A stretch of DNA of 64,000 bases from Citromicrobium bathyomarinum. Lineage in GTDB: Bacteria > Pseudomonadota > Alphaproteobacteria > Sphingomonadales > Sphingomonadaceae. The stretch lies in the NCBI GenBank assembly GCA_001306305.2, contig CP155577.1:1178001-1242000 (forward strand), in the 5' to 3' direction. Below the pieces are notes generated by a model. That model saw only the letters and a program-made list of their open reading frames with translations, was not told the origin of the DNA and ran no database searches. The translations under genes and the position numbers were made by a program. This document shows, in pieces, positions 1 through 64,000 of this stretch (positions are counted from its first letter, which is position 1; each line of letters opens with the position of its first letter).

Positions 1-1
1 C

Positions 2-313
2 GACGAAAACGTGTGGGTCGCGGGGCAGATCGACCCGGCAGACTTGCCTGCGCTGGCCGATCGTGGCTTCCGCTCGATCATCGGCAACCGCCCCGATGGC
101 GAGGAACCCGGCCAGCCCAGCTGGTCAGTGATTGCTGCGGCCGCACAGGATGCGGGGATCGAGGCACGGCATATCCCCATCGCCGGGCCGCAGGACATCG
201 CCGCGCGCAAAGACGATTTCGCGCAGGCACTGGCCGAGATGCCGGGACCGGTGCTGGCCTTCTGCCGCTCCGGCGCGCGCTCTGGCCGCCTCTACGAAGC
301 GGCGCAAGGCTAA
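2..313 (+). CDS. TIGR01244/DUF442-family phosphatase-like protein, 5' truncated
   Basis: The reading frame is already open at base 2 (DENVWVAGQI), so the start lies outside the window; the GTG at 11 is probably internal. The visible 103 residues show the NRPDGEEPGQP motif of the DUF442 / beta-lactamase-hydrolase-like family and a C-terminal FCRSGARSG phosphate-binding loop with Cys and Arg in place. Known members are small protein-tyrosine-phosphatase-like proteins, sometimes fused to sulfur dioxygenases. The stop is TAA at 311. The family call is firm; substrate and role are unknown. Confidence 0.75.
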   Translation, partial: DENVWVAGQIDPADLPALADRGFRSIIGNRPDGEEPGQPSWSVIAAAAQDAGIEARHIPIAGPQDIAARKDDFAQALAEMPGPVLAFCRSGARSGRLYEAAQG

Positions 314-355
314 GCGACAGGTCCTAAGCCTGCGCACCGCGCAGGCCCGCGGCGA

Positions 356-3300
356 TCAGTACATTTGCAGATGTTCGAGGCCTGCGTCCGGCAGGGTTAC
401 TCGCAGCATGGGCCAGTCGCCTGATCCGTTTACGGCAGACTGCGCGAAGGCTGCGGGGAAGTTCTGCATATCAGGGCCGCCAGCCCCGGTCGCATCATCG
501 AACTGCGCCAGCGCGCGGACCGCATCATCATACGCGTGTCCGCTCCAGCCATCGTCGAAGCGATATTCGTACGCAGCCTCCTGCGACACGACTGCGGCGG
601 AGCCCGACCCATCGGGGGCGTAGCCCAGTTCGGTCGCGCTCAGGCTGTCCGGTGAGACGCCGACCAGCCTGAAGATGGTCGCAAAGGCGTAGTTCTCGCC
701 CGAAGCACCATCGCGGTCGTACTGGATCAGCGTGTCCTCGCCCTCAGCGACCAGTTGCAGGTGCCCGGTGGCGAAGGGATTGGAACCGGTCGGCAAGTTC
801 TGCGATGCCGAGTTCAGGAAGCCTGTGAGCGAGAGCCGGTCTTCTCCCACGGTGAAATCGGTCACCACGACCTCGCTACCGAGGCTGTAGGCAATCGTGT
901 TGAGCAGCGACTGGACCGTGATGGCGTCGCTTCCGGCCCCCAGGGTCACGCTCTGCGAGCCCCCGAATATGCTGATATTGACGGAATCATCGCCTTCGCC
1001 AGCATCGATCAAGCCCAACCGGACCCCGCCGACATAAATCTGGTCGGCGCCCGTCCCATCGACCACCGTGACATCATCAATGTAGCGCACGGAATTGAAA
1101 AAGATCCGGTCTTCGCCCTGGCCGCCATCGAGAAGGAGGACGCTGGAGGCCTGAGTCAGGCGTGAGACGAACAGGGTGTCATTGCCCCGCTGGCCGAACA
1201 GCCGGTCGTTCCCACCGCCGATGTCGTCGAGAATATCGTCCGATATATCCGGCCCAGCGTCGTTGAAATTATTGCCGTAGAGCGTGTCGTTGCCCAACCC
1301 ACCGTTGAGCTGGTCCGCACCTTCGCCGCCTTCGATAAGGTCGTCGCCCGCTCGGCCCCAGATCGTATCGTCTCCGGCAAGACCGCTGAGAGTATCGGCT
1401 CCATTGCTGCCGCTCAGGATTTCACGCGCGGATGTACCGGTAAACGTCTCCCCGACCGGGGCGTCGCCATTTATTGGGTAACCCAGCTCGCGCGCAGTCA
1501 TTGTGGCGGCGGTTCTGCCGGTGAAGCTCACCACGGACTGCGGACTATAGGCGCTCTGGGATGCACCGTCCCGGTCGATCTGGAGAGTCGCGGTGCCGTT
1601 CACATCGACCAGTTGCAGGTGCCCGCTCGCGAAGGGGTTGGTCGCCGGATCCCAGCCGATCAGGTACTCGGGGAGATATTCCTCAAGAGCCAGGCGATCC
1701 TCACCGGCAGTCATATCCGTGATGATAATCGTTGCGTCGGGTGAGGCGACCGGGTCTCGGCGCCCCAGCCAGATGATATCATTCCCCGTCCCGAGAGTGA
1801 TCGTCTGCACCCCCCCACTCGGATTGATCACGACGAAGTCGTCACCCGACCCAGCGTCAACCGTGCTTTGCGAGACGGCGTTGACGATGATCTCGTCATC
1901 GCCGGATCCGCCGAGGATGGTGACGGTATCAACATAGCGGGTGCTGGAAAAAACGATCGAATCGTTTCCGGCTCCGCCATCGAGCAGCAAGACATTGGCC
2001 GTCTGGCTGGAGCGACTGACACCGATATGATCGTTTCCGTCCTGGCCGTAGAGGCGGTCATTTCCGCCCCCATCGTCGAAAAGGACGTCGTTACCGCCAT
2101 CGTCGAAACCGGCGGCGTCTCCATAGAGGATGTCATCGCCCGCTCCGCCGTAGAGCGTGTCGTTTCCTGCACCCCCTTCGAGGAAGTCGTCCCCGCTACC
2201 GCCATATATGAAGTCCCCCCCTCCGAGTGCGCGGATCAGGTCGCCCGCTTCGGTCCCGTACAAGGACTCGAATTCAGAGGTTCCGGTAATCTCGTTGAGA
2301 TTGGTGACATACAGCGTGACGGCGAAGGAACTGGCAAGCACGCCGTCGGTGGCGGTCACTATGATCTCGTAAGTATTGTCGCCGTTCCCATCAGCCGGGG
2401 CCTCGAAATCGGCGGCTTGGCGGAAACTGACCGCGCCGGTTCGGGCGTCGATCGAGAATGCCTCCGCATCCTCGCCGCTCAGCGAAAAGAACAGCGTGTT
2501 GTTGTCCGGATCGCTCGCCGTAACGGTATATGCGAGCACCGATCCTTCGAGGAGCGTCACGGCATCGCTGCTGGTGATCGTCGGCGCGCGATTGCCGCTG
2601 AGCGAGACATAGGTGAAGTCGCCACCGAAGCCGACGATGTCCGCCTGGCCGTCTCCATTCACATCGGCCAGCGTGCGGTAGAACCGGTCGTTCGAAAACC
2701 AGCCGCCGCCCGCATCGCTTGCGCCGAAGGACCGCAGCGCGAGGGTGGGATCCGCGAAGGTTCCGTCGCCATTGCCGATCGCGACGTAAGCGCCGAGCCC
2801 GCCGAAGCCGACGATGTCGGCATACCCGTCGCCGTTCATGTCGGCGAGGCGGCGCGGATAGGTATCGCTGCTGGTCCAGCCGCCGCCTTCGGGTGCGAAG
2901 CCGAAGCTGGCGAGGCCGAGAATGGTCGGGCCGAAGCCGCCACTCTCCTGCGCCAGCGCAACGAACACGCCATTTGCACCGAAGCCGACGATGTCCGCCC
3001 GGCCATCTCCGTTCACGTCCGCCATTTCGCGCGGATAGTGCTCGGACGAGGCCCAGCCGCCGGCAACATCGCTTGCGCCGAAACCATTATAGGCGAGCGT
3101 CGCCTGAGCGAAGGTGCCGTCCTCCCGGGCGAGGGAGACGTAAACCCCAGCCGATCCGAAGCCGACGAGATCTGCCCGTCCGTCGCCATTCACATCGGCC
3201 GCGGTGCGCGGATAGATGCCTTCGTTGGTCCAGCCGCCTGCCTCGTTCGCGGGGCCGAACCCGTTATAGGCGAGCGCAACGTCGCCGAAGCGGACCGGCT

Positions 3301-3739
3301 GCTCAGCCGTCGGCGCGAGGCCGAGCGCGACATAGACGCCCGCCGATCCGAAGCCGAGCAGGTCTGCGCGGCCATCTCCGTTCACATCTGCAAGCATTCG
3401 CGGATAGAAGGAGTTGTCAGCCCACCCACCGGCCTCGGCGCTGGCCCCGAAGCTGTTATAGGCGAGCAATGTCTCGCCGAACCCGCCGGCCGGATCGGCC
3501 AGCGCGACGAAGACGCCAGCAGCGCCGAAGCCGACGATGTCCGCGCGGCCATCGCCGTTCACGTCGGCCATGCGGCGCGGAAAGGTGGTGTCGTCGGTCC
3601 AGCCGCCGGCGACGGAGTTGTAGCCGAATCCGCGATAGGCAGACACAGGCGGGCCGAGGCTCACCTCGCCGCTTCGGGCGAATTCGGCATCCCGCACTTC
3701 GTTACGCGCAAGCATCCGCGCATCTCCGCGATACGTCAT
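356..3739 (-). CDS. Large secreted FG-GAP / cadherin-like / RTX calcium-binding repeat protein
   Basis: Start ATG at 3739 is chosen because GAGGGG lies 7 nt upstream; the frame stays open to a TTG at 3793. The product is 1127 residues with no N-terminal signal peptide. Residues ~33-382 are six repeats of about 60 aa of the form GGW...YPR..ADVNGDGRADIVGFG..GVYVAL (FG-GAP/VCBS type). A cadherin-like domain follows (~383-483, SDPDNNTLFFSL). Then come two homologous halves, each with GGxGxDxLxG RTX nonapeptides, a VTDxTxGEDRL segment, a NPFAxGHLQLV segment and an xELGY end. RTX repeats without a signal peptide suggest type I secretion and folding on external calcium; a TolC-like gene lies at the far end of the window but no T1SS ABC pair is seen. 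Probably an adhesin or matrix protein; no catalytic domain is recognised. Confidence 0.85.
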   Translation of the reverse strand: MTYRGDARMLARNEVRDAEFARSGEVSLGPPVSAYRGFGYNSVAGGWTDDTTFPRRMADVNGDGRADIVGFGAAGVFVALADPAGGFGETLLAYNSFGASAEAGGWADNSFYPRMLADVNGDGRADLLGFGSAGVYVALGLAPTAEQPVRFGDVALAYNGFGPANEAGGWTNEGIYPRTAADVNGDGRADLVGFGSAGVYVSLAREDGTFAQATLAYNGFGASDVAGGWASSEHYPREMADVNGDGRADIVGFGANGVFVALAQESGGFGPTILGLASFGFAPEGGGWTSSDTYPRRLADMNGDGYADIVGFGGLGAYVAIGNGDGTFADPTLALRSFGASDAGGGWFSNDRFYRTLADVNGDGQADIVGFGGDFTYVSLSGNRAPTITSSDAVTLLEGSVLAYTVTASDPDNNTLFFSLSGEDAEAFSIDARTGAVSFRQAADFEAPADGNGDNTYEIIVTATDGVLASSFAVTLYVTNLNEITGTSEFESLYGTEAGDLIRALGGGDFIYGGSGDDFLEGGAGNDTLYGGAGDDILYGDAAGFDDGGNDVLFDDGGGNDRLYGQDGNDHIGVSRSSQTANVLLLDGGAGNDSIVFSSTRYVDTVTILGGSGDDEIIVNAVSQSTVDAGSGDDFVVINPSGGVQTITLGTGNDIIWLGRRDPVASPDATIIITDMTAGEDRLALEEYLPEYLIGWDPATNPFASGHLQLVDVNGTATLQIDRDGASQSAYSPQSVVSFTGRTAATMTARELGYPINGDAPVGETFTGTSAREILSGSNGADTLSGLAGDDTIWGRAGDDLIEGGEGADQLNGGLGNDTLYGNNFNDAGPDISDDILDDIGGGNDRLFGQRGNDTLFVSRLTQASSVLLLDGGQGEDRIFFNSVRYIDDVTVVDGTGADQIYVGGVRLGLIDAGEGDDSVNISIFGGSQSVTLGAGSDAITVQSLLNTIAYSLGSEVVVTDFTVGEDRLSLTGFLNSASQNLPTGSNPFATGHLQLVAEGEDTLIQYDRDGASGENYAFATIFRLVGVSPDSLSATELGYAPDGSGSAAVVSQEAAYEYRFDDGWSGHAYDDAVRALAQFDDATGAGGPDMQNFPAAFAQSAVNGSGDWPMLRVTLPDAGLEHLQMY
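2594..3643 (-). repeat. Six tandem ~180-bp repeats encoding FG-GAP units
   Basis: Six in-frame units of 60, 64, 59, 59, 59 and 49 residues carry the same ADVNGDGRADIVGFG core. They are coding repeats inside the RTX protein gene and the likeliest site for copy-number change or assembly collapse. Confidence 0.85.
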
Positions 3740-3885
3740 CCCAGAACCCCTCGTCTCGCCTCCGGAGCGCAGGATGAAGCTTCTTGCAGCCAACCGCGTT
3801 CACGATCCGATAACGGTTTAACGCCTGCCGGATCATGAGAACAGGATTTTCGGCAAGTCCGGGGAGGGTGTCCCCCCGGTCGGCG

Positions 3886-5046
3886 TCAGGCCGCGAAGGC
3901 CGCGCGGCGCTTTGCCGCGACGGCGGCGACTTTGGGGTCGCGCAGGTGGGGGCCCTCGGCAATCGCCTGGCGGTAGCTGGCGATCACATTGTCGAGGATC
4001 GCCGACCAGTGATAGCGCTCGCTGAACGCGATCCCCGCATCGGCCAGGGTTTTCCGGTAGGCGGGATCGTCCGTCAGCCGCTCGATCGCATCGGCATAGG
4101 CGCTGGCATCGCGGGGCGGCACGATCAGCCCGTTCTTGCCATCCTCGATCAAGGCCCGTGCTGCCGGAGCATCCGCGCTGACCACCGCCAGGCCGGAGGC
4201 CATCGCCTCCAGATTGACGTTGCCGAACGCCTCGGTGGTGCTCGGATTGACGAGGATGTCCGCGCTGCCGACCGCGCGTGCCAGTTCCTTACCTTCGACA
4301 TGGCCGGTGAACACCGCCTCGCCGATCCGCCCGGCGAGATCGTCGCCCGCAGGCCCGGCGCCGACGATCAGCGGGCGGACCTTGCGTCCACGCTCGCGAA
4401 GGGTCTTCACAACCTCTTCGAACACGTCGATGCCCTTTTCCTTCACCAGCCGCCCGAAGAACAGCAGCACCGCTTCGTCATCGGCGTAGCCCTTGGCCCG
4501 GCGCCATTCCGGGTCGCGGCGCGAGGGGTTCCACAGCTTGTGGTCGACGCCCCGGCTCCAGGTGTGGACATGATCGCCAAGCTGCGTCGTCTGGCGCAGT
4601 TCATCGACAAGATAGGGGTTGGGGGCGAGCACGATGTCGCACCGGCCATAGAAGCGGTCGAGATAACGCTCCGCATAGCCCCGGAAGATGTCGAGCCCGT
4701 AATAGGTGAAGTAGGTCTGGAACAGCGTGTGCAGGCTGGCCACCACCGGCACTTCGATCTCGGCGGCGAAAGTCTGCATCTGGCGGCCGAGCCGGTCGGG
4801 CGCGGACAGGTGGACCACGTTTGGCGCGAAGGCGCGGATGTCTTCGCGCACAGCCTTTGGCAGGCCTAGCGCCAGGCGGTATTCCTTGCGCGTCGGGATC
4901 GCGAAGGAGGGGACCGAGACAAGATCGCCCGCAGGCGCGAAGGCAGGCTCCGCAATGGTCGGCGAATAGACCCGCACCTGCGCGCCATGCTCCAGCAGGT
5001 AGCGGACCAGCCGGTTGAGCGCCTTGTTCGCGCCATCGCGAACCAT
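3886..5046 (-). CDS. GT4-family glycosyltransferase (start uncertain)
   Basis: From ATG 5046 the product is 386 aa with the GT-B fold signature of family GT4: GRLVKEKGID (residues ~140-150), the nucleotide-sugar site EAFGNVNLEAMASG, and a C-terminal glycan-binding region. Family members transfer sugar from a nucleotide or GDP donor to lipids or glycans at the cytoplasmic face; mannosyltransferases such as MgtA/PimB are close in pattern. The start is odd. The conserved first beta strand, LRVALFSGNYN, lies directly upstream of this ATG in the same open frame (5047-5079). No ATG, GTG or TTG occurs between there and the preceding in-frame TAA at 5239-5241. An ATC at 5149-5151 preceded by GAGGGAA would give a natural N-terminus. 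It is the last gene of a minus-strand run with the toroid-like and FrhB-like genes. Confidence 0.85.
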   Translation of the reverse strand: MVRDGANKALNRLVRYLLEHGAQVRVYSPTIAEPAFAPAGDLVSVPSFAIPTRKEYRLALGLPKAVREDIRAFAPNVVHLSAPDRLGRQMQTFAAEIEVPVVASLHTLFQTYFTYYGLDIFRGYAERYLDRFYGRCDIVLAPNPYLVDELRQTTQLGDHVHTWSRGVDHKLWNPSRRDPEWRRAKGYADDEAVLLFFGRLVKEKGIDVFEEVVKTLRERGRKVRPLIVGAGPAGDDLAGRIGEAVFTGHVEGKELARAVGSADILVNPSTTEAFGNVNLEAMASGLAVVSADAPAARALIEDGKNGLIVPPRDASAYADAIERLTDDPAYRKTLADAGIAFSERYHWSAILDNVIASYRQAIAEGPHLRDPKVAAVAAKRRAAFAA

Positions 5047-5238
5047 GTTGTAATTTCCCGAGAACAGCGCGACCCGCAGACCGGCGGCCTTGCCACCCGT
5101 CGGGTCTGAATCGAAGACCGCGGTCTTCGCGCTATGCTCGGTCTGTGCGATCGCTTGTTCCCTCGTCCCGCAATCTTCCTGGCGGACCCTACGCGCCCTG
5201 AACGGGCCGCGCGGCGGTGCGCCTGTTTGGCTGCGCGG

Positions 5239-6825
5239 TTAGCACGGGGTGATGCGCGTGACGATAGTGATTGCGTCGGGCGTAGCCGAGCGCTCTTCGG
5301 ACAGCTCGAATTCGCGGATCGGCCCAAGATCCTGCGGATGATAGCTGTCGGCACTGGCGACGTGGCGCTTGGATGCGCGCGGCGCGCGCAGCAGGCGGTC
5401 GGTGGTGCGCAGGCCCTCGATCCGGTCTGTGATCTCGACGCTGCCGTCGCGATGCGTGATCTTGCGGTTCAAGACCGGCTCTGATTGCCCGCCGCGCTTG
5501 AAGATCAGCACGCGCTTTAGGATCGGGATCAGCCGCTTGCCGAGCACGAATGCGAGGCAGCGCAGCACGATATGCTGGAACGGGTTCGACAGCTTCTCGC
5601 TGTGGGAGAACATCCGTCCTGCAATCGCGATACCGCCATCGACCGGCTGGAACGACCAGTCCGCGCTCCACCAGTGCGACACATATTGCGTATCGCCGCG
5701 CTCCACGATCCAGCCGAAATCGCTCGCCTCGCCGGAGGGGCCGCTGAGGGTGAGGATGCCGCCCTTGCGCGGCGAGACGATCAGCCCGTCTGCCAGATAG
5801 TGGCCCGATCCCTCGAACAGGCGCGGCGCGGACGTGGCGGCATCGCTGGCCAGCGATGCCCGGCCTTCGAGCAGGGCGAGCGCGCGCATCACCGAGTGGC
5901 CGATATAGTGGCAGATATAGCGGTCGTCGGTCGCGGCGTAGGTGTGATCCTCGCTGTCGGCGCTGGCGAACGCCCACTGCGCGACCCGCGCCGCGTCCGC
6001 GCGCTCAGCGTCAGTGCCCTCGATTGCGGAGCGGATGATACCGTAGGGCACGAGGTAATCGGTGTTGCGGCTGTTGTGCTGGCCGACCCCCTTGGGCGCG
6101 GCAGCGGGAAACGCGGCCATGAACCCGAGCGCGCGGGCGATGGCGTCGCGGTAGTCCGCATCGCCGGTCGCGTCGTAAAGGTCCCACAGGCAATCGATGG
6201 TGACCGCGAGATAGCCCAGGTCCGGCCCGTCATATTCCCAGAACCAGCCTTCCGCGTGCTGCAAATCCAGCGTGGCGGCCTTTACCTGCGCGAAGGCTGC
6301 AGGATCGGCATCCTGCGGCAGCACCTTGTCGATCCATGCAAGCGCGGCGAGCCCGGCGACCTGCTGGTTGCCCGCCTGCGCTTCGAACCGGGTGCGTAGC
6401 TGGCGCGCCGCGATCCGCAGACCGTCGCGCACGTCCTCCACCGCAACCACGCCCTGATCCGCCAGCTTGGCGACTGCGAGGGTGGCGAAGGCGAGCGGGG
6501 GGTATCCCTGCTCCCACGGGTAATATTCCTCGAACGCATAATGCTTTTGCGCGCGCGCGTTCCAGAACCGGGCGCTGGCGGCAGCGATGGCTTCCAGCGC
6601 CTCTCGCTGGTCGTGCCACTGCGGGAGGCGCGCGGCCTCGTGCAGCGCGTAGCCGGCCTGCTGGAGGATGATCGAGGGGAAATCGCGGATCTTGTAGTGC
6701 CACCAGTTGCGGTCCGCGCAGCCGAACAGCGGGGAGGTGGGGTCGCGGCACACCTGGGTCAGGATGCGCGGCATCCAGCGCTGCGCCACGCGAAGCAGTG
6801 GGGCATGCAGATCGGGCGCGCTCAT
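5239..6825 (-). CDS. Conserved hypothetical protein, probable alpha/alpha-toroid (lyase/glycosidase-like)
   Basis: Start ATG 6825 overlaps the TGA of the upstream FrhB-like gene by 4 nt (ATGA), so the frame open further upstream is ignored. The 528-aa product has many aromatic, helix-forming repeats (NWWHYKIRDFPS, YAFEEYYPWEQGYPPLA, GWFWEYDGPDLGYLAVTIDCLWDLYDATGD) that resemble the (alpha/alpha)6 toroids of heparinase II/III-like lyases and six-hairpin glycosidases. The C-terminal third looks beta-rich, with ITHRDGSVEITDRIEGLRT. No signal peptide is visible, so it is probably cytoplasmic or exported by another route. Its place between an FrhB-like redox protein and a GT4 transferase suggests it acts on, or tailors, a surface glycan. 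The fold is inferred from pattern only. Confidence 0.6.
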   Translation of the reverse strand: MSAPDLHAPLLRVAQRWMPRILTQVCRDPTSPLFGCADRNWWHYKIRDFPSIILQQAGYALHEAARLPQWHDQREALEAIAAASARFWNARAQKHYAFEEYYPWEQGYPPLAFATLAVAKLADQGVVAVEDVRDGLRIAARQLRTRFEAQAGNQQVAGLAALAWIDKVLPQDADPAAFAQVKAATLDLQHAEGWFWEYDGPDLGYLAVTIDCLWDLYDATGDADYRDAIARALGFMAAFPAAAPKGVGQHNSRNTDYLVPYGIIRSAIEGTDAERADAARVAQWAFASADSEDHTYAATDDRYICHYIGHSVMRALALLEGRASLASDAATSAPRLFEGSGHYLADGLIVSPRKGGILTLSGPSGEASDFGWIVERGDTQYVSHWWSADWSFQPVDGGIAIAGRMFSHSEKLSNPFQHIVLRCLAFVLGKRLIPILKRVLIFKRGGQSEPVLNRKITHRDGSVEITDRIEGLRTTDRLLRAPRASKRHVASADSYHPQDLGPIREFELSEERSATPDAITIVTRITPC

Positions 6826-8288
6826 TCCTCGTCCACGATCATGCGGAAATCGGCCAGCCCCTTGCGCTTGGTCGGCTTGCTCGCCTTCTTCCAGCTGAGA
6901 CGCAGCTTGTTGAAGACCGGGCCGATCACGCTTTCGGGGATCTGCCGCAGCACGAAGCGGGCAGGGGCCGTGCTGCCGATCACGAACAGGGTGGAGATGA
7001 CCAGTTCGGCAATCTTGCGCGAGGGCGGAATTGTCGCTGGCTCCATGCCGTAATCGGGGGCAGCCAGCCCGATCTTGCGCCGCCACTGGTTACGGATGAA
7101 GCCGCCGCGCTTCTTGAAGTCGATCATGTGGCCGTGCATCTCGGTCGCCTTGAGATCGTCCTCGCGCTCCAGCACCAGCGCGCCTGCGGCGATCATCTCC
7201 TCGACCAGCGCCTCCATCTTCGCACTGCGCGTGACCACCACCGAGTGCCCGCCGCCCTGCGCTTCGAACGCGGGGCTCCATGCATCGCCGACCGAGAGGT
7301 CGCAGAACTCGTTCGCGAAATCCATGCTCTGCAGGCTGGCGCGGGTGACGAAGAAGGGGATCAGGAAGTTGTAATAGACCTTCTTGGATCGCAGCACCTT
7401 GCCGCTCTGCGTCTTGATCTCGAGATAGCCCGGCCACTCGCCCGCGCGCCATTCGAGACTGGTGACGGGATCGCTCTTCGCCACGCCATGCGCGCGCACG
7501 AAACTGTCGATCGCGGCGGGGTAGAGCGCGGTGCCGGTATAGGGGCCGAGGACGTAGTCGATCTGCTGCGCCTGCGGGTGCCCCGAATGCTGCAGCCGCC
7601 GAAGTGCCGCCGCCTGTTCGGGCACCAGCGTGATCGCATAGCGCTTGCCCGGCTCCAGCCGTGAGAGGATGTCGAGCATCGCGACCGGGATATAGACCGA
7701 TTGCGCAGCGTCGAGGATCTCCTCCGCCGTGCTCGCAATAACCGGGCTCGCTTCGAGTGGGGCGGGTACGCCCTGCCGCGCGACGATTGCCGCGTCGATC
7801 CGGCCCGATTGCAGCAGGTGGAGCAGCACCGCCGTGGTCACACCGCCCGATGCACCGCGTGCGCGCACCGACGGGTCGCCCGCATAGCCGGTGCGGGTCG
7901 CGACGATGTGCCCGACCAGCCAGGAGTCCGGCATCCGCCCGTAATGGTCGAGGTAGAGCTGCGGGTAGTCGATGCCCTTGCCGGGGCACGCGTCCCACGC
8001 GAGTTCGGGCAGCGCGGTGCCGGGCGCGAAGACCGGCTTGGGCCCGGTCGCGGTGCGCTCCATCGCCGAGCGCCCGCTGGCATCCAGCGCCACGCAGGCC
8101 CCGCAGCCCACGCAGATGGCGCGCCGCACGACCTTGTCGCGCAGGCGCTGGGCGACCTCGGCGATCGGTGGCGTCGGGCTTTGTGATGGCGCTGGGAGAG
8201 AAATCGTGACTACCTTTGTCCGGTTGAGCCAAACTGTGCGAGCCCATAGAGGGGGAGCGCCGATCACGGCAACATTTCTTCTGGCCAT
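6822..8288 (-). CDS. Coenzyme F420 hydrogenase/dehydrogenase beta-subunit (FrhB/FdhB) family iron-sulfur protein
   Basis: The N-terminus carries ICVGCGACVA with a downstream DACPGKGIDY, a CxxCxxC...CP arrangement able to hold one 4Fe-4S cluster. It is followed by the family signatures RGASGGVTTAVLLHLLQ and CDLSVGDAW. FrhB-family proteins are flavin/Fe-S proteins; in non-methanogens they often sit in exopolysaccharide clusters, where their redox role is largely unassigned. An ATG at 8336 would leave only 18 bp to the divergent GTG at 8355, so the next ATG at 8288 (488 aa) is preferred; a start closer to the Fe-S motif cannot be excluded. It is translationally coupled (ATGA) to the toroid-like gene downstream. 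Confidence 0.75.
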   Translation of the reverse strand: MARRNVAVIGAPPLWARTVWLNRTKVVTISLPAPSQSPTPPIAEVAQRLRDKVVRRAICVGCGACVALDASGRSAMERTATGPKPVFAPGTALPELAWDACPGKGIDYPQLYLDHYGRMPDSWLVGHIVATRTGYAGDPSVRARGASGGVTTAVLLHLLQSGRIDAAIVARQGVPAPLEASPVIASTAEEILDAAQSVYIPVAMLDILSRLEPGKRYAITLVPEQAAALRRLQHSGHPQAQQIDYVLGPYTGTALYPAAIDSFVRAHGVAKSDPVTSLEWRAGEWPGYLEIKTQSGKVLRSKKVYYNFLIPFFVTRASLQSMDFANEFCDLSVGDAWSPAFEAQGGGHSVVVTRSAKMEALVEEMIAAGALVLEREDDLKATEMHGHMIDFKKRGGFIRNQWRRKIGLAAPDYGMEPATIPPSRKIAELVISTLFVIGSTAPARFVLRQIPESVIGPVFNKLRLSWKKASKPTKRKGLADFRMIVDEE

Positions 8289-8354
8289 CAACGGGTCTAG
8301 GGGCTTTAGCGCCCCGCACAATCCCGTGAGACCCATCGATCAAAGAGCGCGCCT

Positions 8355-9344
8355 GTGAAGCTGATCATTCAAATCCCCTGCTACAACGAGGAAGAGACGC
8401 TTGGCGAGGCGCTGAGCGATCTGCCGCGCGAAGTGCCCGGCATCGACGTGGTCGAATGGCTGATCATCAATGATGGCAGTACCGACCGGACGGTGGAGGT
8501 CGCCAAGGCGCACGGGGTCGACCACATCGTCGATCTGCCGGTGAACATGGGGCTGGCGCACGGCTTCATGGCCGGTGTGCAGCGCGGCCTTGCCGAAGGC
8601 GCGGACATCATCATCAACACCGATGCGGACAACCAGTACGACGCGTCCGACATCCCCCAGCTGGTCGAGCCGATCCTGAAAGGGCAGGCGCAATATGTGA
8701 TCGGCGCGAGGCCGATCCCCGATATCGAGCATTTCAGCAGCACCAAGCGGTTCCTGCAGAAGCTGGGCAGCCGCGTGGTCCAGATCGTTTCAGGGACGGA
8801 CATCGCCGACGCGCCGAGCGGTTTTCGCGCCCTGAGCCGCGAGGTTGCACTGCGGATCAACGTGTTCGACAGCTATACCTACACGCTGGAATCGATCATC
8901 CAGGCGGGGCTGAGCGATTTTCGCATCGTCTCCGTACCGGTCGGCGTGAATGGGGAGACGCGTCCCTCGCGGCTGGTCCGCTCGATCCGCGACTATGTAC
9001 GCCGCTCGATGATGTCGATCCTGCGGTCCTTCTTCGTCTACAAGCCGGGCAAGACGTTCTTCCTGCTCAGCCTGCTGCCCGCTTTGCTTGGGACGGGTCT
9101 GATGATCCGCTGGCTGGTGCTGTTCTACATGGGGACCGAGCGCGCGCATGTGCCCAGCCTGGTCGTCGCGGCGGTGATGCTGATCGCGGCGCTGATTTTC
9201 TGGGTGGCGGGCCTGCTGGGCGAGCTGTTCGCGATCAATCGTCGGCTGCTGCAGGACCTGCAATATATGAAGCGCAAGGAACTGGCGGACGCGCACCTGC
9301 GGCTGCGCGATCGGGAGCCGCCCGCCCCGCCGCCTGCGGGGTGA
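8355..9344 (+). CDS. GT2-family glycosyltransferase, dolichol-phosphate-mannose-synthase type
   Basis: Start is GTG 8355, immediately before KLIIQIPCYNEEETL, the canonical first strand of GT-A family 2 enzymes. The 329-aa product has INDGSTDRT, a DxD-type metal/nucleotide motif in NTDADNQYD, and APSGFRALSR typical of DPM1/ArnC-like transferases. It ends in two predicted membrane helices (FFLLSLLPALLGTGLMI and VVAAVMLIAALIFWVAGL). Such enzymes load a sugar onto polyprenyl phosphate at the inner membrane. It heads an operon with the flippase-like and multispan membrane genes and is divergent from the FrhB-like gene. Confidence 0.87.
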   Translation: MKLIIQIPCYNEEETLGEALSDLPREVPGIDVVEWLIINDGSTDRTVEVAKAHGVDHIVDLPVNMGLAHGFMAGVQRGLAEGADIIINTDADNQYDASDIPQLVEPILKGQAQYVIGARPIPDIEHFSSTKRFLQKLGSRVVQIVSGTDIADAPSGFRALSREVALRINVFDSYTYTLESIIQAGLSDFRIVSVPVGVNGETRPSRLVRSIRDYVRRSMMSILRSFFVYKPGKTFFLLSLLPALLGTGLMIRWLVLFYMGTERAHVPSLVVAAVMLIAALIFWVAGLLGELFAINRRLLQDLQYMKRKELADAHLRLRDREPPAPPPAG

Positions 9345-9372
9345 GCACCCCTCCGATGAGGGAGACGGCACA

Positions 9373-10311
9373 GTGAAAAAGGCGATCGGGGCACTGGTCA
9401 GCCTGATCCTGCTCGCGCTGATCTGGTGGCAGGTCGATCTGTCGTCGATCCGCGCCGCGCTGGCGGCTGCGGATGGCTGGTGGCTTGCCGCGGGCCTCGC
9501 GACGATCGTGCCTCTGACGCTGGTCACCGCGATGCGTTTCGGCATGCTGACCCAGACGCCGATAGGCCTGTGGTCCGCCACCCGGCTGATCCTGGGCGCA
9601 TCCTCGCTCAACCTCGTGCTGCCATCCAAGCTTGGCGATCTGGCCAAGGCGGTCGCGCTGACCGGTCGCCACGGGTTCGACCCGAAGCTGGCGGTGGGCG
9701 TGGTGGTAATGGAGCGCTCGCTCGACATGGCGGCGCTGCTGTTCTGGGGCGTGCTTGCGCTGCTGTGGGTCGGTTGGGGCGATGCCTGGCTCATGCTCGG
9801 TGCGGCGGGGACTGGCGCATTACTGGTGTTGCTGGTGATCCTGCTCTCGCCGCTGCGGTTCGCGAGCCGGCTCCTCGCGCTCGCCGGGCGGATCGCGCCG
9901 GGTCGGATCGGGCGCTGGTTGTCGGGCTTTGGCGAGACCTGGCAGCAGGCGGTCGGCTGGTTCTGGAGCGACCGCAGGCGCGTGGCCAAGGTTGCCGCCG
10001 TAAGCCTGCTGATCTGGGGCGGGCATCTCGCCCAGTTCTGGCTGTTCGCGCAAGGATTGGGCAGGGTGCCGTTCCTCGACAACATGGCCTTCGCCACGCT
10101 TGCCATCCTGGCCGGATTGCTGCCGTTCACCATGGCCGGGGTCGGCACGCGCGATGCGGCGATCGTGCTGCTTTACGCGCCCTATCTCTCGGCAGGGTCC
10201 GCCGCCGTGCTCGGCGTGCTGGCGACCTTGCGCTATCTCGTGCCCGCAATCGCGGGCCTGCCCTTCATGGGCGACTATCTGGTCCAGGTCCGCAAGGAGC
10301 GCGCCGCATGA
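9373..10311 (+). CDS. Lysylphosphatidylglycerol-synthase-TM / UPF0104 family membrane protein (flippase-like)
   Basis: The 312-aa product is almost wholly hydrophobic with about eight membrane spans. It has the family-typical NLVLPSKLGDLAKAVAL, MERSLDMAALLFWG and LPFTMAGVGTRDAAIVLLY segments. The GTG start has GAGGGAGA upstream. The domain was defined in MprF, where it flips aminoacylated lipid; stand-alone members occur beside glycosyltransferases and are presumed to move lipid-linked intermediates. Here it lies 28 bp after the GT2 gene and overlaps the next gene by ATGA. Confidence 0.85.
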   Translation: MKKAIGALVSLILLALIWWQVDLSSIRAALAAADGWWLAAGLATIVPLTLVTAMRFGMLTQTPIGLWSATRLILGASSLNLVLPSKLGDLAKAVALTGRHGFDPKLAVGVVVMERSLDMAALLFWGVLALLWVGWGDAWLMLGAAGTGALLVLLVILLSPLRFASRLLALAGRIAPGRIGRWLSGFGETWQQAVGWFWSDRRRVAKVAAVSLLIWGGHLAQFWLFAQGLGRVPFLDNMAFATLAILAGLLPFTMAGVGTRDAAIVLLYAPYLSAGSAAVLGVLATLRYLVPAIAGLPFMGDYLVQVRKERAA

Positions 10312-12002
10312 CGATCCTTCCCGCACTCGACGACGCACGCGGCTGGCGCACCCTGCTGTTCGCCGCGACCGGCGTGACCGCGCTGATCTATCTCTACCTT
10401 GCCTTCTTCGTGCCCGGCACGCTGACTTACGCGCCGCTCACGATCCAGGACGATGCCCGCCAGTTCCTCACCTGGATGGCGCGGCTGAATGCCCCGGACG
10501 CGACGCGCGGCGACCTGCTGGCGGATTACTGGCAGTCGGTCGGGCCGTGGGCCTACCGGATGCTGTTCACGGCGGCGAACATGCTCGGCCTCGAACCTCT
10601 GGTCTTCGCCCGCCTGCTGCCGGTGCCGCTGCTGTTCCTTTCCGTCTGGATGGCCTGGCGCATCGCGCTGCTGCTGACCCAGCGCCCGCTCGCGGCCTTT
10701 GCTGCTGCCGCGCTGCTGGCGGGCTTCGTGCTGCACGAGGATTCGATCTACTCGGCCACGCCGCGTGCATTCTCGGCGCCGCTGCTGCTGGTGTTCCTCG
10801 ACGGGCTGCTGCGCAATCGCGGGTGGCAGATGATCCCGACGCTGTTCGTGCTCGGCCTGCTGTACCCCACCACCGCGCTGGTCGCCCTGACGATGATGGG
10901 CCTGTCGCGGGTCGGCTGGCGGCCGTTCCGGATCGATTTCAGGCTCAGGACATGGGTGCTGTGCGGCCTCGGCGCGATAGCGGTCGGCGCGGCGGTGATC
11001 CCTCTGGCTGGCGCAACCGATGGCTGGGGGCCCACGCTGACGATCAGCGATGCGCTGGGGATGGAGAACATGAACACCGGCCTCGCACGCAGCGCGGTGG
11101 TCGGCCTGTCGGGCAAGGTCGATCTGGTGTGCCAGGCGCGCACCGGCCTGCTGCCCGAAATCGTCCCCTGCTGGTCGACCCGGTGGGCCTGGCTGCCCAA
11201 CCTGCTGCTGCTGGTCCCGATGCTGTGGCTCGCCTTCGCGGCAGTGCGGCGCGGCACTTTTCGCGTCGACGGGGAGCCGGGCAATTTCATCTATGCCTGG
11301 GTGCTGATCGCGGGGATCGCGTGGTGGGCGGTGGCGGTCGCCTTCGCCTTTTCGCTCCACCTGCCCAGCCGATATACCCAGCGCACGCTCTCGGTGCTCG
11401 AGTTCATCGCGATCGGGCAGGTGGCCGGCATGTGGCTCGATGCGCGGCTGCGGGCAGGGGCGATCGACGCGCGCGTCTATGCGGGCGGCGGCCTGCTGGC
11501 TGCCTTCCTCGTCGCATCTTTCCTCTCGCCCACCCCGGGGCTGACGCGCCCCGCCGATCCCGGCGCGATCGCGCGGATCGATAGCCTGCCCGATTCAGCG
11601 GTGATTGGCGGAGTGAGCGAGGAGCTGGACTTCATCCCCGCGCTGACCGGCCATCGCACGCTCGCCAGCGCAGAGCATTCAATTCCCTATCACATGGGCT
11701 ATTTCGGCCCGCTTCGGGACCGGCTGGAGGATGCGCTGGCGGCGGTTTCTTCATCCGATCAGGCGGCGCTGGAACAGTATGTCGAGAAATATGGTGTCAC
11801 CGTCATCGCGGTCGACCGTGCCTTCCTGACGCAGGGAACCTTGCCCGAGCGGTGGGATCTGGTCGTGCCCACGGCGTTCCGCGCGGCACAGGCGCGGCTT
11901 GCACGCCAACCTTCAGCCCTGCGCCGCGCTGCGCCCGGCTGCATCATCCACGACGGCGAACTGATGCTGCTCGACGCCGCCTGCCTCGTCCGCAGCCCGT
12001 AA
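10308..12002 (+). CDS. Multispan membrane protein, possible GT-C-like glycosyltransferase
   Basis: Start ATG 10308 overlaps the upstream TGA by 4 nt; the frame is open far upstream but that part is only the shadow of the flippase-like gene. The 564-aa product has about 11 membrane spans. An early QDDARQFLTWMARL acidic loop (~residue 45) follows the first span, as in GT-C enzymes that keep a catalytic Asp in the first periplasmic loop. The C-terminal ~130 residues are soluble (DSLPDSAVIGGVSEELDFIPALTGHR). I do not recognise a named family. Operon context (GT2 plus flippase-like protein) suggests transfer of a polyprenyl-linked sugar at the outer face of the inner membrane. Confidence 0.7.
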   Translation: MTILPALDDARGWRTLLFAATGVTALIYLYLAFFVPGTLTYAPLTIQDDARQFLTWMARLNAPDATRGDLLADYWQSVGPWAYRMLFTAANMLGLEPLVFARLLPVPLLFLSVWMAWRIALLLTQRPLAAFAAAALLAGFVLHEDSIYSATPRAFSAPLLLVFLDGLLRNRGWQMIPTLFVLGLLYPTTALVALTMMGLSRVGWRPFRIDFRLRTWVLCGLGAIAVGAAVIPLAGATDGWGPTLTISDALGMENMNTGLARSAVVGLSGKVDLVCQARTGLLPEIVPCWSTRWAWLPNLLLLVPMLWLAFAAVRRGTFRVDGEPGNFIYAWVLIAGIAWWAVAVAFAFSLHLPSRYTQRTLSVLEFIAIGQVAGMWLDARLRAGAIDARVYAGGGLLAAFLVASFLSPTPGLTRPADPGAIARIDSLPDSAVIGGVSEELDFIPALTGHRTLASAEHSIPYHMGYFGPLRDRLEDALAAVSSSDQAALEQYVEKYGVTVIAVDRAFLTQGTLPERWDLVVPTAFRAAQARLARQPSALRRAAPGCIIHDGELMLLDAACLVRSP

Positions 12003-12039
12003 GGCGGGAGTGGAGAGGCAGGCTGAGCGCCGCATATCG

Positions 12040-15000
12040 CTAGTCGATCGCGACGATATTATCGTCCGAATTGCGGTCGATATACTTGTTGTACGGATCG
12101 ATCCCCGCGAAGCTCGGCCGTGTGTCGGTGACGATCCGGATCGTCTGCGAGCCGGAGTGGACGGGGTAGCGGCGCAGCGCCAGCACGTCCTTGCGCTCGA
12201 ACGCGCCCAGACCGGGCTTCTGCGCAAACACGCCCACTTCGATCTCGTCGCTCAGCAGCGCCTTGCGCTCCTTGCCCTGACCATCGGCGTAGAACTTTTC
12301 CGCATCCACGGTGATCTCGGTCTCGAACTTGCCGTCCGCGCGCTTCGTCACCTTGGCCTCGTCCGCCTTCAGATCGTACAGCGTGATCCGCTGAAGCAGG
12401 TCGGTCACCAGATCGCGTTCCTGCTTGTTGCGCGCCAGCGACAGGTAACCGCCGACCAGATCGTTGGCGTTGGCGTAGGGCGGCCCCTTGAACTTGAAGC
12501 GATCGAGCAGGCCGGAAAGCATCGTATTGACGCGATCCTCGCCCAGCCGGTCCTGCAGCAGGTAGGTGACCACCGCACCCTTGCGGTAGTGGATGTAGCC
12601 CTGGTCTTCGACCCGTTCGAGCGGCAGTTCCTCGATCGCCTCGCTGCCGCGCGCGGCAAGGTAGTTGTCCAGCTCGTATTTCAGGAAGCGGCGGATGTTA
12701 TCTTCGCCGTACAGGTGCTTCATCACCATCAGCGCAGAATACTGGGCCATCGTTTCGACCAGCATGGTGCCGCCCTGCTGGTCGGAACTGATCAGCTGGT
12801 GCGCCCAGTACTGGTGGCCCAGTTCGTGCGCGGTGACATAGGTGACGTAGTCAATGCTCTCCGCATCGCCATTATCCGCGATGAAGCCCATGTCTTCGGA
12901 ATAGGGGATCGTCCCGGCAAAGGCCTGCGCGAAGGATGCGTAGCCCGGGAATTCGATGATCCGCGCATAGTCGAACTGGTAGGGGCCGAAATTGGCCTCG
13001 TAATAGTCGAGGCTGACCTCCATCGCGTCCAGCATCCGCTCCACGTTGAAGTCGTGGTTGGGGTGGTGGTAGATTTCCAGCGTGGTGCCGTTGTGCACGC
13101 GCCGGGTCACTTCGTAATCGGCCGACTGGATCGAGAAGAACGCCAGGATCGGCTGCTTCGACACGAACCGCGCCACGCGCCGGTCGCCGCGGACCTCGTC
13201 GGACACGCGGTCGCCGGGGGCGACCGGGGTCTGGCCGGCGACGGTCGAGACCGTGATGTCCGAAGTGACCCACGGCGAATTGCCCACGTAATTGCGGTTG
13301 CGCGCGCTCTCGTCCTCCAGCTTGGCCTGCCGCAGTTCGCCGGGCAGGTCGTATTTGCGCCGGGTTGCCCGGTCGCTCAGCAGGCCGGAGCGGCTCATGC
13401 CGATCTGGGGCACGAACTCGCTGTTGCTGAGGAACGTGCCGTTGCGCACCAGCCGGGTGTCGTCGCCACCGGCACGCATGCCCTGCTGCCAGCGCCGCGT
13501 GGCGAAGGTGAACGTGCCTGTCGCACCCGGGGCCAGCGGCTGATCGAAGCGATAGATGCGGTACTTGTTCTCCTCGTCATCCATGTCGAGGGTTGCGCCC
13601 TCGACTTCGATCGAGCGGATTTCCGCGTCGGAATCGGCCATTCGCAGATGCAGCTGCTCCAGCGGCCTGCCGGTGTTGTTGACGAAAGTGATCGTCCCGC
13701 GCGCTTCCATCCGGGTTTCTTCCGGATAGAGGTCGACGGCGAGCTTCATGTCGGTCGCGGTCGGCTGGGGCAGGTTTTCGTATTTGAGATATTTCTTCTC
13801 GTACGCAGCCAGCTGCGCCTCGACGTCGTCCTGCGTGCGGTACTCGTCGACCACATTCATCTGGTAGAAGATCCATCCGCCCGACACCGCGGCCACGGCC
13901 AGCGCACAGACAAGGATGGCACCCGACGGCGAGGCGAGCCTGCGCGGCAATTGCCGCAGGCGGGGCAGCAGCGCCCCGTCCGCTCCGCGCCGCCACAGCA
14001 TATGGGCGAGCACCGCCAGCACCAGCGCGATCGCGCCCCAGTACAGCCGCAGCCACCAGCCGGTCGACCAGCCGACATTCGCGCCGTTGATATCGGACAC
14101 GCGCATCGTGCCGGTGCTGCCGTAGAGGTAGAGCGGATGCTCGAAGCCGAGGCTGGAAAGCACGATGGTGCCGATCAGGTAGATCACCATGATCCCCCAG
14201 CCGACGAACTTGTTCGGGCTCAGCGCCTGGATGAAGATCGACAGGATCGCGAGCAGCACCATGTCGACCGACATCGGCAGCACGTACCAGGCGAGATACT
14301 TGCCGATCTCGAAATCGGTATAGCCGCGGAAGGCCTGGATCAGCATCGCCGCGACCACGGAGATCAGCAGGGTGGCGATGAGCACGAAGGCGACCGCAAT
14401 CGTCTTGGGCACCATGTACGACCACCCGGGGACCGAGGTTGAATCGATGATCTCGTTGAACTTGCGCTCCCGGTCGCGCCAGACCAGCTCCCCGCCGTAG
14501 TAGATCGCGATGATGATCGGGATCAGCGCGAAGGTGCCCATCAGCGGCTCGATCAGCGCGAAGGTGAGGGGGCGTGCGGGCGTGCCGTAAATCTCGTTAC
14601 CGAAGAACAGCCCGGCGAAGGCGTTGAACAGGCCTATCAGCAGGAGCACGAAGAAGGCGGGGCTGCGCAGCACCTGACCCATCTCGAACCGGGTGCGTGC
14701 GACCAGCCGGGCCCAGCCGGCACGCTCGGGCGTCGGCTGGGGCAGGGTGTCGACCAGCCGCGGCTCCTTCGCCGCCAGTTTCGCCTGCTTCCTGTCGGCC
14801 TTGCGCGCCTTGCGTGCCGAGATCGATTTGCTCGCGAAGCTGAACCGCCAGTAGGCGAGTGCCAGCATGAGGGCGGAAAAGCCCAGCCAGATCGCCCGGT
14901 TGGCCAGCAGAACACCGTCGATCGGCGGGATCAGCGTGTTCGATTCCGCAGCCGTCCAGTAACGGGTCGCATTGCCGAACGCGGCCAGTCCGAAAGGCTC

Positions 15001-15624
15001 GATATAGCTCGCCAGGTCGCGGTATTCGGGCTGGCTCGACATCACCGAGTTGAGGACGATGTAGAGCACCAGAAACAGCACCACGGCGACGTAGGTGTAC
15101 ATCATCGAGCGGGTGATGGTCGCCACTGCAAAGAACAGCGCGCTGACCATGAAGATGCTCGGCAGGGCGAACACGAAATAGGCGAACGCGTAGTAGGAGA
15201 AGCGGTTGGGCCCGATCGTTTCGGGGTCGAGCCACGGCATCAGCGAGCCGATCCAGATGCCCAGCGGCACCACCAGGAAGGCGCATGCGGCGGCGACGAA
15301 AGCGCCGGTGAAGCGCCCGAACAGGTAGCTGAACTTGCTCACCTGGGTGGACCGGATGAGCGGACCGAACCCGCTTTCCTCGTCGCGAACGATCACATTG
15401 GCGACGAAGGCGGTGGTCACGAACATGAAGAACAGCGTCAGGATCATGTGGGTCGTGACGATCGCGACGGGGCTGTTGGCGTTGACATTGCCACCCCCGC
15501 CGATGGTGATGTCGTCACTCGCCATCGCGCCATAGGTCAGCAGGAAGAAGATGACCGTGGCGACCCAGAACACCGGGTTGCGCAGCTGGTAGCGCAGTTC
15601 GAACAGCGCGATTTTTGCAAACAT
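12040..15624 (-). CDS. ABC transporter permease fused to M1-type zinc aminopeptidase domain
   Basis: The 1194-residue protein begins with two permease-like blocks of six or so membrane helices each (residues ~1-260 and ~320-560). A soluble C-terminal half follows with the M1 gluzincin motif HELGH at residues 933-937 and a downstream ligand candidate Glu957 in LVETMAQYSALM. The spacing between them is 19 residues, one more than the textbook 18. Fused proteins of this kind are found beside an ABC ATPase in sphingomonads and Bacteroidetes, but their substrate is unknown. The gene starts 14 bp after the ATPase stop, so the two form an operon. The peptidase domain is probably on the periplasmic side, following the last helix (ILVCALAVAAVSGGWIFY). 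Confidence 0.88.
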   Translation of the reverse strand: MFAKIALFELRYQLRNPVFWVATVIFFLLTYGAMASDDITIGGGGNVNANSPVAIVTTHMILTLFFMFVTTAFVANVIVRDEESGFGPLIRSTQVSKFSYLFGRFTGAFVAAACAFLVVPLGIWIGSLMPWLDPETIGPNRFSYYAFAYFVFALPSIFMVSALFFAVATITRSMMYTYVAVVLFLVLYIVLNSVMSSQPEYRDLASYIEPFGLAAFGNATRYWTAAESNTLIPPIDGVLLANRAIWLGFSALMLALAYWRFSFASKSISARKARKADRKQAKLAAKEPRLVDTLPQPTPERAGWARLVARTRFEMGQVLRSPAFFVLLLIGLFNAFAGLFFGNEIYGTPARPLTFALIEPLMGTFALIPIIIAIYYGGELVWRDRERKFNEIIDSTSVPGWSYMVPKTIAVAFVLIATLLISVVAAMLIQAFRGYTDFEIGKYLAWYVLPMSVDMVLLAILSIFIQALSPNKFVGWGIMVIYLIGTIVLSSLGFEHPLYLYGSTGTMRVSDINGANVGWSTGWWLRLYWGAIALVLAVLAHMLWRRGADGALLPRLRQLPRRLASPSGAILVCALAVAAVSGGWIFYQMNVVDEYRTQDDVEAQLAAYEKKYLKYENLPQPTATDMKLAVDLYPEETRMEARGTITFVNNTGRPLEQLHLRMADSDAEIRSIEVEGATLDMDDEENKYRIYRFDQPLAPGATGTFTFATRRWQQGMRAGGDDTRLVRNGTFLSNSEFVPQIGMSRSGLLSDRATRRKYDLPGELRQAKLEDESARNRNYVGNSPWVTSDITVSTVAGQTPVAPGDRVSDEVRGDRRVARFVSKQPILAFFSIQSADYEVTRRVHNGTTLEIYHHPNHDFNVERMLDAMEVSLDYYEANFGPYQFDYARIIEFPGYASFAQAFAGTIPYSEDMGFIADNGDAESIDYVTYVTAHELGHQYWAHQLISSDQQGGTMLVETMAQYSALMVMKHLYGEDNIRRFLKYELDNYLAARGSEAIEELPLERVEDQGYIHYRKGAVVTYLLQDRLGEDRVNTMLSGLLDRFKFKGPPYANANDLVGGYLSLARNKQERDLVTDLLQRITLYDLKADEAKVTKRADGKFETEITVDAEKFYADGQGKERKALLSDEIEVGVFAQKPGLGAFERKDVLALRRYPVHSGSQTIRIVTDTRPSFAGIDPYNKYIDRNSDDNIVAID

Positions 15625-15638
15625 GGTGCTGCTCCCGC

Positions 15639-16532
15639 TCAGGCGGCGATGTCGGCAGGCGCGCGGCGCGAGCTGGCGAGGGCGGAGAAGTAGACATCCT
15701 CAAGCCCGCCTTCGACGGCCTGGAAACCAGGCCCCGGCGCACCGTCGGACAGGACGTGGATGATCGTCTGGCCCGCGAACAGGCGGGTGGAGATCACCTC
15801 GTATTTCTCGCGCATCTCGTCGAGTTCGGAACGCTCGATGGTCTTGGCCCACACGGTGCCGCGTGCCTTGTCGATCAGCTCCTTGGGTGCGCCTTGCAGG
15901 CTGATCTTGCCGTCGATCAGCACCGCCATGCGCGGGCACAGGTCGGCGACATCCTCCACGATGTGGGTCGAGAGGATCACCACCACGTTCTCGCCGATCT
16001 CGGCCAGCAGGTTGAGGAAGCGGTTGCGCTCTTCGGGGTCGAGCCCGGCGGTCGGTTCGTCGACGATGATGAGGTTGGGGTTGCCGATCAGCGCCTGCGC
16101 AATGCCGAAACGCTGGCGCATCCCGCCGGAAAAGCCTGCGATCGCCTTCTTGCGCACGCCCCACAGGTTCACCTGATTGAGCAGCGTCTCGACCGTCGCC
16201 TTGCGATCCGAAGCGGAGGAGATGCCCTTAAGCACCGCCATGTGATCTAGCATGTCGTATGCGGAAACGCGCGGGTACACGCCGAAATCCTGCGGAAGGT
16301 AGCCGAGCTGCTTGCGCAGTTCCTCGGGATTTTCGAGGATGTCGATCTCGCCGAAGCGGATGCTGCCCGAACTCGGCGTCTGCAGCGTCGCAACCGTACG
16401 CATGAGGGTCGACTTGCCCGCGCCGTTGGGGCCCAGCAGGCCGAACATCCCCTTCGGGATCGACAGGGTGACATCGTCGAGCGCGCGCACTCCATTGGGA
16501 TAGGTGTGCGTGACGTTTTGCAGTTCGAGCAT
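15639..16532 (-). CDS. ABC transporter ATP-binding protein
   Basis: Start ATG 16532 (MLELQNVTHTYPNG) is favoured by GAGGGGAG 11 nt upstream; the longer frame begins at a TTG at 16562. The 297-aa product has Walker A GPNGAGKST, the signature FSGGMRQR, Walker B LIIVDEPTAGLD and the H-loop STHIVED. It is the energising subunit for the permease-peptidase fusion encoded 14 bp downstream, in the pattern of ABC-2 exporters. Confidence 0.93.
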   Translation of the reverse strand: MLELQNVTHTYPNGVRALDDVTLSIPKGMFGLLGPNGAGKSTLMRTVATLQTPSSGSIRFGEIDILENPEELRKQLGYLPQDFGVYPRVSAYDMLDHMAVLKGISSASDRKATVETLLNQVNLWGVRKKAIAGFSGGMRQRFGIAQALIGNPNLIIVDEPTAGLDPEERNRFLNLLAEIGENVVVILSTHIVEDVADLCPRMAVLIDGKISLQGAPKELIDKARGTVWAKTIERSELDEMREKYEVISTRLFAGQTIIHVLSDGAPGPGFQAVEGGLEDVYFSALASSRRAPADIAA

Positions 16533-16651
16533 TGGTAAGCTGACTCCCCTCAAGCTGACCAATGCCTAGCATGAGATCGGGCAGCGTGCCCTGACGCCAA
16601 TCGAAGCGCTGATGTCGCTGGTCGATGAGGCGGCTGACCGCCCGTCGGCTC

Positions 16652-17059
16652 TCAGGCGTTGCCCGCCTTCTTGGCCGCCACCGCAGCATCGAACGCGGCG
16701 GGGTTGTAGTAATAGGGCTTGATCTCGCACACCTTGCCGTCGCGGAAGCGGAACATCTCGCAGGTCTCCGCCGGGGCCAGTCCTTCCTGCGCGAACTGGA
16801 TTTCGAGGATCACCACCGCGTAGTCGCCGCCGGTGGTGGTCTCAATCCGCTTGATCCCGCTGGCATCGACCATGGTGAAGACCAGCGTGTAGAGCTCTCT
16901 CAGCCCGCCGCGACCGGTGAAGCGGCCCTTCATCGGCAGGTGATCGGCCTCGCTGGCGAAGAAGTCTTCGGTCAGCATGGACTCCGCGCGTTCCCAGTCG
17001 CCCGCTCCGGTGGCGGCGTAAAGGTCGTCGATCAGCTTGAGCTTTTCATCGTGCGTCAT
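16652..17059 (-). CDS. SnoaL-like (NTF2-fold) small protein
   Basis: Start ATG 17059 has the strong site GGGAGAGAG upstream. The 135-aa product opens with a SnoaL/NTF2-like helix (KLKLIDDLYAATGAGDWERAESMLTEDF) and ends CEMFRFRDGKVCEIKPYYYNP. The fold holds small hydrophobic ligands and includes isomerases, dehydratases and Rieske beta subunits. It is divergent from the VOC/ferredoxin operon and marks the left edge of the catabolic region. No catalytic residues can be assigned. Confidence 0.75.
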   Translation of the reverse strand: MTHDEKLKLIDDLYAATGAGDWERAESMLTEDFFASEADHLPMKGRFTGRGGLRELYTLVFTMVDASGIKRIETTTGGDYAVVILEIQFAQEGLAPAETCEMFRFRDGKVCEIKPYYYNPAAFDAAVAAKKAGNA

Positions 17060-17169
17060 CACTCTCTCCCGGTTTCTCATCGGGGGCATTCTTTCGATCA
17101 GCCCGCGCGGGGGCACCTGCCGAAATGGTTAGCCTGCGCCGCTCAAGCGTGGCTGCTAGGCCGGTGGAT

Positions 17170-17697
17170 ATGGGAGACGTCGCAAGTCCGGTTCGACAAA
17201 TCGCGTATTTCTGTGAGGATGTCCGCGCAGCGGCGATGGACCACCATCGGCTGTTCGGCTCCGGCCCGTTCTTCGTGCTCGACCGGATTACGCTTGCCCA
17301 TGCGACCTATCGCGGGGCCGACAGCGATCTGGTCCACAGCTCCGCCTATGGCCAGTGGGGGCCGGTGATGGTGGAGTTCGTCCAGCAGGATAGCGCTGGC
17401 GTGTCTCCGTTCCGCGAGATGTTCGCGGAGGGGGAAACCGGGCTGCACCATATCGCGCTGTTCGAGGACGATCTGGAAGCTGCGGTCGCGCGATTTGCCG
17501 ACCAGGGCCACGCGGAGGCGTTTCGCGGGACGATGGAGGACGGCTTCCAGTTCGTTTTCATCGACACCGTCGCCAGCCTTGGGCACATGGTCGAACTTTA
17601 CCGGCCTGTGTCCGCGCTGGTCGGTTTTTACGACATGGTTGCGGACGCGGCGGCCGGGTGGGACGGCAGCGACCCCGTTCGTGTTCTGGAAGGGTGA
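17170..17697 (+). CDS. VOC-family (glyoxalase-like) metalloprotein
   Basis: The product is about 175 aa with two beta-alpha-beta-beta-beta units, starting VRQIAYFCEDV and GLHHIALFEDD. Candidate metal ligands are His in LHHIAL and Glu in VEFVQ and MVELY. It belongs to the glyoxalase/methylmalonyl-CoA-epimerase/dioxygenase superfamily. An in-frame ATG at 17125 is possible; neither start has a strong ribosome site. Its nearest relative in the window is the VOC gene at 45371, which shares the GPFF, MHYRG/THYRG-like and DWDGSDPVR/DWDGNEPLR features. It is followed after 3 nt by the Rieske ferredoxin. Confidence 0.8.
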   Translation: MGDVASPVRQIAYFCEDVRAAAMDHHRLFGSGPFFVLDRITLAHATYRGADSDLVHSSAYGQWGPVMVEFVQQDSAGVSPFREMFAEGETGLHHIALFEDDLEAAVARFADQGHAEAFRGTMEDGFQFVFIDTVASLGHMVELYRPVSALVGFYDMVADAAAGWDGSDPVRVLEG

Positions 17698-17700
17698 TGA

Positions 17701-18051
17701 ATGAGTGCCACGTGGTTTGAGGCTGTTGCGATCGACGCGTTCCCCGAGGATGGGAAGCTCGCGACGAAGCTGGGTGAATGGAATGTCCTGATCGTGCGCG
17801 AGGATGGTGCGTTCACCGCGTTCAACGATTGCTGCACCCACCAGGCCTCTGCCCTTTCGACAGGGCGTGTCCGTCGCGGCACGATCATGTGTCCGCTCCA
17901 CGGCGCGCGGTTCGAGGCGCGCACGGGCAAGTGCATCGGCGGGGCCTATCCTGCCCTGCGCATGTTCGAAACGCGCGAGAGCGAGGGCATGCTGGAGGTC
18001 GCCGTACCGGATCAGCCACCCGCGATTGGCGAGCGGCCCAAGTTCGGCTGA
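17701..18051 (+). CDS. Rieske [2Fe-2S] ferredoxin
   Basis: The 116-aa product has CTHQ at residues ~45-48 and CPLH at ~65-68, the C-x-H / C-x2-H ligands of a Rieske cluster, in a complete small-ferredoxin fold. Such ferredoxins pass electrons from a flavin reductase to Rieske oxygenases or P450s. It is the only ferredoxin in the window and lies ~10 kb from the first oxygenase alpha subunit. No ferredoxin reductase is present. Its start is 3 nt after the VOC stop, implying coupled translation. Confidence 0.9.
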   Translation: MSATWFEAVAIDAFPEDGKLATKLGEWNVLIVREDGAFTAFNDCCTHQASALSTGRVRRGTIMCPLHGARFEARTGKCIGGAYPALRMFETRESEGMLEVAVPDQPPAIGERPKFG

Positions 18052-18138
18052 GGCCTGCTACCCCCTCCAATATTGCACAGCTGGCCCGCGGCCTCGCAGG
18101 CTGTAGGGTCCGCCGAACAATAATGGAGAGGAAATTTC

Positions 18139-18567
18139 ATGAGCTATACCGGCCCGGTCGAGGACCGGCTCGCTATTCGCGAGCTGATCGAAGCCTATGC
18201 GGACGCGGTGACGCGACGCGATGCGGATGATTGGGGCGCTTGCTGGGCACAGGATGCCAAGTGGGAAATGCCCGATTACCCCGAATTTCCGCCGCAGGAA
18301 GGTCGCGATAACATCGTCGCCCTGTGGAAATCGGCGATGGAGCAATATCCCGGCATCATGTTCCAGGCCTGGCCCGGCGCAATCGAGATCGACGGCGACC
18401 ATGCCAAGGTCCGCAGCTGGACCGCGGAAGTCTACGACCAGGGCGACAACACCGTGCGCGATCGCGGCGCCTATGACGACGAATGCGTGAAGGTGGACGG
18501 ACGCTGGGTGTTCTCGCGCCGCAGCTTCCGCAATATTCACAAGCAAATCCAGCCGAAGGGGTGCTGA
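18139..18567 (+). CDS. SnoaL-like (NTF2-fold) protein
   Basis: The 142-aa product begins VEDRLAIRELIEAYADAVTRRDADDWGACWAQDAKWEMPD, the classic SnoaL_4 start, and carries VDGRWVFSRRSFRNIHK near the end. GGAGAGGAAA precedes the ATG. Members of this group include small dehydratases/isomerases and Rieske beta-like proteins. It is the first of two genes with the MDR reductase 4 nt downstream. Confidence 0.82.
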   Translation: MSYTGPVEDRLAIRELIEAYADAVTRRDADDWGACWAQDAKWEMPDYPEFPPQEGRDNIVALWKSAMEQYPGIMFQAWPGAIEIDGDHAKVRSWTAEVYDQGDNTVRDRGAYDDECVKVDGRWVFSRRSFRNIHKQIQPKGC

Positions 18568-18571
18568 GGCG

Positions 18572-19582
18572 ATGAGCACCCGTCGCCACTGGCGTCTCGA
18601 TGCGCGGCCCGAAGGGCACGATTACGAAGCAGCACTGTCGCTGCAGGAAGAAACCCTGCCCGAACTGCCCGAAGGGCAGGTGCGGGTTGCCGCACAATAC
18701 CTCTCCATGGATGCGGGCGTGCGCGTGTGGATGAGCGCGCGGGAGGATGGCTATTCACCGCCGATCCCGCTCGGCGCCACGATGCAGGGTCAGTTTATCG
18801 GCCGCGTCGAAGCCTCGCGCAGCGATGCCTTCGAAGAGGGCGATCTGGTTCGCGGCTTCGGCGACTGGGCGACCCACAGTACGGTCGACCCGGCGCTGGC
18901 CGGGCTGACGAAACTGGACGCGGATATCGACGATGTCCGCCAGCATTTCGGCGTGCTCGGCCTCAATGGCATGACCGCGCTGTGCGGGCTGACCGATGTG
19001 ATCGGCGGTCTTGAGGAAGGGCAGACCGTGCTCGTCTCCGCAGCTGCCGGGGCGACCGGCGGAGCGGCCTGCCAGATCGCGCGCAACATGGGCTGCAAGG
19101 TCTACGGCATCGCGGGTTCGCCCGAGAAGTGCGAGTGGCTGACCGGCACGCTCGGCATCGACGGTGCGATCGATTACAAGCGGCAGAATGTCGCCGAGGA
19201 GATCGCGAAGATCGATGGCGGGATCGACGTCTATTTCGAAAATGTCGGCGGCCCGATCCTTGATGCGGCGCTACCCAACATGGCGCTGGGCGGCAGGATC
19301 GGCATTTGCGGGCTGCTTTCGGGCTATACCAGCGAAAGCGGCGAGGCTGGCCCGGCGCGGTTCGACCAGATCCTGATGAAGCGGCTGACCGTGAAGGGCA
19401 TCTTCCTGCCCGACTATCTGGCCCAGGGCTACGACTACTACCCGCAACTGCGCACCTGGTACGACGAGGGCAAGCTGGTCGGCGATATCGACGAGACGCG
19501 CGGCATCGAAAACACGCTGCAGGCGTTCCGGCGCATGCTGACCGGCGACAAGTCGGGCAAGGTCATCGTCGCGATCGACTGA
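18572..19582 (+). CDS. NADP-dependent MDR oxidoreductase (zinc-free, CurA/LTB4-dehydrogenase type)
   Basis: The 336-aa product has an N-terminal GroES-like domain and the NADP-binding motif VLVSAAAGATGGAACQIARNMG, then FENVGGPILDAALPNMALGGRIGICG, as in CurA, YncB and leukotriene B4 12-hydroxydehydrogenase. It lacks the zinc ligands of alcohol dehydrogenases. The family reduces alpha,beta-unsaturated ketones/aldehydes or acts as a double-bond reductase. It is cotranscribed with the SnoaL-like gene and ends at a bidirectional terminator. Confidence 0.9.
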   Translation: MSTRRHWRLDARPEGHDYEAALSLQEETLPELPEGQVRVAAQYLSMDAGVRVWMSAREDGYSPPIPLGATMQGQFIGRVEASRSDAFEEGDLVRGFGDWATHSTVDPALAGLTKLDADIDDVRQHFGVLGLNGMTALCGLTDVIGGLEEGQTVLVSAAAGATGGAACQIARNMGCKVYGIAGSPEKCEWLTGTLGIDGAIDYKRQNVAEEIAKIDGGIDVYFENVGGPILDAALPNMALGGRIGICGLLSGYTSESGEAGPARFDQILMKRLTVKGIFLPDYLAQGYDYYPQLRTWYDEGKLVGDIDETRGIENTLQAFRRMLTGDKSGKVIVAID

Positions 19583-19597
19583 TCCTGTGCGAACAGG

Positions 19598-19637
19598 AAA
19601 AAGGGGGCGCAGCCGAACCCGGCGCGCCCCCTTTTTT
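19598..19637. terminator. Bidirectional Rho-independent terminator
   Basis: AAAAAGGGGGCGC (19598-19610) pairs with GCGCCCCCTTTTT (19624-19636) across a 13-nt loop. A-run on the left and T-run on the right make it work in both directions, between the convergent MDR and SDR genes. Confidence 0.9.
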
Positions 19638-19654
19638 GTGCTTGATCTGATAGC

Positions 19655-20422
19655 TTACTGCGCGGTCATCCCGCCATCGACCACCAGTTCGGTCCCGGTG
19701 ACATAGCGACCCTCGTCGCAGCTGAGGAACAGCACCGCATTGGCGATATCGACCGGATCGCCCATCCGGCCCATCGGGATCGAATCGACCACCTTGTCGA
19801 AGAATTCCGCATTATCGGACCGCGCGACGTTCTGCATGTTGGTGTCGATCATCCCCGGGTGGATCGAGTTGACCCGGATGTTGTCGCGCGCGCATTCGAT
19901 CGCGATGGTCTTGCCGAACATCCGCACCCCGGCCTTGGCCGCAGCATATGCCGAACAGGCAGGCACACCGACGAGCCCGGCGACCGACGACAGGTTGACG
20001 ATCGATCCGCCTTTCCCGGCCTTGCGCATGATCTCCACCGCCCGCCGCGTGCCGAAGAACACGCTGTCCAGATTGACGGTCAGCTGCTTGTTCCAGTCCG
20101 CGCTGGTAAGGTTCTCGATCGGGCGCAGTACGGCGATCCCGGCATTGTTGACGAGGATGTCGAGCGAGCCCCATTCCTGCGCAATCCGGTCGAGCACGCT
20201 GTCCCAGTCGGCTTCATCGGCGACGTCCTGCTTCAGCGCCATCGCGGTGCCGCCCGCATCGCGGATGCCTTTGGCGACCGCTTCCGCGCCGTCGAGATCG
20301 ATGTCCGTCACGCAGACCTTCGCACCCTCTTCGGCGAGGCGCTGCGCGGTTGCACTGCCCAGACCGGGTACCGACGCGCCGCCGGTGATGAGTGCGATCT
20401 TGCCATCAAGGCGTTTGGTCAT
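19655..20422 (-). CDS. Short-chain dehydrogenase/reductase (SDR)
   Basis: The 255-aa classical SDR has the cofactor motif TGGASVPGLG, an NNAG motif, the catalytic Ser in NLSSVAG, YAAAK as the Tyr-x3-Lys pair, and the C-terminal VDGGMTAQ. An acidic residue after beta-2 (TDID) points to NAD(H) preference. It probably oxidises a secondary alcohol in the catabolic pathway. It lies 66 bp downstream of the TonB-receptor start... in reverse order: the receptor gene reads toward it on the same strand from the right, so the two may be cotranscribed. Confidence 0.92.
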   Translation of the reverse strand: MTKRLDGKIALITGGASVPGLGSATAQRLAEEGAKVCVTDIDLDGAEAVAKGIRDAGGTAMALKQDVADEADWDSVLDRIAQEWGSLDILVNNAGIAVLRPIENLTSADWNKQLTVNLDSVFFGTRRAVEIMRKAGKGGSIVNLSSVAGLVGVPACSAYAAAKAGVRMFGKTIAIECARDNIRVNSIHPGMIDTNMQNVARSDNAEFFDKVVDSIPMGRMGDPVDIANAVLFLSCDEGRYVTGTELVVDGGMTAQ

Positions 20423-20488
20423 GATTTCATCCTGCCTGAATAGAAAAGAGGCCGGGCGTGATGCCCGGCCTCGATGGAATGGCGATGC

Positions 20489-22777
20489 TCAGAAGTCGAA
20501 GCCGACCGATGCGCCGAAGATGCGCGGTTCGCGCGCCGACGAGAAGGAGAACAGCCCGGCCACGGTGAACGCGGCGTTCGGTCCGCGATCGTCGAGCAGG
20601 TTGCGCACGAAGACCGAGGCATAGGCGCGTGCGCCACCGATTTCGAAATTCGCGCGGATGCTGGCGTCGAGCAGGGTCTGCGCATCGGAGCGAACCCGCG
20701 GGTCGTTTCCGTTCACGATCACCGGCCCGTTGGCCAGGTCGCCGCTGAGCGGCCCGAGCGAAATCTGCTGATCGTACGGATCGATGTACCGGAAGGTGAC
20801 GTTGCCGACCATGCTGCCGAAACTGGTCGGCTGGTCGTACGTCGCGCCGATCGATCCGGTGATCTTCGGGTTGTAGATCAGGTTGTTGTTCGAATAGTCG
20901 AATGGGATGATGTTGCCGTTCACCGGCGAGACGTTGCCCACGATGAACCCGTCGACCTCGTTGTTGAGGTAGCCCAGGGCACCATTGATGGTCAGCTCGC
21001 TGGTCAAACGCGACGTGAAGTCCGCTTCCAGGCCCCAGATGGTTGCCGAGGCGACGTTATCGGTGATCGTCTGGTTGCCCGTCGGACCGCCGGGGATGGT
21101 CGTGTTCGCCTGCAGGTCATTATACTTCGAATAGAACCCGGCGAAGTTGAACTGGGTGCGGCCGAAACTCAGTTTGGTGCCCAGTTCGAAGCTGTCGACG
21201 ACCTCGGGCTCGTAGGGGCGGCTGGCGGTCGCGGCCGTCGCTGCACGCGGGGAGAACCCGCCCGAGCGGAAGCCCTGCGAATAGCTGGCATAGACCATCA
21301 GATCTTCGTTGGGCCGCCAGTCGACCCCCAGCTTGGGGGTGAACTTCTTGAACGTGGCTTCGCCCTGGCCGACGAGCCCGGTCTGGGCGAACCCGTTGCT
21401 GAGCTCCTTGGTGTCGGTCGTGTACCGTCCGCCGAACGACACGCGGACCGTATCCGACAGGCTGAGGTTGAAGTCGCCGAACACGGCGAAGCTTTCCACC
21501 GAGCCGATAACCGATTGCGGATTGTTGTCCGTGGTGCTCGCATCGACCCCCGGCTGGAACCCGAAGACCGAGGTGTACTGGATCAGGTCGTAGTTCGAGT
21601 TGAAATAGTACCCACCGATCACGAAATCGAAATTGTCGGTGAAGTTGCCGGCGGCGCGCAGCTCCTGGCTGAACTGGTCGTAGTTCTGAAGGCGGCGGAC
21701 CTTGTACAGATCTACGCTGGAACCGTCGAAATCCTGGCCCTGGTTCTCTTCCGATTTGCGATAGCTGGTGATCGAGGTAAGCGCGAGGCTGCCCAGATCG
21801 AGGTTCATCTCCAGCGTACCTGCCGGGGCCTTGTAGGTCGATTTGAAAGGCTCGGTGAAGACCGTGTACAGGTCGCTCGTGGTGTTACGATTGCATTCGA
21901 TCGCGGGCATGAAGCCGCAGAAGACTTCCCCCGTCTCGGTGATTGGCGCGTTGACCACGTCGAAGGACTGTTCCTGCTGTTCCAGCGTCAGCAGGGCTTC
22001 GAAGGGGCCGCCATCGCCAACCTTGATCGCTACGCCATAGTTTTCGTTGTTGCTCCCGCCGCGACGGTCGCCGGTGTAGTAATCGGTGTAATAGCCGTCG
22101 GATTCGGTGTGGAAGTAGAAGAACTTGCCCGACACCGTATCGCCGAGCATCGGCGTGTTGACGACCGCGCGGGTCGCAAAGGTGCCGTACTCGCCATAGC
22201 TTGCTTCCGCCTTGACGCCGAACTGGCCGGTCGGGCGGGTGCGGCGGATGTTGATCACGCCGCCGATCGTGTTGCGGCCGAACAGCGTGCCTTGCGGGCC
22301 GCGCAGCACTTCGACCTGTTCGATATCGAAGAAGTCGAGGAACTGGCCGGTGCTGGTGCCGATGAATACGCCGTCGATCACGACGCCCACGGTCGGTTCG
22401 GCGGATTTCTCGACGTCGGCATAGGTGAGGCCGCGAATGGAGAGGTTCGCCGCAGCCGCGCCGCTGTTCTGGTTGGTGATCAGCAGGTTGGGCGACAGCC
22501 CCTGAATATCGCCGATGGTCGTGGTGCCGCGATTATCCAGCGTCTGGGTATTGATCGCGGTGATCGCGACCGGCGTATCCTGCAGCGCTTCGTCGCGGCG
22601 GCGGGCGGTAACGATGATCTCGCCGTCCATGTCGCTGTCATCGGCCTGGTTGCCGACATAGCCATCGGGCGAATCGTCCTCCGGCGTCTGCGCCTGTGCC
22701 TGCGCGGGCATCGCCCACATCAAGGCGGAGGTGCCCAGCGCGGTTGCCAGGACCGTACGATAGGTCGAAACAGTCAT
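20489..22777 (-). CDS. TonB-dependent outer-membrane receptor
   Basis: The 762-aa product starts with a signal peptide ending in AMPAQAQAQ (~residues 1-30). A TonB-box/plug region follows (EIIVTARRRDEALQDTPVAITAI, GTTTIGDIQGLSPNLLI, RGPQGTLFGRNTIGG), then a long beta-barrel ending in the outer-membrane-sorting aromatic (ASVGFDF). The plug motif is the one common in sphingomonad receptors for complex carbon compounds rather than siderophores. It is the likely uptake gate for the substrate of the supercluster. It stands between two MDR reductase genes and has a divergent promoter with one of them. Confidence 0.93.
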   Translation of the reverse strand: MTVSTYRTVLATALGTSALMWAMPAQAQAQTPEDDSPDGYVGNQADDSDMDGEIIVTARRRDEALQDTPVAITAINTQTLDNRGTTTIGDIQGLSPNLLITNQNSGAAAANLSIRGLTYADVEKSAEPTVGVVIDGVFIGTSTGQFLDFFDIEQVEVLRGPQGTLFGRNTIGGVINIRRTRPTGQFGVKAEASYGEYGTFATRAVVNTPMLGDTVSGKFFYFHTESDGYYTDYYTGDRRGGSNNENYGVAIKVGDGGPFEALLTLEQQEQSFDVVNAPITETGEVFCGFMPAIECNRNTTSDLYTVFTEPFKSTYKAPAGTLEMNLDLGSLALTSITSYRKSEENQGQDFDGSSVDLYKVRRLQNYDQFSQELRAAGNFTDNFDFVIGGYYFNSNYDLIQYTSVFGFQPGVDASTTDNNPQSVIGSVESFAVFGDFNLSLSDTVRVSFGGRYTTDTKELSNGFAQTGLVGQGEATFKKFTPKLGVDWRPNEDLMVYASYSQGFRSGGFSPRAATAATASRPYEPEVVDSFELGTKLSFGRTQFNFAGFYSKYNDLQANTTIPGGPTGNQTITDNVASATIWGLEADFTSRLTSELTINGALGYLNNEVDGFIVGNVSPVNGNIIPFDYSNNNLIYNPKITGSIGATYDQPTSFGSMVGNVTFRYIDPYDQQISLGPLSGDLANGPVIVNGNDPRVRSDAQTLLDASIRANFEIGGARAYASVFVRNLLDDRGPNAAFTVAGLFSFSSAREPRIFGASVGFDF

Positions 22778-22919
22778 CCTCTAATCCCCTCGTGAGTTCG
22801 CCATTCACCGATGGCTTCAACCTCAGTGTTTTCCCTGAGCTGCCGTCCGACTTGAACTGACAATTGGTAGAGGTGCCGTTGCACAGCCTATTTGTGAGGA
22901 ATGGGAAGGGGAGATATTC
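22778..22919. promoter_or_regulatory. Divergent promoter region, TonB receptor / MDR reductase
   Basis: The 142-bp gap must hold promoters for both flanking genes. It includes AGGTGCC at 22871-22877, the reverse complement of a heptamer also seen before the VOC gene (17112) and the first Rieske gene (27377). GGAAGGGGAGA is the ribosome site for the MDR gene. No clear -35/-10 pair could be fixed by eye. Confidence 0.5.
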
Positions 22920-23933
22920 ATGACCGATAACAAGCGTTTTCTTCTCCGCCGCCGCCCTGAAGGCGAGCCGGTGGAGACCGATTTCGAGCTGGTAAGCGCC
23001 GCAATTCCGGCCCCGCCCGCGGGTGGTTTCGTGCTGCGCAACCGCTTCGCCTCGCTCGATCCCGCACAGCGCGGGTGGATGGACGACGCGCCCAGCTACA
23101 TGCCGCCGATCGCGCTGGACGATCCCGTCCGGGCGACGACCGTGGGGCAGGTGCACGCGAGCGACCATCCCGATTATGCGCCCGGCGATTGGGTGATGGG
23201 ATTGAACGCGATCGAGGAATATTCCGCCGTGGTGCCCGACGGGTTCACTGCCAAGGTCGATGTCTCGGCAGTCGACAGCCCCTCTCGGTTCCTTTCTGCT
23301 TTCGGCGCGGTCGGGTTGACCGCTTATTTCGGGCTGCTCGAAGTCGCGAAGCCCCAGCCGGGCGAGACCGTGCTGGTCTCCGGCGCGGCTGGCGCGGTCG
23401 GGTCGGTGGTCGGGCAGATTGCCAAGATCCACGGCTGCCGCACGGTCGGCATCGCTGGCGGACCTGAGAAATGCGCAAGGCTGGTCGAGCGCTATGGCTA
23501 CGACGCGGCGGTCGATTATCGCGGCAAGTCCACGGAGCAGCTGGCCGACGCGATCCGCGAGGTCACACCCGATGGAGCGAATATCGTGTTCGAGAATGTC
23601 GGCGGAACCGTGTTCGATGCCGAACTGATGAACCTCGCCAAGCATGCCCGGATCGTGCTGTGCGGTCTGATCAGCGAGTATAACAGCGAGACCAAGCACG
23701 GTGCGCGCAACCTGTGGCAGGTGCTCGCGCAGGAGGCGACGCTGCACGGATACCTGATCTCTGCCTATGTCGATCGCTTTGCCGAGGGCGGGGCGCAGAT
23801 GGCCAAGTGGATCGCCAGCGGCGAGGTGGTGATGGACGAAGACATCCAGCACGGGATCGACAATGCCTATCCCGCATTCATGCGGCTGTTTTCCGGCGCC
23901 AACACGGGCAAGCTGATCCTCGCACTCGACTGA
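22920..23933 (+). CDS. NADP-dependent MDR oxidoreductase (zinc-free), second copy
   Basis: The 337-aa product is of the same family as the gene at 18572: VLVSGAAGAVGSVVGQIAKIHG binding loop, FENVGGTVFDAELMNLAKHARIVLCG, and C-terminal GKLILALD. The two are diverged paralogues, suggesting different enone substrates or steps. It is transcribed away from the TonB receptor and is convergent with the next SDR. Confidence 0.9.
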   Translation: MTDNKRFLLRRRPEGEPVETDFELVSAAIPAPPAGGFVLRNRFASLDPAQRGWMDDAPSYMPPIALDDPVRATTVGQVHASDHPDYAPGDWVMGLNAIEEYSAVVPDGFTAKVDVSAVDSPSRFLSAFGAVGLTAYFGLLEVAKPQPGETVLVSGAAGAVGSVVGQIAKIHGCRTVGIAGGPEKCARLVERYGYDAAVDYRGKSTEQLADAIREVTPDGANIVFENVGGTVFDAELMNLAKHARIVLCGLISEYNSETKHGARNLWQVLAQEATLHGYLISAYVDRFAEGGAQMAKWIASGEVVMDEDIQHGIDNAYPAFMRLFSGANTGKLILALD

Positions 23934-23961
23934 GGATCAGCTCGCCCGGCGGTGCGCGCAA

Positions 23962-24723
23962 TCAGAACTGGTTGCGCTTGGTGATCCCGCTGTCGACCAC
24001 GATGTTCGCGCCGGTCATGGTGGAGCATACCGGCGAGGCGACGAAGGCGATCGCCTTGGCCAATTCGGTGCCGTCGGTCATCTTGCCCAGCGGCATCTGG
24101 CCCATGATCTGGCCGAAGAAATCGGGCATGCCTTCCTTGATCTGGGGCCACGGGCCGTCCTCGGTCCACACCGGGCCAGGGGTGATGCAATTGACCCGGA
24201 TGTTCTTGGGCGCGAGCGCCTGCGACTGGGCGGAGGAATAGGCCATCACCGCCGCCTTCAACGCGTTGTAGGGCTGCACGCCCATGAACTCCTCGACCGC
24301 GCCGGTAGAGCTGATGCACAGCACGCTACCCGCGCCGGATTTTTCGAGATGCGGAAGAGCCGCCTCGATCCCGCGCCGCATCGGGAGCACGTCGGTCGCC
24401 AGAATGGTCTGCCATGCCTCGTCGGTATCCTCACCCGGGTTGGCCGAGGTGAAGCTGACGAAGATGTCGCACCCGCCCAGCGCGTCTGCGGCATTGCTGA
24501 CGAAAGCGGGCACAGCGCTCGCATCGGTCACGTCGAGCGCTTCGGAATAAACCTTCGCGCCCTTGCCTTCGCATTCCTTGGCGGTGGCGGAAACCTTGTC
24601 CGCGCTGCGTCCGCAAATCGCGACGTCGCAGCCTTCTTCGGCGAGCACGTGTGCGACTTGCCGCCCGATGCCGCCGTTTGCACCGACCAGAATCGCCTTC
24701 TTGCCCTTGAGTTGCAGGTCCAT
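23962..24723 (-). CDS. SDR-family oxidoreductase with altered NNAG motif
   Basis: The 253-aa protein keeps the Rossmann loop VGANGGIGRQ, the Ser in CISSTGA and YNALK as the Tyr-x3-Lys pair. The usual NNAG after beta-4 is replaced by the stretch FVSFTSANP. The missing Asn normally stabilises beta-4 and the proton relay, so activity may be altered. GRSADK after beta-2 has Arg/Ser, which suggests NADP(H). It is divergent from the SDR at 24868. Confidence 0.87.
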   Translation of the reverse strand: MDLQLKGKKAILVGANGGIGRQVAHVLAEEGCDVAICGRSADKVSATAKECEGKGAKVYSEALDVTDASAVPAFVSNAADALGGCDIFVSFTSANPGEDTDEAWQTILATDVLPMRRGIEAALPHLEKSGAGSVLCISSTGAVEEFMGVQPYNALKAAVMAYSSAQSQALAPKNIRVNCITPGPVWTEDGPWPQIKEGMPDFFGQIMGQMPLGKMTDGTELAKAIAFVASPVCSTMTGANIVVDSGITKRNQF

Positions 24724-24867
24724 TGTCGTCTCCCGGAAAATTGCTTGAGATTATCTCCATCCCACCGTGTTCGAGCGGACCGGTGCACACCACTGCGTTT
24801 TGTAACAGGCCCGGCGCTTCCGGGGCTCTGATACGCTCGATCCGATAACTAAAGCAGGAGAGCGGAT
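24724..24867. promoter_or_regulatory. Divergent promoter region between two SDR genes
   Basis: A 144-bp gap with GCAGGAGAGCG as the ribosome site for the plus-strand SDR. TGTAAC at 24801 lies 67 bp before that start, at a spacing like that of TGTNACCT elements before the Rieske genes at 27461 and 33107 and the DUF35 gene at 39117. Confidence 0.4.
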
Positions 24868-25671
24868 ATGAAACGGCTGGAAGGCAAGCGGGCGATTATT
24901 CTGGGCGCGAGCAGCCGGGACAACATGGGCCAGGTGATGGCGCGCAGGTTCATGAATGAAGGCGCACAGGTAATGGTCTCGGGCCGCAAGGCCAATGTGC
25001 TGGAAGACTTCGCGAAGGACACCGGCGCTGTATGGCACGCGTGCGATATCACGCAGGAAAGCAGCCTTGCCGAGCTGGCCGATGCGGCGATGGAGCAGAT
25101 GGGCGGGATCGACATTGCGGTCAATTCCACCGGCTGGGGCCTGCTGGAGCCGTTCCTCGACACGACCCGCGAAACGCTCGACCAGATGACAGCGCTGCAA
25201 TTCATCGGGCCATACCAGTTCTTCCAGGCGATGCTGCGCAAGATGGCCCGCAGCCATGGCGGGCAGGGCGGCTCGATCATCCAGATCAGCTCCGCCACCG
25301 CCGTCATCATGCTGGAAAATCACGCCGCCTACATGGGCACCAAGGCCGGGACCGATCATGTCGTGCGGTGCGTCGCCAACGAGTTCGGCGTCGAGGGCGT
25401 GCGCGCCAATTCGATCTCTCCCGGTCTCACCGACACGCCGATGAACGCGGACGCTGCCAAGGTGCCCGGCCTGTTCGAGAGCTTCCGCAAAGGCTATCCG
25501 CTGGGCCGGTGGGGGACCTCGGAAGACGTTGCCGAAGCGGCTGTTTTCCTCGCCAGCGATGCCTGTTTCATGACCGGCGAGAACCTGCAGGTAAACGGCG
25601 GGCTGTGCCTGCGCCGCAACCCGACGCAGGAAGAGATGCAGGCCTCGATCGAGGCGGCCTCGGCGGACTGA
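24868..25671 (+). CDS. SDR-family oxidoreductase (NSTG variant)
   Basis: The 267-aa product has the glycine-poor cofactor loop LGASSRDNMGQ, NSTG in place of NNAG, the Ser in QISSATAV and YMGTK as the catalytic pair. The first-loop form resembles divergent or enoyl-reductase-like SDRs. GRKANV after beta-2 points to NADP(H). It is monocistronic in appearance and ends convergent with the acyl-CoA synthetase. Confidence 0.87.
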   Translation: MKRLEGKRAIILGASSRDNMGQVMARRFMNEGAQVMVSGRKANVLEDFAKDTGAVWHACDITQESSLAELADAAMEQMGGIDIAVNSTGWGLLEPFLDTTRETLDQMTALQFIGPYQFFQAMLRKMARSHGGQGGSIIQISSATAVIMLENHAAYMGTKAGTDHVVRCVANEFGVEGVRANSISPGLTDTPMNADAAKVPGLFESFRKGYPLGRWGTSEDVAEAAVFLASDACFMTGENLQVNGGLCLRRNPTQEEMQASIEAASAD

Positions 25672-25693
25672 GACGCGCCGCCCGCAGGCCCGC

Positions 25694-27313
25694 CTAGGCG
25701 TCGGCGAGCTTGCGGGCGATGTCCTTGCGCAGCTGATCCTTGCGCACCTTGCCGCTCGCCGTGCGCGGGAAGTCGGTCACGAACTCGAACCGCTCGGGGA
25801 TCTTCTGTTTGGCGAGGCCTGAATTGATCACATGATCGACCAGATCGCCGATTGCGGGCGGTTCGTCCCCGGCGATGCAGTAGGCGCACACGCCTTCGCC
25901 AAGGCGATCGTGCGGCATTGCCACCACGCTCACATCCTGCAGGCCGGGGTGGGTGCGCAAGACGTCCTCGATCTCGACCGCGCTAATGTTCTCGCCGCCG
26001 CGGATGATCAAATCCTTCTTGCGCCCGGTCACGGTCAGCGCGCCGTCGGCGGTCAAGCGGCCCAGATCGCCGGTGCGGAAGAAGCCGCGCTCGTCGATCG
26101 CGGCGCGGGTCTGCTCCTCGTCCGAATAGCCGAGCATCATGGCAGGGCCATGGGCGAGGATCTCACCCTCTTCGCCCGGCGGCAGATCGCGGCCCTCGTC
26201 GTCGACGATGCGGACCTGATAATCGACGACCTCGCCATCCGTGGTCGCGGCGAGTTCGGGATTGTCGGGCCAGCCATAGGTCACCAGCGGCACTTCGGAG
26301 GCACCGAACACGCGAAACGCGACGAGATTGTCGAACGCTTTGCGCGCGCTCGGGATCAGTTCGGGCGGCACCGCCGCGCCGCCGCAGGCGAACCAGCGTA
26401 GCGAGGGCAGGCGAGTGCCCGCCTTGCGTGCGGTATCGGCGAGCTCGACCAGGAATGGCGTTGCCGCCACCGTGCCGCTGACCCGATGCCGGTCGATCAG
26501 CGCAACCGCCTCGGCCGCGTCCCAGCGCTCCATCAGAATGGTTCGCGTGCCCCGCACCAGCGGCATTTCCAGCCCGTTGGCGAAGCCCGAAATATGCGTG
26601 ACGGGCGAGGGCATGATCAGCGTATCGCCCGCGTCCACCCCCCAGTGCGCTGCGCTATGATCGAGCACATGATCGAGCGTGGTGTGCGAATGGAGCACGC
26701 CCTTGGGCCGGCCGGTGGTGCCCGAGGTGTAGAGCACCATCTTGACCCCCTTCGGGTCGACCTCGACCTCTTTGAGGTCGAGCTGTGCACCTTGCTGTAC
26801 TAGCGAGGCGTAGTCTTCGCCGACGGTATCGTCCCCGCGCACGACGAAGATATCCTCCAGCTGGGGCAGGTCCTGCTGCACGCGCGCGGCCATTGCGGCG
26901 AAGTCGTAATTGCGGAACTCGGCGCAGGTGAACAGCGCGCGGGCTCCGGAATCCGCCAGCATCAGGCCGACTTCGGCATCGCGGTAGATCGGTACGATCG
27001 GGACGATCACCAGTCCTGCCAGCGCCGCGGCGAGATCGATCACCGCAGTCTCGTGCCAGTTGGGCAGTTGGAAGGCGATGACGTCGCCCGCCGCATAGCC
27101 GCGGTCCTGCAACGCAGCGGCCAACGCGCGCGCCTCGTCCAGCCACTCGCGCCGGGTGAGATCGCGGTGTTCGTCGCTGATCGCGATGAAGCCGGGGTCG
27201 GCCTGCGCCAGTCCTTGCGCGCGATTGGCGATTGTCGTGTCCCGCCAGTCGCTGTCTGCGTGATGCGCGGGCGGAATGGCGAGCCAGTTCCAGGCTTTGC
27301 GCGGGTCGGCCAT
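25694..27313 (-). CDS. AMP-dependent acyl-CoA synthetase / ligase
   Basis: The 539-aa ANL-family enzyme has the P-loop YTSGTTGRPKG, the RTGDLGRLTADG hinge region, GRKKDLIIRGGENI and the C-terminal catalytic Lys in GKVRKDQL. It activates a carboxylic acid as an acyl-adenylate and then a CoA thioester. Start ATG 27313 (MADPRKAWNW) is the first with family homology; the frame open to 28591 is the shadow of the divergent Rieske gene. Its position opposite a Rieske oxygenase recalls ibuprofen-type pathways in which CoA activation precedes ring oxygenation; that link is inference. Confidence 0.92.
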   Translation of the reverse strand: MADPRKAWNWLAIPPAHHADSDWRDTTIANRAQGLAQADPGFIAISDEHRDLTRREWLDEARALAAALQDRGYAAGDVIAFQLPNWHETAVIDLAAALAGLVIVPIVPIYRDAEVGLMLADSGARALFTCAEFRNYDFAAMAARVQQDLPQLEDIFVVRGDDTVGEDYASLVQQGAQLDLKEVEVDPKGVKMVLYTSGTTGRPKGVLHSHTTLDHVLDHSAAHWGVDAGDTLIMPSPVTHISGFANGLEMPLVRGTRTILMERWDAAEAVALIDRHRVSGTVAATPFLVELADTARKAGTRLPSLRWFACGGAAVPPELIPSARKAFDNLVAFRVFGASEVPLVTYGWPDNPELAATTDGEVVDYQVRIVDDEGRDLPPGEEGEILAHGPAMMLGYSDEEQTRAAIDERGFFRTGDLGRLTADGALTVTGRKKDLIIRGGENISAVEIEDVLRTHPGLQDVSVVAMPHDRLGEGVCAYCIAGDEPPAIGDLVDHVINSGLAKQKIPERFEFVTDFPRTASGKVRKDQLRKDIARKLADA

Positions 27314-27460
27314 GAAAGCCCCTCTCTGTTTCGTTCTTATAGTTTCGCGTCGAAATCTAGCAGCCGGGCGAAGGGCGGCACCTGTTACCTCTCCCAGCTT
27401 GTCCACGTGCGCGTAGGGCGGCACTGTGGCTGGCAAAACCATAAAGGCTGGAGAGACCCC
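27314..27460. promoter_or_regulatory. Divergent promoter region, acyl-CoA synthetase / Rieske oxygenase 1
   Basis: The 147-bp gap contains GGCACCTGTTACCT at 27377-27390, combining the GGCACCT and TGTNACCT motifs that recur in other divergent gaps of the cluster. GGAGAGA precedes the Rieske start. Confidence 0.45.
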
Positions 27461-28648
27461 ATGGGCAAGATCGATCGCATTGCGAAGGTTGGCGACGTCG
27501 CCGAAATCATGCTCGATTATGTCGAGAACAAGAAGACCCACCAGACCTCCGAGGTCATGCGGGTCCCGGCGGCGGCCTATGTCGATCCCGAACAGTACCA
27601 GCGGGAGATCGACCTGATCTTCAAGAAGGTGCCGCTGATGCTGGCCTTCACTGCGGAAATGCCCGAGCCGGGCGACTACAAGGCGATGGATGCGGTCGGC
27701 ATGCCGGTGCTGATCGCGCGCGACAAAAAAGGCGCCGTGCGCGCCTTCCTCAACGTATGCGCCCACCGCGGTGCGCCCGTTGCAGAGGCCGGGCGCGGCA
27801 ATTGCTCGCGCTTCACCTGCAAGTATCACGCGTGGACCTACGGCCAGGACGGCAAGCTCCTGGGCGTGGCGGAAAAATCGCTGTTCGGCGATGTCGACAA
27901 GCAGGACCGCTCGTTGCGCGAACTGCCGTGCGAAGAGCGTGCGGGGATGATCTTCGTCAGCCTCGACCCGGAAGCGACGATCGATCTCGACGAGTACTTC
28001 CAGGGTTACCTCAATGATTTCGCCGATCTCGACCTTGGCAGCTGGACCTATATGGGCAGCCGCGAGATCGAAGGCGCGAACTGGAAGATCGCCTTCGACG
28101 GCTATCTGGAAGGCTATCACTTCGGGTCTCTGCATCCCGAGACCATTTTTCCGCGGACCCCATCCAACCGGATGCATTACGAGGCATTCGGCCCCAACCT
28201 GCGGATCGGCTTCCCCCACCATGCGATCGCAGAGAAGCTGCGCGAGCATCCGCGCGACAAGTGGGGCGAACAGGAAAACAACGGGTTCGACTTCGTGCGC
28301 ATCCTGTTCCCCAATGTCTCCGCCTTCATCGCGCCCGAGATCACCCAGATCGCGCAGCTGTTCCCTGGGCCGACGCCCGACAAGAACCGCACCGTGCTCA
28401 ACTATCTGCGCCGCGAACCGATCAAGGACGATGCGGATCGCGAGGCGGTGGAAGGGGCGATGAACTTCTTCCGCAACGTAACCTACGAGGAAGACTATCT
28501 GATCGGGATGGAAATCCAGAAGGGCCTGGCGAGCGGCGCGCACGAAGACCTGGTCTTCGGCAAGAACGAGCGCGGCAACCAGTACTTCCACGAGTGGGTC
28601 AACTGGTATCTCGCCAATGATCCGGACGCGCCCAAGCCCGAACTTTAG
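27461..28648 (+). CDS. Rieske non-heme iron oxygenase, alpha subunit (copy 1)
   Basis: The 395-aa product has the Rieske ligands C100-x-H102 and C120-x2-H123. The mononuclear-iron site in GYLEGYHFGSLH has His220 and His225. The residue that bridges the two centres between subunits (Asp in naphthalene dioxygenase) is Glu217 here, as in carnitine oxygenase CntA. It hydroxylates or demethylates with O2 and electrons from a ferredoxin/reductase. There is no beta subunit gene next to it, so it is probably an alpha3-type enzyme. It lies divergent from the acyl-CoA synthetase and before Rieske copy 2. Confidence 0.92.
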   Translation: MGKIDRIAKVGDVAEIMLDYVENKKTHQTSEVMRVPAAAYVDPEQYQREIDLIFKKVPLMLAFTAEMPEPGDYKAMDAVGMPVLIARDKKGAVRAFLNVCAHRGAPVAEAGRGNCSRFTCKYHAWTYGQDGKLLGVAEKSLFGDVDKQDRSLRELPCEERAGMIFVSLDPEATIDLDEYFQGYLNDFADLDLGSWTYMGSREIEGANWKIAFDGYLEGYHFGSLHPETIFPRTPSNRMHYEAFGPNLRIGFPHHAIAEKLREHPRDKWGEQENNGFDFVRILFPNVSAFIAPEITQIAQLFPGPTPDKNRTVLNYLRREPIKDDADREAVEGAMNFFRNVTYEEDYLIGMEIQKGLASGAHEDLVFGKNERGNQYFHEWVNWYLANDPDAPKPEL

Positions 28649-28681
28649 GGGCAGGGGCCGGGCGGGCCGCTCGCGTCCGCA

Positions 28682-28703
28682 TTATCCGGCGCTAGCTGGA
28701 TAA
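28682..28703. promoter_or_regulatory. Inverted repeat upstream of Rieske oxygenase 2
   Basis: TTATCC (28682-28687) and GGATAA (28698-28703) form a perfect 6-bp dyad around the 10-nt centre GGCGCTAGCT. It lies ~100 bp before the start at 28804 in the 155-bp gap between the two Rieske genes. It may be an operator; it could also be chance. Confidence 0.35.
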
Positions 28704-28803
28704 ACGGTTAGTGGTCCCGCCCGCCCAAACGGCGCATCAAAGCGAAAACGGGGAAAACCCTGACAAGCCGGACCGCTACGAGTCAGGACATGAAGAGGAC
28801 GCT

Positions 28804-30162
28804 ATGAACATCGAGAAGGGCATCTCGCGCTATTCCGAAGGCTTCGATCAGGAAGTGCGCGGCGACACGATCACCGCGGATCGGTACACCTCAAAGGAGT
28901 GGCTGGAGAAGGAATTCGCCAACCTGTGGCCCAAGGTCTGGCACCTGGGCGCGGTGACCGCCGAACTGGAGGAGGAAGGCGACATCGTGCGCCACAACTT
29001 CGCCAATGAATCGGTGATCATGGTCAAGCAGGCGGATGGTTCGATCCGTGCCTTCTACAATGCCTGCCCGCACCGCGGGAACCGGCTGGTGCTGGGCGAT
29101 GTCGCTGCGGTCGATCGGATCGTGTGTTCCTACCACGGCTGGCAGTTCGATCCGGCGGGTACGCTGGTCGAAGTGCAGGACGCGGACGATTTTCCCGGCG
29201 GCAACCCGTGCGGCAAGGTCCACCTCACCGAACTGCGCTGCGAGACGTGGGGCCCGTTCGTCTTCTGGTGCATGGACGACGACGTGCCACCGCTGCTCGA
29301 ATGGCTGTCCCCCTATCCCGAGCGGCTGGAGGGATATGGCCTCGAAAACTGGGTCAGGGTGCTCAACATCTCCGCCGACGCGGAGTTCAACTGGAAGATC
29401 ATCCGCGACAATTTCAACGAGAGCTATCACCTGCCCACGATCCATCCCGAACTGGCGACCTTCATTAATGACGGCCTGCCCGACACCGTGTTCGAGATGT
29501 ACGATAGCGGTCACAATGCGATGTGGATGAAGGGGCATCAGGCGACCACGCGCCAGCACTTCGAAGCGGTGCCGACCCCGCTGGACGAGATTGCCAGGCA
29601 GTGGGATGTCGATCCTGACGAATACGAGGGTCGGCCTGCGGAAATCCGCGAGGCGATCATCGAAGCCAAGCGGCGGCTGGGGCCGGGGCGGGGCTTCACC
29701 AATTACCACCAGATGTCGGACCAGCAGCTGGTCGACTATTTCCACTGCACGATGTTCCCCAACCTGACACTGACCATGTCGCCCGAGCAGTGCCAGATCC
29801 TGCGCACCGAACCGCACCCGACCGACCCGGCCAAATGCGTGTTCCAGCACTGGTGCCTCTATCCGCCGGTCGAAGGTATGGAGACCGTGGTGACCCCGGT
29901 CGGCGAACTGCCGCTGCGCCATGATGCCGAGGCGCGTCATTCGGTCTATGGCGATGGGCAGTCGCTCGGCTTCGTGGCCGATCAGGATCTCTCCATCGGG
30001 ACCACGCAGCAGCAGGGCCTCAATTCGCGCGGGTTCAAGGGCTGCATCCTGACCCACCAGGAAAAGCGCATCCAGCGCTTCCATGAACTGCTCAACGACA
30101 TCGTCCTGGGCGGGCCGACCGAGCCGCAACAGCATTTCGGCGGCATGGACAAGGCGAAATGA
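28804..30162 (+). CDS. Rieske non-heme iron oxygenase, alpha subunit (copy 2)
   Basis: The 452-aa product has C88-x-H90 and C108-x2-H111 as Rieske ligands. The catalytic-iron motif DNFNESYHLPTIH has His209 and His214 and a bridging-position Glu206. AAGAGGA precedes the ATG. It overlaps the SnoaL-like gene by ATGA, which suggests a fixed stoichiometry; SnoaL/NTF2-fold proteins include the beta subunits of dioxygenases, so the neighbour may be a beta subunit. Confidence 0.92.
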   Translation: MNIEKGISRYSEGFDQEVRGDTITADRYTSKEWLEKEFANLWPKVWHLGAVTAELEEEGDIVRHNFANESVIMVKQADGSIRAFYNACPHRGNRLVLGDVAAVDRIVCSYHGWQFDPAGTLVEVQDADDFPGGNPCGKVHLTELRCETWGPFVFWCMDDDVPPLLEWLSPYPERLEGYGLENWVRVLNISADAEFNWKIIRDNFNESYHLPTIHPELATFINDGLPDTVFEMYDSGHNAMWMKGHQATTRQHFEAVPTPLDEIARQWDVDPDEYEGRPAEIREAIIEAKRRLGPGRGFTNYHQMSDQQLVDYFHCTMFPNLTLTMSPEQCQILRTEPHPTDPAKCVFQHWCLYPPVEGMETVVTPVGELPLRHDAEARHSVYGDGQSLGFVADQDLSIGTTQQQGLNSRGFKGCILTHQEKRIQRFHELLNDIVLGGPTEPQQHFGGMDKAK

Positions 30163-30566
30163 GCGGAACTGGGATCGAGGAACGTCTCGCCCTGCAGGAT
30201 ATGCTGGTCGGCTATTGCCGCGCGATCGACCGCCGGGCGAGCGCGGACGATGCGGCCGCCTACTACGCCGAGGATGGCGTGCTCGACAATTCAGCGGTTG
30301 GCGCGCCCGTTGCCGAAGGTCGCGCGGCGGTACGCGCGATGATCGACGGCATGTTCACGAGCTTGGCCTCCTTGGAGCACTACCTGTCCAACTTCCTCGT
30401 CGAGACCCGCGATACGGAGACCGCGCAGCTGAGCGCCTACGTGGTCGCGCATGGCATGCCGAACGGGGGCGATGCCTTCTCGATGCGCGGAGCCTATGCG
30501 GTGGATGCGAGCAAGGTCGATGGAGCCTGGCGGATAGCGCGACTGACCTTCACGCCTTTCGGCTGA
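30159..30566 (+). CDS. SnoaL-like protein coupled to Rieske oxygenase 2 (possible beta subunit)
   Basis: The 135-aa product starts IEERLALQDMLVGYCRAIDRR, the SnoaL_4 signature, and ends KVDGAWRIARLTFTPFG. Its ATG overlaps the alpha-subunit stop by 4 nt. It is shorter than classical ring-hydroxylating beta subunits (~160-190 aa), so a separate isomerase or dehydratase is equally possible. Confidence 0.8.
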   Translation: MSGTGIEERLALQDMLVGYCRAIDRRASADDAAAYYAEDGVLDNSAVGAPVAEGRAAVRAMIDGMFTSLASLEHYLSNFLVETRDTETAQLSAYVVAHGMPNGGDAFSMRGAYAVDASKVDGAWRIARLTFTPFG

Positions 30567-30570
30567 GGGA

Positions 30571-30592
30571 CCGGGCCGCTCGCGCGGCCCGG
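30571..30592. terminator. GC-rich hairpin between convergent genes
   Basis: CCGGGCCGC (30571-30579) pairs perfectly with GCGGCCCGG (30584-30592) across 4 nt. There is no T-run, so termination would be weak or factor-assisted. It lies between the SnoaL-like gene and the convergent SDR operon. Confidence 0.5.
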
Positions 30593-30599
30593 TAGCCGA

Positions 30600-31376
30600 T
30601 CAGGTGAAGACGTAGCCCCCGTCGATGTTCAGTTCCTCGCAGGTCATGAAGCTCGCTGCGTCGGAGCACAGGAAGACGACCCCGCCGGCCAGTTCGTCGG
30701 GTCGGCCCATCCGCCCGATCGGGTGGCGTGTGGCGACATTGGCCAGCGCGGTGTCGACGTCGGGGGCAGCGCCCAGCTCGACATAGCGGGCCGCGATCGA
30801 GCGCATCATGCCGGTATCGATCCCGCCGGGATGCACGCTGTTGACGCGGATATTGTAGCCTAGCGCGGCGAACTCCGCGCCGGTGCACTTGCTGAGCATC
30901 GCGACCGCGGCCTTGCTGGTGCAATAGGCCGCGTTGAACGGCGCGCCGCGCTGCCCGCCGACACTGGAGAAGTTGACCACCGCTGCGCCGCTTTCGCGCC
31001 GCTTGCCGCCCGCCTTGAGCATCTCCATCAGGGCCTGTGTGCCGATCACGGTACTGTCGAGATTGACCGAATTGATACGGTGGAACTCGCTCAGCGGCGT
31101 CTCCTCGAACGAGGCTACGGTCGAGATGCCGGCATTATTCACCAGCGCATCGAGGTGGCCGAACTCCGTCTTCACGAAAGCCGCGATCTGCTGCCAGTCT
31201 TCCGGCTTGGAGACATCGTGGCGGAAGTAGTGGTCTGCGCCGCTTTCGTCGGTATCGGCCAGATCGCTGGCGATCACGGTGGCGCCTGCCGCCTTCATTG
31301 CCTTGACGACTTCGCGGCCGATGCCGCCGTTCGCGCCGGTGACCAGCGCGACGATTCCTTCGAGTGCGATTGTCAT
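30600..31376 (-). CDS. Short-chain dehydrogenase/reductase (third gene of SDR operon)
   Basis: Start ATG 31376 overlaps the TGA of the upstream SDR by 4 nt. The 258-aa product has TGANGGIGRE, NNAG, Ser in NFSSVGG and YCTSK as the catalytic pair, plus IDGGYVFT at the end. ASDLAD after beta-2 gives Asp, indicating NAD(H). It is last of three SDRs in one operon. Confidence 0.92.
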   Translation of the reverse strand: MTIALEGIVALVTGANGGIGREVVKAMKAAGATVIASDLADTDESGADHYFRHDVSKPEDWQQIAAFVKTEFGHLDALVNNAGISTVASFEETPLSEFHRINSVNLDSTVIGTQALMEMLKAGGKRRESGAAVVNFSSVGGQRGAPFNAAYCTSKAAVAMLSKCTGAEFAALGYNIRVNSVHPGGIDTGMMRSIAARYVELGAAPDVDTALANVATRHPIGRMGRPDELAGGVVFLCSDAASFMTCEELNIDGGYVFT

Positions 31377-32176
31377 TGTGCGGTCCATCCCCCGTCGATC
31401 ACCATTTCCGATCCGGTCATGTAGCTGGCGTCCGGCCCCACCAGAAAGGCGATGCCCGCCGCAATCTCGCGCGGCTGGGCGAGCCTGCCCATCGGAGTCG
31501 CGGCATTCATCGCGTCGACCAGATCCTGCGGCTTTTCGGCCACGCCCTTGTCGACCCAGCGCTGGAAGCCTGCCTTGAGCAGCGGCGTCTCGACGAAGCC
31601 GGGATGCACCGAATTGGCGCGGATCGGCATGCCCTTGGTCGCGAACTCGATCGCGATACCCTTGGTGAACAGCCGCACTGCGCCCTTGCTGGCATTGTAG
31701 GCGGAGACTTCGGCATATCCGACCAGCCCCATGATCGAGCTGACGTTGACGATGCTCGACCCGCCTTCGACCGCGCTGCCGCTTTCAGCCATCAGCGGGA
31801 CGAAGCGCTTGGTGCCCATGAACACGCCATCGACATTGATCGCCATGATCCGCCGCCAGTCTTCCAGCTCGAGCGTCTCGACCGCACCGGTCAGGTCGAT
31901 CCCGGCATTGTTGACCAGGATGTGGCACGCATCGTGCGCCTGCTTCACATGGTCGAGCGCGCGCGCCCAGTCGCCTTCGTCGGTCACGTTGGCCTGCACG
32001 TAGCCGACCCTGTCGGCCAGATCGCCAAGCAGGTCGTGCGCGTCGCTTTCGGAATCGAGATCGCTGACGATCACGGTTGCGCCATCGTCAAGCATCCGCG
32101 CGGCAGCCGCATGGCCGATTCCGCGCAGGCCCCCGGTGACGAAAGCAACGCGGCCCGCGAGCCTGCCCGCGCTCAC
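31373..32176 (-). CDS. Short-chain dehydrogenase/reductase (second gene of SDR operon)
   Basis: The start is GTG 32176, which overlaps the preceding TGA (GTGA); the frame reading further upstream is a shadow. The 267-aa product has TGGLRGIGHA, NNAG, Ser in NVSSIMG, YNASK and IDGGWTAQ. VSDLDSES after beta-2 implies NAD(H). The pattern matches hydroxysteroid- and alicyclic-alcohol-dehydrogenase SDRs, a group too wide to name a substrate. Confidence 0.92.
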   Translation of the reverse strand: MSAGRLAGRVAFVTGGLRGIGHAAAARMLDDGATVIVSDLDSESDAHDLLGDLADRVGYVQANVTDEGDWARALDHVKQAHDACHILVNNAGIDLTGAVETLELEDWRRIMAINVDGVFMGTKRFVPLMAESGSAVEGGSSIVNVSSIMGLVGYAEVSAYNASKGAVRLFTKGIAIEFATKGMPIRANSVHPGFVETPLLKAGFQRWVDKGVAEKPQDLVDAMNAATPMGRLAQPREIAAGIAFLVGPDASYMTGSEMVIDGGWTAQ

Positions 32177-32955
32177 AGCCCCATCATCCCGGCGGTGCTG
32201 GCACCGTCGATGGTCAGGTCTGCGCCGGAAATGAACGCTGCCTCGTCCGATCCGAGGAACGACACCAGGGCCGCGATTTCCTCGACCTCGCCCATGCGCT
32301 TGAGCGGGGACATGCCGGCGTAACCGGCACGCATTGCGTCGGGGTTTTCGTTGCTGGCGATCAGGTTGGAAATCAGCGCAGTCTCCACCACGCCGGGCAG
32401 GATCGCATTGACGCGGATCTTGTAGCCCTGGTTGCCGCAATGGATCGCGGCAGACTTCGCCAGCGCCACCACCGCCGCCTTGGTCACCGAATAGGCGACG
32501 AAATTGCCCATCGCGCGGTTCGCGTTCATCGAGGAATTGATGATGATCGAGCCGGTCGGCCCATCGGGATTGTCGCGCATTGCGCGGATCGCGTGCTGCA
32601 CGGTCAGCATCACGCCGGTCTGGTTGACCGCGAGGATGCCGTTCCACCCGTCGAGCGAAATGTCCTCAACACTGCTGTCGCCGCGTTCCATGCCGGCATT
32701 GGCAAAGGCGATGTCCAGCCGGCCATGCGCGTCGCGAATCTGCGCGATCACATCGGCCCAGCCGTCCACATCGGACACTTCGTGGCGGATGAATGTTGCG
32801 CCGGTCTGCCCTGCGATCTCGCTGCCGGCGTCTTCGTTGCGGCCGGTGAAAAATACCTGCGCCCCATCGTTGCGAAGGCGCGCAACCGTGCCTGCGCCGA
32901 TGCCGCTCGTCCCGCCGGTAACCAGCGCGACCTTGCCTGCCAGCCGTTCAGTCAA
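32173..32955 (-). CDS. Short-chain dehydrogenase/reductase (first gene of SDR operon)
   Basis: The 260-aa product has TGGTSGIGAG, an ANAG variant of NNAG, Ser in INSSMNA and YSVTK. FTGRNED after beta-2 suggests NADP(H), unlike the two downstream SDRs, so the operon could encode a redox-paired set. The promoter must lie in the 151-bp gap shared with Rieske copy 3. Confidence 0.92.
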   Translation of the reverse strand: MTERLAGKVALVTGGTSGIGAGTVARLRNDGAQVFFTGRNEDAGSEIAGQTGATFIRHEVSDVDGWADVIAQIRDAHGRLDIAFANAGMERGDSSVEDISLDGWNGILAVNQTGVMLTVQHAIRAMRDNPDGPTGSIIINSSMNANRAMGNFVAYSVTKAAVVALAKSAAIHCGNQGYKIRVNAILPGVVETALISNLIASNENPDAMRAGYAGMSPLKRMGEVEEIAALVSFLGSDEAAFISGADLTIDGASTAGMMGL

Positions 32956-33106
32956 ATCCTACTCTCCCATTTTCTTATTCAGGCGATCCTGCCGCGCACG
33001 CCATGCTCTGTAACCTATGATTTCGGCAAGGTGACGACATGGGCCCCGGTCGGCATTACGGATGCAAACGAGAAGCCGCACGCAGACGGCACGAGAGGAC
33101 ACTGAC
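32956..33106. promoter_or_regulatory. Divergent promoter region, SDR operon / Rieske oxygenase 3
   Basis: The 151-bp gap contains TGTAACCTATGAT at 33009, 91 bp before the Rieske start. ACGAGAGGAC serves as ribosome site for the oxygenase. No dyad long enough to be called an operator was found. Confidence 0.4.
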
Positions 33107-34540
33107 ATGGCCGAACAAGACCCTCAGGTAGCTCCGGGCCAGGATCGCAGCGAAGGCGATACCTGGGTCGATTTCATGAAGCGCGATTCGCGCGAGGTGC
33201 CCGATTTCCTGATTGAGGAAAGCTACGAATATCGTGGCTCCGAACCGATCCCGGCGGAGCGTTACACCAGCGAGGAATTCGCCCGGCTGGAGCGAGAGCG
33301 GATGTGGCCTTACGTGTGGCAATTCGCCGCGCGCGAGGAAGACCTGCCCGAACCCGGCGATTACATCGTCCACGAGATTGCCGGTCGATCCTGGCTGGTC
33401 GTGCGTCAGGAAGACGGATCGGTCCGCGCGATGCACAATGTCTGCCTGCATCGCGGCCGCAAGCTGCGGACCGAGGATGGCAGCGCGCCCGATGGCTTTA
33501 CCTGTCCGTTCCACGCGTTCTCGTGGAACAAGGACGGCAGCTTCAACAAGGCGCCGTGCCAGTGGGATTTCCCGCATCTCAAGGACAAGAACCTCGACCT
33601 GCCCGATGCCGAAGTCGGCCATTGGCAGGGCTATATCTTCATCCGCGAGGAGAAGGGCGGCCCGAGCCTGGAGGAATACCTCGCGCCGCTACCCGATCAC
33701 TTCAAGCGCTGGCGGCACGACGAATGCGTCACCGTGATGCGCGTGGCGAAGGAGGTTCCAGCCAACTGGAAGGTAACGGCCGAGGCCTTCATGGAGGCCT
33801 GGCACACGGTCGTCACGCACCCGCAGCTGCTGCCCTTCACCGGCGACTGCAACGGTGCCTACTGGACTTATGGCGATCACGTGAACGTCAACCTGGTGCC
33901 GTTCGGGGTGATGAGCCCGCACGTTGCCGAGGGGCAGGGCGAACAGTGGATCGTCGACGAGTTCATCAAGTATAACGGACGCAGTTCCGACAACTACGAC
34001 CCCGATGCCGATCCGATGGCGATCGAGGTGCCCGAGGGGAAGACCGCGCGCGAGGCGCTGGGCGACCGGATGCGCGAGGTCTATACCGAACAGACCGGCT
34101 ACGACCACTCGCACGCGACGGACGCCGAAGTGCTCGATGCGCTGGTCTACAACGTGTTCCCCAACTTCGCGCCCTGGGGCGGCTACATGCCCAACATCGT
34201 CTACCGCTGGTATCCCGGAAAGACGCCCGATACCTGCGTGATGGAAGTGCGTGTGCTTGCCCGCGTGAAGAAGGGCGAGCCCAAGCCCGCAGGCGCGCCG
34301 CTCAAGTATCTCACGATCGACCAGAAATGGACCGAGGCGCCCGAGCTGGGCGGGCTGGGCGAAGTGTTCGAGCAGGACATGGACAATCTGCCCTACGTTC
34401 AGGAAGGCCTGAAGGTGCACAAGACGGGCGAGGTCCAGCTGGGCAATTATCAGGAAATCCGCCTGCGCCAGTTTCAGGATACCATGATGAAATATATCGA
34501 CGGCGAACTGGGCGGCGCTGCGCCGGGCAAGACCGCATGA
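33107..34540 (+). CDS. Rieske non-heme iron oxygenase, alpha subunit (copy 3)
   Basis: The 477-aa product is longer at the N-terminus than the other two. Rieske ligands are C113-x-H115 and C133-x2-H136. The iron site FMEAWHTVVTH has His233 and His238, and the bridging position is Glu230. An insertion of about 60 residues (~280-345, rich in acidic residues) precedes LVYNVFPNFAPWGGYMPN. It overlaps the ThuA-like gene by ATGA. Confidence 0.92.
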   Translation: MAEQDPQVAPGQDRSEGDTWVDFMKRDSREVPDFLIEESYEYRGSEPIPAERYTSEEFARLERERMWPYVWQFAAREEDLPEPGDYIVHEIAGRSWLVVRQEDGSVRAMHNVCLHRGRKLRTEDGSAPDGFTCPFHAFSWNKDGSFNKAPCQWDFPHLKDKNLDLPDAEVGHWQGYIFIREEKGGPSLEEYLAPLPDHFKRWRHDECVTVMRVAKEVPANWKVTAEAFMEAWHTVVTHPQLLPFTGDCNGAYWTYGDHVNVNLVPFGVMSPHVAEGQGEQWIVDEFIKYNGRSSDNYDPDADPMAIEVPEGKTAREALGDRMREVYTEQTGYDHSHATDAEVLDALVYNVFPNFAPWGGYMPNIVYRWYPGKTPDTCVMEVRVLARVKKGEPKPAGAPLKYLTIDQKWTEAPELGGLGEVFEQDMDNLPYVQEGLKVHKTGEVQLGNYQEIRLRQFQDTMMKYIDGELGGAAPGKTA

Positions 34541-35337
34541 GCGATACCGATCACGGACCCGATCCGCTGGCCCACGCGACCGAGGACGACCACCCCCAGC
34601 GCATCGACTGCGTGCTGGTGGCCGGCGGGCTCTATCACGATATCGACTTCGCCCGGCTCGAACTGCTCAAGCTGCTGGCCGAGCATCCCGAGATCCGTAC
34701 CCGCGTGTTCGAGGATTACGAAAATCTCGACGCCCTGCGCGAAGCGGACATGATCATCTCGTATACCTGCGACGTGGTCCCCTCGCTCGCCGCGCAGGAG
34801 GTCTTGCGCGACTGGCTGGATGCGGGCGGGCGCTGGTATGCGCTGCACGGGACCAATTCGATCCTGCGCCTGATGGACGACGGCGTGTGGGAGGCCCCGC
34901 GCTGGGCCCCGCTGATGATGGACCTGCTGGGCAGCCAGTTCGTCAGTCATCCGCCGATCGCGCCCTATACGGTGACGGTCGCCGATCCCACGCACCCGCT
35001 GGTGGAAGGAGTGGAGCCGTTCGAGACCACCGACGAGCTCTACCATCTTGAGACGCACGGCGACCTGCATGTGCTGCTGGAGACCGAGACTGCAGAGGAA
35101 GGCACCGGCTTTCGCGAGGCGTCGGATGCGCCGGGCAAACATCCGGTTTTCTATCTGAAGCCGCGCGGGAAGGGCGGGGTGCTTTACAACACGCTGGGCC
35201 ATTGCCGGGGGCATTACGACCTTCAGCCGCTGGCGCCGTGGTGGCCCACGCTCGATCGCTGTGCGTGGGATCTGCCGGTGTTCTACGACCTGCTGCGGCG
35301 GGGTATCGGCTGGCTCAAGGATCGCGAGCCAGCCTGA
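34537..35337 (+). CDS. ThuA-domain protein (class I amidotransferase-like fold)
   Basis: The 266-aa product has the ThuA pattern: DCVLVAGGLYHDIDFARLELLKLL, ADMIISYTCDVVPSLAAQEVLRDWLDAGGRWYALHGTN, and a C-terminal GGVLYNTLGHCRGHYD. ThuA proteins have a glutamine-amidotransferase-like fold without the Cys nucleophile, and are linked to sugar or 3-keto-glycoside metabolism. The ATGA overlap with a Rieske alpha subunit is an uncommon partnership and hints at a shared step, for example processing the oxygenated product. Confidence 0.85.
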   Translation: MSDTDHGPDPLAHATEDDHPQRIDCVLVAGGLYHDIDFARLELLKLLAEHPEIRTRVFEDYENLDALREADMIISYTCDVVPSLAAQEVLRDWLDAGGRWYALHGTNSILRLMDDGVWEAPRWAPLMMDLLGSQFVSHPPIAPYTVTVADPTHPLVEGVEPFETTDELYHLETHGDLHVLLETETAEEGTGFREASDAPGKHPVFYLKPRGKGGVLYNTLGHCRGHYDLQPLAPWWPTLDRCAWDLPVFYDLLRRGIGWLKDREPA

Positions 35338-35364
35338 TCTTCAAGGCTCCCGGGGAACCCCGGC

Positions 35365-36462
35365 CTAGCTGGCCAGGGCGAACCGGTCGAGCGCGGCGTC
35401 GGGCGCTTCGGGCCAGCGCGACAGCACCATCAGCCGCTTGTGCCCCTGGCCGATCGACAGTTCCTGCGTGATTCCCATCGCGCCGTGCAGCTGGATCGCC
35501 TCGTGGCCCAGCTCGATCCCCGTTTCCGCGATGAAGGCGCGCGCGCCGTCCAGGCGTTTTGCATAGTCCGGCGTCCCCTCGCTCACGATCGCGAAGTCCA
35601 GCAGCGACTTGGCCTGTTCGAGCTTGGCGTACAGCGCGGCCATGCGATGCTGGATCGCCTGGAAACGGCTGAGCGGCTGGTCGAACTGCTCGCGCTGACG
35701 CAGGTAGTCGAGAGTGTGTTCGAACAAGCGCTCCATGATCCCGACCATCTCGGACGAGCGGGCGAGCGAGGCAGTCTGCTCCACCTGCGCGAGCAGGCGC
35801 GCGCCGTTCTCGATCCGCGCGATCGGGCGCACGTCGGTCAGCCGCAGCATGGCCGCCATCGACCCGTCGGCGACCCGCCAGGTTTCGACATCGAGGCCAT
35901 CGGCATCGGCAGCGACGAGATAGAGCGCGCCGGCGTCGGCGGCATCGTCATCGAGCGCGCTGACCAGATAGAGATCGGCCCCGCAGCCGCCCATCGTGAA
36001 CGGCTTGGTGCCCGTGATCTGCACGGTGTCGCCCGCCTTGCGCGCCCGGGTGCGCAAGCCGCTCCAGCCGCCCGGGGCGTCGAATTCGTTGTGGGCGAGG
36101 GCTGCGCGCTTTGCCCCGCTCGCGAGATCGTCCGCCCATTGCCCGGCAATCTCGTCCTGCGCGCGCACGAGAATGCCGCCTGCCAGCAGCGCGCAATCGA
36201 TCAGCGGCTCAACCGCGAGACCGCGCCCCATGGCGTGATGGATCAGCGAGATCGACGTCGCGCCGAGGTCCAGCCCGCCAGCCTCTTCGGGATAGCTGGC
36301 GGCGAGAATCCCCAGTTCCCCCAGCAACGCCCAGTTGCTGGGTTCGAAGCCGCACGGCTGTGATTGATACTCGCGTCGTTCCTCCCCCGCATACTGGTTG
36401 TCCAAAAAGCGCTCGGCGACGGCCTTCAGCATCTGCTCGTCTTCCGTCAGGTCGAAATTCAC
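35365..36462 (-). CDS. Acyl-CoA dehydrogenase family protein (copy A)
   Basis: The start is GTG 36462 (VNFDLTEDEQML), with GAAGGAG 7 nt upstream; the frame stays open to 36591 but has no better start. The 365-aa product keeps the ACAD fold (GELGILAASYPEEAGGLDLG, QREQFDQPLSRFQAIQHRMA, HGAMGITQELSIGQGHKRL). It lacks an obvious catalytic Glu in the usual positions and is short, as in the partner subunits of heteromeric steroid ACADs. It may pair with one of the other ACADs at 40655 or 47179; this is inference. Divergent from the LuxR-type gene. Confidence 0.85.
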   Translation of the reverse strand: MNFDLTEDEQMLKAVAERFLDNQYAGEERREYQSQPCGFEPSNWALLGELGILAASYPEEAGGLDLGATSISLIHHAMGRGLAVEPLIDCALLAGGILVRAQDEIAGQWADDLASGAKRAALAHNEFDAPGGWSGLRTRARKAGDTVQITGTKPFTMGGCGADLYLVSALDDDAADAGALYLVAADADGLDVETWRVADGSMAAMLRLTDVRPIARIENGARLLAQVEQTASLARSSEMVGIMERLFEHTLDYLRQREQFDQPLSRFQAIQHRMAALYAKLEQAKSLLDFAIVSEGTPDYAKRLDGARAFIAETGIELGHEAIQLHGAMGITQELSIGQGHKRLMVLSRWPEAPDAALDRFALAS

Positions 36463-36589
36463 GTTTTCTCCTTCTCCCGTCAGCTGCTGAAAATAGCCGA
36501 GCCGCAATCGCGCTGCCTCTCCCCAAAAGGCTAGCTGTGCGAGGTTGCTGGGCGGGGCCGCAGGCCGTATTGGGGGTGTCGGAGAGAAC
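36463..36589. promoter_or_regulatory. Divergent promoter region, acyl-CoA dehydrogenase A / LuxR-type regulator
   Basis: 127 bp shared by the two start regions, with GGAGAGAAC as the regulator's ribosome site. It is the obvious first place to look for binding by the regulator itself; no lux-box-like 20-bp palindrome is visible. Confidence 0.4.
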
Positions 36590-37363
36590 ATGTCTGAATT
36601 TCAATTGAAGGATCTGGCTTCGGTCAGGATCACCGACCAGGACGACATCCGCCCAGCGGCGGAGGCCCTGCACGCAGTCGCGCTGGAGCGTGGCTATCGC
36701 GTCGCCCCGGCGCACGATATCGCCGACAAGCGAACCCCTGTGGACAAGGACGGCAATGTCCTCGCCATGGAGGTGTTCGGCTGGGCGGGTGATGAAAGTG
36801 CGTGGTGGCGCAATTCACGGATCGCGCTCGACAGTCCGATCACCACCGCGTGCCGGTTCGAGAACGAACCCTACTGGGTGAACGAGGACGGTTTCCGCAC
36901 CCGCCTGCCCAACGCCTATCTCGAGAAGATCGACCTCACCAACTTCACCAAGCGGGCGATGACCCGCGCGGCGATCGTGGTGCCGGTGCACATGGCCTTC
37001 GGGCGGATCGGCGCGGTCAGCTTCAACCCGCTGGATGAGGACAGGATCGATCTGGCCGCAGATTACGAGGAATATGCCGATCTGTTCGCGATCCTCTCGC
37101 GCGCGTTCATCTCCAGCTACACCGTGGTGATGACCTCGCCCGAGCCGCTTCCTGCGGGCTCGCGCCTGTCGAAGCGGGAGGTCGAATGTCTGCGCTGGGC
37201 GGCGATCGGCAAGACCGATCTGGAAATCAGCATGATCATGTCGCGTAGCCGTGCGACCGTGCGGTTCCACATGCACAATGCTTCGATCAAGCTGAACGCC
37301 GTCAATCGCAGCCAGACGGTCTTCAAGGCCGCGCAGTTGGGTTATATCTCCCAGAACAACTGA
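36590..37363 (+). CDS. LuxR-family transcriptional regulator with autoinducer-binding-like domain
   Basis: Start ATG 36590 (MSEFQLKDL) has GGAGAG upstream. The 257-aa product has an N-terminal alpha/beta sensor domain with ALDSPITTACRFENEPYWVNED (residues ~75-100), which lines up with the conserved D/P and aromatic region of AHL-binding domains. A C-terminal LuxR helix-turn-helix follows (LSKREVECLRWAAIGKTDLEISMIMSRSRATVRFH, ~190-225). No luxI-like synthase is in the window, so it is a solo. Set in the middle of the catabolic genes, it probably senses a pathway metabolite or an external signal. Confidence 0.88.
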   Translation: MSEFQLKDLASVRITDQDDIRPAAEALHAVALERGYRVAPAHDIADKRTPVDKDGNVLAMEVFGWAGDESAWWRNSRIALDSPITTACRFENEPYWVNEDGFRTRLPNAYLEKIDLTNFTKRAMTRAAIVVPVHMAFGRIGAVSFNPLDEDRIDLAADYEEYADLFAILSRAFISSYTVVMTSPEPLPAGSRLSKREVECLRWAAIGKTDLEISMIMSRSRATVRFHMHNASIKLNAVNRSQTVFKAAQLGYISQNN

Positions 37364-37378
37364 GCCCCGCCAGCCGGA

Positions 37379-38989
37379 TCAGGCTCCCATCCGCTCCGCT
37401 GCCAGCAGGCCGAGCGCCATTGCCGGTGCATTGGTATTGCCTGTGACATGGCCCGGAATGACCGAGCAGTCGACGATGCGCACACCCTCGACCCCGCGCA
37501 CGCGCAGGTCCGGATCGACCACGGTATCGTCGCCCGAGCCCATCCGGCAGGTGCCGATCCCGTGCAGTCCGCAACTCGAATAACGGCGGAAGAAGGCTAG
37601 GATGTCCTCGTCGCTGTCGACTTCGCGGCCCGGCAGCATTTCCTCGCCCACCTTGTCGCCCAGCGGTGGCGCGTCCACGAAAGCGCGCATCTTGCGGACC
37701 ATCGCTATGGCGCTCGCCCGGTCGTGCTCGGTCGAGAGAAAGTTGGGCGTGATTTCGGGCGCATCGTCGAGGTCCGGCCCACCGATCGCAATACTCCCCT
37801 CGCTGGTCAGGCGCAGCAGCGAGCCATAGATGGTCAGCCCTGGGCGCCGGTCGATCTTGTCGAGCGGGACGGGGTTGTTCTCGTCTCCGACCTCGAAGGT
37901 GTAGCCCCCGAGGTAGAACTGCGCGTCGGTTCGCCCGTCGGGGTGGTGGACGTTGAGGAACGCGCCGACCTCGAACGGGCCGGTCGCCATGATCCCACCG
38001 CCGGTCAACAGATAGCGCGCCATCGCCAGCGCCGCGCCGGTTCCGTAGAAATGCCGGTTGGTGCCTTTCCCGCGGTCGAGCCGGTAGGGCATGGAGAGCG
38101 AGAGATGTTCGTTGAGGTGCTGCCCGACATGGGGATTGTCGACTAGCGGCGCGACGCCTCGTTCCTGTAACATGGTGGCATCGCCGATCCCCGAACGCTG
38201 TAGCAGCAGGGGGCTTTCGATGGCGCCTGCGCACACGATCACCTCGCCCGCGCACGCGAAATGCCGAAGCTCTCCGTCCACAGCCACTTCGATCCCGTTT
38301 GCGCGGCGTCCGTCGAAAGTAATGCGCTGCGCGCGCGCGCCGGTGGCCACGGTCACGTTGTCACGCTTGCGGGCAGGGTGCAGGAAAGTCTGCGCCGCAC
38401 TTTCCCTTTTGCCCTTGCGGATATTGTGGCTGTAATAGCCGACCCGCGCGCCGGGGCGGGCATTGAGTTCACGCACGCGCGACAATTGCAGGCTTTCACC
38501 CGCCGCAATCATGTCTTCGGCCAGCGGATAGGTGAAAATCTCGGGCTCGACATGGACCCGCCCGCCTGAACCCAAGCGGTCGGTCGGGCCATCGGCGTGA
38601 TCTTCCAGCCGCTTGAAGGCACCCAGCATTGCGGCCGCGTTCCACCCGGTTGCGCCGTGATCGCGTTCCCACGCGTCGTAATCCTCGTCCTCGCCGCGGC
38701 TCCAGATCATGCCGTTGACCGAGCTCGATCCGCCGACGCCCTTGCCGCGAATCCAGAATTCGCTGGCCTCGCCTTCCGGAATGCGTGGCTGGGTGACCTT
38801 GTAGGCCCAGATCTTGTCGGGATTGGTGACCAGCTTGGCGACCCCCTTGGGCACGCGGTTCCAGAACCCGCTCTCGCCGCCGGCCTCCAGCACCAGCACC
38901 CGATGGCGGCCGCTCGCGCTCAGCCTTTCGGCCATTACGCAGCCGCTCGAACCTGCGCCAACCACGATGTAATCCCACTCGCCGGCCAT
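37379..38989 (-). CDS. GMC-family FAD oxidoreductase (choline-dehydrogenase-like)
   Basis: The 536-aa product has the FAD loop VVGAGSSGCVMAERL, the GMC signature RGKGVGGSSSVNGMIWSRG, signature 2 AGAIESPLLLQRSGIG, and the C-terminal active-site stretch GLHGIGTCRMG with VIPGHVTGNTNAPAMALG. Members oxidise primary or secondary alcohols with FAD. In isoprenoid and polyether pathways of sphingomonads they give aldehydes for the next step. Monocistronic, divergent from the DUF35-thiolase operon. Confidence 0.92.
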   Translation of the reverse strand: MAGEWDYIVVGAGSSGCVMAERLSASGRHRVLVLEAGGESGFWNRVPKGVAKLVTNPDKIWAYKVTQPRIPEGEASEFWIRGKGVGGSSSVNGMIWSRGEDEDYDAWERDHGATGWNAAAMLGAFKRLEDHADGPTDRLGSGGRVHVEPEIFTYPLAEDMIAAGESLQLSRVRELNARPGARVGYYSHNIRKGKRESAAQTFLHPARKRDNVTVATGARAQRITFDGRRANGIEVAVDGELRHFACAGEVIVCAGAIESPLLLQRSGIGDATMLQERGVAPLVDNPHVGQHLNEHLSLSMPYRLDRGKGTNRHFYGTGAALAMARYLLTGGGIMATGPFEVGAFLNVHHPDGRTDAQFYLGGYTFEVGDENNPVPLDKIDRRPGLTIYGSLLRLTSEGSIAIGGPDLDDAPEITPNFLSTEHDRASAIAMVRKMRAFVDAPPLGDKVGEEMLPGREVDSDEDILAFFRRYSSCGLHGIGTCRMGSGDDTVVDPDLRVRGVEGVRIVDCSVIPGHVTGNTNAPAMALGLLAAERMGA

Positions 38990-39116
38990 GCCGCTCTCCC
39001 TTTTGTGGTGTCATCCCACGCATGGCGGCCTGGTGTGACCTAGCACTTTGGGGAATGGGATAGGCTGCGAAGACACGACTATCGTTGCCTCCAAGATGAG
39101 AGGGAAAGAGGTGTCG
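38990..39116. promoter_or_regulatory. Divergent promoter region, GMC oxidoreductase / DUF35-thiolase operon
   Basis: 127 bp containing TGTGACCTAG at 39034, 76 bp before the DUF35 start, similar to elements before the Rieske genes at 27461 and 33107. AAAGAGG lies just before the ATG at 39117. It drives what appears to be an operon running to ~49.4 kb. Confidence 0.45.
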
Positions 39117-39512
39117 ATGCGCGCGATAGCCGAAGGGCTGTTTACACAGGACGTGCCGCCGAGGCTGATCGGCGGGCGCAATCGCCATACCGGCCGGATC
39201 GTGTTTCCCTGTCCGGAAAACGGAGATTTCGAGCCGCATCCGCTTTCGAGCGAGGGCAGCTTGTGGTCGTACACGATCCAGCGTTTCCGCCCCAAATCTC
39301 CGCCTTATGAAGGGCCTGAGGATTTCAGGCCGTGGGCGCTCGGCTATGTCGCATTGCCGGGCGAGACGATCGTCGAGGCGCGGCTCGTCAACGTCGCGTT
39401 CGAGGATCTGGCGATCGGAATGCCGCTGCGCTTCACGCTCGCGGCCTTGGACGACGAGGCGGAACAGCCGCGCGCGATTCCTGCGTTCGAACCGGTGGAG
39501 ACCGCAGCATGA
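39117..39512 (+). CDS. DUF35 OB-fold protein, acyl-CoA-associated partner of thiolase-like enzyme
   Basis: The 131-aa product keeps the DUF35 OB-fold (GSLWSYTIQRFRP, PWALGYVALPGETIVEARLVN). The N-terminal zinc-ribbon is degenerate: only one Cys, in FPCPENGDFE, where the family usually has four. DUF35 proteins pair with thiolase-like enzymes, as IpfE with IpfD and ChsH2 with Ltp2. The ATGA overlap with the next gene supports a complex. First gene of the long catabolic operon. Confidence 0.85.
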   Translation: MRAIAEGLFTQDVPPRLIGGRNRHTGRIVFPCPENGDFEPHPLSSEGSLWSYTIQRFRPKSPPYEGPEDFRPWALGYVALPGETIVEARLVNVAFEDLAIGMPLRFTLAALDDEAEQPRAIPAFEPVETAA

Positions 39513-40654
39513 GCGATGTGTGCATTATCGGCGTGGGGATTCATCCCTTCGGGCGAACCGACGGGGTCGAAGGGATCGACCAGGGCGTGTTCGCGGTACG
39601 CGAAGCGCTTAAGGATGCCGGGGTCGAGTGGCCCGACATCCAGTTCGCCTATGGCAGCTCGGATGCGGCGGGCAATCCCGATACGATGGTCGAGCGGCTG
39701 GGCCTCACCGGGGTGCAGTTCATCAATGTGCGCAATGGCTGTGCGGCGGGCGGATCGGCTCTGTTCAGCGCGCAGATGGCGATCAAGTCGGGCGATTTCG
39801 ACCTCGGCATCGCGGTCGGCTTCGACAAGCATCCGCGCGGCGCTTTCGATGCGAAGCCCGCCGAATACGGCCTGCCTGACTGGTATGGCGAAGCCGGCTA
39901 CATGGTCACCACGCAGTTCTTCGCGATGAAGATCATGCGCTACATGGAACTGCACGGCATCTCGCGCGACAGCCTGGGCCGCGTGGCCGAAAAGGCGTTC
40001 CGCAATGGTGCCCACGCGCCCCATGCGTGGCGGCGCGAGCCGGTCGATCTGGAGACGATCCTCCAGGCACCGATGATCAGCGATCCCTACAGCAAGTACA
40101 TGTTCTGCTCGCCCGCCGAGGGCGGGGTCGCGCTGATCCTGGCGAGCGAGCGCAAGGCGCGTGAACTTGGCTGCAAGCCGATCCGGCTGAAGGCGGCGAC
40201 GATGCGGACCCGCCCGCCGGGCAGTTTCGAGGTCTTCGCCCCGTCGATCGATATCGAACGTGGCGGAACCGCCACCGCGCTGGCCAGTGCGGCGGCGTTC
40301 GAGGCGGCGGGGATCGGTCCGGACGAGATCGACATCGCGCAATTGCAAGACACCGAAGCGGGCGCAGAAATCATGCACATGGCCGAGAACGGCTTTTGTG
40401 CCGACGGCGAGCAGGAGGCCTGGCTGGCCGAGGGGGCGACCGCGATCGACGGGCGGCTTCCGGTCAACACCGATGGCGGCTGCATTGCGTGCGGCGAACC
40501 CATCGGGGCGAGCGGCCTGAGGCAGGTCTACGAAAATGTCATTCAGCTGCGCGGCGATGCCGGGGCGCGACAGGTGCCGGGCGATCCCAAGACCGCCTAC
40601 AGCCATGTCTATGGCGCACCCGGCGTTTCCGCCGTGACGATCCTGGAGCGATAG
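39509..40654 (+). CDS. Thiolase-like protein (SCP2/Ltp2 type), probable C-C lyase
   Basis: The 381-aa product has the thiolase fold with a Cys at the nucleophile position (Cys78 in RNGCAAGGSAL). The catalytic His of the usual GHPxGxxG motif is Glu330 (ACGEPIGASG), and the terminal CxG motif is replaced by HVYGAPGVSAV. This residue pattern is unlike a working biosynthetic or degradative thiolase. It is like the lipid-transfer/Ltp2-type proteins that carry out retro-aldol cleavage of side-chain CoA thioesters together with DUF35. Overlaps the DUF35 gene by ATGA; the next gene follows its stop with no gap. Confidence 0.87.
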   Translation: MSDVCIIGVGIHPFGRTDGVEGIDQGVFAVREALKDAGVEWPDIQFAYGSSDAAGNPDTMVERLGLTGVQFINVRNGCAAGGSALFSAQMAIKSGDFDLGIAVGFDKHPRGAFDAKPAEYGLPDWYGEAGYMVTTQFFAMKIMRYMELHGISRDSLGRVAEKAFRNGAHAPHAWRREPVDLETILQAPMISDPYSKYMFCSPAEGGVALILASERKARELGCKPIRLKAATMRTRPPGSFEVFAPSIDIERGGTATALASAAAFEAAGIGPDEIDIAQLQDTEAGAEIMHMAENGFCADGEQEAWLAEGATAIDGRLPVNTDGGCIACGEPIGASGLRQVYENVIQLRGDAGARQVPGDPKTAYSHVYGAPGVSAVTILER

Positions 40655-41863
40655 ATGGATATTGCGCTGACCAAAGAAGAAGAGCGCTTCCGCAGCGAGC
40701 TTCAGGAGTGGCTGAAGGCCAATCTCACCCCCGAGCTCAAGCGTGGGGCGAGGCTTTCGCCCGGCGTCTTCGCAGAGCCCGACGTGGCGGTTCCGTTCAT
40801 GGCGAAGCTCAACGAAGAAGGCTGGCTGGCCTACCAGTGGCCCGAGGCGCATGGCGGGACCGGCTGGTCCGCGACCAAGAAGTATATCTTCGAAAAGGAA
40901 CTCGCGCTCGCAGGCGCGCCCAACTCTGCGGTCATGGGGACCAAGCTGGTCGCGCCGGTGCTGTGGACTTTCGGCAGCGATGCGCAGAAGGACTATTACC
41001 TTCCGCGCATCCTCTCGGGCGAGGACTACTGGTGCCAGGGTTTCTCCGAACCCGGTTCGGGTTCGGACCTCGCCAGCCTTTCGTGCCGCGCGCGGCGCGA
41101 CGGCGACAAATATGTGGTCGACGGATCGAAGATCTGGACCACCCACGCGCAGTTTTCCAACCGCATGTTCACGCTGGTGCGGACCGATAACAGCGGCAAG
41201 AAGCAGGCGGGTATCAGCTTCCTGCTGATCGATCTCGACACGCCGGGGGTCAGCGTGCGCCCGATCCACAACATCGCCGGCGATCACGATGTGAACCAGG
41301 TCTTCCTCGAGAATGTCGAGGTGCCGGTCGAGAATCTCGTCGGGGAAGAGGGCGCGGGCTGGACCATCGCCAAGTTCCTGCTGGAGAACGAGCGCGGCGG
41401 ATCGTGCCATGCGCCCAAGCTGGGCCATGCGCTCGACGTGATCGAGCGCGCGGCAGCCGACATGCCCGATGGTGCTGGCGGCATGCTGGCCGATGATCTC
41501 GCCTGGCGGCGGCGGGTCGCGCGGCTGCGGTTGCGGCAGGAGTCGCTCGAAATGATCGAGCTCAAGATTCTCGCCAATGTTGCCAAGGGCCGCGATCCCG
41601 GTCCGCAGACGTCGCTCACCAAGCTCATCGCATCCAGCCTCAACCAGGACATCGATCTGCTGGCGGTGGATCTGTACGGCCCGCGCGCCTTGCAATTGCC
41701 GGTCGAGAGGCCGCTATACGGCGAGGATGTGCCCGAGCCGATCGGATCGGAGGACGCGCAGGTTGCGATGGCACGCTATCTCAACAGTCGTGCCTGGAGC
41801 ATCTTCGGCGGCACCAACGAAGTGCAGTCGACAATTATAGCAAAAACCGTGCTCGGCATGTGA
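40655..41863 (+). CDS. Acyl-CoA dehydrogenase (copy B)
   Basis: The 402-aa product is a full ACAD: WCQGFSEPGSGSDLASLSCRA (FAD/substrate loop), GSKIWTTHAQFSNRMF, and C-terminal SIFGGTNEVQSTIIAKTVLGM. It introduces an alpha,beta double bond in an acyl-CoA, passing electrons to ETF. Its ATG follows the thiolase stop directly, so dehydrogenation and C-C cleavage are likely to be linked steps. Confidence 0.93.
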   Translation: MDIALTKEEERFRSELQEWLKANLTPELKRGARLSPGVFAEPDVAVPFMAKLNEEGWLAYQWPEAHGGTGWSATKKYIFEKELALAGAPNSAVMGTKLVAPVLWTFGSDAQKDYYLPRILSGEDYWCQGFSEPGSGSDLASLSCRARRDGDKYVVDGSKIWTTHAQFSNRMFTLVRTDNSGKKQAGISFLLIDLDTPGVSVRPIHNIAGDHDVNQVFLENVEVPVENLVGEEGAGWTIAKFLLENERGGSCHAPKLGHALDVIERAAADMPDGAGGMLADDLAWRRRVARLRLRQESLEMIELKILANVAKGRDPGPQTSLTKLIASSLNQDIDLLAVDLYGPRALQLPVERPLYGEDVPEPIGSEDAQVAMARYLNSRAWSIFGGTNEVQSTIIAKTVLGM

Positions 41864-41882
41864 GCGCGAGGGAGAGAGAACC

Positions 41883-42854
41883 ATGCAATTGAGCCGTGAG
41901 CAGCTGCTACAGGCCTATCGAAGGATGGCCACGATCCGGGCGTTCGAGGAACGCCTGCACGATGTGATCGCCACCGGCGAGGTCGCCGGGTTCACCCACC
42001 TCTATTGCGGCCAGGAAGCGGTCGCCGTGGGCGTGTGCGAACATCTCGATACCGAAGACAAGATCGTCTCCACCCATCGCGGCCACGGGCACTGCCTCGC
42101 CAAGGGCTGCGATGTGCAGGGGATGATGAAGGAAATCTGGGGCAGCACCGAAGGCCTGTGCAAGGGCAAGGGCGGCTCCATGCATATCGCCGATGTCGAC
42201 AAGGGAATGCTGGGTGCCAACGGCATCGTCGGCGCAGGCGCGCCGATCGCGGTTGGCGCGGCGCTGTCCAACAAGCTCGACGGGGAAGGGCGCGTCGCGA
42301 TCGCCTTCTCGGGCGACGGGGCGTGCAACCAGGGCACTACCTTCGAAGCGATGAACATGGCGGTCGTCACCAACGCGCCGTGCATCTTCGTGTTCGAGAA
42401 CAACCACTATTCCGAACATACCGGCGATGACTATGCGGTCGGCACCGCCAACGACATCGCGAGCCGCGCGGAGGCCTTCGGCATGCGCGTGTGGCGCGCG
42501 GACGGCTGCGACTTCTTCGCTGTCTATGAGACCATGCGCGAACTGCTCGAATATGTCCGGGCGGGCAACGGCCCGGCGGCGGTCGAGTTCGATACCGAGC
42601 GCTTCTATGGCCACTTCGAAGGCGACCCGCAGAACTATCGCGGCGATGGCGAGCTCGACCGGATCCGCAAGGAACGCGACTGCCTGCAGATCTTCCGCCG
42701 CCGCGCCACCGAAGCGGGGCTGCTGGAAACCGACGCGCTCGACGAACTCGACAAGGCGGCGCACGCCGATGTCGAGGCGGCGGTGGAGGCGGCACGCGCC
42801 GCCCCCCGGCCGACCGCCGAGGATGTCCTCACCGATGTCTATGTCACTTATTGA
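41883..42854 (+). CDS. Thiamine-PP-dependent dehydrogenase E1 alpha subunit (pyruvate/acetoin type)
   Basis: The 323-aa product has the ThDP motif SGDGACNQGTTFEAMNMA...FENN, plus HRGHGHCLAKGCDVQGMMKEIWG and KGKGGSMHIADV of the E1-alpha family. Length and motifs match AcoA and PDH alpha. With the beta and E2 genes following it would form a 2-oxoacid or acetoin dehydrogenase complex. It has AGGGAGAGAG upstream. Confidence 0.93.
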   Translation: MQLSREQLLQAYRRMATIRAFEERLHDVIATGEVAGFTHLYCGQEAVAVGVCEHLDTEDKIVSTHRGHGHCLAKGCDVQGMMKEIWGSTEGLCKGKGGSMHIADVDKGMLGANGIVGAGAPIAVGAALSNKLDGEGRVAIAFSGDGACNQGTTFEAMNMAVVTNAPCIFVFENNHYSEHTGDDYAVGTANDIASRAEAFGMRVWRADGCDFFAVYETMRELLEYVRAGNGPAAVEFDTERFYGHFEGDPQNYRGDGELDRIRKERDCLQIFRRRATEAGLLETDALDELDKAAHADVEAAVEAARAAPRPTAEDVLTDVYVTY

Positions 42855-42867
42855 AGAGCGCTGAGCT

Positions 42868-43878
42868 ATGGCTGAAATGATGTATCGCGACGCGGTTCGC
42901 GAAACGATCCGCGAAGAAATGGCCCGCGACGAAAGCGTCGTGGTGCTTGGCGAAGACGTGGTCGGGGGCATGGGGACCGCTGGCGGGCCGGAGGCGATCG
43001 GCGGTATCTGGTCGACCTCTACCGGGCTGTTCGAACAGTTCGGCGCATCCCGCGTGATCGACACGCCGATCTCCGAAAGCGCGATCGTCGGCACTGCCGG
43101 CGGCCTCGCGCTCAGCGGCAAGCGCCCGGTGGCAGAGCTGATGTTCGCCGACTTCATCGGGGTCAGCCTCGACCAGTTGTGGAACCAGATCGGCAAGTTC
43201 CGCTACATGTTCGGCGGCAAGACGCGCTGCCCGGCGGTGATCCGGATGGCCTATGGCGGCGGGTACAACGCCGCGGCGCAGCACAGCCAGTGCGTCCACC
43301 AGATCCTGACCGGGATGCCGGGCCTCAAGGTGGTGATGCCATCCACGCCCGAAGATGTGCGCGGCCTGCTGCGCACCGCCATTCGCGGCGACGATCCGGT
43401 GATGTTCCTTGAGCACAAGGCGCTTTACGGCGTCTCGGGCGAAGTGCCCGAAGGCGACTACACGATCCCCTTCGGCCATGCGCGTCAGGTGACTGCGGGC
43501 GAGGATGTGACGGTGATCGCCACCGGCATGATGGTCGGCGTGGCCGAGGCCGCAGCCGAGCGGATGGCCGAAGACGGCATCGGCGTCGACCTGCTGGACC
43601 TGCGCACGACCAGCCCGATGGACGAGGAAGCGATCCTCGACTCGGTCGAGGTGACCGGGCGTCTGGTGATCGTCGACGAGGCCCCGCCGCGCTGCAATCT
43701 GGCGACCGACATTGCCGCGCTGGTTGCGCGCAAGGCGTTTTCCAGCCTGCGTGCCCCGGTCGAGATGGTCACTGCGCCGCACTCGCCCGTGCCCTTCGCG
43801 CTCGAGCTGGAGCAGGCATACCTGCCGTCCGACGACCAGGTCGAAGCCGCGGTTCGCAAAACACTCGATTATCGCTGA
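42868..43878 (+). CDS. Thiamine-PP-dependent dehydrogenase E1 beta subunit
   Basis: The 336-aa transketolase-like protein has VVVLGEDVVGGMGTAGG, DTPISESAIVGTAGGLAL and GVSGEVPEGDYTIPFGHAR. It pairs with the E1 alpha gene 13 bp upstream. AcoB/PDH-beta type; the substrate is not determined by sequence. Confidence 0.93.
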   Translation: MAEMMYRDAVRETIREEMARDESVVVLGEDVVGGMGTAGGPEAIGGIWSTSTGLFEQFGASRVIDTPISESAIVGTAGGLALSGKRPVAELMFADFIGVSLDQLWNQIGKFRYMFGGKTRCPAVIRMAYGGGYNAAAQHSQCVHQILTGMPGLKVVMPSTPEDVRGLLRTAIRGDDPVMFLEHKALYGVSGEVPEGDYTIPFGHARQVTAGEDVTVIATGMMVGVAEAAAERMAEDGIGVDLLDLRTTSPMDEEAILDSVEVTGRLVIVDEAPPRCNLATDIAALVARKAFSSLRAPVEMVTAPHSPVPFALELEQAYLPSDDQVEAAVRKTLDYR

Positions 43879-43891
43879 GGAGGCGGATGGA

Positions 43892-45331
43892 ATGACCGAT
43901 CTGCGCGCCTTTTGCATGCCCAAATGGGGCATCGAGATGACCGAGGGAACGCTTGCCGAATGGATGGTGGGCGAAGGCGACGCCTTCAAGAAAGGCGATC
44001 TGCTGTGCCTGATCGAAACCGACAAGATCACCAACGAGGTCGAGGCCGAGAAGGACGGCGTCGTTGAACGGATCGTGGTGAAGGCGGGCGGCGATGCCGA
44101 AGCCGTCGGCAGCCTGCTCGCCGTGTTCGGCGATGGTAGCGCCGATGCGGAAGCGATCGACAGCTTCGTTGCCGGGTTCAAGCCGACCTCCGCGCTGGGG
44201 AGCGTCCGCAAGAAGAAGCCCGCCGCACAGAAGGTGGCGGACGATCAGCCCGTGCCGCCCAAGGATGCGAGTGGCGGCGAAAAGAAGCCGGTAAAGATCG
44301 ACACCAATCGCCCCATCAGCCCCGAAGCGCTCAAGTTCGCCGAGGCCGAGGGCGTGGACATTTCGGGCATCGAGGGGTCGGGTCGCGAGGGCCGGATTAC
44401 CTTGCAGGACGTCCAGCAGGCGGCGCGCCCGGCGCGTACGCCGCAACTGCGCGGTCCGGTCGATCATCCGGAGGAGAACCTTGAGGTGTTCGCCTCTCCG
44501 CTCGCCCGGCGGATCGCCTCGCAGAACGGGGTCGATCTGGCCCCGGTTGAAGGCACCGGCCCGCGCGGACGGATTCGCAAGGCCGATGTGCTCAAACTGC
44601 TGGAAGGGCAGGGCACCGCCAGCGACGCGCCGTTCGTGCCGGTCGACAACAGGCCGGATATCGAGCCCTTCGATCGCGTGCGCAAGGTGGTCGCCAAGCG
44701 GCTCACCGCGGCCAAGCAGGACATCCCGCATTTCTACCTGCGGACGTCGGTCTGCGCCGATCCGGTTATCGCGCTGCGCCGTCACGCCAATCTGGTGCTG
44801 GGCAGCAAGGCCTCGCTCAACGATTTCGTGGTGATGGCGGCGGCGCGTGCGCTGCGGCGCCATCCAGAGGTCAACGTGCAGCTGCATGGCGAGGAGATCC
44901 ATCGTTTCCCCCACGCCGATGTTTCGGTTGCGGTTGCCTCGCCCAATGGGCTGATGACGCCGATCGTGCGGCAGGCCGACCGGCTCGGCATCGGGCAGAT
45001 CGCAAAGGCGACCCGTGCGCTGATCGACAAGGCGGAGGCGGGCCGGCTGGGCTACGACGATCTCGACGGCGGGACTTTCACCGTGTCCAACCTCGGCATG
45101 TTCGGGATCGAGAATTTCGATGCGATCATCAATCCGCCGCAGGCCGCGATCCTCGCGGTCGGAACCGCCTCGCGCGTGCCGACCGAGGGCGAGAATGGGG
45201 CAATCGCGTTCGAGACGCGTATCTCGCTGACCCTGTCGGTCGATCACCGTGCGATCGATGGCGCAGCGGGGGCGAAGTTCCTCGCCACCTTCAAGACCCT
45301 GTTCGAGAACCCCGAGGAATTGTTCGCCTGA
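43892..45331 (+). CDS. Dihydrolipoamide acyltransferase E2 with two subunit-binding domains
   Basis: Start ATG 43892 with GAGGAGG upstream. The 479-aa product has one lipoyl domain (lipoyl Lys45 in ETDKITNEVE) and a charged linker. Two peripheral-subunit-binding domains follow, at ~141-177 and ~200-236 (both with G.GxxGRI.. cores). The catalytic domain (~250-479) has His452 and Asp456 in SVDHRAIDGA. Two binding domains are unusual; most bacterial E2s have one. No E3 (dihydrolipoamide dehydrogenase) gene is in the window, so a housekeeping E3 would be needed. Confidence 0.93.
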   Translation: MTDLRAFCMPKWGIEMTEGTLAEWMVGEGDAFKKGDLLCLIETDKITNEVEAEKDGVVERIVVKAGGDAEAVGSLLAVFGDGSADAEAIDSFVAGFKPTSALGSVRKKKPAAQKVADDQPVPPKDASGGEKKPVKIDTNRPISPEALKFAEAEGVDISGIEGSGREGRITLQDVQQAARPARTPQLRGPVDHPEENLEVFASPLARRIASQNGVDLAPVEGTGPRGRIRKADVLKLLEGQGTASDAPFVPVDNRPDIEPFDRVRKVVAKRLTAAKQDIPHFYLRTSVCADPVIALRRHANLVLGSKASLNDFVVMAAARALRRHPEVNVQLHGEEIHRFPHADVSVAVASPNGLMTPIVRQADRLGIGQIAKATRALIDKAEAGRLGYDDLDGGTFTVSNLGMFGIENFDAIINPPQAAILAVGTASRVPTEGENGAIAFETRISLTLSVDHRAIDGAAGAKFLATFKTLFENPEELFA

Positions 45332-45370
45332 GCAAAGTCCATCGGGGCGTGATCTGCTGGAGAAGAACCA

Positions 45371-45904
45371 ATGCCCAAGCCTGGAAGTCTCACCGCTCTG
45401 GGGCCGTGCGAGCAGCTCGCCTACGTGCCGAGCGATTTCGACGCGGCGCTGAAATACTGGACCGAGACCATGGGGGTCGGCCCCTTCTTCCTGTTCGAGA
45501 ACATCACGCTGGAGAACATGCATTATCGCGGCGAGCAGACCGATGCGCGTTTCTCTGTCGCGATGGCCTATTGGAACGACATCCAGATCGAGCTTTTCCG
45601 GCCCGAGAACGACGCGCCTGCCCATTATAACGGCGAATACGGGGTGAAAGACCGGCTGCACCACACGCTGGTGATCGTCGAGGATTTCGAGGCGGCGAAG
45701 AAAGCGGTCGGCGATGCGGGGGCCGAGATCATCGTCGAAGGCACCTTCGGCGGCGCGCGGGTCTATTATGTCGATCCCGGCGCGGGGCCGGGCGGGCTGC
45801 TGGAGATCCTCGAAAAGTCCGAGCAGGGCGAACAGCTTTTCACGATGATGCGCGATGCCGCGCGCGACTGGGACGGCAACGAGCCGCTTCGGACACTGGG
45901 ATAG
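45371..45904 (+). CDS. VOC-family (glyoxalase-like) metalloprotein, second copy
   Basis: The 177-aa product has CEQLAYVPSDFDAALKYWTETMG and RLHHTLVIVEDFEAAKKAV half-domains, with His in LHHTL and Glu in IELF and LLEIL as metal-ligand candidates. It resembles the VOC gene at 17170 and, like it, stands just before an oxygenation gene (here the P450). The reaction could be epimerase or lyase; not assignable. Confidence 0.85.
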   Translation: MPKPGSLTALGPCEQLAYVPSDFDAALKYWTETMGVGPFFLFENITLENMHYRGEQTDARFSVAMAYWNDIQIELFRPENDAPAHYNGEYGVKDRLHHTLVIVEDFEAAKKAVGDAGAEIIVEGTFGGARVYYVDPGAGPGGLLEILEKSEQGEQLFTMMRDAARDWDGNEPLRTLG

Positions 45905-45929
45905 GCCCACGGGCCGGGGGAGTGGGACG

Positions 45930-47138
45930 ATGAGCGCGCAGCCAATACCGGATCACGTCCCGGCAGACCGGGTGGTCGATTTCAACGTGTTCGCGCCGCC
46001 CGGTGGGGAGCAGGATTTCTTCGCCGCGTGGAAATCCCTGCTCGGCGGCCCCGGCCTCGTCTGGACAACCGAAAACGGCGGGCACTGGATCGGCGCCTGC
46101 GGAGAAGTGGTGCGCAGCCTGTGGGGCGACGCGGAGCGCTTTTCCAATGAAGCGCTTGCGGTGACTCCTGGCCTCGGCGAGGTGATGGAGTTCATCCCGC
46201 TCCAGCAGGACCCTCCCGAGCACAAGCCGTTCCGCATGGCGGTGATGAAGGGCTTCGCGAATAACCACGTCGTCGCGATGGAGCCGCTGGTCCGCGAACA
46301 GGCGCGCCTGCTCATCGAAGGGCTGATGGGCAAGGGCGGGTGCGAGTTCATGTCGCAATTCGCCGAAATCCTGCCGATCCATATCTTCCTGACGCTGATC
46401 GGCGTTCCGCCCGAAGACCGCGCGAAGCTGCGCCCGCTGGGCCAGCAACTGACCCGGCCCGACGGATCGATGACGGTGGTCGAACTGCGTGACGCCGCCG
46501 ATGCCTATCTGGAGCCCTATATCCGCGAACGGCTGGCCAATCCGGGCAGCGACCTGTTCAGCCGGATCCTCTCGGTCCCGATCGAGGGGCGCGCCTGGAC
46601 TTTCGACGAGGCGCAGCGGATGTGTCGCAATCTGCTGTTCGGCGGGCTCGATACGGTGGTCGCGATGATGGGCAACATGATCATGCACCTCGCGCGCCAT
46701 CCCGACGATCAGGATTACCTGCGGGAGGATGCCTTGCGCATTCCCGCCGCAGTCGACGAACTGATGCGGCGCTACCCCACGGTTTCTGTCACCCGCAACT
46801 GCGTCGAGACGACCGAGGTCGACGGGGTGGAAGTGCGCGAGGGCGATCTGATCTATCTGCCCAGCGTGCTGCACAATCTCGACCCGGCCTGTTTCGACGA
46901 TCCGGAGAAGGTCGATTTCGATCGCGGCCTGTCGCCGGTGCGCCATACCACCATGGGGGTCGGCCCGCACCGCTGTGTCGGCGCGGGGCTCGCCCGGCTG
47001 GAAGCGATCGTGGTGCTGGAAGAATGGCTCGCCCGTGTGCCGCATTTCTCGCTGGCCGAAGATGTGCAGCCGACGTTTCGTGGCGGCAATGTCGGCTCCT
47101 TGCTGCAGCTGCAGCTGGAGCTGCGCTGGGCCGAATAG
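45930..47138 (+). CDS. Cytochrome P450 (CYP101-like bacterial class)
   Basis: Start ATG 45930 follows GGGGGAGTGGGACG. The 402-aa soluble P450 has the heme-ligand loop MGVGPHRCVGAGLAR with Cys349, the oxygen-binding I-helix FGGLDTVVAMMG, and ExxR in DELMRRYP. The aromatic residue that usually opens the heme loop (F in FGxGxHxC) is Met. Sequence style is like P450cam and other terpenoid/steroid hydroxylases. No adapted ferredoxin is adjacent; the Rieske ferredoxin at 17701 or an off-window Fdx must supply electrons. Confidence 0.92.
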   Translation: MSAQPIPDHVPADRVVDFNVFAPPGGEQDFFAAWKSLLGGPGLVWTTENGGHWIGACGEVVRSLWGDAERFSNEALAVTPGLGEVMEFIPLQQDPPEHKPFRMAVMKGFANNHVVAMEPLVREQARLLIEGLMGKGGCEFMSQFAEILPIHIFLTLIGVPPEDRAKLRPLGQQLTRPDGSMTVVELRDAADAYLEPYIRERLANPGSDLFSRILSVPIEGRAWTFDEAQRMCRNLLFGGLDTVVAMMGNMIMHLARHPDDQDYLREDALRIPAAVDELMRRYPTVSVTRNCVETTEVDGVEVREGDLIYLPSVLHNLDPACFDDPEKVDFDRGLSPVRHTTMGVGPHRCVGAGLARLEAIVVLEEWLARVPHFSLAEDVQPTFRGGNVGSLLQLQLELRWAE

Positions 47139-47178
47139 CCGGGTCCACCCATCACTGAGATAATCTGAAGGATTGAGA

Positions 47179-48372
47179 ATGATCGAGGTTTCGCAACGCG
47201 CCCGGGACATCGGCGATCGGGTGGAGGACTTCGTGCGGAGCAAGATCGCGCCTTACGAGCACGATCCGCGCCGCGACCATCACGGCGCGCCGACCCGCGA
47301 ACTGGTCCGCGAAATCCGCGCGCTCGCCCGCGAGGCAGGGCTGATGACACCGCACATCATGGGCGATGGCAGCCACCTGACCCAGGTTGAGACTGCCTAT
47401 GTGCTGATCAAATCGGGCCTCTCCCCGCTCGGCCCGCTGGCGCTCAACACCAACGCGCCGGACGAGGGCAACATGTACTTGCTGGGCCATGTCGGCAGCG
47501 ACCACCTGAAGGAGAAATTCCTCTCCCGACTGGTTTCGGGCGACGAGCAAAGCGCGTTCTTCATGACCGAGCCTGCCGACTGGGGCGGGGCCGGGTCCGA
47601 TCCTTCGATGATGAAGACCACCTGCAAGCTGGACGGCAATCACTGGGTGGTGAACGGGCGCAAGCGCTTTATCACCGGGGCCGACGGCGCAGGCGTGGGC
47701 ATCGTGATGGCGCGCGCCGAGGGCGTGGACGAAGGCGGCGGGGCCTGCATGTTTCTGGTCGACCTGCCCGATCCCGCAATCCGGATCGAGGGCGCGCCCA
47801 ACACGATCGACAATTCGATGCCCGGCGGCCATGCGGACGTCACGATCGAGAACCTGCGCGTGCCTGCCGACCAGATGCTCGGCGCGGCGGGCGAGGGCTT
47901 CCGCTACGCGCAGGTGCGCCTGTCGCCGGCGCGCCTGTCGCACTGCATGCGCTGGCTGGGCGCGGCGATCCGGTGTCAGGAGATCGCCAGCGACTATGCC
48001 TGCCGCCGTCAGGCCTTCGGCAAGCCGCTGATCGATCACGAAGGCGTGGGCTTCATGCTCGCGCAGAACCAGATCGACCTCAAGCAGGCCGAACTGATGA
48101 TCTACTGGTGCGCCAGCGTGCTCGACACGGGCGATCTGGGCACCACTGAAAGCTCGATGGCGAAGGTCGCGGTCTCCGAAGCGCTGATGCGGGTGGCCGA
48201 CAACTGCGTACAGGTGATGGGCGGCACCGGAGTGACCGACCAGACCATTGTCGAGCAGGTGTTTCGCGAGCTGCGCGCGTTCCGGATCTACGATGGCCCG
48301 ACCGAGGTGCACAAATGGTCGCTCGCAAAGAAGATCAAGAAGGCCCACCGCGAGGCCGCCGCGTCGGCATGA
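47179..48372 (+). CDS. Acyl-CoA dehydrogenase (copy C, ACAD10/11-like) coupled to kinase
   Basis: The 397-aa product has SAFFMTEPADWGGAGSDPSMMKTTC, NGRKRFITGADGAG, CRRQAFGKPLIDHEGVGFMLAQNQIDLKQAELMIYWCA and VMGGTGVTDQTIVEQVFRELRAFRIYDGPTEVHKW. This pattern is found in ACADs paired with APH-type kinases. ATG 47179 (GAAGGA upstream) is the start. It overlaps the kinase gene by ATGA. In the ACAD10/11 and levulinate (Lva) systems this pair handles 4-hydroxyacyl-CoA. Confidence 0.92.
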   Translation: MIEVSQRARDIGDRVEDFVRSKIAPYEHDPRRDHHGAPTRELVREIRALAREAGLMTPHIMGDGSHLTQVETAYVLIKSGLSPLGPLALNTNAPDEGNMYLLGHVGSDHLKEKFLSRLVSGDEQSAFFMTEPADWGGAGSDPSMMKTTCKLDGNHWVVNGRKRFITGADGAGVGIVMARAEGVDEGGGACMFLVDLPDPAIRIEGAPNTIDNSMPGGHADVTIENLRVPADQMLGAAGEGFRYAQVRLSPARLSHCMRWLGAAIRCQEIASDYACRRQAFGKPLIDHEGVGFMLAQNQIDLKQAELMIYWCASVLDTGDLGTTESSMAKVAVSEALMRVADNCVQVMGGTGVTDQTIVEQVFRELRAFRIYDGPTEVHKWSLAKKIKKAHREAAASA

Positions 48373-49439
48373 GCGCCGCAGCAGAGGGGAATACGGGCAC
48401 CACGGCTGTCCGCGCGGGCTACGAACTGGACCGTGCGGCGCTGGAGGCATGGCTGCGCGGCCATGTCGACGGGTTTGCCGGACCGTTGGAGGTGGACCAG
48501 TTCAAGGGCGGGCAGTCCAACCCGACCTATCGCCTGACCACACCGACGCGCAGCTACGTGCTGCGGCGTAAGCCTCCGGGCGAAATCCTCAAGGGCGCGC
48601 ACGCGGTGGAACGCGAGGCGCGGGTTATGGCGGCGTTGGGCCAGACCGGCTTTCCCGTTCCCGCAATTCACGGTCTGTGCGAGGACGAGAGCGTGCTCGG
48701 CACGCCGTTCTTCGTGATGGAGATGGTCGAAGGGCGCATCTTCTGGGATGCGACCTTTCCCGATGTGCCCCTCGATGCGCGGCCTGACTACTTTGCGGCG
48801 ATGAACGGCGTGCTCGCCCAATTGCACGGGGTCGATCCCGAGGCGGTCGGGCTGGGCGACTACGGCAGGCCCGGCAACTACTTCGCGCGCCAGATCGCCC
48901 GCTGGTCGAAGCAATATCTGGCCGACGAAGAGGCGGGCCGTAACGTGGACATGGACGCGCTGGTCGAATGGCTGCCCGAGAATATCCCGCCGGGTGAGGA
49001 AACCGCGATCGTCCATGGCGATCTGCGCTGCGACAACATGATCTTCGCGCCCGACGAGCCGCGCGTGCTCGCGGTGCTCGACTGGGAGCTCTCGACGCTG
49101 GGCCACCCGCTCGCCGATTTCGCCTATAACGCCATGATGTACCGGATGCCGCCCGACATCGTGGCGGGGCTGCGCGGCGCCGATCTGGCCGCGCTCAATA
49201 TTCCGAGCGAGGCGGAGTATGTCGCCGCCTATTGCGCGCGGACCGGGCGCGAGAGCATTCCCAACTGGGATTTCTACATCGCGTTCAACTTCTTTCGCCT
49301 CGCGGCGATCTTCCACGGGATCAAGGGCCGGGTGATCCGCGGCAATGCCGCCAGCGCGCAGGCGGCGGAGCGGGCGACGAAGTTCCCAGTCCTCGCCCGG
49401 CTCGCGCGCGAGGCGATGCCGGCCTGCGAGCAAGGGTGA
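48369..49439 (+). CDS. APH-family phosphotransferase (acyl-CoA kinase-like, LvaA/ACAD10 type)
   Basis: The 356-aa product has QFKGGQSNPTYRLTTPTRSYVLRRKP (P-loop-like start), the catalytic loop VHGDLRCDNMIF, and VLDWELSTLGHPLADFAY with the metal-binding Asp. These match the ACAD10/11 N-terminal kinase and LvaA, which phosphorylates the 4-hydroxy group of a CoA thioester. Overlap (ATGA) with an ACAD suggests the bacterial two-gene form of the fused human protein. Last gene of the long catabolic operon. Confidence 0.88.
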   Translation: MSAAAEGNTGTTAVRAGYELDRAALEAWLRGHVDGFAGPLEVDQFKGGQSNPTYRLTTPTRSYVLRRKPPGEILKGAHAVEREARVMAALGQTGFPVPAIHGLCEDESVLGTPFFVMEMVEGRIFWDATFPDVPLDARPDYFAAMNGVLAQLHGVDPEAVGLGDYGRPGNYFARQIARWSKQYLADEEAGRNVDMDALVEWLPENIPPGEETAIVHGDLRCDNMIFAPDEPRVLAVLDWELSTLGHPLADFAYNAMMYRMPPDIVAGLRGADLAALNIPSEAEYVAAYCARTGRESIPNWDFYIAFNFFRLAAIFHGIKGRVIRGNAASAQAAERATKFPVLARLAREAMPACEQG

Positions 49440-49465
49440 CCCTTCACCCCGGCGAGTGATCCGGC

Positions 49466-50824
49466 TCAGGTCATGAACCGATCCCACGGGCCGGTGATCG
49501 CCACCGTGCGCGTGGGCGAATAGGCGTTTACGAAGAGCCATTTGCCGTCGGGTGAGAAGCAGGCCCCGGCCAGTTCGGTCTGCATGGTCAGTCGTGCAAG
49601 CGTGTAGGCGCGGCCATCGGGCGTGATCCCGCGCAAGTGGTTGTCGACCACATCGGTGTACTGATCCTCGCACACGATCAGGTGGCCGTTGGGCGAAACG
49701 GTCAGGTTGTCGCCGAAATTGAACTGGTCCTCGCTTTCGCTCTCGAAGAAAAGTTCCACCATGTCCGGCCTGCGTCCACGACCGGGGACGAAGCGGAAAA
49801 TCTGCCCGAGCCCCTTCTGCCCGCCGCTGGTCGAGCACACGAACAGGTCGTCGGTGCCCATGTGGATGCCTTCGCCGCGTGCGACCAGCGCCGCGCCCTT
49901 CGCGACCGCGCGGATGCGCAGGTCGTCAAGCGGAGCCTCCACCGCGTCGAGATCGATCCAGCGCGCTTCGTACGGCTTTTGCACCGGCATGACCGGCGCA
50001 TCCCAGTTGCGGGTATCGGCGAGGCCGTCGATTGCCATGGCCTGCAGCTGTCCGCCCGCGCGCAGGTTGCCGCGTTCCTTCGGGATAAAGCGGTAGAGCA
50101 CGCCGTCGTCGCGGTCCTCGGTCATATAGACCATCCCAGTCTCCGGATCGACGCAGGCAGCCTCGTGGTTGAAGCGCCCCATGGCGGTCAGCGGGACGGG
50201 ATCGACCAGCCCGGAGGCATTGGCGGGCACTTCGAACACCCAGCCGTGATTTTGCGCCAGGCCCTCGCCATAGCGCTGGCCGGGGCCGGTCGGCGACTCC
50301 TCGCACGTCAGCCAGGTATTCCATGGCGTGACCCCGCCCGAGCAATTGCGGATCGTGCCGCCCAGCGTGCGGAACTGGCGCTTTGCCTCCAGCGTGTTTG
50401 CGTCGAGCACGATATTGGTCGTCCCACCCGGTACGATCTCGCCATTACGGGTGCCGAAGCCCCTGGCGATCCGGCCACCCGCGCCGTCGCCCGGCACCAG
50501 TTCGTGGTTGCGCACGAGGGCGATCTCACCATTGCCGAGGGCGAAGCAGCCCATGCCGTCTGCCTTGTCGGGCACGGTCCCGCCATCACTCATGGCCTCG
50601 CCGAGGCTGGACAGCAGCCGGTACGAGAATCCGGCGGGCAGATCGAGCATTCCGGCGGGGTCGGGTTGCAGCGGGCCGTAGGCGGGCAAGCTCGCGGTGC
50701 CAGCTGCCGTCACCATCCTGTTCGTGGTGCAGCCACTCGCCAGCAGCGCGCCGAATGCGGCGCCGGTCCCAGCGAGAAACTTGCGGCGATCGGTCTGGAT
50801 CGGGGCGGTTTGGATCGCGGGCAT
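49466..50824 (-). CDS. PhoX / DUF839-family protein with Tat signal
   Basis: Start ATG 50824 has CAGGAAG upstream. The 452-aa product opens with a twin-arginine signal, TDRRKFLAGTGAAFGALLASGC, then a five-bladed-propeller-like DUF839 region (VTPWNTWLTCEESPTGPG, MYMTEDRDDGVLYRF, GDNLTVSPNGHLIVCEDQY). The CEE and TEDRDD segments match the calcium/iron ligand blocks of PhoX-type phosphatases. It is exported folded; role as phosphomonoesterase is plausible but PhoX proper is longer. The 3' end is convergent with the kinase gene. Confidence 0.85.
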   Translation of the reverse strand: MPAIQTAPIQTDRRKFLAGTGAAFGALLASGCTTNRMVTAAGTASLPAYGPLQPDPAGMLDLPAGFSYRLLSSLGEAMSDGGTVPDKADGMGCFALGNGEIALVRNHELVPGDGAGGRIARGFGTRNGEIVPGGTTNIVLDANTLEAKRQFRTLGGTIRNCSGGVTPWNTWLTCEESPTGPGQRYGEGLAQNHGWVFEVPANASGLVDPVPLTAMGRFNHEAACVDPETGMVYMTEDRDDGVLYRFIPKERGNLRAGGQLQAMAIDGLADTRNWDAPVMPVQKPYEARWIDLDAVEAPLDDLRIRAVAKGAALVARGEGIHMGTDDLFVCSTSGGQKGLGQIFRFVPGRGRRPDMVELFFESESEDQFNFGDNLTVSPNGHLIVCEDQYTDVVDNHLRGITPDGRAYTLARLTMQTELAGACFSPDGKWLFVNAYSPTRTVAITGPWDRFMT

Positions 50825-50904
50825 CGGGTCTTCCTGTGAGCGGGATAGGGAATCGGTGGCACGCGCCATAACCGAAAATGAGCACGATCGCAGCTTGAAA
50901 CAGA

Positions 50905-50917
50905 TGATATAATATCA
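50905..50917. promoter_or_regulatory. 13-bp perfect palindrome, candidate Zur/Fur-family box
   Basis: TGATATAATATCA is a perfect dyad around a central A, and the wider AGATG...CATCT flanks also match in part. AT-rich against a GC-rich background, it lies between the PhoX-like gene and the divergent DUF1826-MerC pair, 55 bp before the latter. Fur-superfamily boxes have this form, and DUF1826/MerC genes are typical zinc-regulated genes in relatives. Confidence 0.6.
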
Positions 50918-50971
50918 CATCTAGCAGTTCGCGCGTCTCGGCGCATCCCGACGGATGCCGAGCCAACACCA

Positions 50972-51586
50972 GTGTCGAAAGAAAATCGCCCGATCATGCA
51001 AGTTGCCGCATCTCTCCCTCGTCCGCCATCGCCCTCGAACGTCACCGACTACGCGTGTTTCACCGATGAGTGGAGCGCGATACGGCGACCGGAACATCCG
51101 ATGGTCGTGGAGCGCCGAGCGGTGCCGCGGTGCGACAGGTATCTGCTGACGCGCGATCCGTTCACGTGGCGCGCGAGCGGTGCGCCCGATCGCGCGGCCG
51201 CCGCACTGGGCGATCTGCCTGGTGCGCTGGCGGAGGATATCGCCACGCTCGCCACGCGTCTTGCGGCGTTGATGCTCTGCGACGAGGTGCGTCTTCGGCT
51301 TGAACTGGTCGATGATGATTCCTGCCGCAAGCTCCACGCCGATTTCACCGACCTGCGGCTTATCACCACCTATGCGGGGCGCGGCACGCAATTCGCCTGC
51401 GACAACGTGCCTGGCGGGGAGGTGTGGAATATCGACGCGGGCGATATCGCACTGGTCAAAGGCTGGCAGTTCGGGGAGGGGCACGATCCTTGTCTTCACC
51501 GGTCCCCGCCCATCGCGGGCACCGGTGAACGCCGCCTGCTGCTGGCGATCGATACGCCGCGGATCGACCCGGAGCCGGGCGCGTGA
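50972..51586 (+). CDS. DUF1826 domain-containing protein
   Basis: The 204-aa product (GTG start at 50972; an ATG at 50996 is possible) has the DUF1826 pattern, including LRLELVDDDSCRKLHADFTDLRLITTYAGRGTQF and the His/Cys-bearing end GEGHDPCLHRSPPIAGTGERRLLLAID. The Cys/His pairs could bind zinc. Function is unknown; it overlaps merC-like by GTGA and sits behind a Zur-like palindrome, so a role in metal limitation is likely. Confidence 0.85.
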   Translation: MSKENRPIMQVAASLPRPPSPSNVTDYACFTDEWSAIRRPEHPMVVERRAVPRCDRYLLTRDPFTWRASGAPDRAAAALGDLPGALAEDIATLATRLAALMLCDEVRLRLELVDDDSCRKLHADFTDLRLITTYAGRGTQFACDNVPGGEVWNIDAGDIALVKGWQFGEGHDPCLHRSPPIAGTGERRLLLAIDTPRIDPEPGA

Positions 51587-51990
51587 GGCCGCGTAGCAGA
51601 GGTGTCGCCGCCGCGATGGATGGTGCCGGCGTGACGCTGTCGACCGCCTGCCTCATCCATTGCCTCGTCTTCCCACTGGCCATCGCCATCCTGCCGAGCT
51701 GGAGCACTGCGCTCTCGCTACCGGAAGGGTTCCATCTCGTCATGGTGCTCATCGCGGTGCCGCTGACCAGCTATGTCCTGCTGAAATCGCGGCATGGTGC
51801 GGGCGGGGCGGGTTCCCGGCTGGCCCTCGGCTTTTCCGGGCTGGTGCTGATGATCTCGGGCTTGTTCGCCAATACTGTGGCGCTCGAAACCGGGCTCACG
51901 ACACTTGGCGCGGCACTGGTTGCCGGGGCCCATATTCTTAACTGGCGAAGCCGGACCAGACCATGCCGGTCGGCGGAGGTAGCCGACTGA
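51583..51990 (+). CDS. MerC-domain membrane protein
   Basis: The 135-aa product has four membrane spans and the MerC motif TACLIHCLVFPLAIAILP (Cys23, Cys27) in the first. MerC proteins carry thiophilic metals across the inner membrane; chromosomal copies next to DUF1826 are thought to deal with zinc. GTG start overlaps the DUF1826 TGA, so translation is coupled. Confidence 0.87.
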   Translation: MRPRSRGVAAAMDGAGVTLSTACLIHCLVFPLAIAILPSWSTALSLPEGFHLVMVLIAVPLTSYVLLKSRHGAGGAGSRLALGFSGLVLMISGLFANTVALETGLTTLGAALVAGAHILNWRSRTRPCRSAEVAD

Positions 51991-52056
51991 TTGACACGGG
52001 GCCTCCCGCTGGCCCAGCGTGGGCGAGACATTTCAGGGTCCGGGGAGAGCATTGGT

Positions 52057-54189
52057 ATGAAGCTGCTGGCAATTTTCATCGGGGCGAGCGCGGTCGCTCT
52101 GGCACCGGCGACCCTCGTCGCCCAGAACACGCCACCGCCCGAACCCGCTGCTCAAGCCGAGGCGCCGCAGTCCGCATCCGCGGAGGGCACTGTCACCCCG
52201 GGGCCGGACCGCCGTTTCACTGGCGCGGACCTGTTCGACCTCGCCACCGCATCCGACCCCCAAATCAGCCCCGATGGATCGCAGATCGCCTATGTGCGCC
52301 AGTCCAATGACGTGATGAGCGACAGCACGCGCAGCGCAATCTGGCTGGTCGACGCCCGCACCGGCGAGGAAAAGCCGGTTGCCGGGCAGGATGGCAATGC
52401 CTTCTCGCCGCGCTGGTCTCCCTCGGGCGACCGACTGGCTTTCGTGTCGACCAATGGCGGCAGCGCGCAGCTGTGGGTGCGATGGATGGATGGCGGCGAA
52501 GCGGTCCGCCTGACCGGATTGCCGACCAGCCCGTCGAGCATGGCGTGGTCGCCCGATGGACGCTCCATCGCGTACACCATGCTGGTCAAGGACGATGCGC
52601 CCAAGCTTGGCGCTGCCCCGGAGAACAAGCCCGAAGGAGCCGAATGGGCAGAGCCGCTCCAGATTTACGACCTGCTGACCTACCGGGCGGACGGGGCGGG
52701 CTATCTCAAGCCCGGGTTCGAGAAGATCTTCGTCATTCCCGCCGATGGCGGTGCGCCGCGCCAGCTGACCTTCGGCCCTTCGCATGATGGCGGCCCGCTG
52801 TCCTGGTCGCGCGATGGAAGCACGATCTATTTCGGCGCCAATCGCAAAGCCGACTGGCAGAGCGATCCGGTCGAGAGCGAGATTTACGCGGTCGATCTTG
52901 CCAGTGGCGGGATTTCCCAGCTGACCGATCGGGACGGGCCCGACCACAGCCCCCGCGTCTCGCCCGATGGGAGCCGGATCGCCTATCTCGGCTACGACGA
53001 TGCGCTGCGCGCTTACGAGAACGACGATCTCTACGTGATGGACACCGATGGCTCCAACCGACGGATCCTGACCGAGAGCTGGGACTTCAGCCCGACGGGT
53101 ATCGAGTGGGACGCCGACGGCCGCGCGATCTACGCGCAGTACGATGTTTCCGGCGAAACCCGGGTGGCGCGCATCGGGCTCGACGGGTCGATCCGCGATG
53201 TTGCGACAGGCCTTTCGGGTGGTGGGCTCGACCGGCCCTATACCGGGGGCAGCTTCTCGGTGGCGAAGACCGATGCGATCGCCTCGACCGGCGGACCCGC
53301 GACGCGTCCCGCCGAACTTCGCCTGACCCGCGGCGGCGACACCCGCATCCTGACCGACCTCAACCGGTCTTTGCGCGAAGTGAAGACGATGGGCGAGGTG
53401 CGCAAGATCACCACCGCGTCCAGCTATGACGGGATACAGATCGAAGGCTGGCTGACCCTGCCGCCGGGCTATGTCGAGGGGCAGCGCGTACCGCTGATCC
53501 TTGAAATTCATGGCGGCCCCTTCGCCGCCTACGGCCCGCATTTCGCGAGCGACAACCAGCTCTATGCAGCGGCAGGCTACGCCGTGCTATCCGCCAATCC
53601 GCGCGGTTCGACGAGTTACGGCGAAGGCTTCGCGAACGAGATCGACAAGGCCTATCCCGGCAACGACTATTTCGACCTGATCAGCATCGTCGATGAAGCG
53701 ATCGCGCAGGGAATTGCCGATCCGGACGCGCTGTTCGTCACCGGCGGATCGGGCGGCGGGGTGCTGACCAGCTGGATCGTCGGCAAGACAAACCGCTTCA
53801 AGGCTGCAGCGACGCAGAAGCCGGTGATCAACTGGACGACGCAGGTCCTGACCGCGGACTCGCCAGCTTTCTTCGGTTCGTACTGGCTGGGCGCGCAGCC
53901 GTGGGAGAACCCGCAGCTCTACTGGGATCGCTCGCCCCTGTCGCTGGTCGGCAATGTCGAGACGCCCACGCTGGTGGTGGTCGGGAGCGAGGATTATCGC
54001 ACCCCGGTGAGCGAGTCCGAGCAGTATTATACCGCGCTCAGGCTGCGCGGCGTCCCTACCGCGCTGGTGAAGGTGCCTGGCGCCAGCCATGGCAGCATCG
54101 CCGCGCGGCCATCGCAGAGCGCCGCGAAGGCCTCCGCCATTCTGGCCTGGTTCGAGCGGTACAAGGACGGCTGGTCGCCCGATAACTGA
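52057..54189 (+). CDS. S9-family prolyl oligopeptidase / dipeptidyl aminopeptidase
   Basis: Start ATG 52057 (MKLLAIFIG) follows GGGGAGAG. The 710-aa product has a signal peptide ending near TLVAQ (~25), a WD40-like/PD40 propeller of SPDGSQIAYV and SPDGRSIAYT repeats, and an alpha/beta-hydrolase domain. The catalytic triad is Ser565 (GGSGGG), Asp646 (GSEDYRTP) and His678 (GASHGS). Periplasmic peptide degradation is likely. Unconnected with its neighbours by operon logic. Confidence 0.93.
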   Translation: MKLLAIFIGASAVALAPATLVAQNTPPPEPAAQAEAPQSASAEGTVTPGPDRRFTGADLFDLATASDPQISPDGSQIAYVRQSNDVMSDSTRSAIWLVDARTGEEKPVAGQDGNAFSPRWSPSGDRLAFVSTNGGSAQLWVRWMDGGEAVRLTGLPTSPSSMAWSPDGRSIAYTMLVKDDAPKLGAAPENKPEGAEWAEPLQIYDLLTYRADGAGYLKPGFEKIFVIPADGGAPRQLTFGPSHDGGPLSWSRDGSTIYFGANRKADWQSDPVESEIYAVDLASGGISQLTDRDGPDHSPRVSPDGSRIAYLGYDDALRAYENDDLYVMDTDGSNRRILTESWDFSPTGIEWDADGRAIYAQYDVSGETRVARIGLDGSIRDVATGLSGGGLDRPYTGGSFSVAKTDAIASTGGPATRPAELRLTRGGDTRILTDLNRSLREVKTMGEVRKITTASSYDGIQIEGWLTLPPGYVEGQRVPLILEIHGGPFAAYGPHFASDNQLYAAAGYAVLSANPRGSTSYGEGFANEIDKAYPGNDYFDLISIVDEAIAQGIADPDALFVTGGSGGGVLTSWIVGKTNRFKAAATQKPVINWTTQVLTADSPAFFGSYWLGAQPWENPQLYWDRSPLSLVGNVETPTLVVVGSEDYRTPVSESEQYYTALRLRGVPTALVKVPGASHGSIAARPSQSAAKASAILAWFERYKDGWSPDN

Positions 54190-54255
54190 GGCTATGTGAC
54201 GGCACGTACACCGCACCATCCGTCGGATCGGTCGATCTGCGGTCCGGCAGGTGCT

Positions 54256-54301
54256 GCCTCCTCGAATATATTCAACGCCTATTGAATATATTCGAGGAGG
54301 C
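54256..54301. promoter_or_regulatory. Perfect 20-bp inverted repeat, candidate TetR operator pair
   Basis: Arms 54256-54275 and 54282-54301 are perfect reverse complements around the 6-nt loop CGCCTA. Each arm contains the palindrome GAATATATTC, so the structure offers two operator sites in mirror order. It ends 31 nt before the tetR GTG and is strongly AT-rich locally. As RNA it would form a long hairpin and could also terminate the peptidase transcript. Confidence 0.85.
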
Positions 54302-54332
54302 TCCTAGATCGCGCTCCTGACAGGAGCGTAGA

Positions 54333-54965
54333 GTGACCAAGCGACGCGGGCCGGGGCGGCCCAGAAAAAGCGATACGGATACGAGCGCGGCGATCGCCGA
54401 CGCCGCCCGGCGGCGCTTTGCCACGCGGGGCTACGAAGCGACCTCGCTGCGTGAAATTGCCTCGGACGCGAACATCGACGTCGCGCTGATCGCCTATCGG
54501 TTCGGCGGCAAGGCGGGCTTGTGGAAGTCGATCGTCTCGCAATCGGCGAAGGATCTTCAAGCAGCGCTCCACCAAGCGATGACAGACACGCAGGCGAAGC
54601 CCGCCCGCGAACGTTTGCGCCACGCGATGAGGGCCTTCATCGACTACCAGCTTGTGCACCCGGATATGCCGCGGCTTCTGTTGCGCGACATCACGATCGA
54701 TTCTGATCGCAACGACTGGTTGCTCGACGAACTTTCCCTGCCGCTGCACCGCTATTTTTTCGATCTTGCCCAGGCGGCTGCGGCAGAGTGCGAGGGCGAT
54801 GTGCACCACCTGCAATTCAGGGTCGCCAATTTCATCTATGCAGCGGCGAGTACGGTCGCCCGGCGCGAACGGCTCGCCAAGCTGGTCGATAATGTTGCGG
54901 ACGACCGGGCGTTCGAGGCGGCGCTCGAAGACACTCTGATTGACAGAGGATTGCGCTGTGACTGA
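54333..54965 (+). CDS. TetR/AcrR-family transcriptional regulator
   Basis: The 210-aa product has the TetR helix-turn-helix (IADAARRRFATRGYEATSLREIASDANIDVALIAYRFGGKAGLWKSIV, ~20-68) and a C-terminal ligand domain of the CerR/YbiH-like kind (PRLLLRDITIDSDR). GTG start with CAGGAG upstream. It overlaps the MFS gene by 8 nt, so repressor and pump are made from one transcript, probably autoregulated through the inverted repeat at 54256-54301. Confidence 0.92.
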   Translation: MTKRRGPGRPRKSDTDTSAAIADAARRRFATRGYEATSLREIASDANIDVALIAYRFGGKAGLWKSIVSQSAKDLQAALHQAMTDTQAKPARERLRHAMRAFIDYQLVHPDMPRLLLRDITIDSDRNDWLLDELSLPLHRYFFDLAQAAAAECEGDVHHLQFRVANFIYAAASTVARRERLAKLVDNVADDRAFEAALEDTLIDRGLRCD

Positions 54966-56643
54966 TCGCCAACCGCTTTTCGACCACGCGGCGGGCTATC
55001 GCTTCAAGCCGCACGAGATGCCGATTCTGCCCGGGTCGCCCGCCAATCCGGACCACCCGGGTGCCAGGCGTGCAGCCTATCTTGCCATCGGTATTTTCAT
55101 CGGGCTGCTCGGTGGCAGTCAGAACGGCTTCCTGCTGGCGAATTCCGGCGCCGTCCAAGCCGAATTCGCCCTTACACCGGTGGAGGCGGGCTGGCTCACG
55201 GTCGCATTCTATTCGACCTATTCGTGCTTGAGCATGCTGCTGTTCCGGGTGCGGCAGCATTTCGGTATCCAGCCCTTCGTGCGCTGGGCGATGGCAGGGC
55301 TTGTGGCTGCCAATTTCGTGCAGATGATCGGGCCGGGCTATTACCCCGAACTGGTGGCGCGCGCCGTCGCCGGGATTACGGCCGCAGGATTGTCGGCGCT
55401 GACGATCTACTACCTCATGCAGGGCCTGCCTGCGGCAATGAGGGTTGGGGGACTGGTGATTTCGCTTGGCCTTACGCAGATCGCGTTTCCTCTGACGAGG
55501 GCGCTGTCGCCGGTGCTGCTGGTGGATAACGACATGGATCATGTCTTCCAGTTCCAGTTTGCCCTGTCGCTTCTCGGTTTCGGGCTTGTGTACCTGCTGC
55601 GGCTTCCCCCGGGCGAGCGCAAGGAGACGTTCGAACCGCTCGATATTCCCAGCATCGCTCTCTTCATAGTCGGCATCGGCGCCTTGTGCGCGTTCCTGAT
55701 CCAGGGCCGCATCCAGTGGTGGGATACCCCCTGGCTCGGCTATGCGCTGGCGGTCGCCATCCTTTGCCTCGGGGGCTGTTTCCTGATCGAAGCCCACCGG
55801 AAGACTCCGATGCTTGACCTCAGCTGGCTGTCCAGCCGCGCGATCCTGAGCCTTGCCGCAATCGGTGCGACGGTGCGCGTGCTGGTCGCCGAACAGGGCT
55901 TCGGCGCAAGCGGAATGTTCTCCGCGCTGGGCTATGGCAACCAGCAGCTCACCGGCTATTTCTGGGTGCTGACCGGCGCGACCTTCGGCGGCATGGTGCT
56001 TTCGGTGGTGCGCCTGGACCCCAAGGATCTGACACGCCCGGTCCTGTTCGCGGTCTTCGTCATCTGCATCGCCGCCTTCGCCGACACCCGGTCAGGTGTC
56101 ATGTCGCGCCCGCAAGATCTCTACTGGACCCAGGCTGCAATCGCTTTCGCCGCGGTGTTCGCCATGGGCCCTATCATGATGGAAGGCATGCTCCGCGCGC
56201 TGGCTGCCGGGCAGAGGTTCGTCATCAGCTTTATCGCGATCTTCTCGCTGTCGCAGTCGATGGGCGGTCTGGCAGGCAGTGCGCTGCTCTCGGCCTTTCA
56301 CGCGATACGCCTCAAGACGCACCTGATCGATGCCGGTAGCACGCTGACGCTCGGCAATATCCAGTTTGGGCAGGCCCTGTCCAACGCCGCGCGGCGGGTC
56401 GCGCCGGTGCAGTCGGACCCCGCTCTGCAGCAACAGGTGGCATCCTCCAGCATCTCACAGTCTGTCTCGCGCGAGGCGGCTGTGCTGGCATTCAACGACG
56501 TGTTTTTCCTCGTCGGCACTCTCGCGGCGGTGACCTTCGCCGTGATTTTCGTGCCGTGGCTCATCAACAAGATTCGCGGGCGCAATCCGCTCGCCAAGGA
56601 ACTGGCCTCGCTGGAGGCCATGCTCTCAAGGACCAAGCAATGA
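54958..56643 (+). CDS. MFS transporter, DHA2 (EmrB/QacA) family
   Basis: The 561-aa product begins at GTG 54958, inside the tetR end. It has about 14 membrane spans, starting AAYLAIGIFIGLLGGSQNGFLLANSGAVQAEF. The DHA2 pattern and length match EmrB-type drug/proton antiporters. It forms the inner-membrane pump with the EmrA-like and NodT-like genes that follow, overlapping the former by ATGA. Confidence 0.92.
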   Translation: MTDRQPLFDHAAGYRFKPHEMPILPGSPANPDHPGARRAAYLAIGIFIGLLGGSQNGFLLANSGAVQAEFALTPVEAGWLTVAFYSTYSCLSMLLFRVRQHFGIQPFVRWAMAGLVAANFVQMIGPGYYPELVARAVAGITAAGLSALTIYYLMQGLPAAMRVGGLVISLGLTQIAFPLTRALSPVLLVDNDMDHVFQFQFALSLLGFGLVYLLRLPPGERKETFEPLDIPSIALFIVGIGALCAFLIQGRIQWWDTPWLGYALAVAILCLGGCFLIEAHRKTPMLDLSWLSSRAILSLAAIGATVRVLVAEQGFGASGMFSALGYGNQQLTGYFWVLTGATFGGMVLSVVRLDPKDLTRPVLFAVFVICIAAFADTRSGVMSRPQDLYWTQAAIAFAAVFAMGPIMMEGMLRALAAGQRFVISFIAIFSLSQSMGGLAGSALLSAFHAIRLKTHLIDAGSTLTLGNIQFGQALSNAARRVAPVQSDPALQQQVASSSISQSVSREAAVLAFNDVFFLVGTLAAVTFAVIFVPWLINKIRGRNPLAKELASLEAMLSRTKQ

Positions 56644-57758
56644 CAAATTCCCCTTCACAGAGCGAGGCTCAACCCGAGGTTTCCGAAGACACGCCCGTCG
56701 AGGCGGAATCAGGGAAAGGGTGGTCTCCCAATGTTTCGCGGCGGCGCATCATCGTTGCCGTCTTCGTTATCCTCGCTGGGGTCTTCGCGGCCTTGTACGC
56801 TTGGGATCTTCCGCCATTCGCTGGCGGCGACGAGACGACGAACAATGCCTATGTGCGCGGCCGTACTACGGTGGTGAGCCCGCAGGTCGCCGGCTACCTC
56901 ACCGAAGTGCCCGTCACCGACTTCCAGCGGGTTGAGGAGGGCGACCTTCTCGCGCGGATCGACGATGCGCCGTTCCAGCAGAAGGTCCTGCAAGGCTCGG
57001 CGAATTCCGCCGCCCAGCAGGCCGCACTGGCCAACAGCGCTCAAAGCCTGCGCTCTGCCCAGGCACAGCTCAAGCTGCAGACCGCCGCGGTGACGAGCGC
57101 GCGCGCCGCGCTGCAGAAGGCGCAGGCGGACATGAACCGCATTGCCGAACTGGTCGACGAAGGATCGGTCTCTCTGCGTGAACGCGATCAGGCGCGCGCT
57201 GCCTTGCAACAGGCGCAGGCAGGTGTGCAGCAGGCAGAGGCCCAGCGGGCTATCGCTGCCGAGAACGTGCGGTCGGTCACGGTCGGTCGCGGTGGGCTGG
57301 AAGCGCAGGTTGCCGGTGCCGAGGCATCGAAAGACCTCGCCGAGATCGAGCTTTCCCGCACCGAAATCCGCGCGCCGCGTTCGGGCCGCCTGAGCGAGAT
57401 TACCGCGCGTGTGGGCCAACTCGTCAGCGCGGGTACCCAGCTGATGTACATCGTGCCGGACGAGCTGTGGGTGGTCGCGAACTTCAAGGAAACCCAGACC
57501 GCCGAGATGGCGGTGGGCCAGCGGGCGACACTGGAAGTCGATGCGCTGGGCGGGCTGGAACTGACCGGCCGGGTGCAGAGCATCGCGCCTGCCGCCAGCA
57601 GCGAATTCAGCATCGTCAAGCCGGACACGGGCGCGGGCAATTTCGTGAAGGTGCCGCAGCGCATCGCGGTGCGCATCGTCCTCGACAAGGGCCAGAAGGC
57701 TGCAAAGCGGCTTGGCCCGGGCATGTCCGTCGTCGCAACCGTTCACACCAAGGATTGA
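56640..57758 (+). CDS. HlyD/EmrA-family membrane fusion protein
   Basis: Start ATG 56640 overlaps the MFS stop (ATGA). The 372-aa product has a single N-terminal membrane helix (IIVAVFVILAGVFAALYAW, ~37-55), the biotinyl-lipoyl half TTVVSPQVAGYLTEVPV, a long alpha-helical hairpin (~120-235) and IRAPRSGRLSEI. It bridges the pump and outer-membrane channel across the periplasm. Confidence 0.93.
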   Translation: MTNSPSQSEAQPEVSEDTPVEAESGKGWSPNVSRRRIIVAVFVILAGVFAALYAWDLPPFAGGDETTNNAYVRGRTTVVSPQVAGYLTEVPVTDFQRVEEGDLLARIDDAPFQQKVLQGSANSAAQQAALANSAQSLRSAQAQLKLQTAAVTSARAALQKAQADMNRIAELVDEGSVSLRERDQARAALQQAQAGVQQAEAQRAIAAENVRSVTVGRGGLEAQVAGAEASKDLAEIELSRTEIRAPRSGRLSEITARVGQLVSAGTQLMYIVPDELWVVANFKETQTAEMAVGQRATLEVDALGGLELTGRVQSIAPAASSEFSIVKPDTGAGNFVKVPQRIAVRIVLDKGQKAAKRLGPGMSVVATVHTKD

Positions 57759-57762
57759 TGCG

Positions 57763-59127
57763 ATGCGCAAGTCTTTCGCTCTTCTGGTCACTTCCGTTCT
57801 GGCTCTGTCGGCCTGCGCACCCGCCTTGCAGGAAGCCCCTGTGGGGACCGCCGTCGCACCGCCGATCGAATGGCGCACCCAGCTGGGCGCGGGTGCCCCG
57901 GTCGAGGCGCGCTGGTGGGAAAGCTTCGGCGATCCGCAGCTCTCGCGCCTCGTGGAGCAGGCGCGGATCAATAATCCCGATGTCCGCATCGCGGCGGCAC
58001 GGGTGGACGAGGCGCGAGCAACCGAGCAAGCTTCGCGCGGTTACCTGCTGCCATCCCTCGGCGTGGGCGTCGAAGGCGGGGTGCAGCGCGATGTGTCGGC
58101 GCTGGGGCGGCCACAGGAGTCGGTTGCGGCCCAGCCGACCTTTCGCGCCTCCTACGAACTCGACCTGTTCGGCAAGAACGCCGCGCGCGTCGATGCGGCA
58201 GAGGCAGGCGTCGCGGCGAGCGCTGCGGCTGAGGAAGCCGCTCGCCTCGCAGTGAGCGCGGCCACCGCCACCGGCTATATCACGCTGCTCGCGCTGGATG
58301 CCCGGCTCGCGGTGCTGGAAGATACGCTGGCGGCGCGTCAGGAGGCGCTCAAGTTCGCCCGTGACCGCGCCGAGGTCGGCTATACGTCGCAGCTGCCCTT
58401 GCGGCAGGCGGAGGCCGAATATCAGGCGACCGCGCAGCTGGTCCCGCAATTGAAGGCGCAGATTGCGCGGCAGGAGAATGCGCTGTCGGTCCTGACCGGG
58501 GAACTGCCCGGCGGCATCGAACGTGGCGGGACGCTGGACGAACTGGTGGCTCCGGCACCGCCCGCAACGCTCCCTTCCGAACTTCTGCGCCGTAGGCCGG
58601 ATATCGCGGCGGCGGAATACCGGATTGCCGCAGCCGACGCCAAGATGCGCGTCGCGCGCGCCGATTTCATGCCGTCGATCGATCTCGGCGCGAGCGCGGG
58701 TTTGGCCCTCTCCGATCTGCTTGCCGATCCGATCAGCGTCTGGTCGCTCGGCGGAAGCATCCTTGCGCCGATCTTCCAGGGCGGGCGGCTGCAGGCCCAG
58801 CTCGACGGAGCAACCGCGCAGCGTGATCAGGCGGCCTGGGCCTATCGCTCAACAGTGCTTGGTGCTTTCCGCGAGGTGGAGGATCGCATGGCGATCCTGG
58901 CCAACCTCGGCGAACAGCAGACGGCGCTGGAGGCCCAGCAGAGCGCGGTCGCGGATGCGCTGCGCCATGCGCGCAACCGCTACCGCGCGGGATACACGCC
59001 CTATATCGAGCAGGTCGATGCCCAGCGCGCTCTGCTCGGCGTCGAACTCTCACTGGTTCAGGCGAAGGCCGACGAACTGACCACGCTAGTGGGTCTGTAT
59101 CAGGCGGTCGGCGGCGCTCCGCGCTAG
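57763..59127 (+). CDS. NodT-type outer-membrane efflux lipoprotein
   Basis: Start ATG 57763, 5 bp after the EmrA-like stop. The 454-aa product has a lipoprotein signal with lipobox LSAC (Cys18) and two TolC-like repeats (WWESFGDPQLSRLVEQARINNPDVRIAAARVDEARA; LRRRPDIAAAEYRIAAADAKMRVARADFMPSI) of the OprM/NodT family. It completes the tripartite efflux system of this operon. Confidence 0.93.
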   Translation: MRKSFALLVTSVLALSACAPALQEAPVGTAVAPPIEWRTQLGAGAPVEARWWESFGDPQLSRLVEQARINNPDVRIAAARVDEARATEQASRGYLLPSLGVGVEGGVQRDVSALGRPQESVAAQPTFRASYELDLFGKNAARVDAAEAGVAASAAAEEAARLAVSAATATGYITLLALDARLAVLEDTLAARQEALKFARDRAEVGYTSQLPLRQAEAEYQATAQLVPQLKAQIARQENALSVLTGELPGGIERGGTLDELVAPAPPATLPSELLRRRPDIAAAEYRIAAADAKMRVARADFMPSIDLGASAGLALSDLLADPISVWSLGGSILAPIFQGGRLQAQLDGATAQRDQAAWAYRSTVLGAFREVEDRMAILANLGEQQTALEAQQSAVADALRHARNRYRAGYTPYIEQVDAQRALLGVELSLVQAKADELTTLVGLYQAVGGAPR

Positions 59128-59150
59128 TTGCGGGACACCGCCGAACCCGT

Positions 59151-59813
59151 TCACGTCTTGTCGACCAGCCGCTCCAGCTTGGCGAGCGAGGTCTTCGGAT
59201 CCTCGTGATAGTCGATGATCGACTGGAGCTTCCCGTCGGCATCCATCAGGTAGACCGAGGCCGTGTGGTCGATGGTGTAGTCATCGCCCTCGGTCGGCAC
59301 CTTCTTGTAGAAGGCGTGGTAGGCCTTGGTGACCCGGGCGATTTCCTCGTCCGAGCCGGTCAGGCCGATGATCGGCGTGCCGAACAGGTCGACATAGCGC
59401 CCGATATCTTCCGGACTGTCGTAGCCGGGATCGACCGAGACGAAGACGATCCGGAACTTGTCGCCATCCTCACCCATCTGCTTGCGCAGTTTGGCGAGGC
59501 TCGCGAGCGTGGTCGGGCACACGTCCGGGCATCGGGTGAAACCGAAGAAGATCGCAAACGGCTTTCCCTTCAGTGTCTGGTCTGTGACGGTCGAACCATC
59601 TGCGGCGGTCAACGAGAATGCGCCGCCCACCGTGTCGGCATAGCCGGTCGGCTGATCCGCCGCAGGCTGCCTGTCTGGCCCGAACAGAGCGAACAGACCC
59701 ATCCCGGCGACGAGCGCCACGAACAGCCAGACGATCATCCGGAAGGTTCTCAAACCCGCCGCGCGTTCCTCCGGCGTCTGCTCTTCTTCAAGCTCTGGAA
59801 ACCGGTCACTCAT
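59151..59813 (-). CDS. SCO1/SenC-family copper protein
   Basis: Start ATG 59813, overlapping the PCuAC stop by 8 nt. The 220-aa product has one N-terminal membrane helix (~25-45) and a thioredoxin fold with the copper ligands Cys95 and Cys99 (CPDVC) and His183 (DHTAS). SCO proteins deliver copper to the Cu-A site of cytochrome c oxidase. Coupled with PCuAC, its known co-chaperone. Confidence 0.93.
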   Translation of the reverse strand: MSDRFPELEEEQTPEERAAGLRTFRMIVWLFVALVAGMGLFALFGPDRQPAADQPTGYADTVGGAFSLTAADGSTVTDQTLKGKPFAIFFGFTRCPDVCPTTLASLAKLRKQMGEDGDKFRIVFVSVDPGYDSPEDIGRYVDLFGTPIIGLTGSDEEIARVTKAYHAFYKKVPTEGDDYTIDHTASVYLMDADGKLQSIIDYHEDPKTSLAKLERLVDKT

Positions 59814-60351
59814 CGCCCTCTCCCGCCTCATCAGGCCCCTGCGAGCCGACCGGCTCGACAATGAGTTCCACCTCGACCGGACCGGCCTTCTCGAAGGTGA
59901 GCGTCAAGGGAACGGTTTCGCGCCGTTCCAGCGGACGCTTGAGGCCCATCAGCATGATGTGGAAGCTGCCCGGCTTCAGCGTGACCGTGTCGCCTGCGGG
60001 GATCTCCAGCCCATCGGACAGCTGGCGCATGCGCATCACGCCGTCGGTCATGTCGACCGTGTGCACCTGCACGTCGCCCGCCACCGGGGTCGACCCGCCG
60101 GTCAGCCGGTCGGCACCGCTGCCCTCGTTGGCGATGGTCATGAAGGCGCCGCCCGCGTCCTGGCCCTTCGCGGTCTCGCGCGACCAGGGGGCGGTGATGA
60201 CGAGCTCGCTGCTGGCGTTTTCGCTTGCCGCGCCCTCAGGCTGGGATTGCGAGCTGCACGCTCCGATCGAAAGGATGAGCGCTGCGGCGCCAGCAGCGGC
60301 AAAGCCAGCGTGGATGGTCCGCCCCAGCGGGCGGGTCGTCTTGAATTGCAT
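59806..60351 (-). CDS. PCuAC-family periplasmic copper chaperone
   Basis: The 181-aa product has a lipoprotein-type signal (ILSIGAC) and the PCuAC copper motif: VHTVDMTDGVMRM with the downstream PGSFHIMLMGL His/Met pair. It hands Cu(I) to SCO and Cu-A. An acidic tail (DEAGEGDE) is unusual. Overlaps the SCO gene. Confidence 0.92.
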   Translation of the reverse strand: MQFKTTRPLGRTIHAGFAAAGAAALILSIGACSSQSQPEGAASENASSELVITAPWSRETAKGQDAGGAFMTIANEGSGADRLTGGSTPVAGDVQVHTVDMTDGVMRMRQLSDGLEIPAGDTVTLKPGSFHIMLMGLKRPLERRETVPLTLTFEKAGPVEVELIVEPVGSQGPDEAGEGDE

Positions 60352-60425
60352 TTTCTATACTCCGAAAGGCCGCGCTGCGCATTCCGGGCGCGCGACGGCA
60401 GAACCGACAGGTCAGGCTAGGATTG

Positions 60426-60836
60426 TCAGGCTGCTGCCGGAGGGCCGCGCAGCGGCGGTCGGAGGTAGGAGTTTCGCTGAAACGCAAGGTGCCGCACCGG
60501 CGCTAGGCCGAGCACGAGGATGAAGGCGAAGGCTAGCGCCAGCAGTGCGGCGTCGCCCGCGCCGCCGGCCGCCTTTGCGAGGCCGGAGAAGGCGCAATGC
60601 TGGGCCTTCTCCATGCCATCCGAATGCCCGCTGGCCGGCTTCTTGCCCGGGATGACCAGTTGCATCTGCTTGAGGCCGGCGGAGGCATCGGAACAGATCG
60701 TTACCGAAAGAACGGTGTCGCTGGCGGTGGACACCATGAAACCCGCGGGGATTATTGCCCGGATAAAAAACGCCACCAGCAGCAGCGCGAGCGCAAGGTG
60801 GCGGTATTCCCGAATCAAGGCGCGCAAGGGTTTCAT
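60426..60836 (-). CDS. DUF2946-like small membrane protein
   Basis: The 136-aa product has an N-terminal helix (LALALLLVAFFIRAIIPAGFM), an ICSDASAG...QHCAFSG Cys/His loop, and a second helix (AALLALAFAFILVLGLAP). This layout fits DUF2946, small proteins often found near copper genes. It is upstream of PCuAC-SCO on the same strand with a 74-bp gap and may share their regulation. Confidence 0.75.
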   Translation of the reverse strand: MKPLRALIREYRHLALALLLVAFFIRAIIPAGFMVSTASDTVLSVTICSDASAGLKQMQLVIPGKKPASGHSDGMEKAQHCAFSGLAKAAGGAGDAALLALAFAFILVLGLAPVRHLAFQRNSYLRPPLRGPPAAA

Positions 60837-60903
60837 CCGCCATGTGCCCTAGAGCGCGGTCGTCGCTTTGTCAGCCAGCCGCCTTCGCCGCTTCGCCGCA
60901 GCG

Positions 60904-61743
60904 CTATGCACCAAATGCCTCCACCAGCATGTCCGCCACTGCGCGCACGGCTGGCGCGTGGCGCAGGTCGGCATGGATGACCAGCCACACGGGCCGCGGC
61001 TCGGGCTGGTCCGGTGCGACCCGCTCAAGATCGGCGCATGCGTCGCCCATGACGCAGGGCAGCAGGGCGACGCCGAGCCCCGAACGTGCGGCTGCGAACT
61101 GGGAGTGGAAATCGCCGGTGAGCAGATCCAGCGGTCGCGCACCAGCGAATTCTGCCAGCCAACGCTGCTGCGGCACATGGGCGAGGGTCTCGTCGAATGC
61201 GATGAAGCGCCAGTCCGACGGCGGCTGCCCAGCGACCGGGGCGCTCGCGTAGAGCGCGAAGCGAACCTCGCCGATGCGACGGACGATATTCTGCCGCCCC
61301 TGCGGCTCGACCATGCGCACTGCGAGGTCCGCCTGCCCGCTATCGAGCGAGGCGAGGTGCGAATTGGCCGACAGCGCGATCAACAGCTTGGGATGAGCAG
61401 TGCGCAGGTCGCCCATCGCCGGAATGATGACTTCGCTCACCAGTACCGGCGGTGCGGTCAGGCGCACCATGCCGGTCAGCGTTCCTTGCGCTGCATGGCT
61501 TGCGCGCTCGATCTTCTGCGCACCCCGTTCCATCTCCTGCGCGATGGCGGCAATTTCGCGGCCCTTCTCGGTCAGCGGCGTGGAGCGGGCGAGGCGGCGG
61601 ATGAGCTGCTGGCCCACAGACTCTTCCAGCGCGGCGATGCGGCGCGAGACCGTCGCATGGTTCACACCCAGCCTGCGCGCGGCTGCGGCCAGCGATCCCT
61701 CGCGCTCCAGCACGGCGAGCACTTGCAGGTCATCCCACTTCAT
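60904..61743 (-). CDS. LysR-family transcriptional regulator
   Basis: Start ATG 61743 (MKWDDLQVLAVLEREGSLAAAARRLGVNHATVSRRIAALE). The 279-aa product has a LysR helix-turn-helix at ~17-45 and a periplasmic-binding-like sensor domain (TGMVRLTAPPVLVSEVIIPA). Divergent from the aldo-keto reductase, which is its probable target, through the dyad at 61754-61772. Confidence 0.92.
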   Translation of the reverse strand: MKWDDLQVLAVLEREGSLAAAARRLGVNHATVSRRIAALEESVGQQLIRRLARSTPLTEKGREIAAIAQEMERGAQKIERASHAAQGTLTGMVRLTAPPVLVSEVIIPAMGDLRTAHPKLLIALSANSHLASLDSGQADLAVRMVEPQGRQNIVRRIGEVRFALYASAPVAGQPPSDWRFIAFDETLAHVPQQRWLAEFAGARPLDLLTGDFHSQFAAARSGLGVALLPCVMGDACADLERVAPDQPEPRPVWLVIHADLRHAPAVRAVADMLVEAFGA

Positions 61744-61753
61744 CTGATCGATC

Positions 61754-61772
61754 TTGCACAGATGGAGTGCAA
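61754..61772. promoter_or_regulatory. LysR-type dyad TTGCAC-N7-GTGCAA
   Basis: TTGCAC (61754-61759) and GTGCAA (61767-61772) are perfect inverted arms 7 nt apart, giving the T-N11-A core of a LysR box. It begins 11 nt upstream of the lysR start and ~70 bp before the divergent reductase, fitting autorepression with co-inducer-dependent activation of the neighbour. Confidence 0.72.
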
Positions 61773-61841
61773 ACGCATTCAATTTTGCGGATTTGCTCGG
61801 GTGCTATGGTGGGCAGCGAAACCATCACAGGAGTCTTCATC

Positions 61842-62822
61842 ATGATCGCCCAACTTCCCCTCGGCACCGAAGGCCCGCAACTCCCGCAGCTTGGCCTGGG
61901 TTGCATGGGCATGTCCGAATTCTATGGCGAGACCGACGACGCGCAGTCGCTGACCGTGCTCGATCGCGCCTACGAGCTTGGCGTGCGCATGTTCGATACT
62001 GCCGACATGTACGGCAATGGTCATAACGAGGAACTGCTCGCGCGCTTCCTGAAGAATGGTCGGCCCGAAGCCTTCGTCGCCACCAAGTTCGGCATTCGCA
62101 AAGCACCGGGCGAATATGCGCGCACGATCGACAACAGCCCGGACTATATCCGGCAGGCTTGCGACGCGTCGCTCCAGCGGCTCGGGGTGGAGCGGATCGA
62201 CCTCTACTATGTCCACCGCGCGGAGGCCGGTCGCAATGTCGAGGATACGATGGGCGTGCTCGCCGATCTGGTCGCAGCGGGCAAGATCGCGCGCATCGGC
62301 CTGAGCGAGGTCTCTGCCGACACCCTGCGGCGCGCGCATGCTGTCCATCCGGTTGCGGCGGTGCAGAGCGAATATTCGCTGACCACGCGCGATATGGAGG
62401 TCGAGGTGCTGCCCACTTGCCGCGAGCTGGGCATTGCCTTCGTCGCTTACAGCCCGCTCGGCCGTGGGCTCCTCTCCGGCGCGCTCGACCGCGAAGCCCT
62501 CTCGGAAGATGATTTCCGACGCCATACACCGCGTTTTTCGGAAGATGCGCTGGAAGCCAACACCGCGCGGCTCGGCACCCTGACCGCCATCGCCGATCAG
62601 CGTGAGGCCACCGCAGCGCAGGTCGCGCTGGCATGGGCGCTCGCCAAAGGGGTGTTCGCGATCCCCGGCACCAAGCGGCTGACCTATCTGGAGCAGAACA
62701 TCGCGGCCGCCAGCCTGACCCTGTCCGATGATGACATTGCCCGGCTCGACAGCGCCTATGCCCCCGGCACCTTCGTGGGCGAACGCTATACTGCCGAGGG
62801 CATGAAAGGCGTAAACGCGTAA
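61842..62822 (+). CDS. Aldo/keto reductase
   Basis: Start ATG 61842 has AGGAG 8 nt upstream. The 326-aa TIM-barrel product has the tetrad Asp52, Tyr57, Lys82, His125 (FDTADMYGNG, ATKFG, YVHR) and the NADPH-site IPGTKRLTYLEQN. AKR13/YhdN-like; reduces aldehydes or quinones. Its expression is probably set by the divergent LysR gene. Confidence 0.93.
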   Translation: MIAQLPLGTEGPQLPQLGLGCMGMSEFYGETDDAQSLTVLDRAYELGVRMFDTADMYGNGHNEELLARFLKNGRPEAFVATKFGIRKAPGEYARTIDNSPDYIRQACDASLQRLGVERIDLYYVHRAEAGRNVEDTMGVLADLVAAGKIARIGLSEVSADTLRRAHAVHPVAAVQSEYSLTTRDMEVEVLPTCRELGIAFVAYSPLGRGLLSGALDREALSEDDFRRHTPRFSEDALEANTARLGTLTAIADQREATAAQVALAWALAKGVFAIPGTKRLTYLEQNIAAASLTLSDDDIARLDSAYAPGTFVGERYTAEGMKGVNA

Positions 62823-62826
62823 GTAC

Positions 62827-64000
62827 TCACCCCGCGACCGTGCCATCTCCTTCCCGGCCATCCAGAAAGGCCGCACGATCGAGATGGCCGGTTGCCCTGA
62901 GCAGTGCGGCCTGCGCCATCAGCACGTCGCTGCGCGCCCGGGCGAGGGCGAGCTGGGCAGAGCGATAGCTCTGTTCGGCAAGCAGAATGTCGATCGTCGA
63001 GCGCAGGCCGAATTCGTATTCCGCGCGCACCCCGTCGAGCGCGATCTGTGCGGCTTCCAACCCGTCGCGGCTGGCCGTTTCGCGTTGCTTTGCGGCTTGA
63101 AGGGTGGCCCAGGCGGTCTCGACCGAACGCATGGTTTCGCGCAGCTCTGCCTGGACGGCGTAACGATCGGCGCGCGCGGTCGCTTCCGCCTCGCGCACTC
63201 TCGATGCCACCAGCCCGCCGGTCAGCAAGGGAATGCGCAAGGTGACACCGACGCTCGCGGCACTGTCGTAATCCCGCAAGCTGCCTCCCGCGTCTTCCAC
63301 GCCGCGGCCATAGGCGCCCGCAAGCTCGATGCTTGGTGCGCCGTCTGCTCGAGCGCGGTCGATCCTGGCTCTGGAGGCATCGACGATGCGGAGACGTTCG
63401 AGCAGACGGGGATTGGCGAGTTCGGCAGCGGCGCGCGCATCGGCGAGGTCGGCGGGTAGCATCCCGGGTGGGGGCACTTCGTCCTCCAGCGCGCCCGGTT
63501 CCTCTCCCACCACCGCGCGATAGGCTGCGCGCGCGCTTGCAAGAGCGGCCTCTGCATCGGCGAGATTGGCGACGACGCTCGATCGCTGGGCCTGCAACTG
63601 GGCAACGTCGGTCCGCGTTGCTTCGCCCAGATCGAAACGCGATTGTGCCTCGCCTATCTGCCGGTCGAGCCGCTCGATCCCGATCCGGGCGACCTCGACC
63701 GCTTCATGTGCGAACAGCAGGTCGGCATAGGCCGCGACCACCTGCTCGAGCACCGCTGCCTCATTGTCGCGCACCACCTGTGCGCCCGCCGCGACATCTG
63801 CCGAGGATGCTCGGACGGCTGAGGATACGCGGCCGCCGGTCCAGATCGGCATGGCCGCTTGCAGATCGGCGCTACCCGCGCTCCCGCGGCCGAGATCGTC
63901 GTAGCCTGCGCCGGCAACTGCCGAGAGCGAGGGCCGACCCTCGGCCCGCGCCTGTTCGGGGGCCTCCTCAAGCGCCTCCTGCCGGGCCTGCGCCTCGGCC
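62827..64000 (-). CDS. TolC-family outer-membrane protein, 5' truncated by window edge
   Basis: The frame is open from 62827 to the end of the window, giving 390 residues including RPSLSAVAGAGYDDLGRGSAG upstream of an internal Met. Two TolC/OEP repeats with IRAxYEFGLRSTIDILLAEQSYRSAQLALARAR are visible. It is the outer-membrane channel of a type I secretion or efflux system whose other genes lie to the right. Possibly the exporter for RTX proteins, but that needs the outside context. Confidence 0.9.
   Translation of the reverse strand, partial: AEAQARQEALEEAPEQARAEGRPSLSAVAGAGYDDLGRGSAGSADLQAAMPIWTGGRVSSAVRASSADVAAGAQVVRDNEAAVLEQVVAAYADLLFAHEAVEVARIGIERLDRQIGEAQSRFDLGEATRTDVAQLQAQRSSVVANLADAEAALASARAAYRAVVGEEPGALEDEVPPPGMLPADLADARAAAELANPRLLERLRIVDASRARIDRARADGAPSIELAGAYGRGVEDAGGSLRDYDSAASVGVTLRIPLLTGGLVASRVREAEATARADRYAVQAELRETMRSVETAWATLQAAKQRETASRDGLEAAQIALDGVRAEYEFGLRSTIDILLAEQSYRSAQLALARARSDVLMAQAALLRATGHLDRAAFLDGREGDGTVAG

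Follow-up and report, generated by a model that had tools for sequence, protein, structure and literature searches.

A gene for an acyl-CoA dehydrogenase (ACAD) in Citromicrobium bathyomarinum overlaps the start of a gene for a kinase of the APH fold, which raises the question of whether the two proteins catalyze consecutive steps of one reaction. The chemistry of mammalian ACAD10 and ACAD11, in which a kinase and an ACAD domain are fused, was assigned only in 2024–2025. A preliminary description of the locus had proposed a bacterial route of this kind. We analyzed the gene pair within a window of 64,000 nucleotides, its relatives in other genomes and its genomic setting; coordinates refer to this window unless another locus is named.

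Layout and Co-occurrence of the Two Genes

The ACAD open reading frame (47179..48372, + strand, 397 amino acids) begins with the ATG at 47179 and ends with the TGA at 48370-48372, while the frame of the proposed 4-hydroxyacyl-CoA 4-kinase of the ACAD10/11 type (48369..49439, + strand, 356 amino acids) begins with the ATG at 48369. The ATGA said to join the ACAD to a kinase with the motif HGDLRCDNM was located exactly, at the shared bases 48369-48372 (+ strand), an arrangement that suggests translational coupling. Three ACAD domains were recognized by Pfam in the first frame (Acyl-CoA_dh_1, 5e-39) and an APH domain in the second (2e-53).

A named scan with the window ACAD returned 80 loci, the nearest from Citromicrobium bathyomarinum with a 100% identical ACAD. 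The kinase gene lies directly 3' of the ACAD gene on the same strand in 53 of these 80 relatives, showing that the adjacency exceeds chance, and is separated from it by one gene in 4 more. A four-base overlap, ATGA or GTGA, can be read in at most 37 of the 53 loci with directly adjacent genes, which is an upper estimate because start codons were picked as the nearest fit to such an overlap. The remaining 23 loci have no adjacent kinase, although in 3 of them the contig breaks off too early for a neighboring kinase to be seen. When 15 whole genomes from these 23 were searched, a kinase at least 49% identical was found elsewhere in all 15; some ACADs of this kind may use a distant kinase or act otherwise. 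Among the family genomes, such a kinase is encoded by 56 of 56 with the ACAD compared with 157 of 200 overall (p = 9e-8, uncorrected for kinship), and it lies within 200 bases of the ACAD at 37 of 60 ACAD places in the 200 genomes.

Plasmids of Acinetobacter soli, Pseudosulfitobacter, Sphingobium and Blastomonas also carry the pair, where its catabolic surroundings are quite different. Of 78 loci, 23 have a short-chain dehydrogenase (SDR) gene immediately upstream in the same orientation, and only 1 has it on the opposite strand. The same-strand placement would suit a hydroxyl made from a ketone, as in the LvaD reaction, but is no more than a hint.

Two further observations came from this survey. 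In a metagenome-assembled genome labelled Novosphingobium sp. Chol11 (L103, 7226-13144) the order is Rieske, unknown, SDR, ACAD, enoyl-CoA hydratase and kinase, and none of the genes tested in this context encodes an amidase. A C5 bile-acid side chain hydroxylated at position 20 would correspond to a 4-hydroxyacyl-CoA, and the pair might bear on the sphingomonad side-chain pathway. For the window itself, a bile-salt side-chain cluster is not supported, amidase and seco-steroid genes being absent among its annotated genes. On Sulfitobacter pontiacus plasmids (matches H163 and H180), a stretch encoding an LvaC-type ACAD is called vanG glycopeptide resistance by PLSDB, apparently falsely.

Predicted Phosphate-Binding Residues and Position of the ACAD

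In mouse ACAD11, R626, H634 and R637 hold the 4-phosphate from one helix, beside the base D753, and replacing R626, H634 or R637 blocks the reaction of the ACAD, so that the phospho-intermediate accumulates (PMC12440821). The window ACAD carries the corresponding phosphate cradle R247, R252 and H255-C256-M257-R258 (47917..47952, + strand; mouse R626, R631 and H634-C-M-R637), and its predicted catalytic base D372 (48292..48294, + strand; mouse D753) is found in the motif IYDGPTEVH. All the residues reported to be essential in mouse ACAD11 for processing 4-phosphoacyl-CoA (R, HCMR and the Asp base) are present. The cradle residues and D372 are invariant in 20 aligned clade members, kinase-less loci included, whereas the genome's ordinary ACADs have no R/H/R cradle and carry E or G at the position of D372.

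The best sequence match of the ACAD in the PDB is ACAD11 (8v3u, 181 bits), followed by 4hr3. Its predicted structure (AF2, pLDDT 87.8) places the cradle on a single helix (residues 240-276). The best fold match of this model is human ACAD11 (2wbi, Z 42.6, rmsd 3.0 over 381 residues), a comparison that discriminates weakly, since other ACADs score only about 1-3 lower and SCAD and MCAD reach about 40.

Phylogenetic analysis, in which some outgroup branches were long, placed all cradle-bearing ACADs in one clade (support 100/100) apart from eight ordinary ACADs. Within this clade, the window ACADs and a sister group of about 50% identity are separated from the LvaC/ACAD11 group (100/99). The window ACAD is 33% identical to mouse ACAD11 and lies outside the LvaC/ACAD11 subclade, for which an identity of at least about 50% was expected. 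Because of the separate branch and the low identity, we do not file it as an LvaC/ACAD11 orthologue. By its sequence, it is the same kind of enzyme as LvaC and ACAD10/11 and belongs to a distinct, previously unnamed subfamily. Members of a sister group (about 48-50% identity; L060, L061, L062 and L065) have the same cradle and a different, 9o56-like kinase, with HMD for HGD, encoded upstream and not downstream.

Relatives and Residues of the Kinase

The kinase is about 41% identical to the kinase domain of mouse ACAD11. Its catalytic motif HGDLRCDN (49014..49037, + strand) contains D218 and N223, equivalent to mouse D220 and N225, and HGDLRCDNM spans residues 216-224. Two arginines of the ACAD11 kinase have been set against CoA by molecular dynamics (PMC12440821). 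One of them, reported there as R86, is the Arg of DRE according to the PDB chain, so that the published number is mismatched; it corresponds to R82 of the window kinase, beside the alphaC Glu E83 (R82-E83, 48612..48617, + strand). The other, R176 in mouse, is matched by R174 (48888..48890, + strand), a proposed CoA contact. D218, N223, R82 and R174 are invariant in 20 kinase relatives. Both arginines are missing from three other APH proteins of the same genome and from the fragment 3ats, which we take to be Rv3168.

A phmmer search of the PDB at E ≤ 1e-5 matched six distinct chains only: 3dxp (386 bits), two mouse ACAD11 constructs through their kinase domain (257 and 253 bits), 9o56 (184 bits), 3ats (56 bits) and 9fsg (40 bits). 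The closest of these, 3dxp, was deposited as a 'putative acyl-CoA dehydrogenase', a misleading name for what is by sequence a kinase. The preliminary description had held that clustering with antibiotic or choline kinases would speak against its reading; no APH(3') or choline kinase occurs among the PDB relatives at this threshold, and the NCBIfam APH(3') model scores 34.7 bits, below its equivalog cut-off of 205. Similarity scores and residue checks were used in place of rooted kinase trees, which were uninformative with remote APH outgroups on long branches. The proximity of the kinase to 3dxp and the ACAD11 kinase domain, together with the cradle and Asp base of the ACAD, bears out the view that both enzymes are ACAD10/11-like.

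Comparison With Known Pairs

The window pair shares with mammalian ACAD10/ACAD11 the identical cradle R/H/C/M/R and Asp base as well as both CoA-contact arginines. Unlike the fused mammalian enzyme, it consists of two proteins with the ACAD gene first, its ACAD retains only the 33% identity given above, and it sits in a dedicated catabolic cluster. Burkholderia pseudomallei orthologues can stand in for the ACAD10 domains in vitro (PMC11342911).

In the levulinate operon of Pseudomonas putida, LvaA and LvaC are likewise a kinase and an ACAD encoded by separate genes of one operon, and the same two-step chemistry is expected. The parallel drawn earlier with these two proteins holds in part: the window ACAD shares the cradle and the clade of LvaC and ACAD10/11 but is not an LvaC orthologue. 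LvaC is reported to be 56-62% identical to the ACAD domains of ACAD10/11 (PMC11342911), far above the window ACAD, whereas LvaA is reported to be only 29% identical to their kinase domains (PMC11342911), compared with 41% to mouse ACAD11 for the window kinase. A levulinate operon of the lva type was rejected, the gene set and order of LvaB, LvaD and LvaE being absent around the pair.

The same genome holds a second pair (L053, at about 959-963 kb of a genome contig) with a cradle-bearing ACAD and an ACAD10/11-type kinase that is 52% identical to the window kinase. It differs from the window pair in that its ACAD and kinase are 56 and 39% identical to mouse ACAD11, respectively, making it a true ACAD11/LvaC type, and in that a zinc alcohol dehydrogenase gene lies between the two genes. 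The third cradle-bearing ACAD of the genome (L005) has the Asp base, with HAMR in the place of HCMR, and within about 1.5 kb of it no kinase was matched.

Genomic Setting

The pair lies in a catabolic cluster spanning 16.6-49.4 kb, for which no described counterpart was found in the literature searched. Its genes include those for three Rieske oxygenase alpha subunits, a Rieske ferredoxin, six SDRs, two CurA-like enone reductases, a GMC oxidoreductase and a cytochrome P450; others encode a TonB receptor, a CoA ligase, an OB-fold/thiolase-like pair, two more ACADs, E1a, E1b and E2, and a VOC protein.

A conserved module, in the order OB, thiolase-like, ACAD, E1a, E1b, E2, VOC, ACAD and kinase, ends with the pair. 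In the window, all on the + strand, a LuxR-type regulator stands at the head of this module (36590..37363), followed by the OB-fold (ChsH2_C) and thiolase-like proteins (39117..40654), an ordinary PimC-like ACAD that lacks the cradle residues (40655..41863), the E1 alpha (41883..42854) and E1 beta (42868..43878) subunits, the lipoyl E2 acyltransferase of a 2-oxoacid/acetoin-type dehydrogenase (43892..45331) and the VOC-family protein (45371..45904). The core of E1a-E1b-E2-VOC with ACAD-kinase is kept in 18 of the 80 loci. The thiolase-like protein (39509-40654) keeps the active Cys (NGCAAGG) but reads GEPIG where GHPxG is usual, and QDTE in place of the HDxF of thiolases; paired with the OB-fold protein, it may act as an unusual thiolase or as an aldolase. 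A further stretch of approximately 22 kb (16652-38989), much of which is conserved in Croceicoccus, holds catabolic genes that include those for the Rieske alpha subunits, the CurA-like reductases, SDRs, the TonB receptor, the CoA ligase and the GMC oxidoreductase.

Between the VOC gene and the pair lies the gene for the P450 (45921..47138, + strand), which is 68% identical to CYP101C1 (PDB 3oft/3ofu), an enzyme that hydroxylates ionones (PMC9655578). Such a P450 gene precedes the pair in the window and follows it in Novosphingobium humi. In all 11 family genomes with the P450, from 6 of 6 genera, the E1a gene is present as well (genus-level p = 2e-5), but in 8 of the 11 the P450 is away from the module, and it is absent from the stretch read for 17 of the 18 module copies among the named loci. 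The P450 probably shares a pathway with the pair and, like the Rieske enzymes named alongside it in the preliminary description, is only a candidate source of the 4-hydroxyl.

Proposed Reaction and Alternative Explanations

The explanation that we consider highly probable, on the strength of residues, relatives and gene context, is that the pair performs the ACAD10/11 reaction as two separate proteins. Its genes stand at the end of the conserved catabolic module, and the ATGA overlap would couple their expression and let kinase and ACAD be made at equal dose. To judge from fold, residues and relatives, the kinase would transfer phosphate from ATP to the hydroxyl at C4 of a 4-hydroxyacyl-CoA. 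The FAD enzyme would then grip the 4-phosphate by R247, H255 and R258 while D372 removes the alpha proton and FAD transiently takes the hydride; the phosphate would depart from C4 before the flavin returns the hydride. The predicted product, a 2-enoyl-CoA, could enter beta-oxidation; the reaction would involve no net oxidation and would not require ETF, and the pair would thereby remove a hydroxyl that blocks the breakdown of a fatty-acid-like molecule. The pair probably serves a CoA-activated intermediate in the degradation of a cyclic compound, perhaps a terpenoid.

Alternatively, the ACAD could be an ordinary beta-oxidation FAD dehydrogenase that is merely co-transcribed with a kinase for an unrelated small molecule; the breadth of substrates among APH-fold kinases, the 23 of 80 clade ACADs without a neighboring kinase and the nearly tied ACAD folds (Z 42.6 for human ACAD11, about 40 for SCAD/MCAD) speak for this alternative. 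We regard it as highly improbable, however, given that ordinary ACADs of the same genome have neither the R/H/R cradle nor the Asp, that the kinase is specifically ACAD10/11-like, and that ACAD and kinase occur together in 56 of 56 genomes. The 33% identity to ACAD11 means that the substrate of the ACAD could differ in kind, and the pair might remove another hydroxyl (3- or 5-hydroxy, ring or tertiary) by phosphorylation and elimination, with a substrate other than a linear 4-hydroxyacyl-CoA. While the distinct subfamily and the Rieske, P450 and enone-reductase genes, which suit cyclic substrates, point in this direction, the cradle is placed where ACAD11 contacts the C4 phosphate, and the elimination, an alpha,beta oxidation followed by vinylogous loss, requires a leaving group at C4; on balance a different hydroxyl seems unlikely.

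A further reading concerns the substrate and is compatible with the two-protein ACAD10/11 reaction: catabolism of an ionone ring, norisoprenoid-like, with hydroxylation by the adjoining P450. It draws on the similarity of this enzyme to the ionone-using CYP101C1 (PMC9655578), its place beside the pair in the window and in Novosphingobium humi, the E1a gene in all six P450-bearing genera and the two CurA-like enone reductases nearby. The 17 of 18 module copies without such a P450 in the stretch read and the 8 of 11 genomes in which it lies elsewhere with no module around argue against it, and ionones are not established as the native substrate of CYP101C1; we view an ionone substrate as rather doubtful. 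More broadly, the window ACAD and its sister group of about 50% identity may be an undescribed phosphate-eliminating subfamily that, together with ACAD10/11-type kinases, brings ring-derived acyl-CoAs of a terpenoid- or steroid-like kind, in addition to linear 4-hydroxy fatty acids, within reach of dehydroxylation by phosphorylation and elimination, a proposal that we advance tentatively, at somewhat less than an even chance.

Significance

The chemistry of ACAD10/11 is already known, and what is new here is the distinct subfamily and its context. If the proposed reaction is correct, dehydroxylation by phosphorylation and elimination is a reusable catabolic module, of which a separate subfamily occurs in dozens of sphingomonad, roseobacter and other genomes, where its members are annotated as 'acyl-CoA dehydrogenase' and 'aminoglycoside phosphotransferase'. 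The presence of the pair would then predict 4-hydroxyacyl-CoA intermediates in uncharted pathways, and misleading resistance-like annotations would be corrected.
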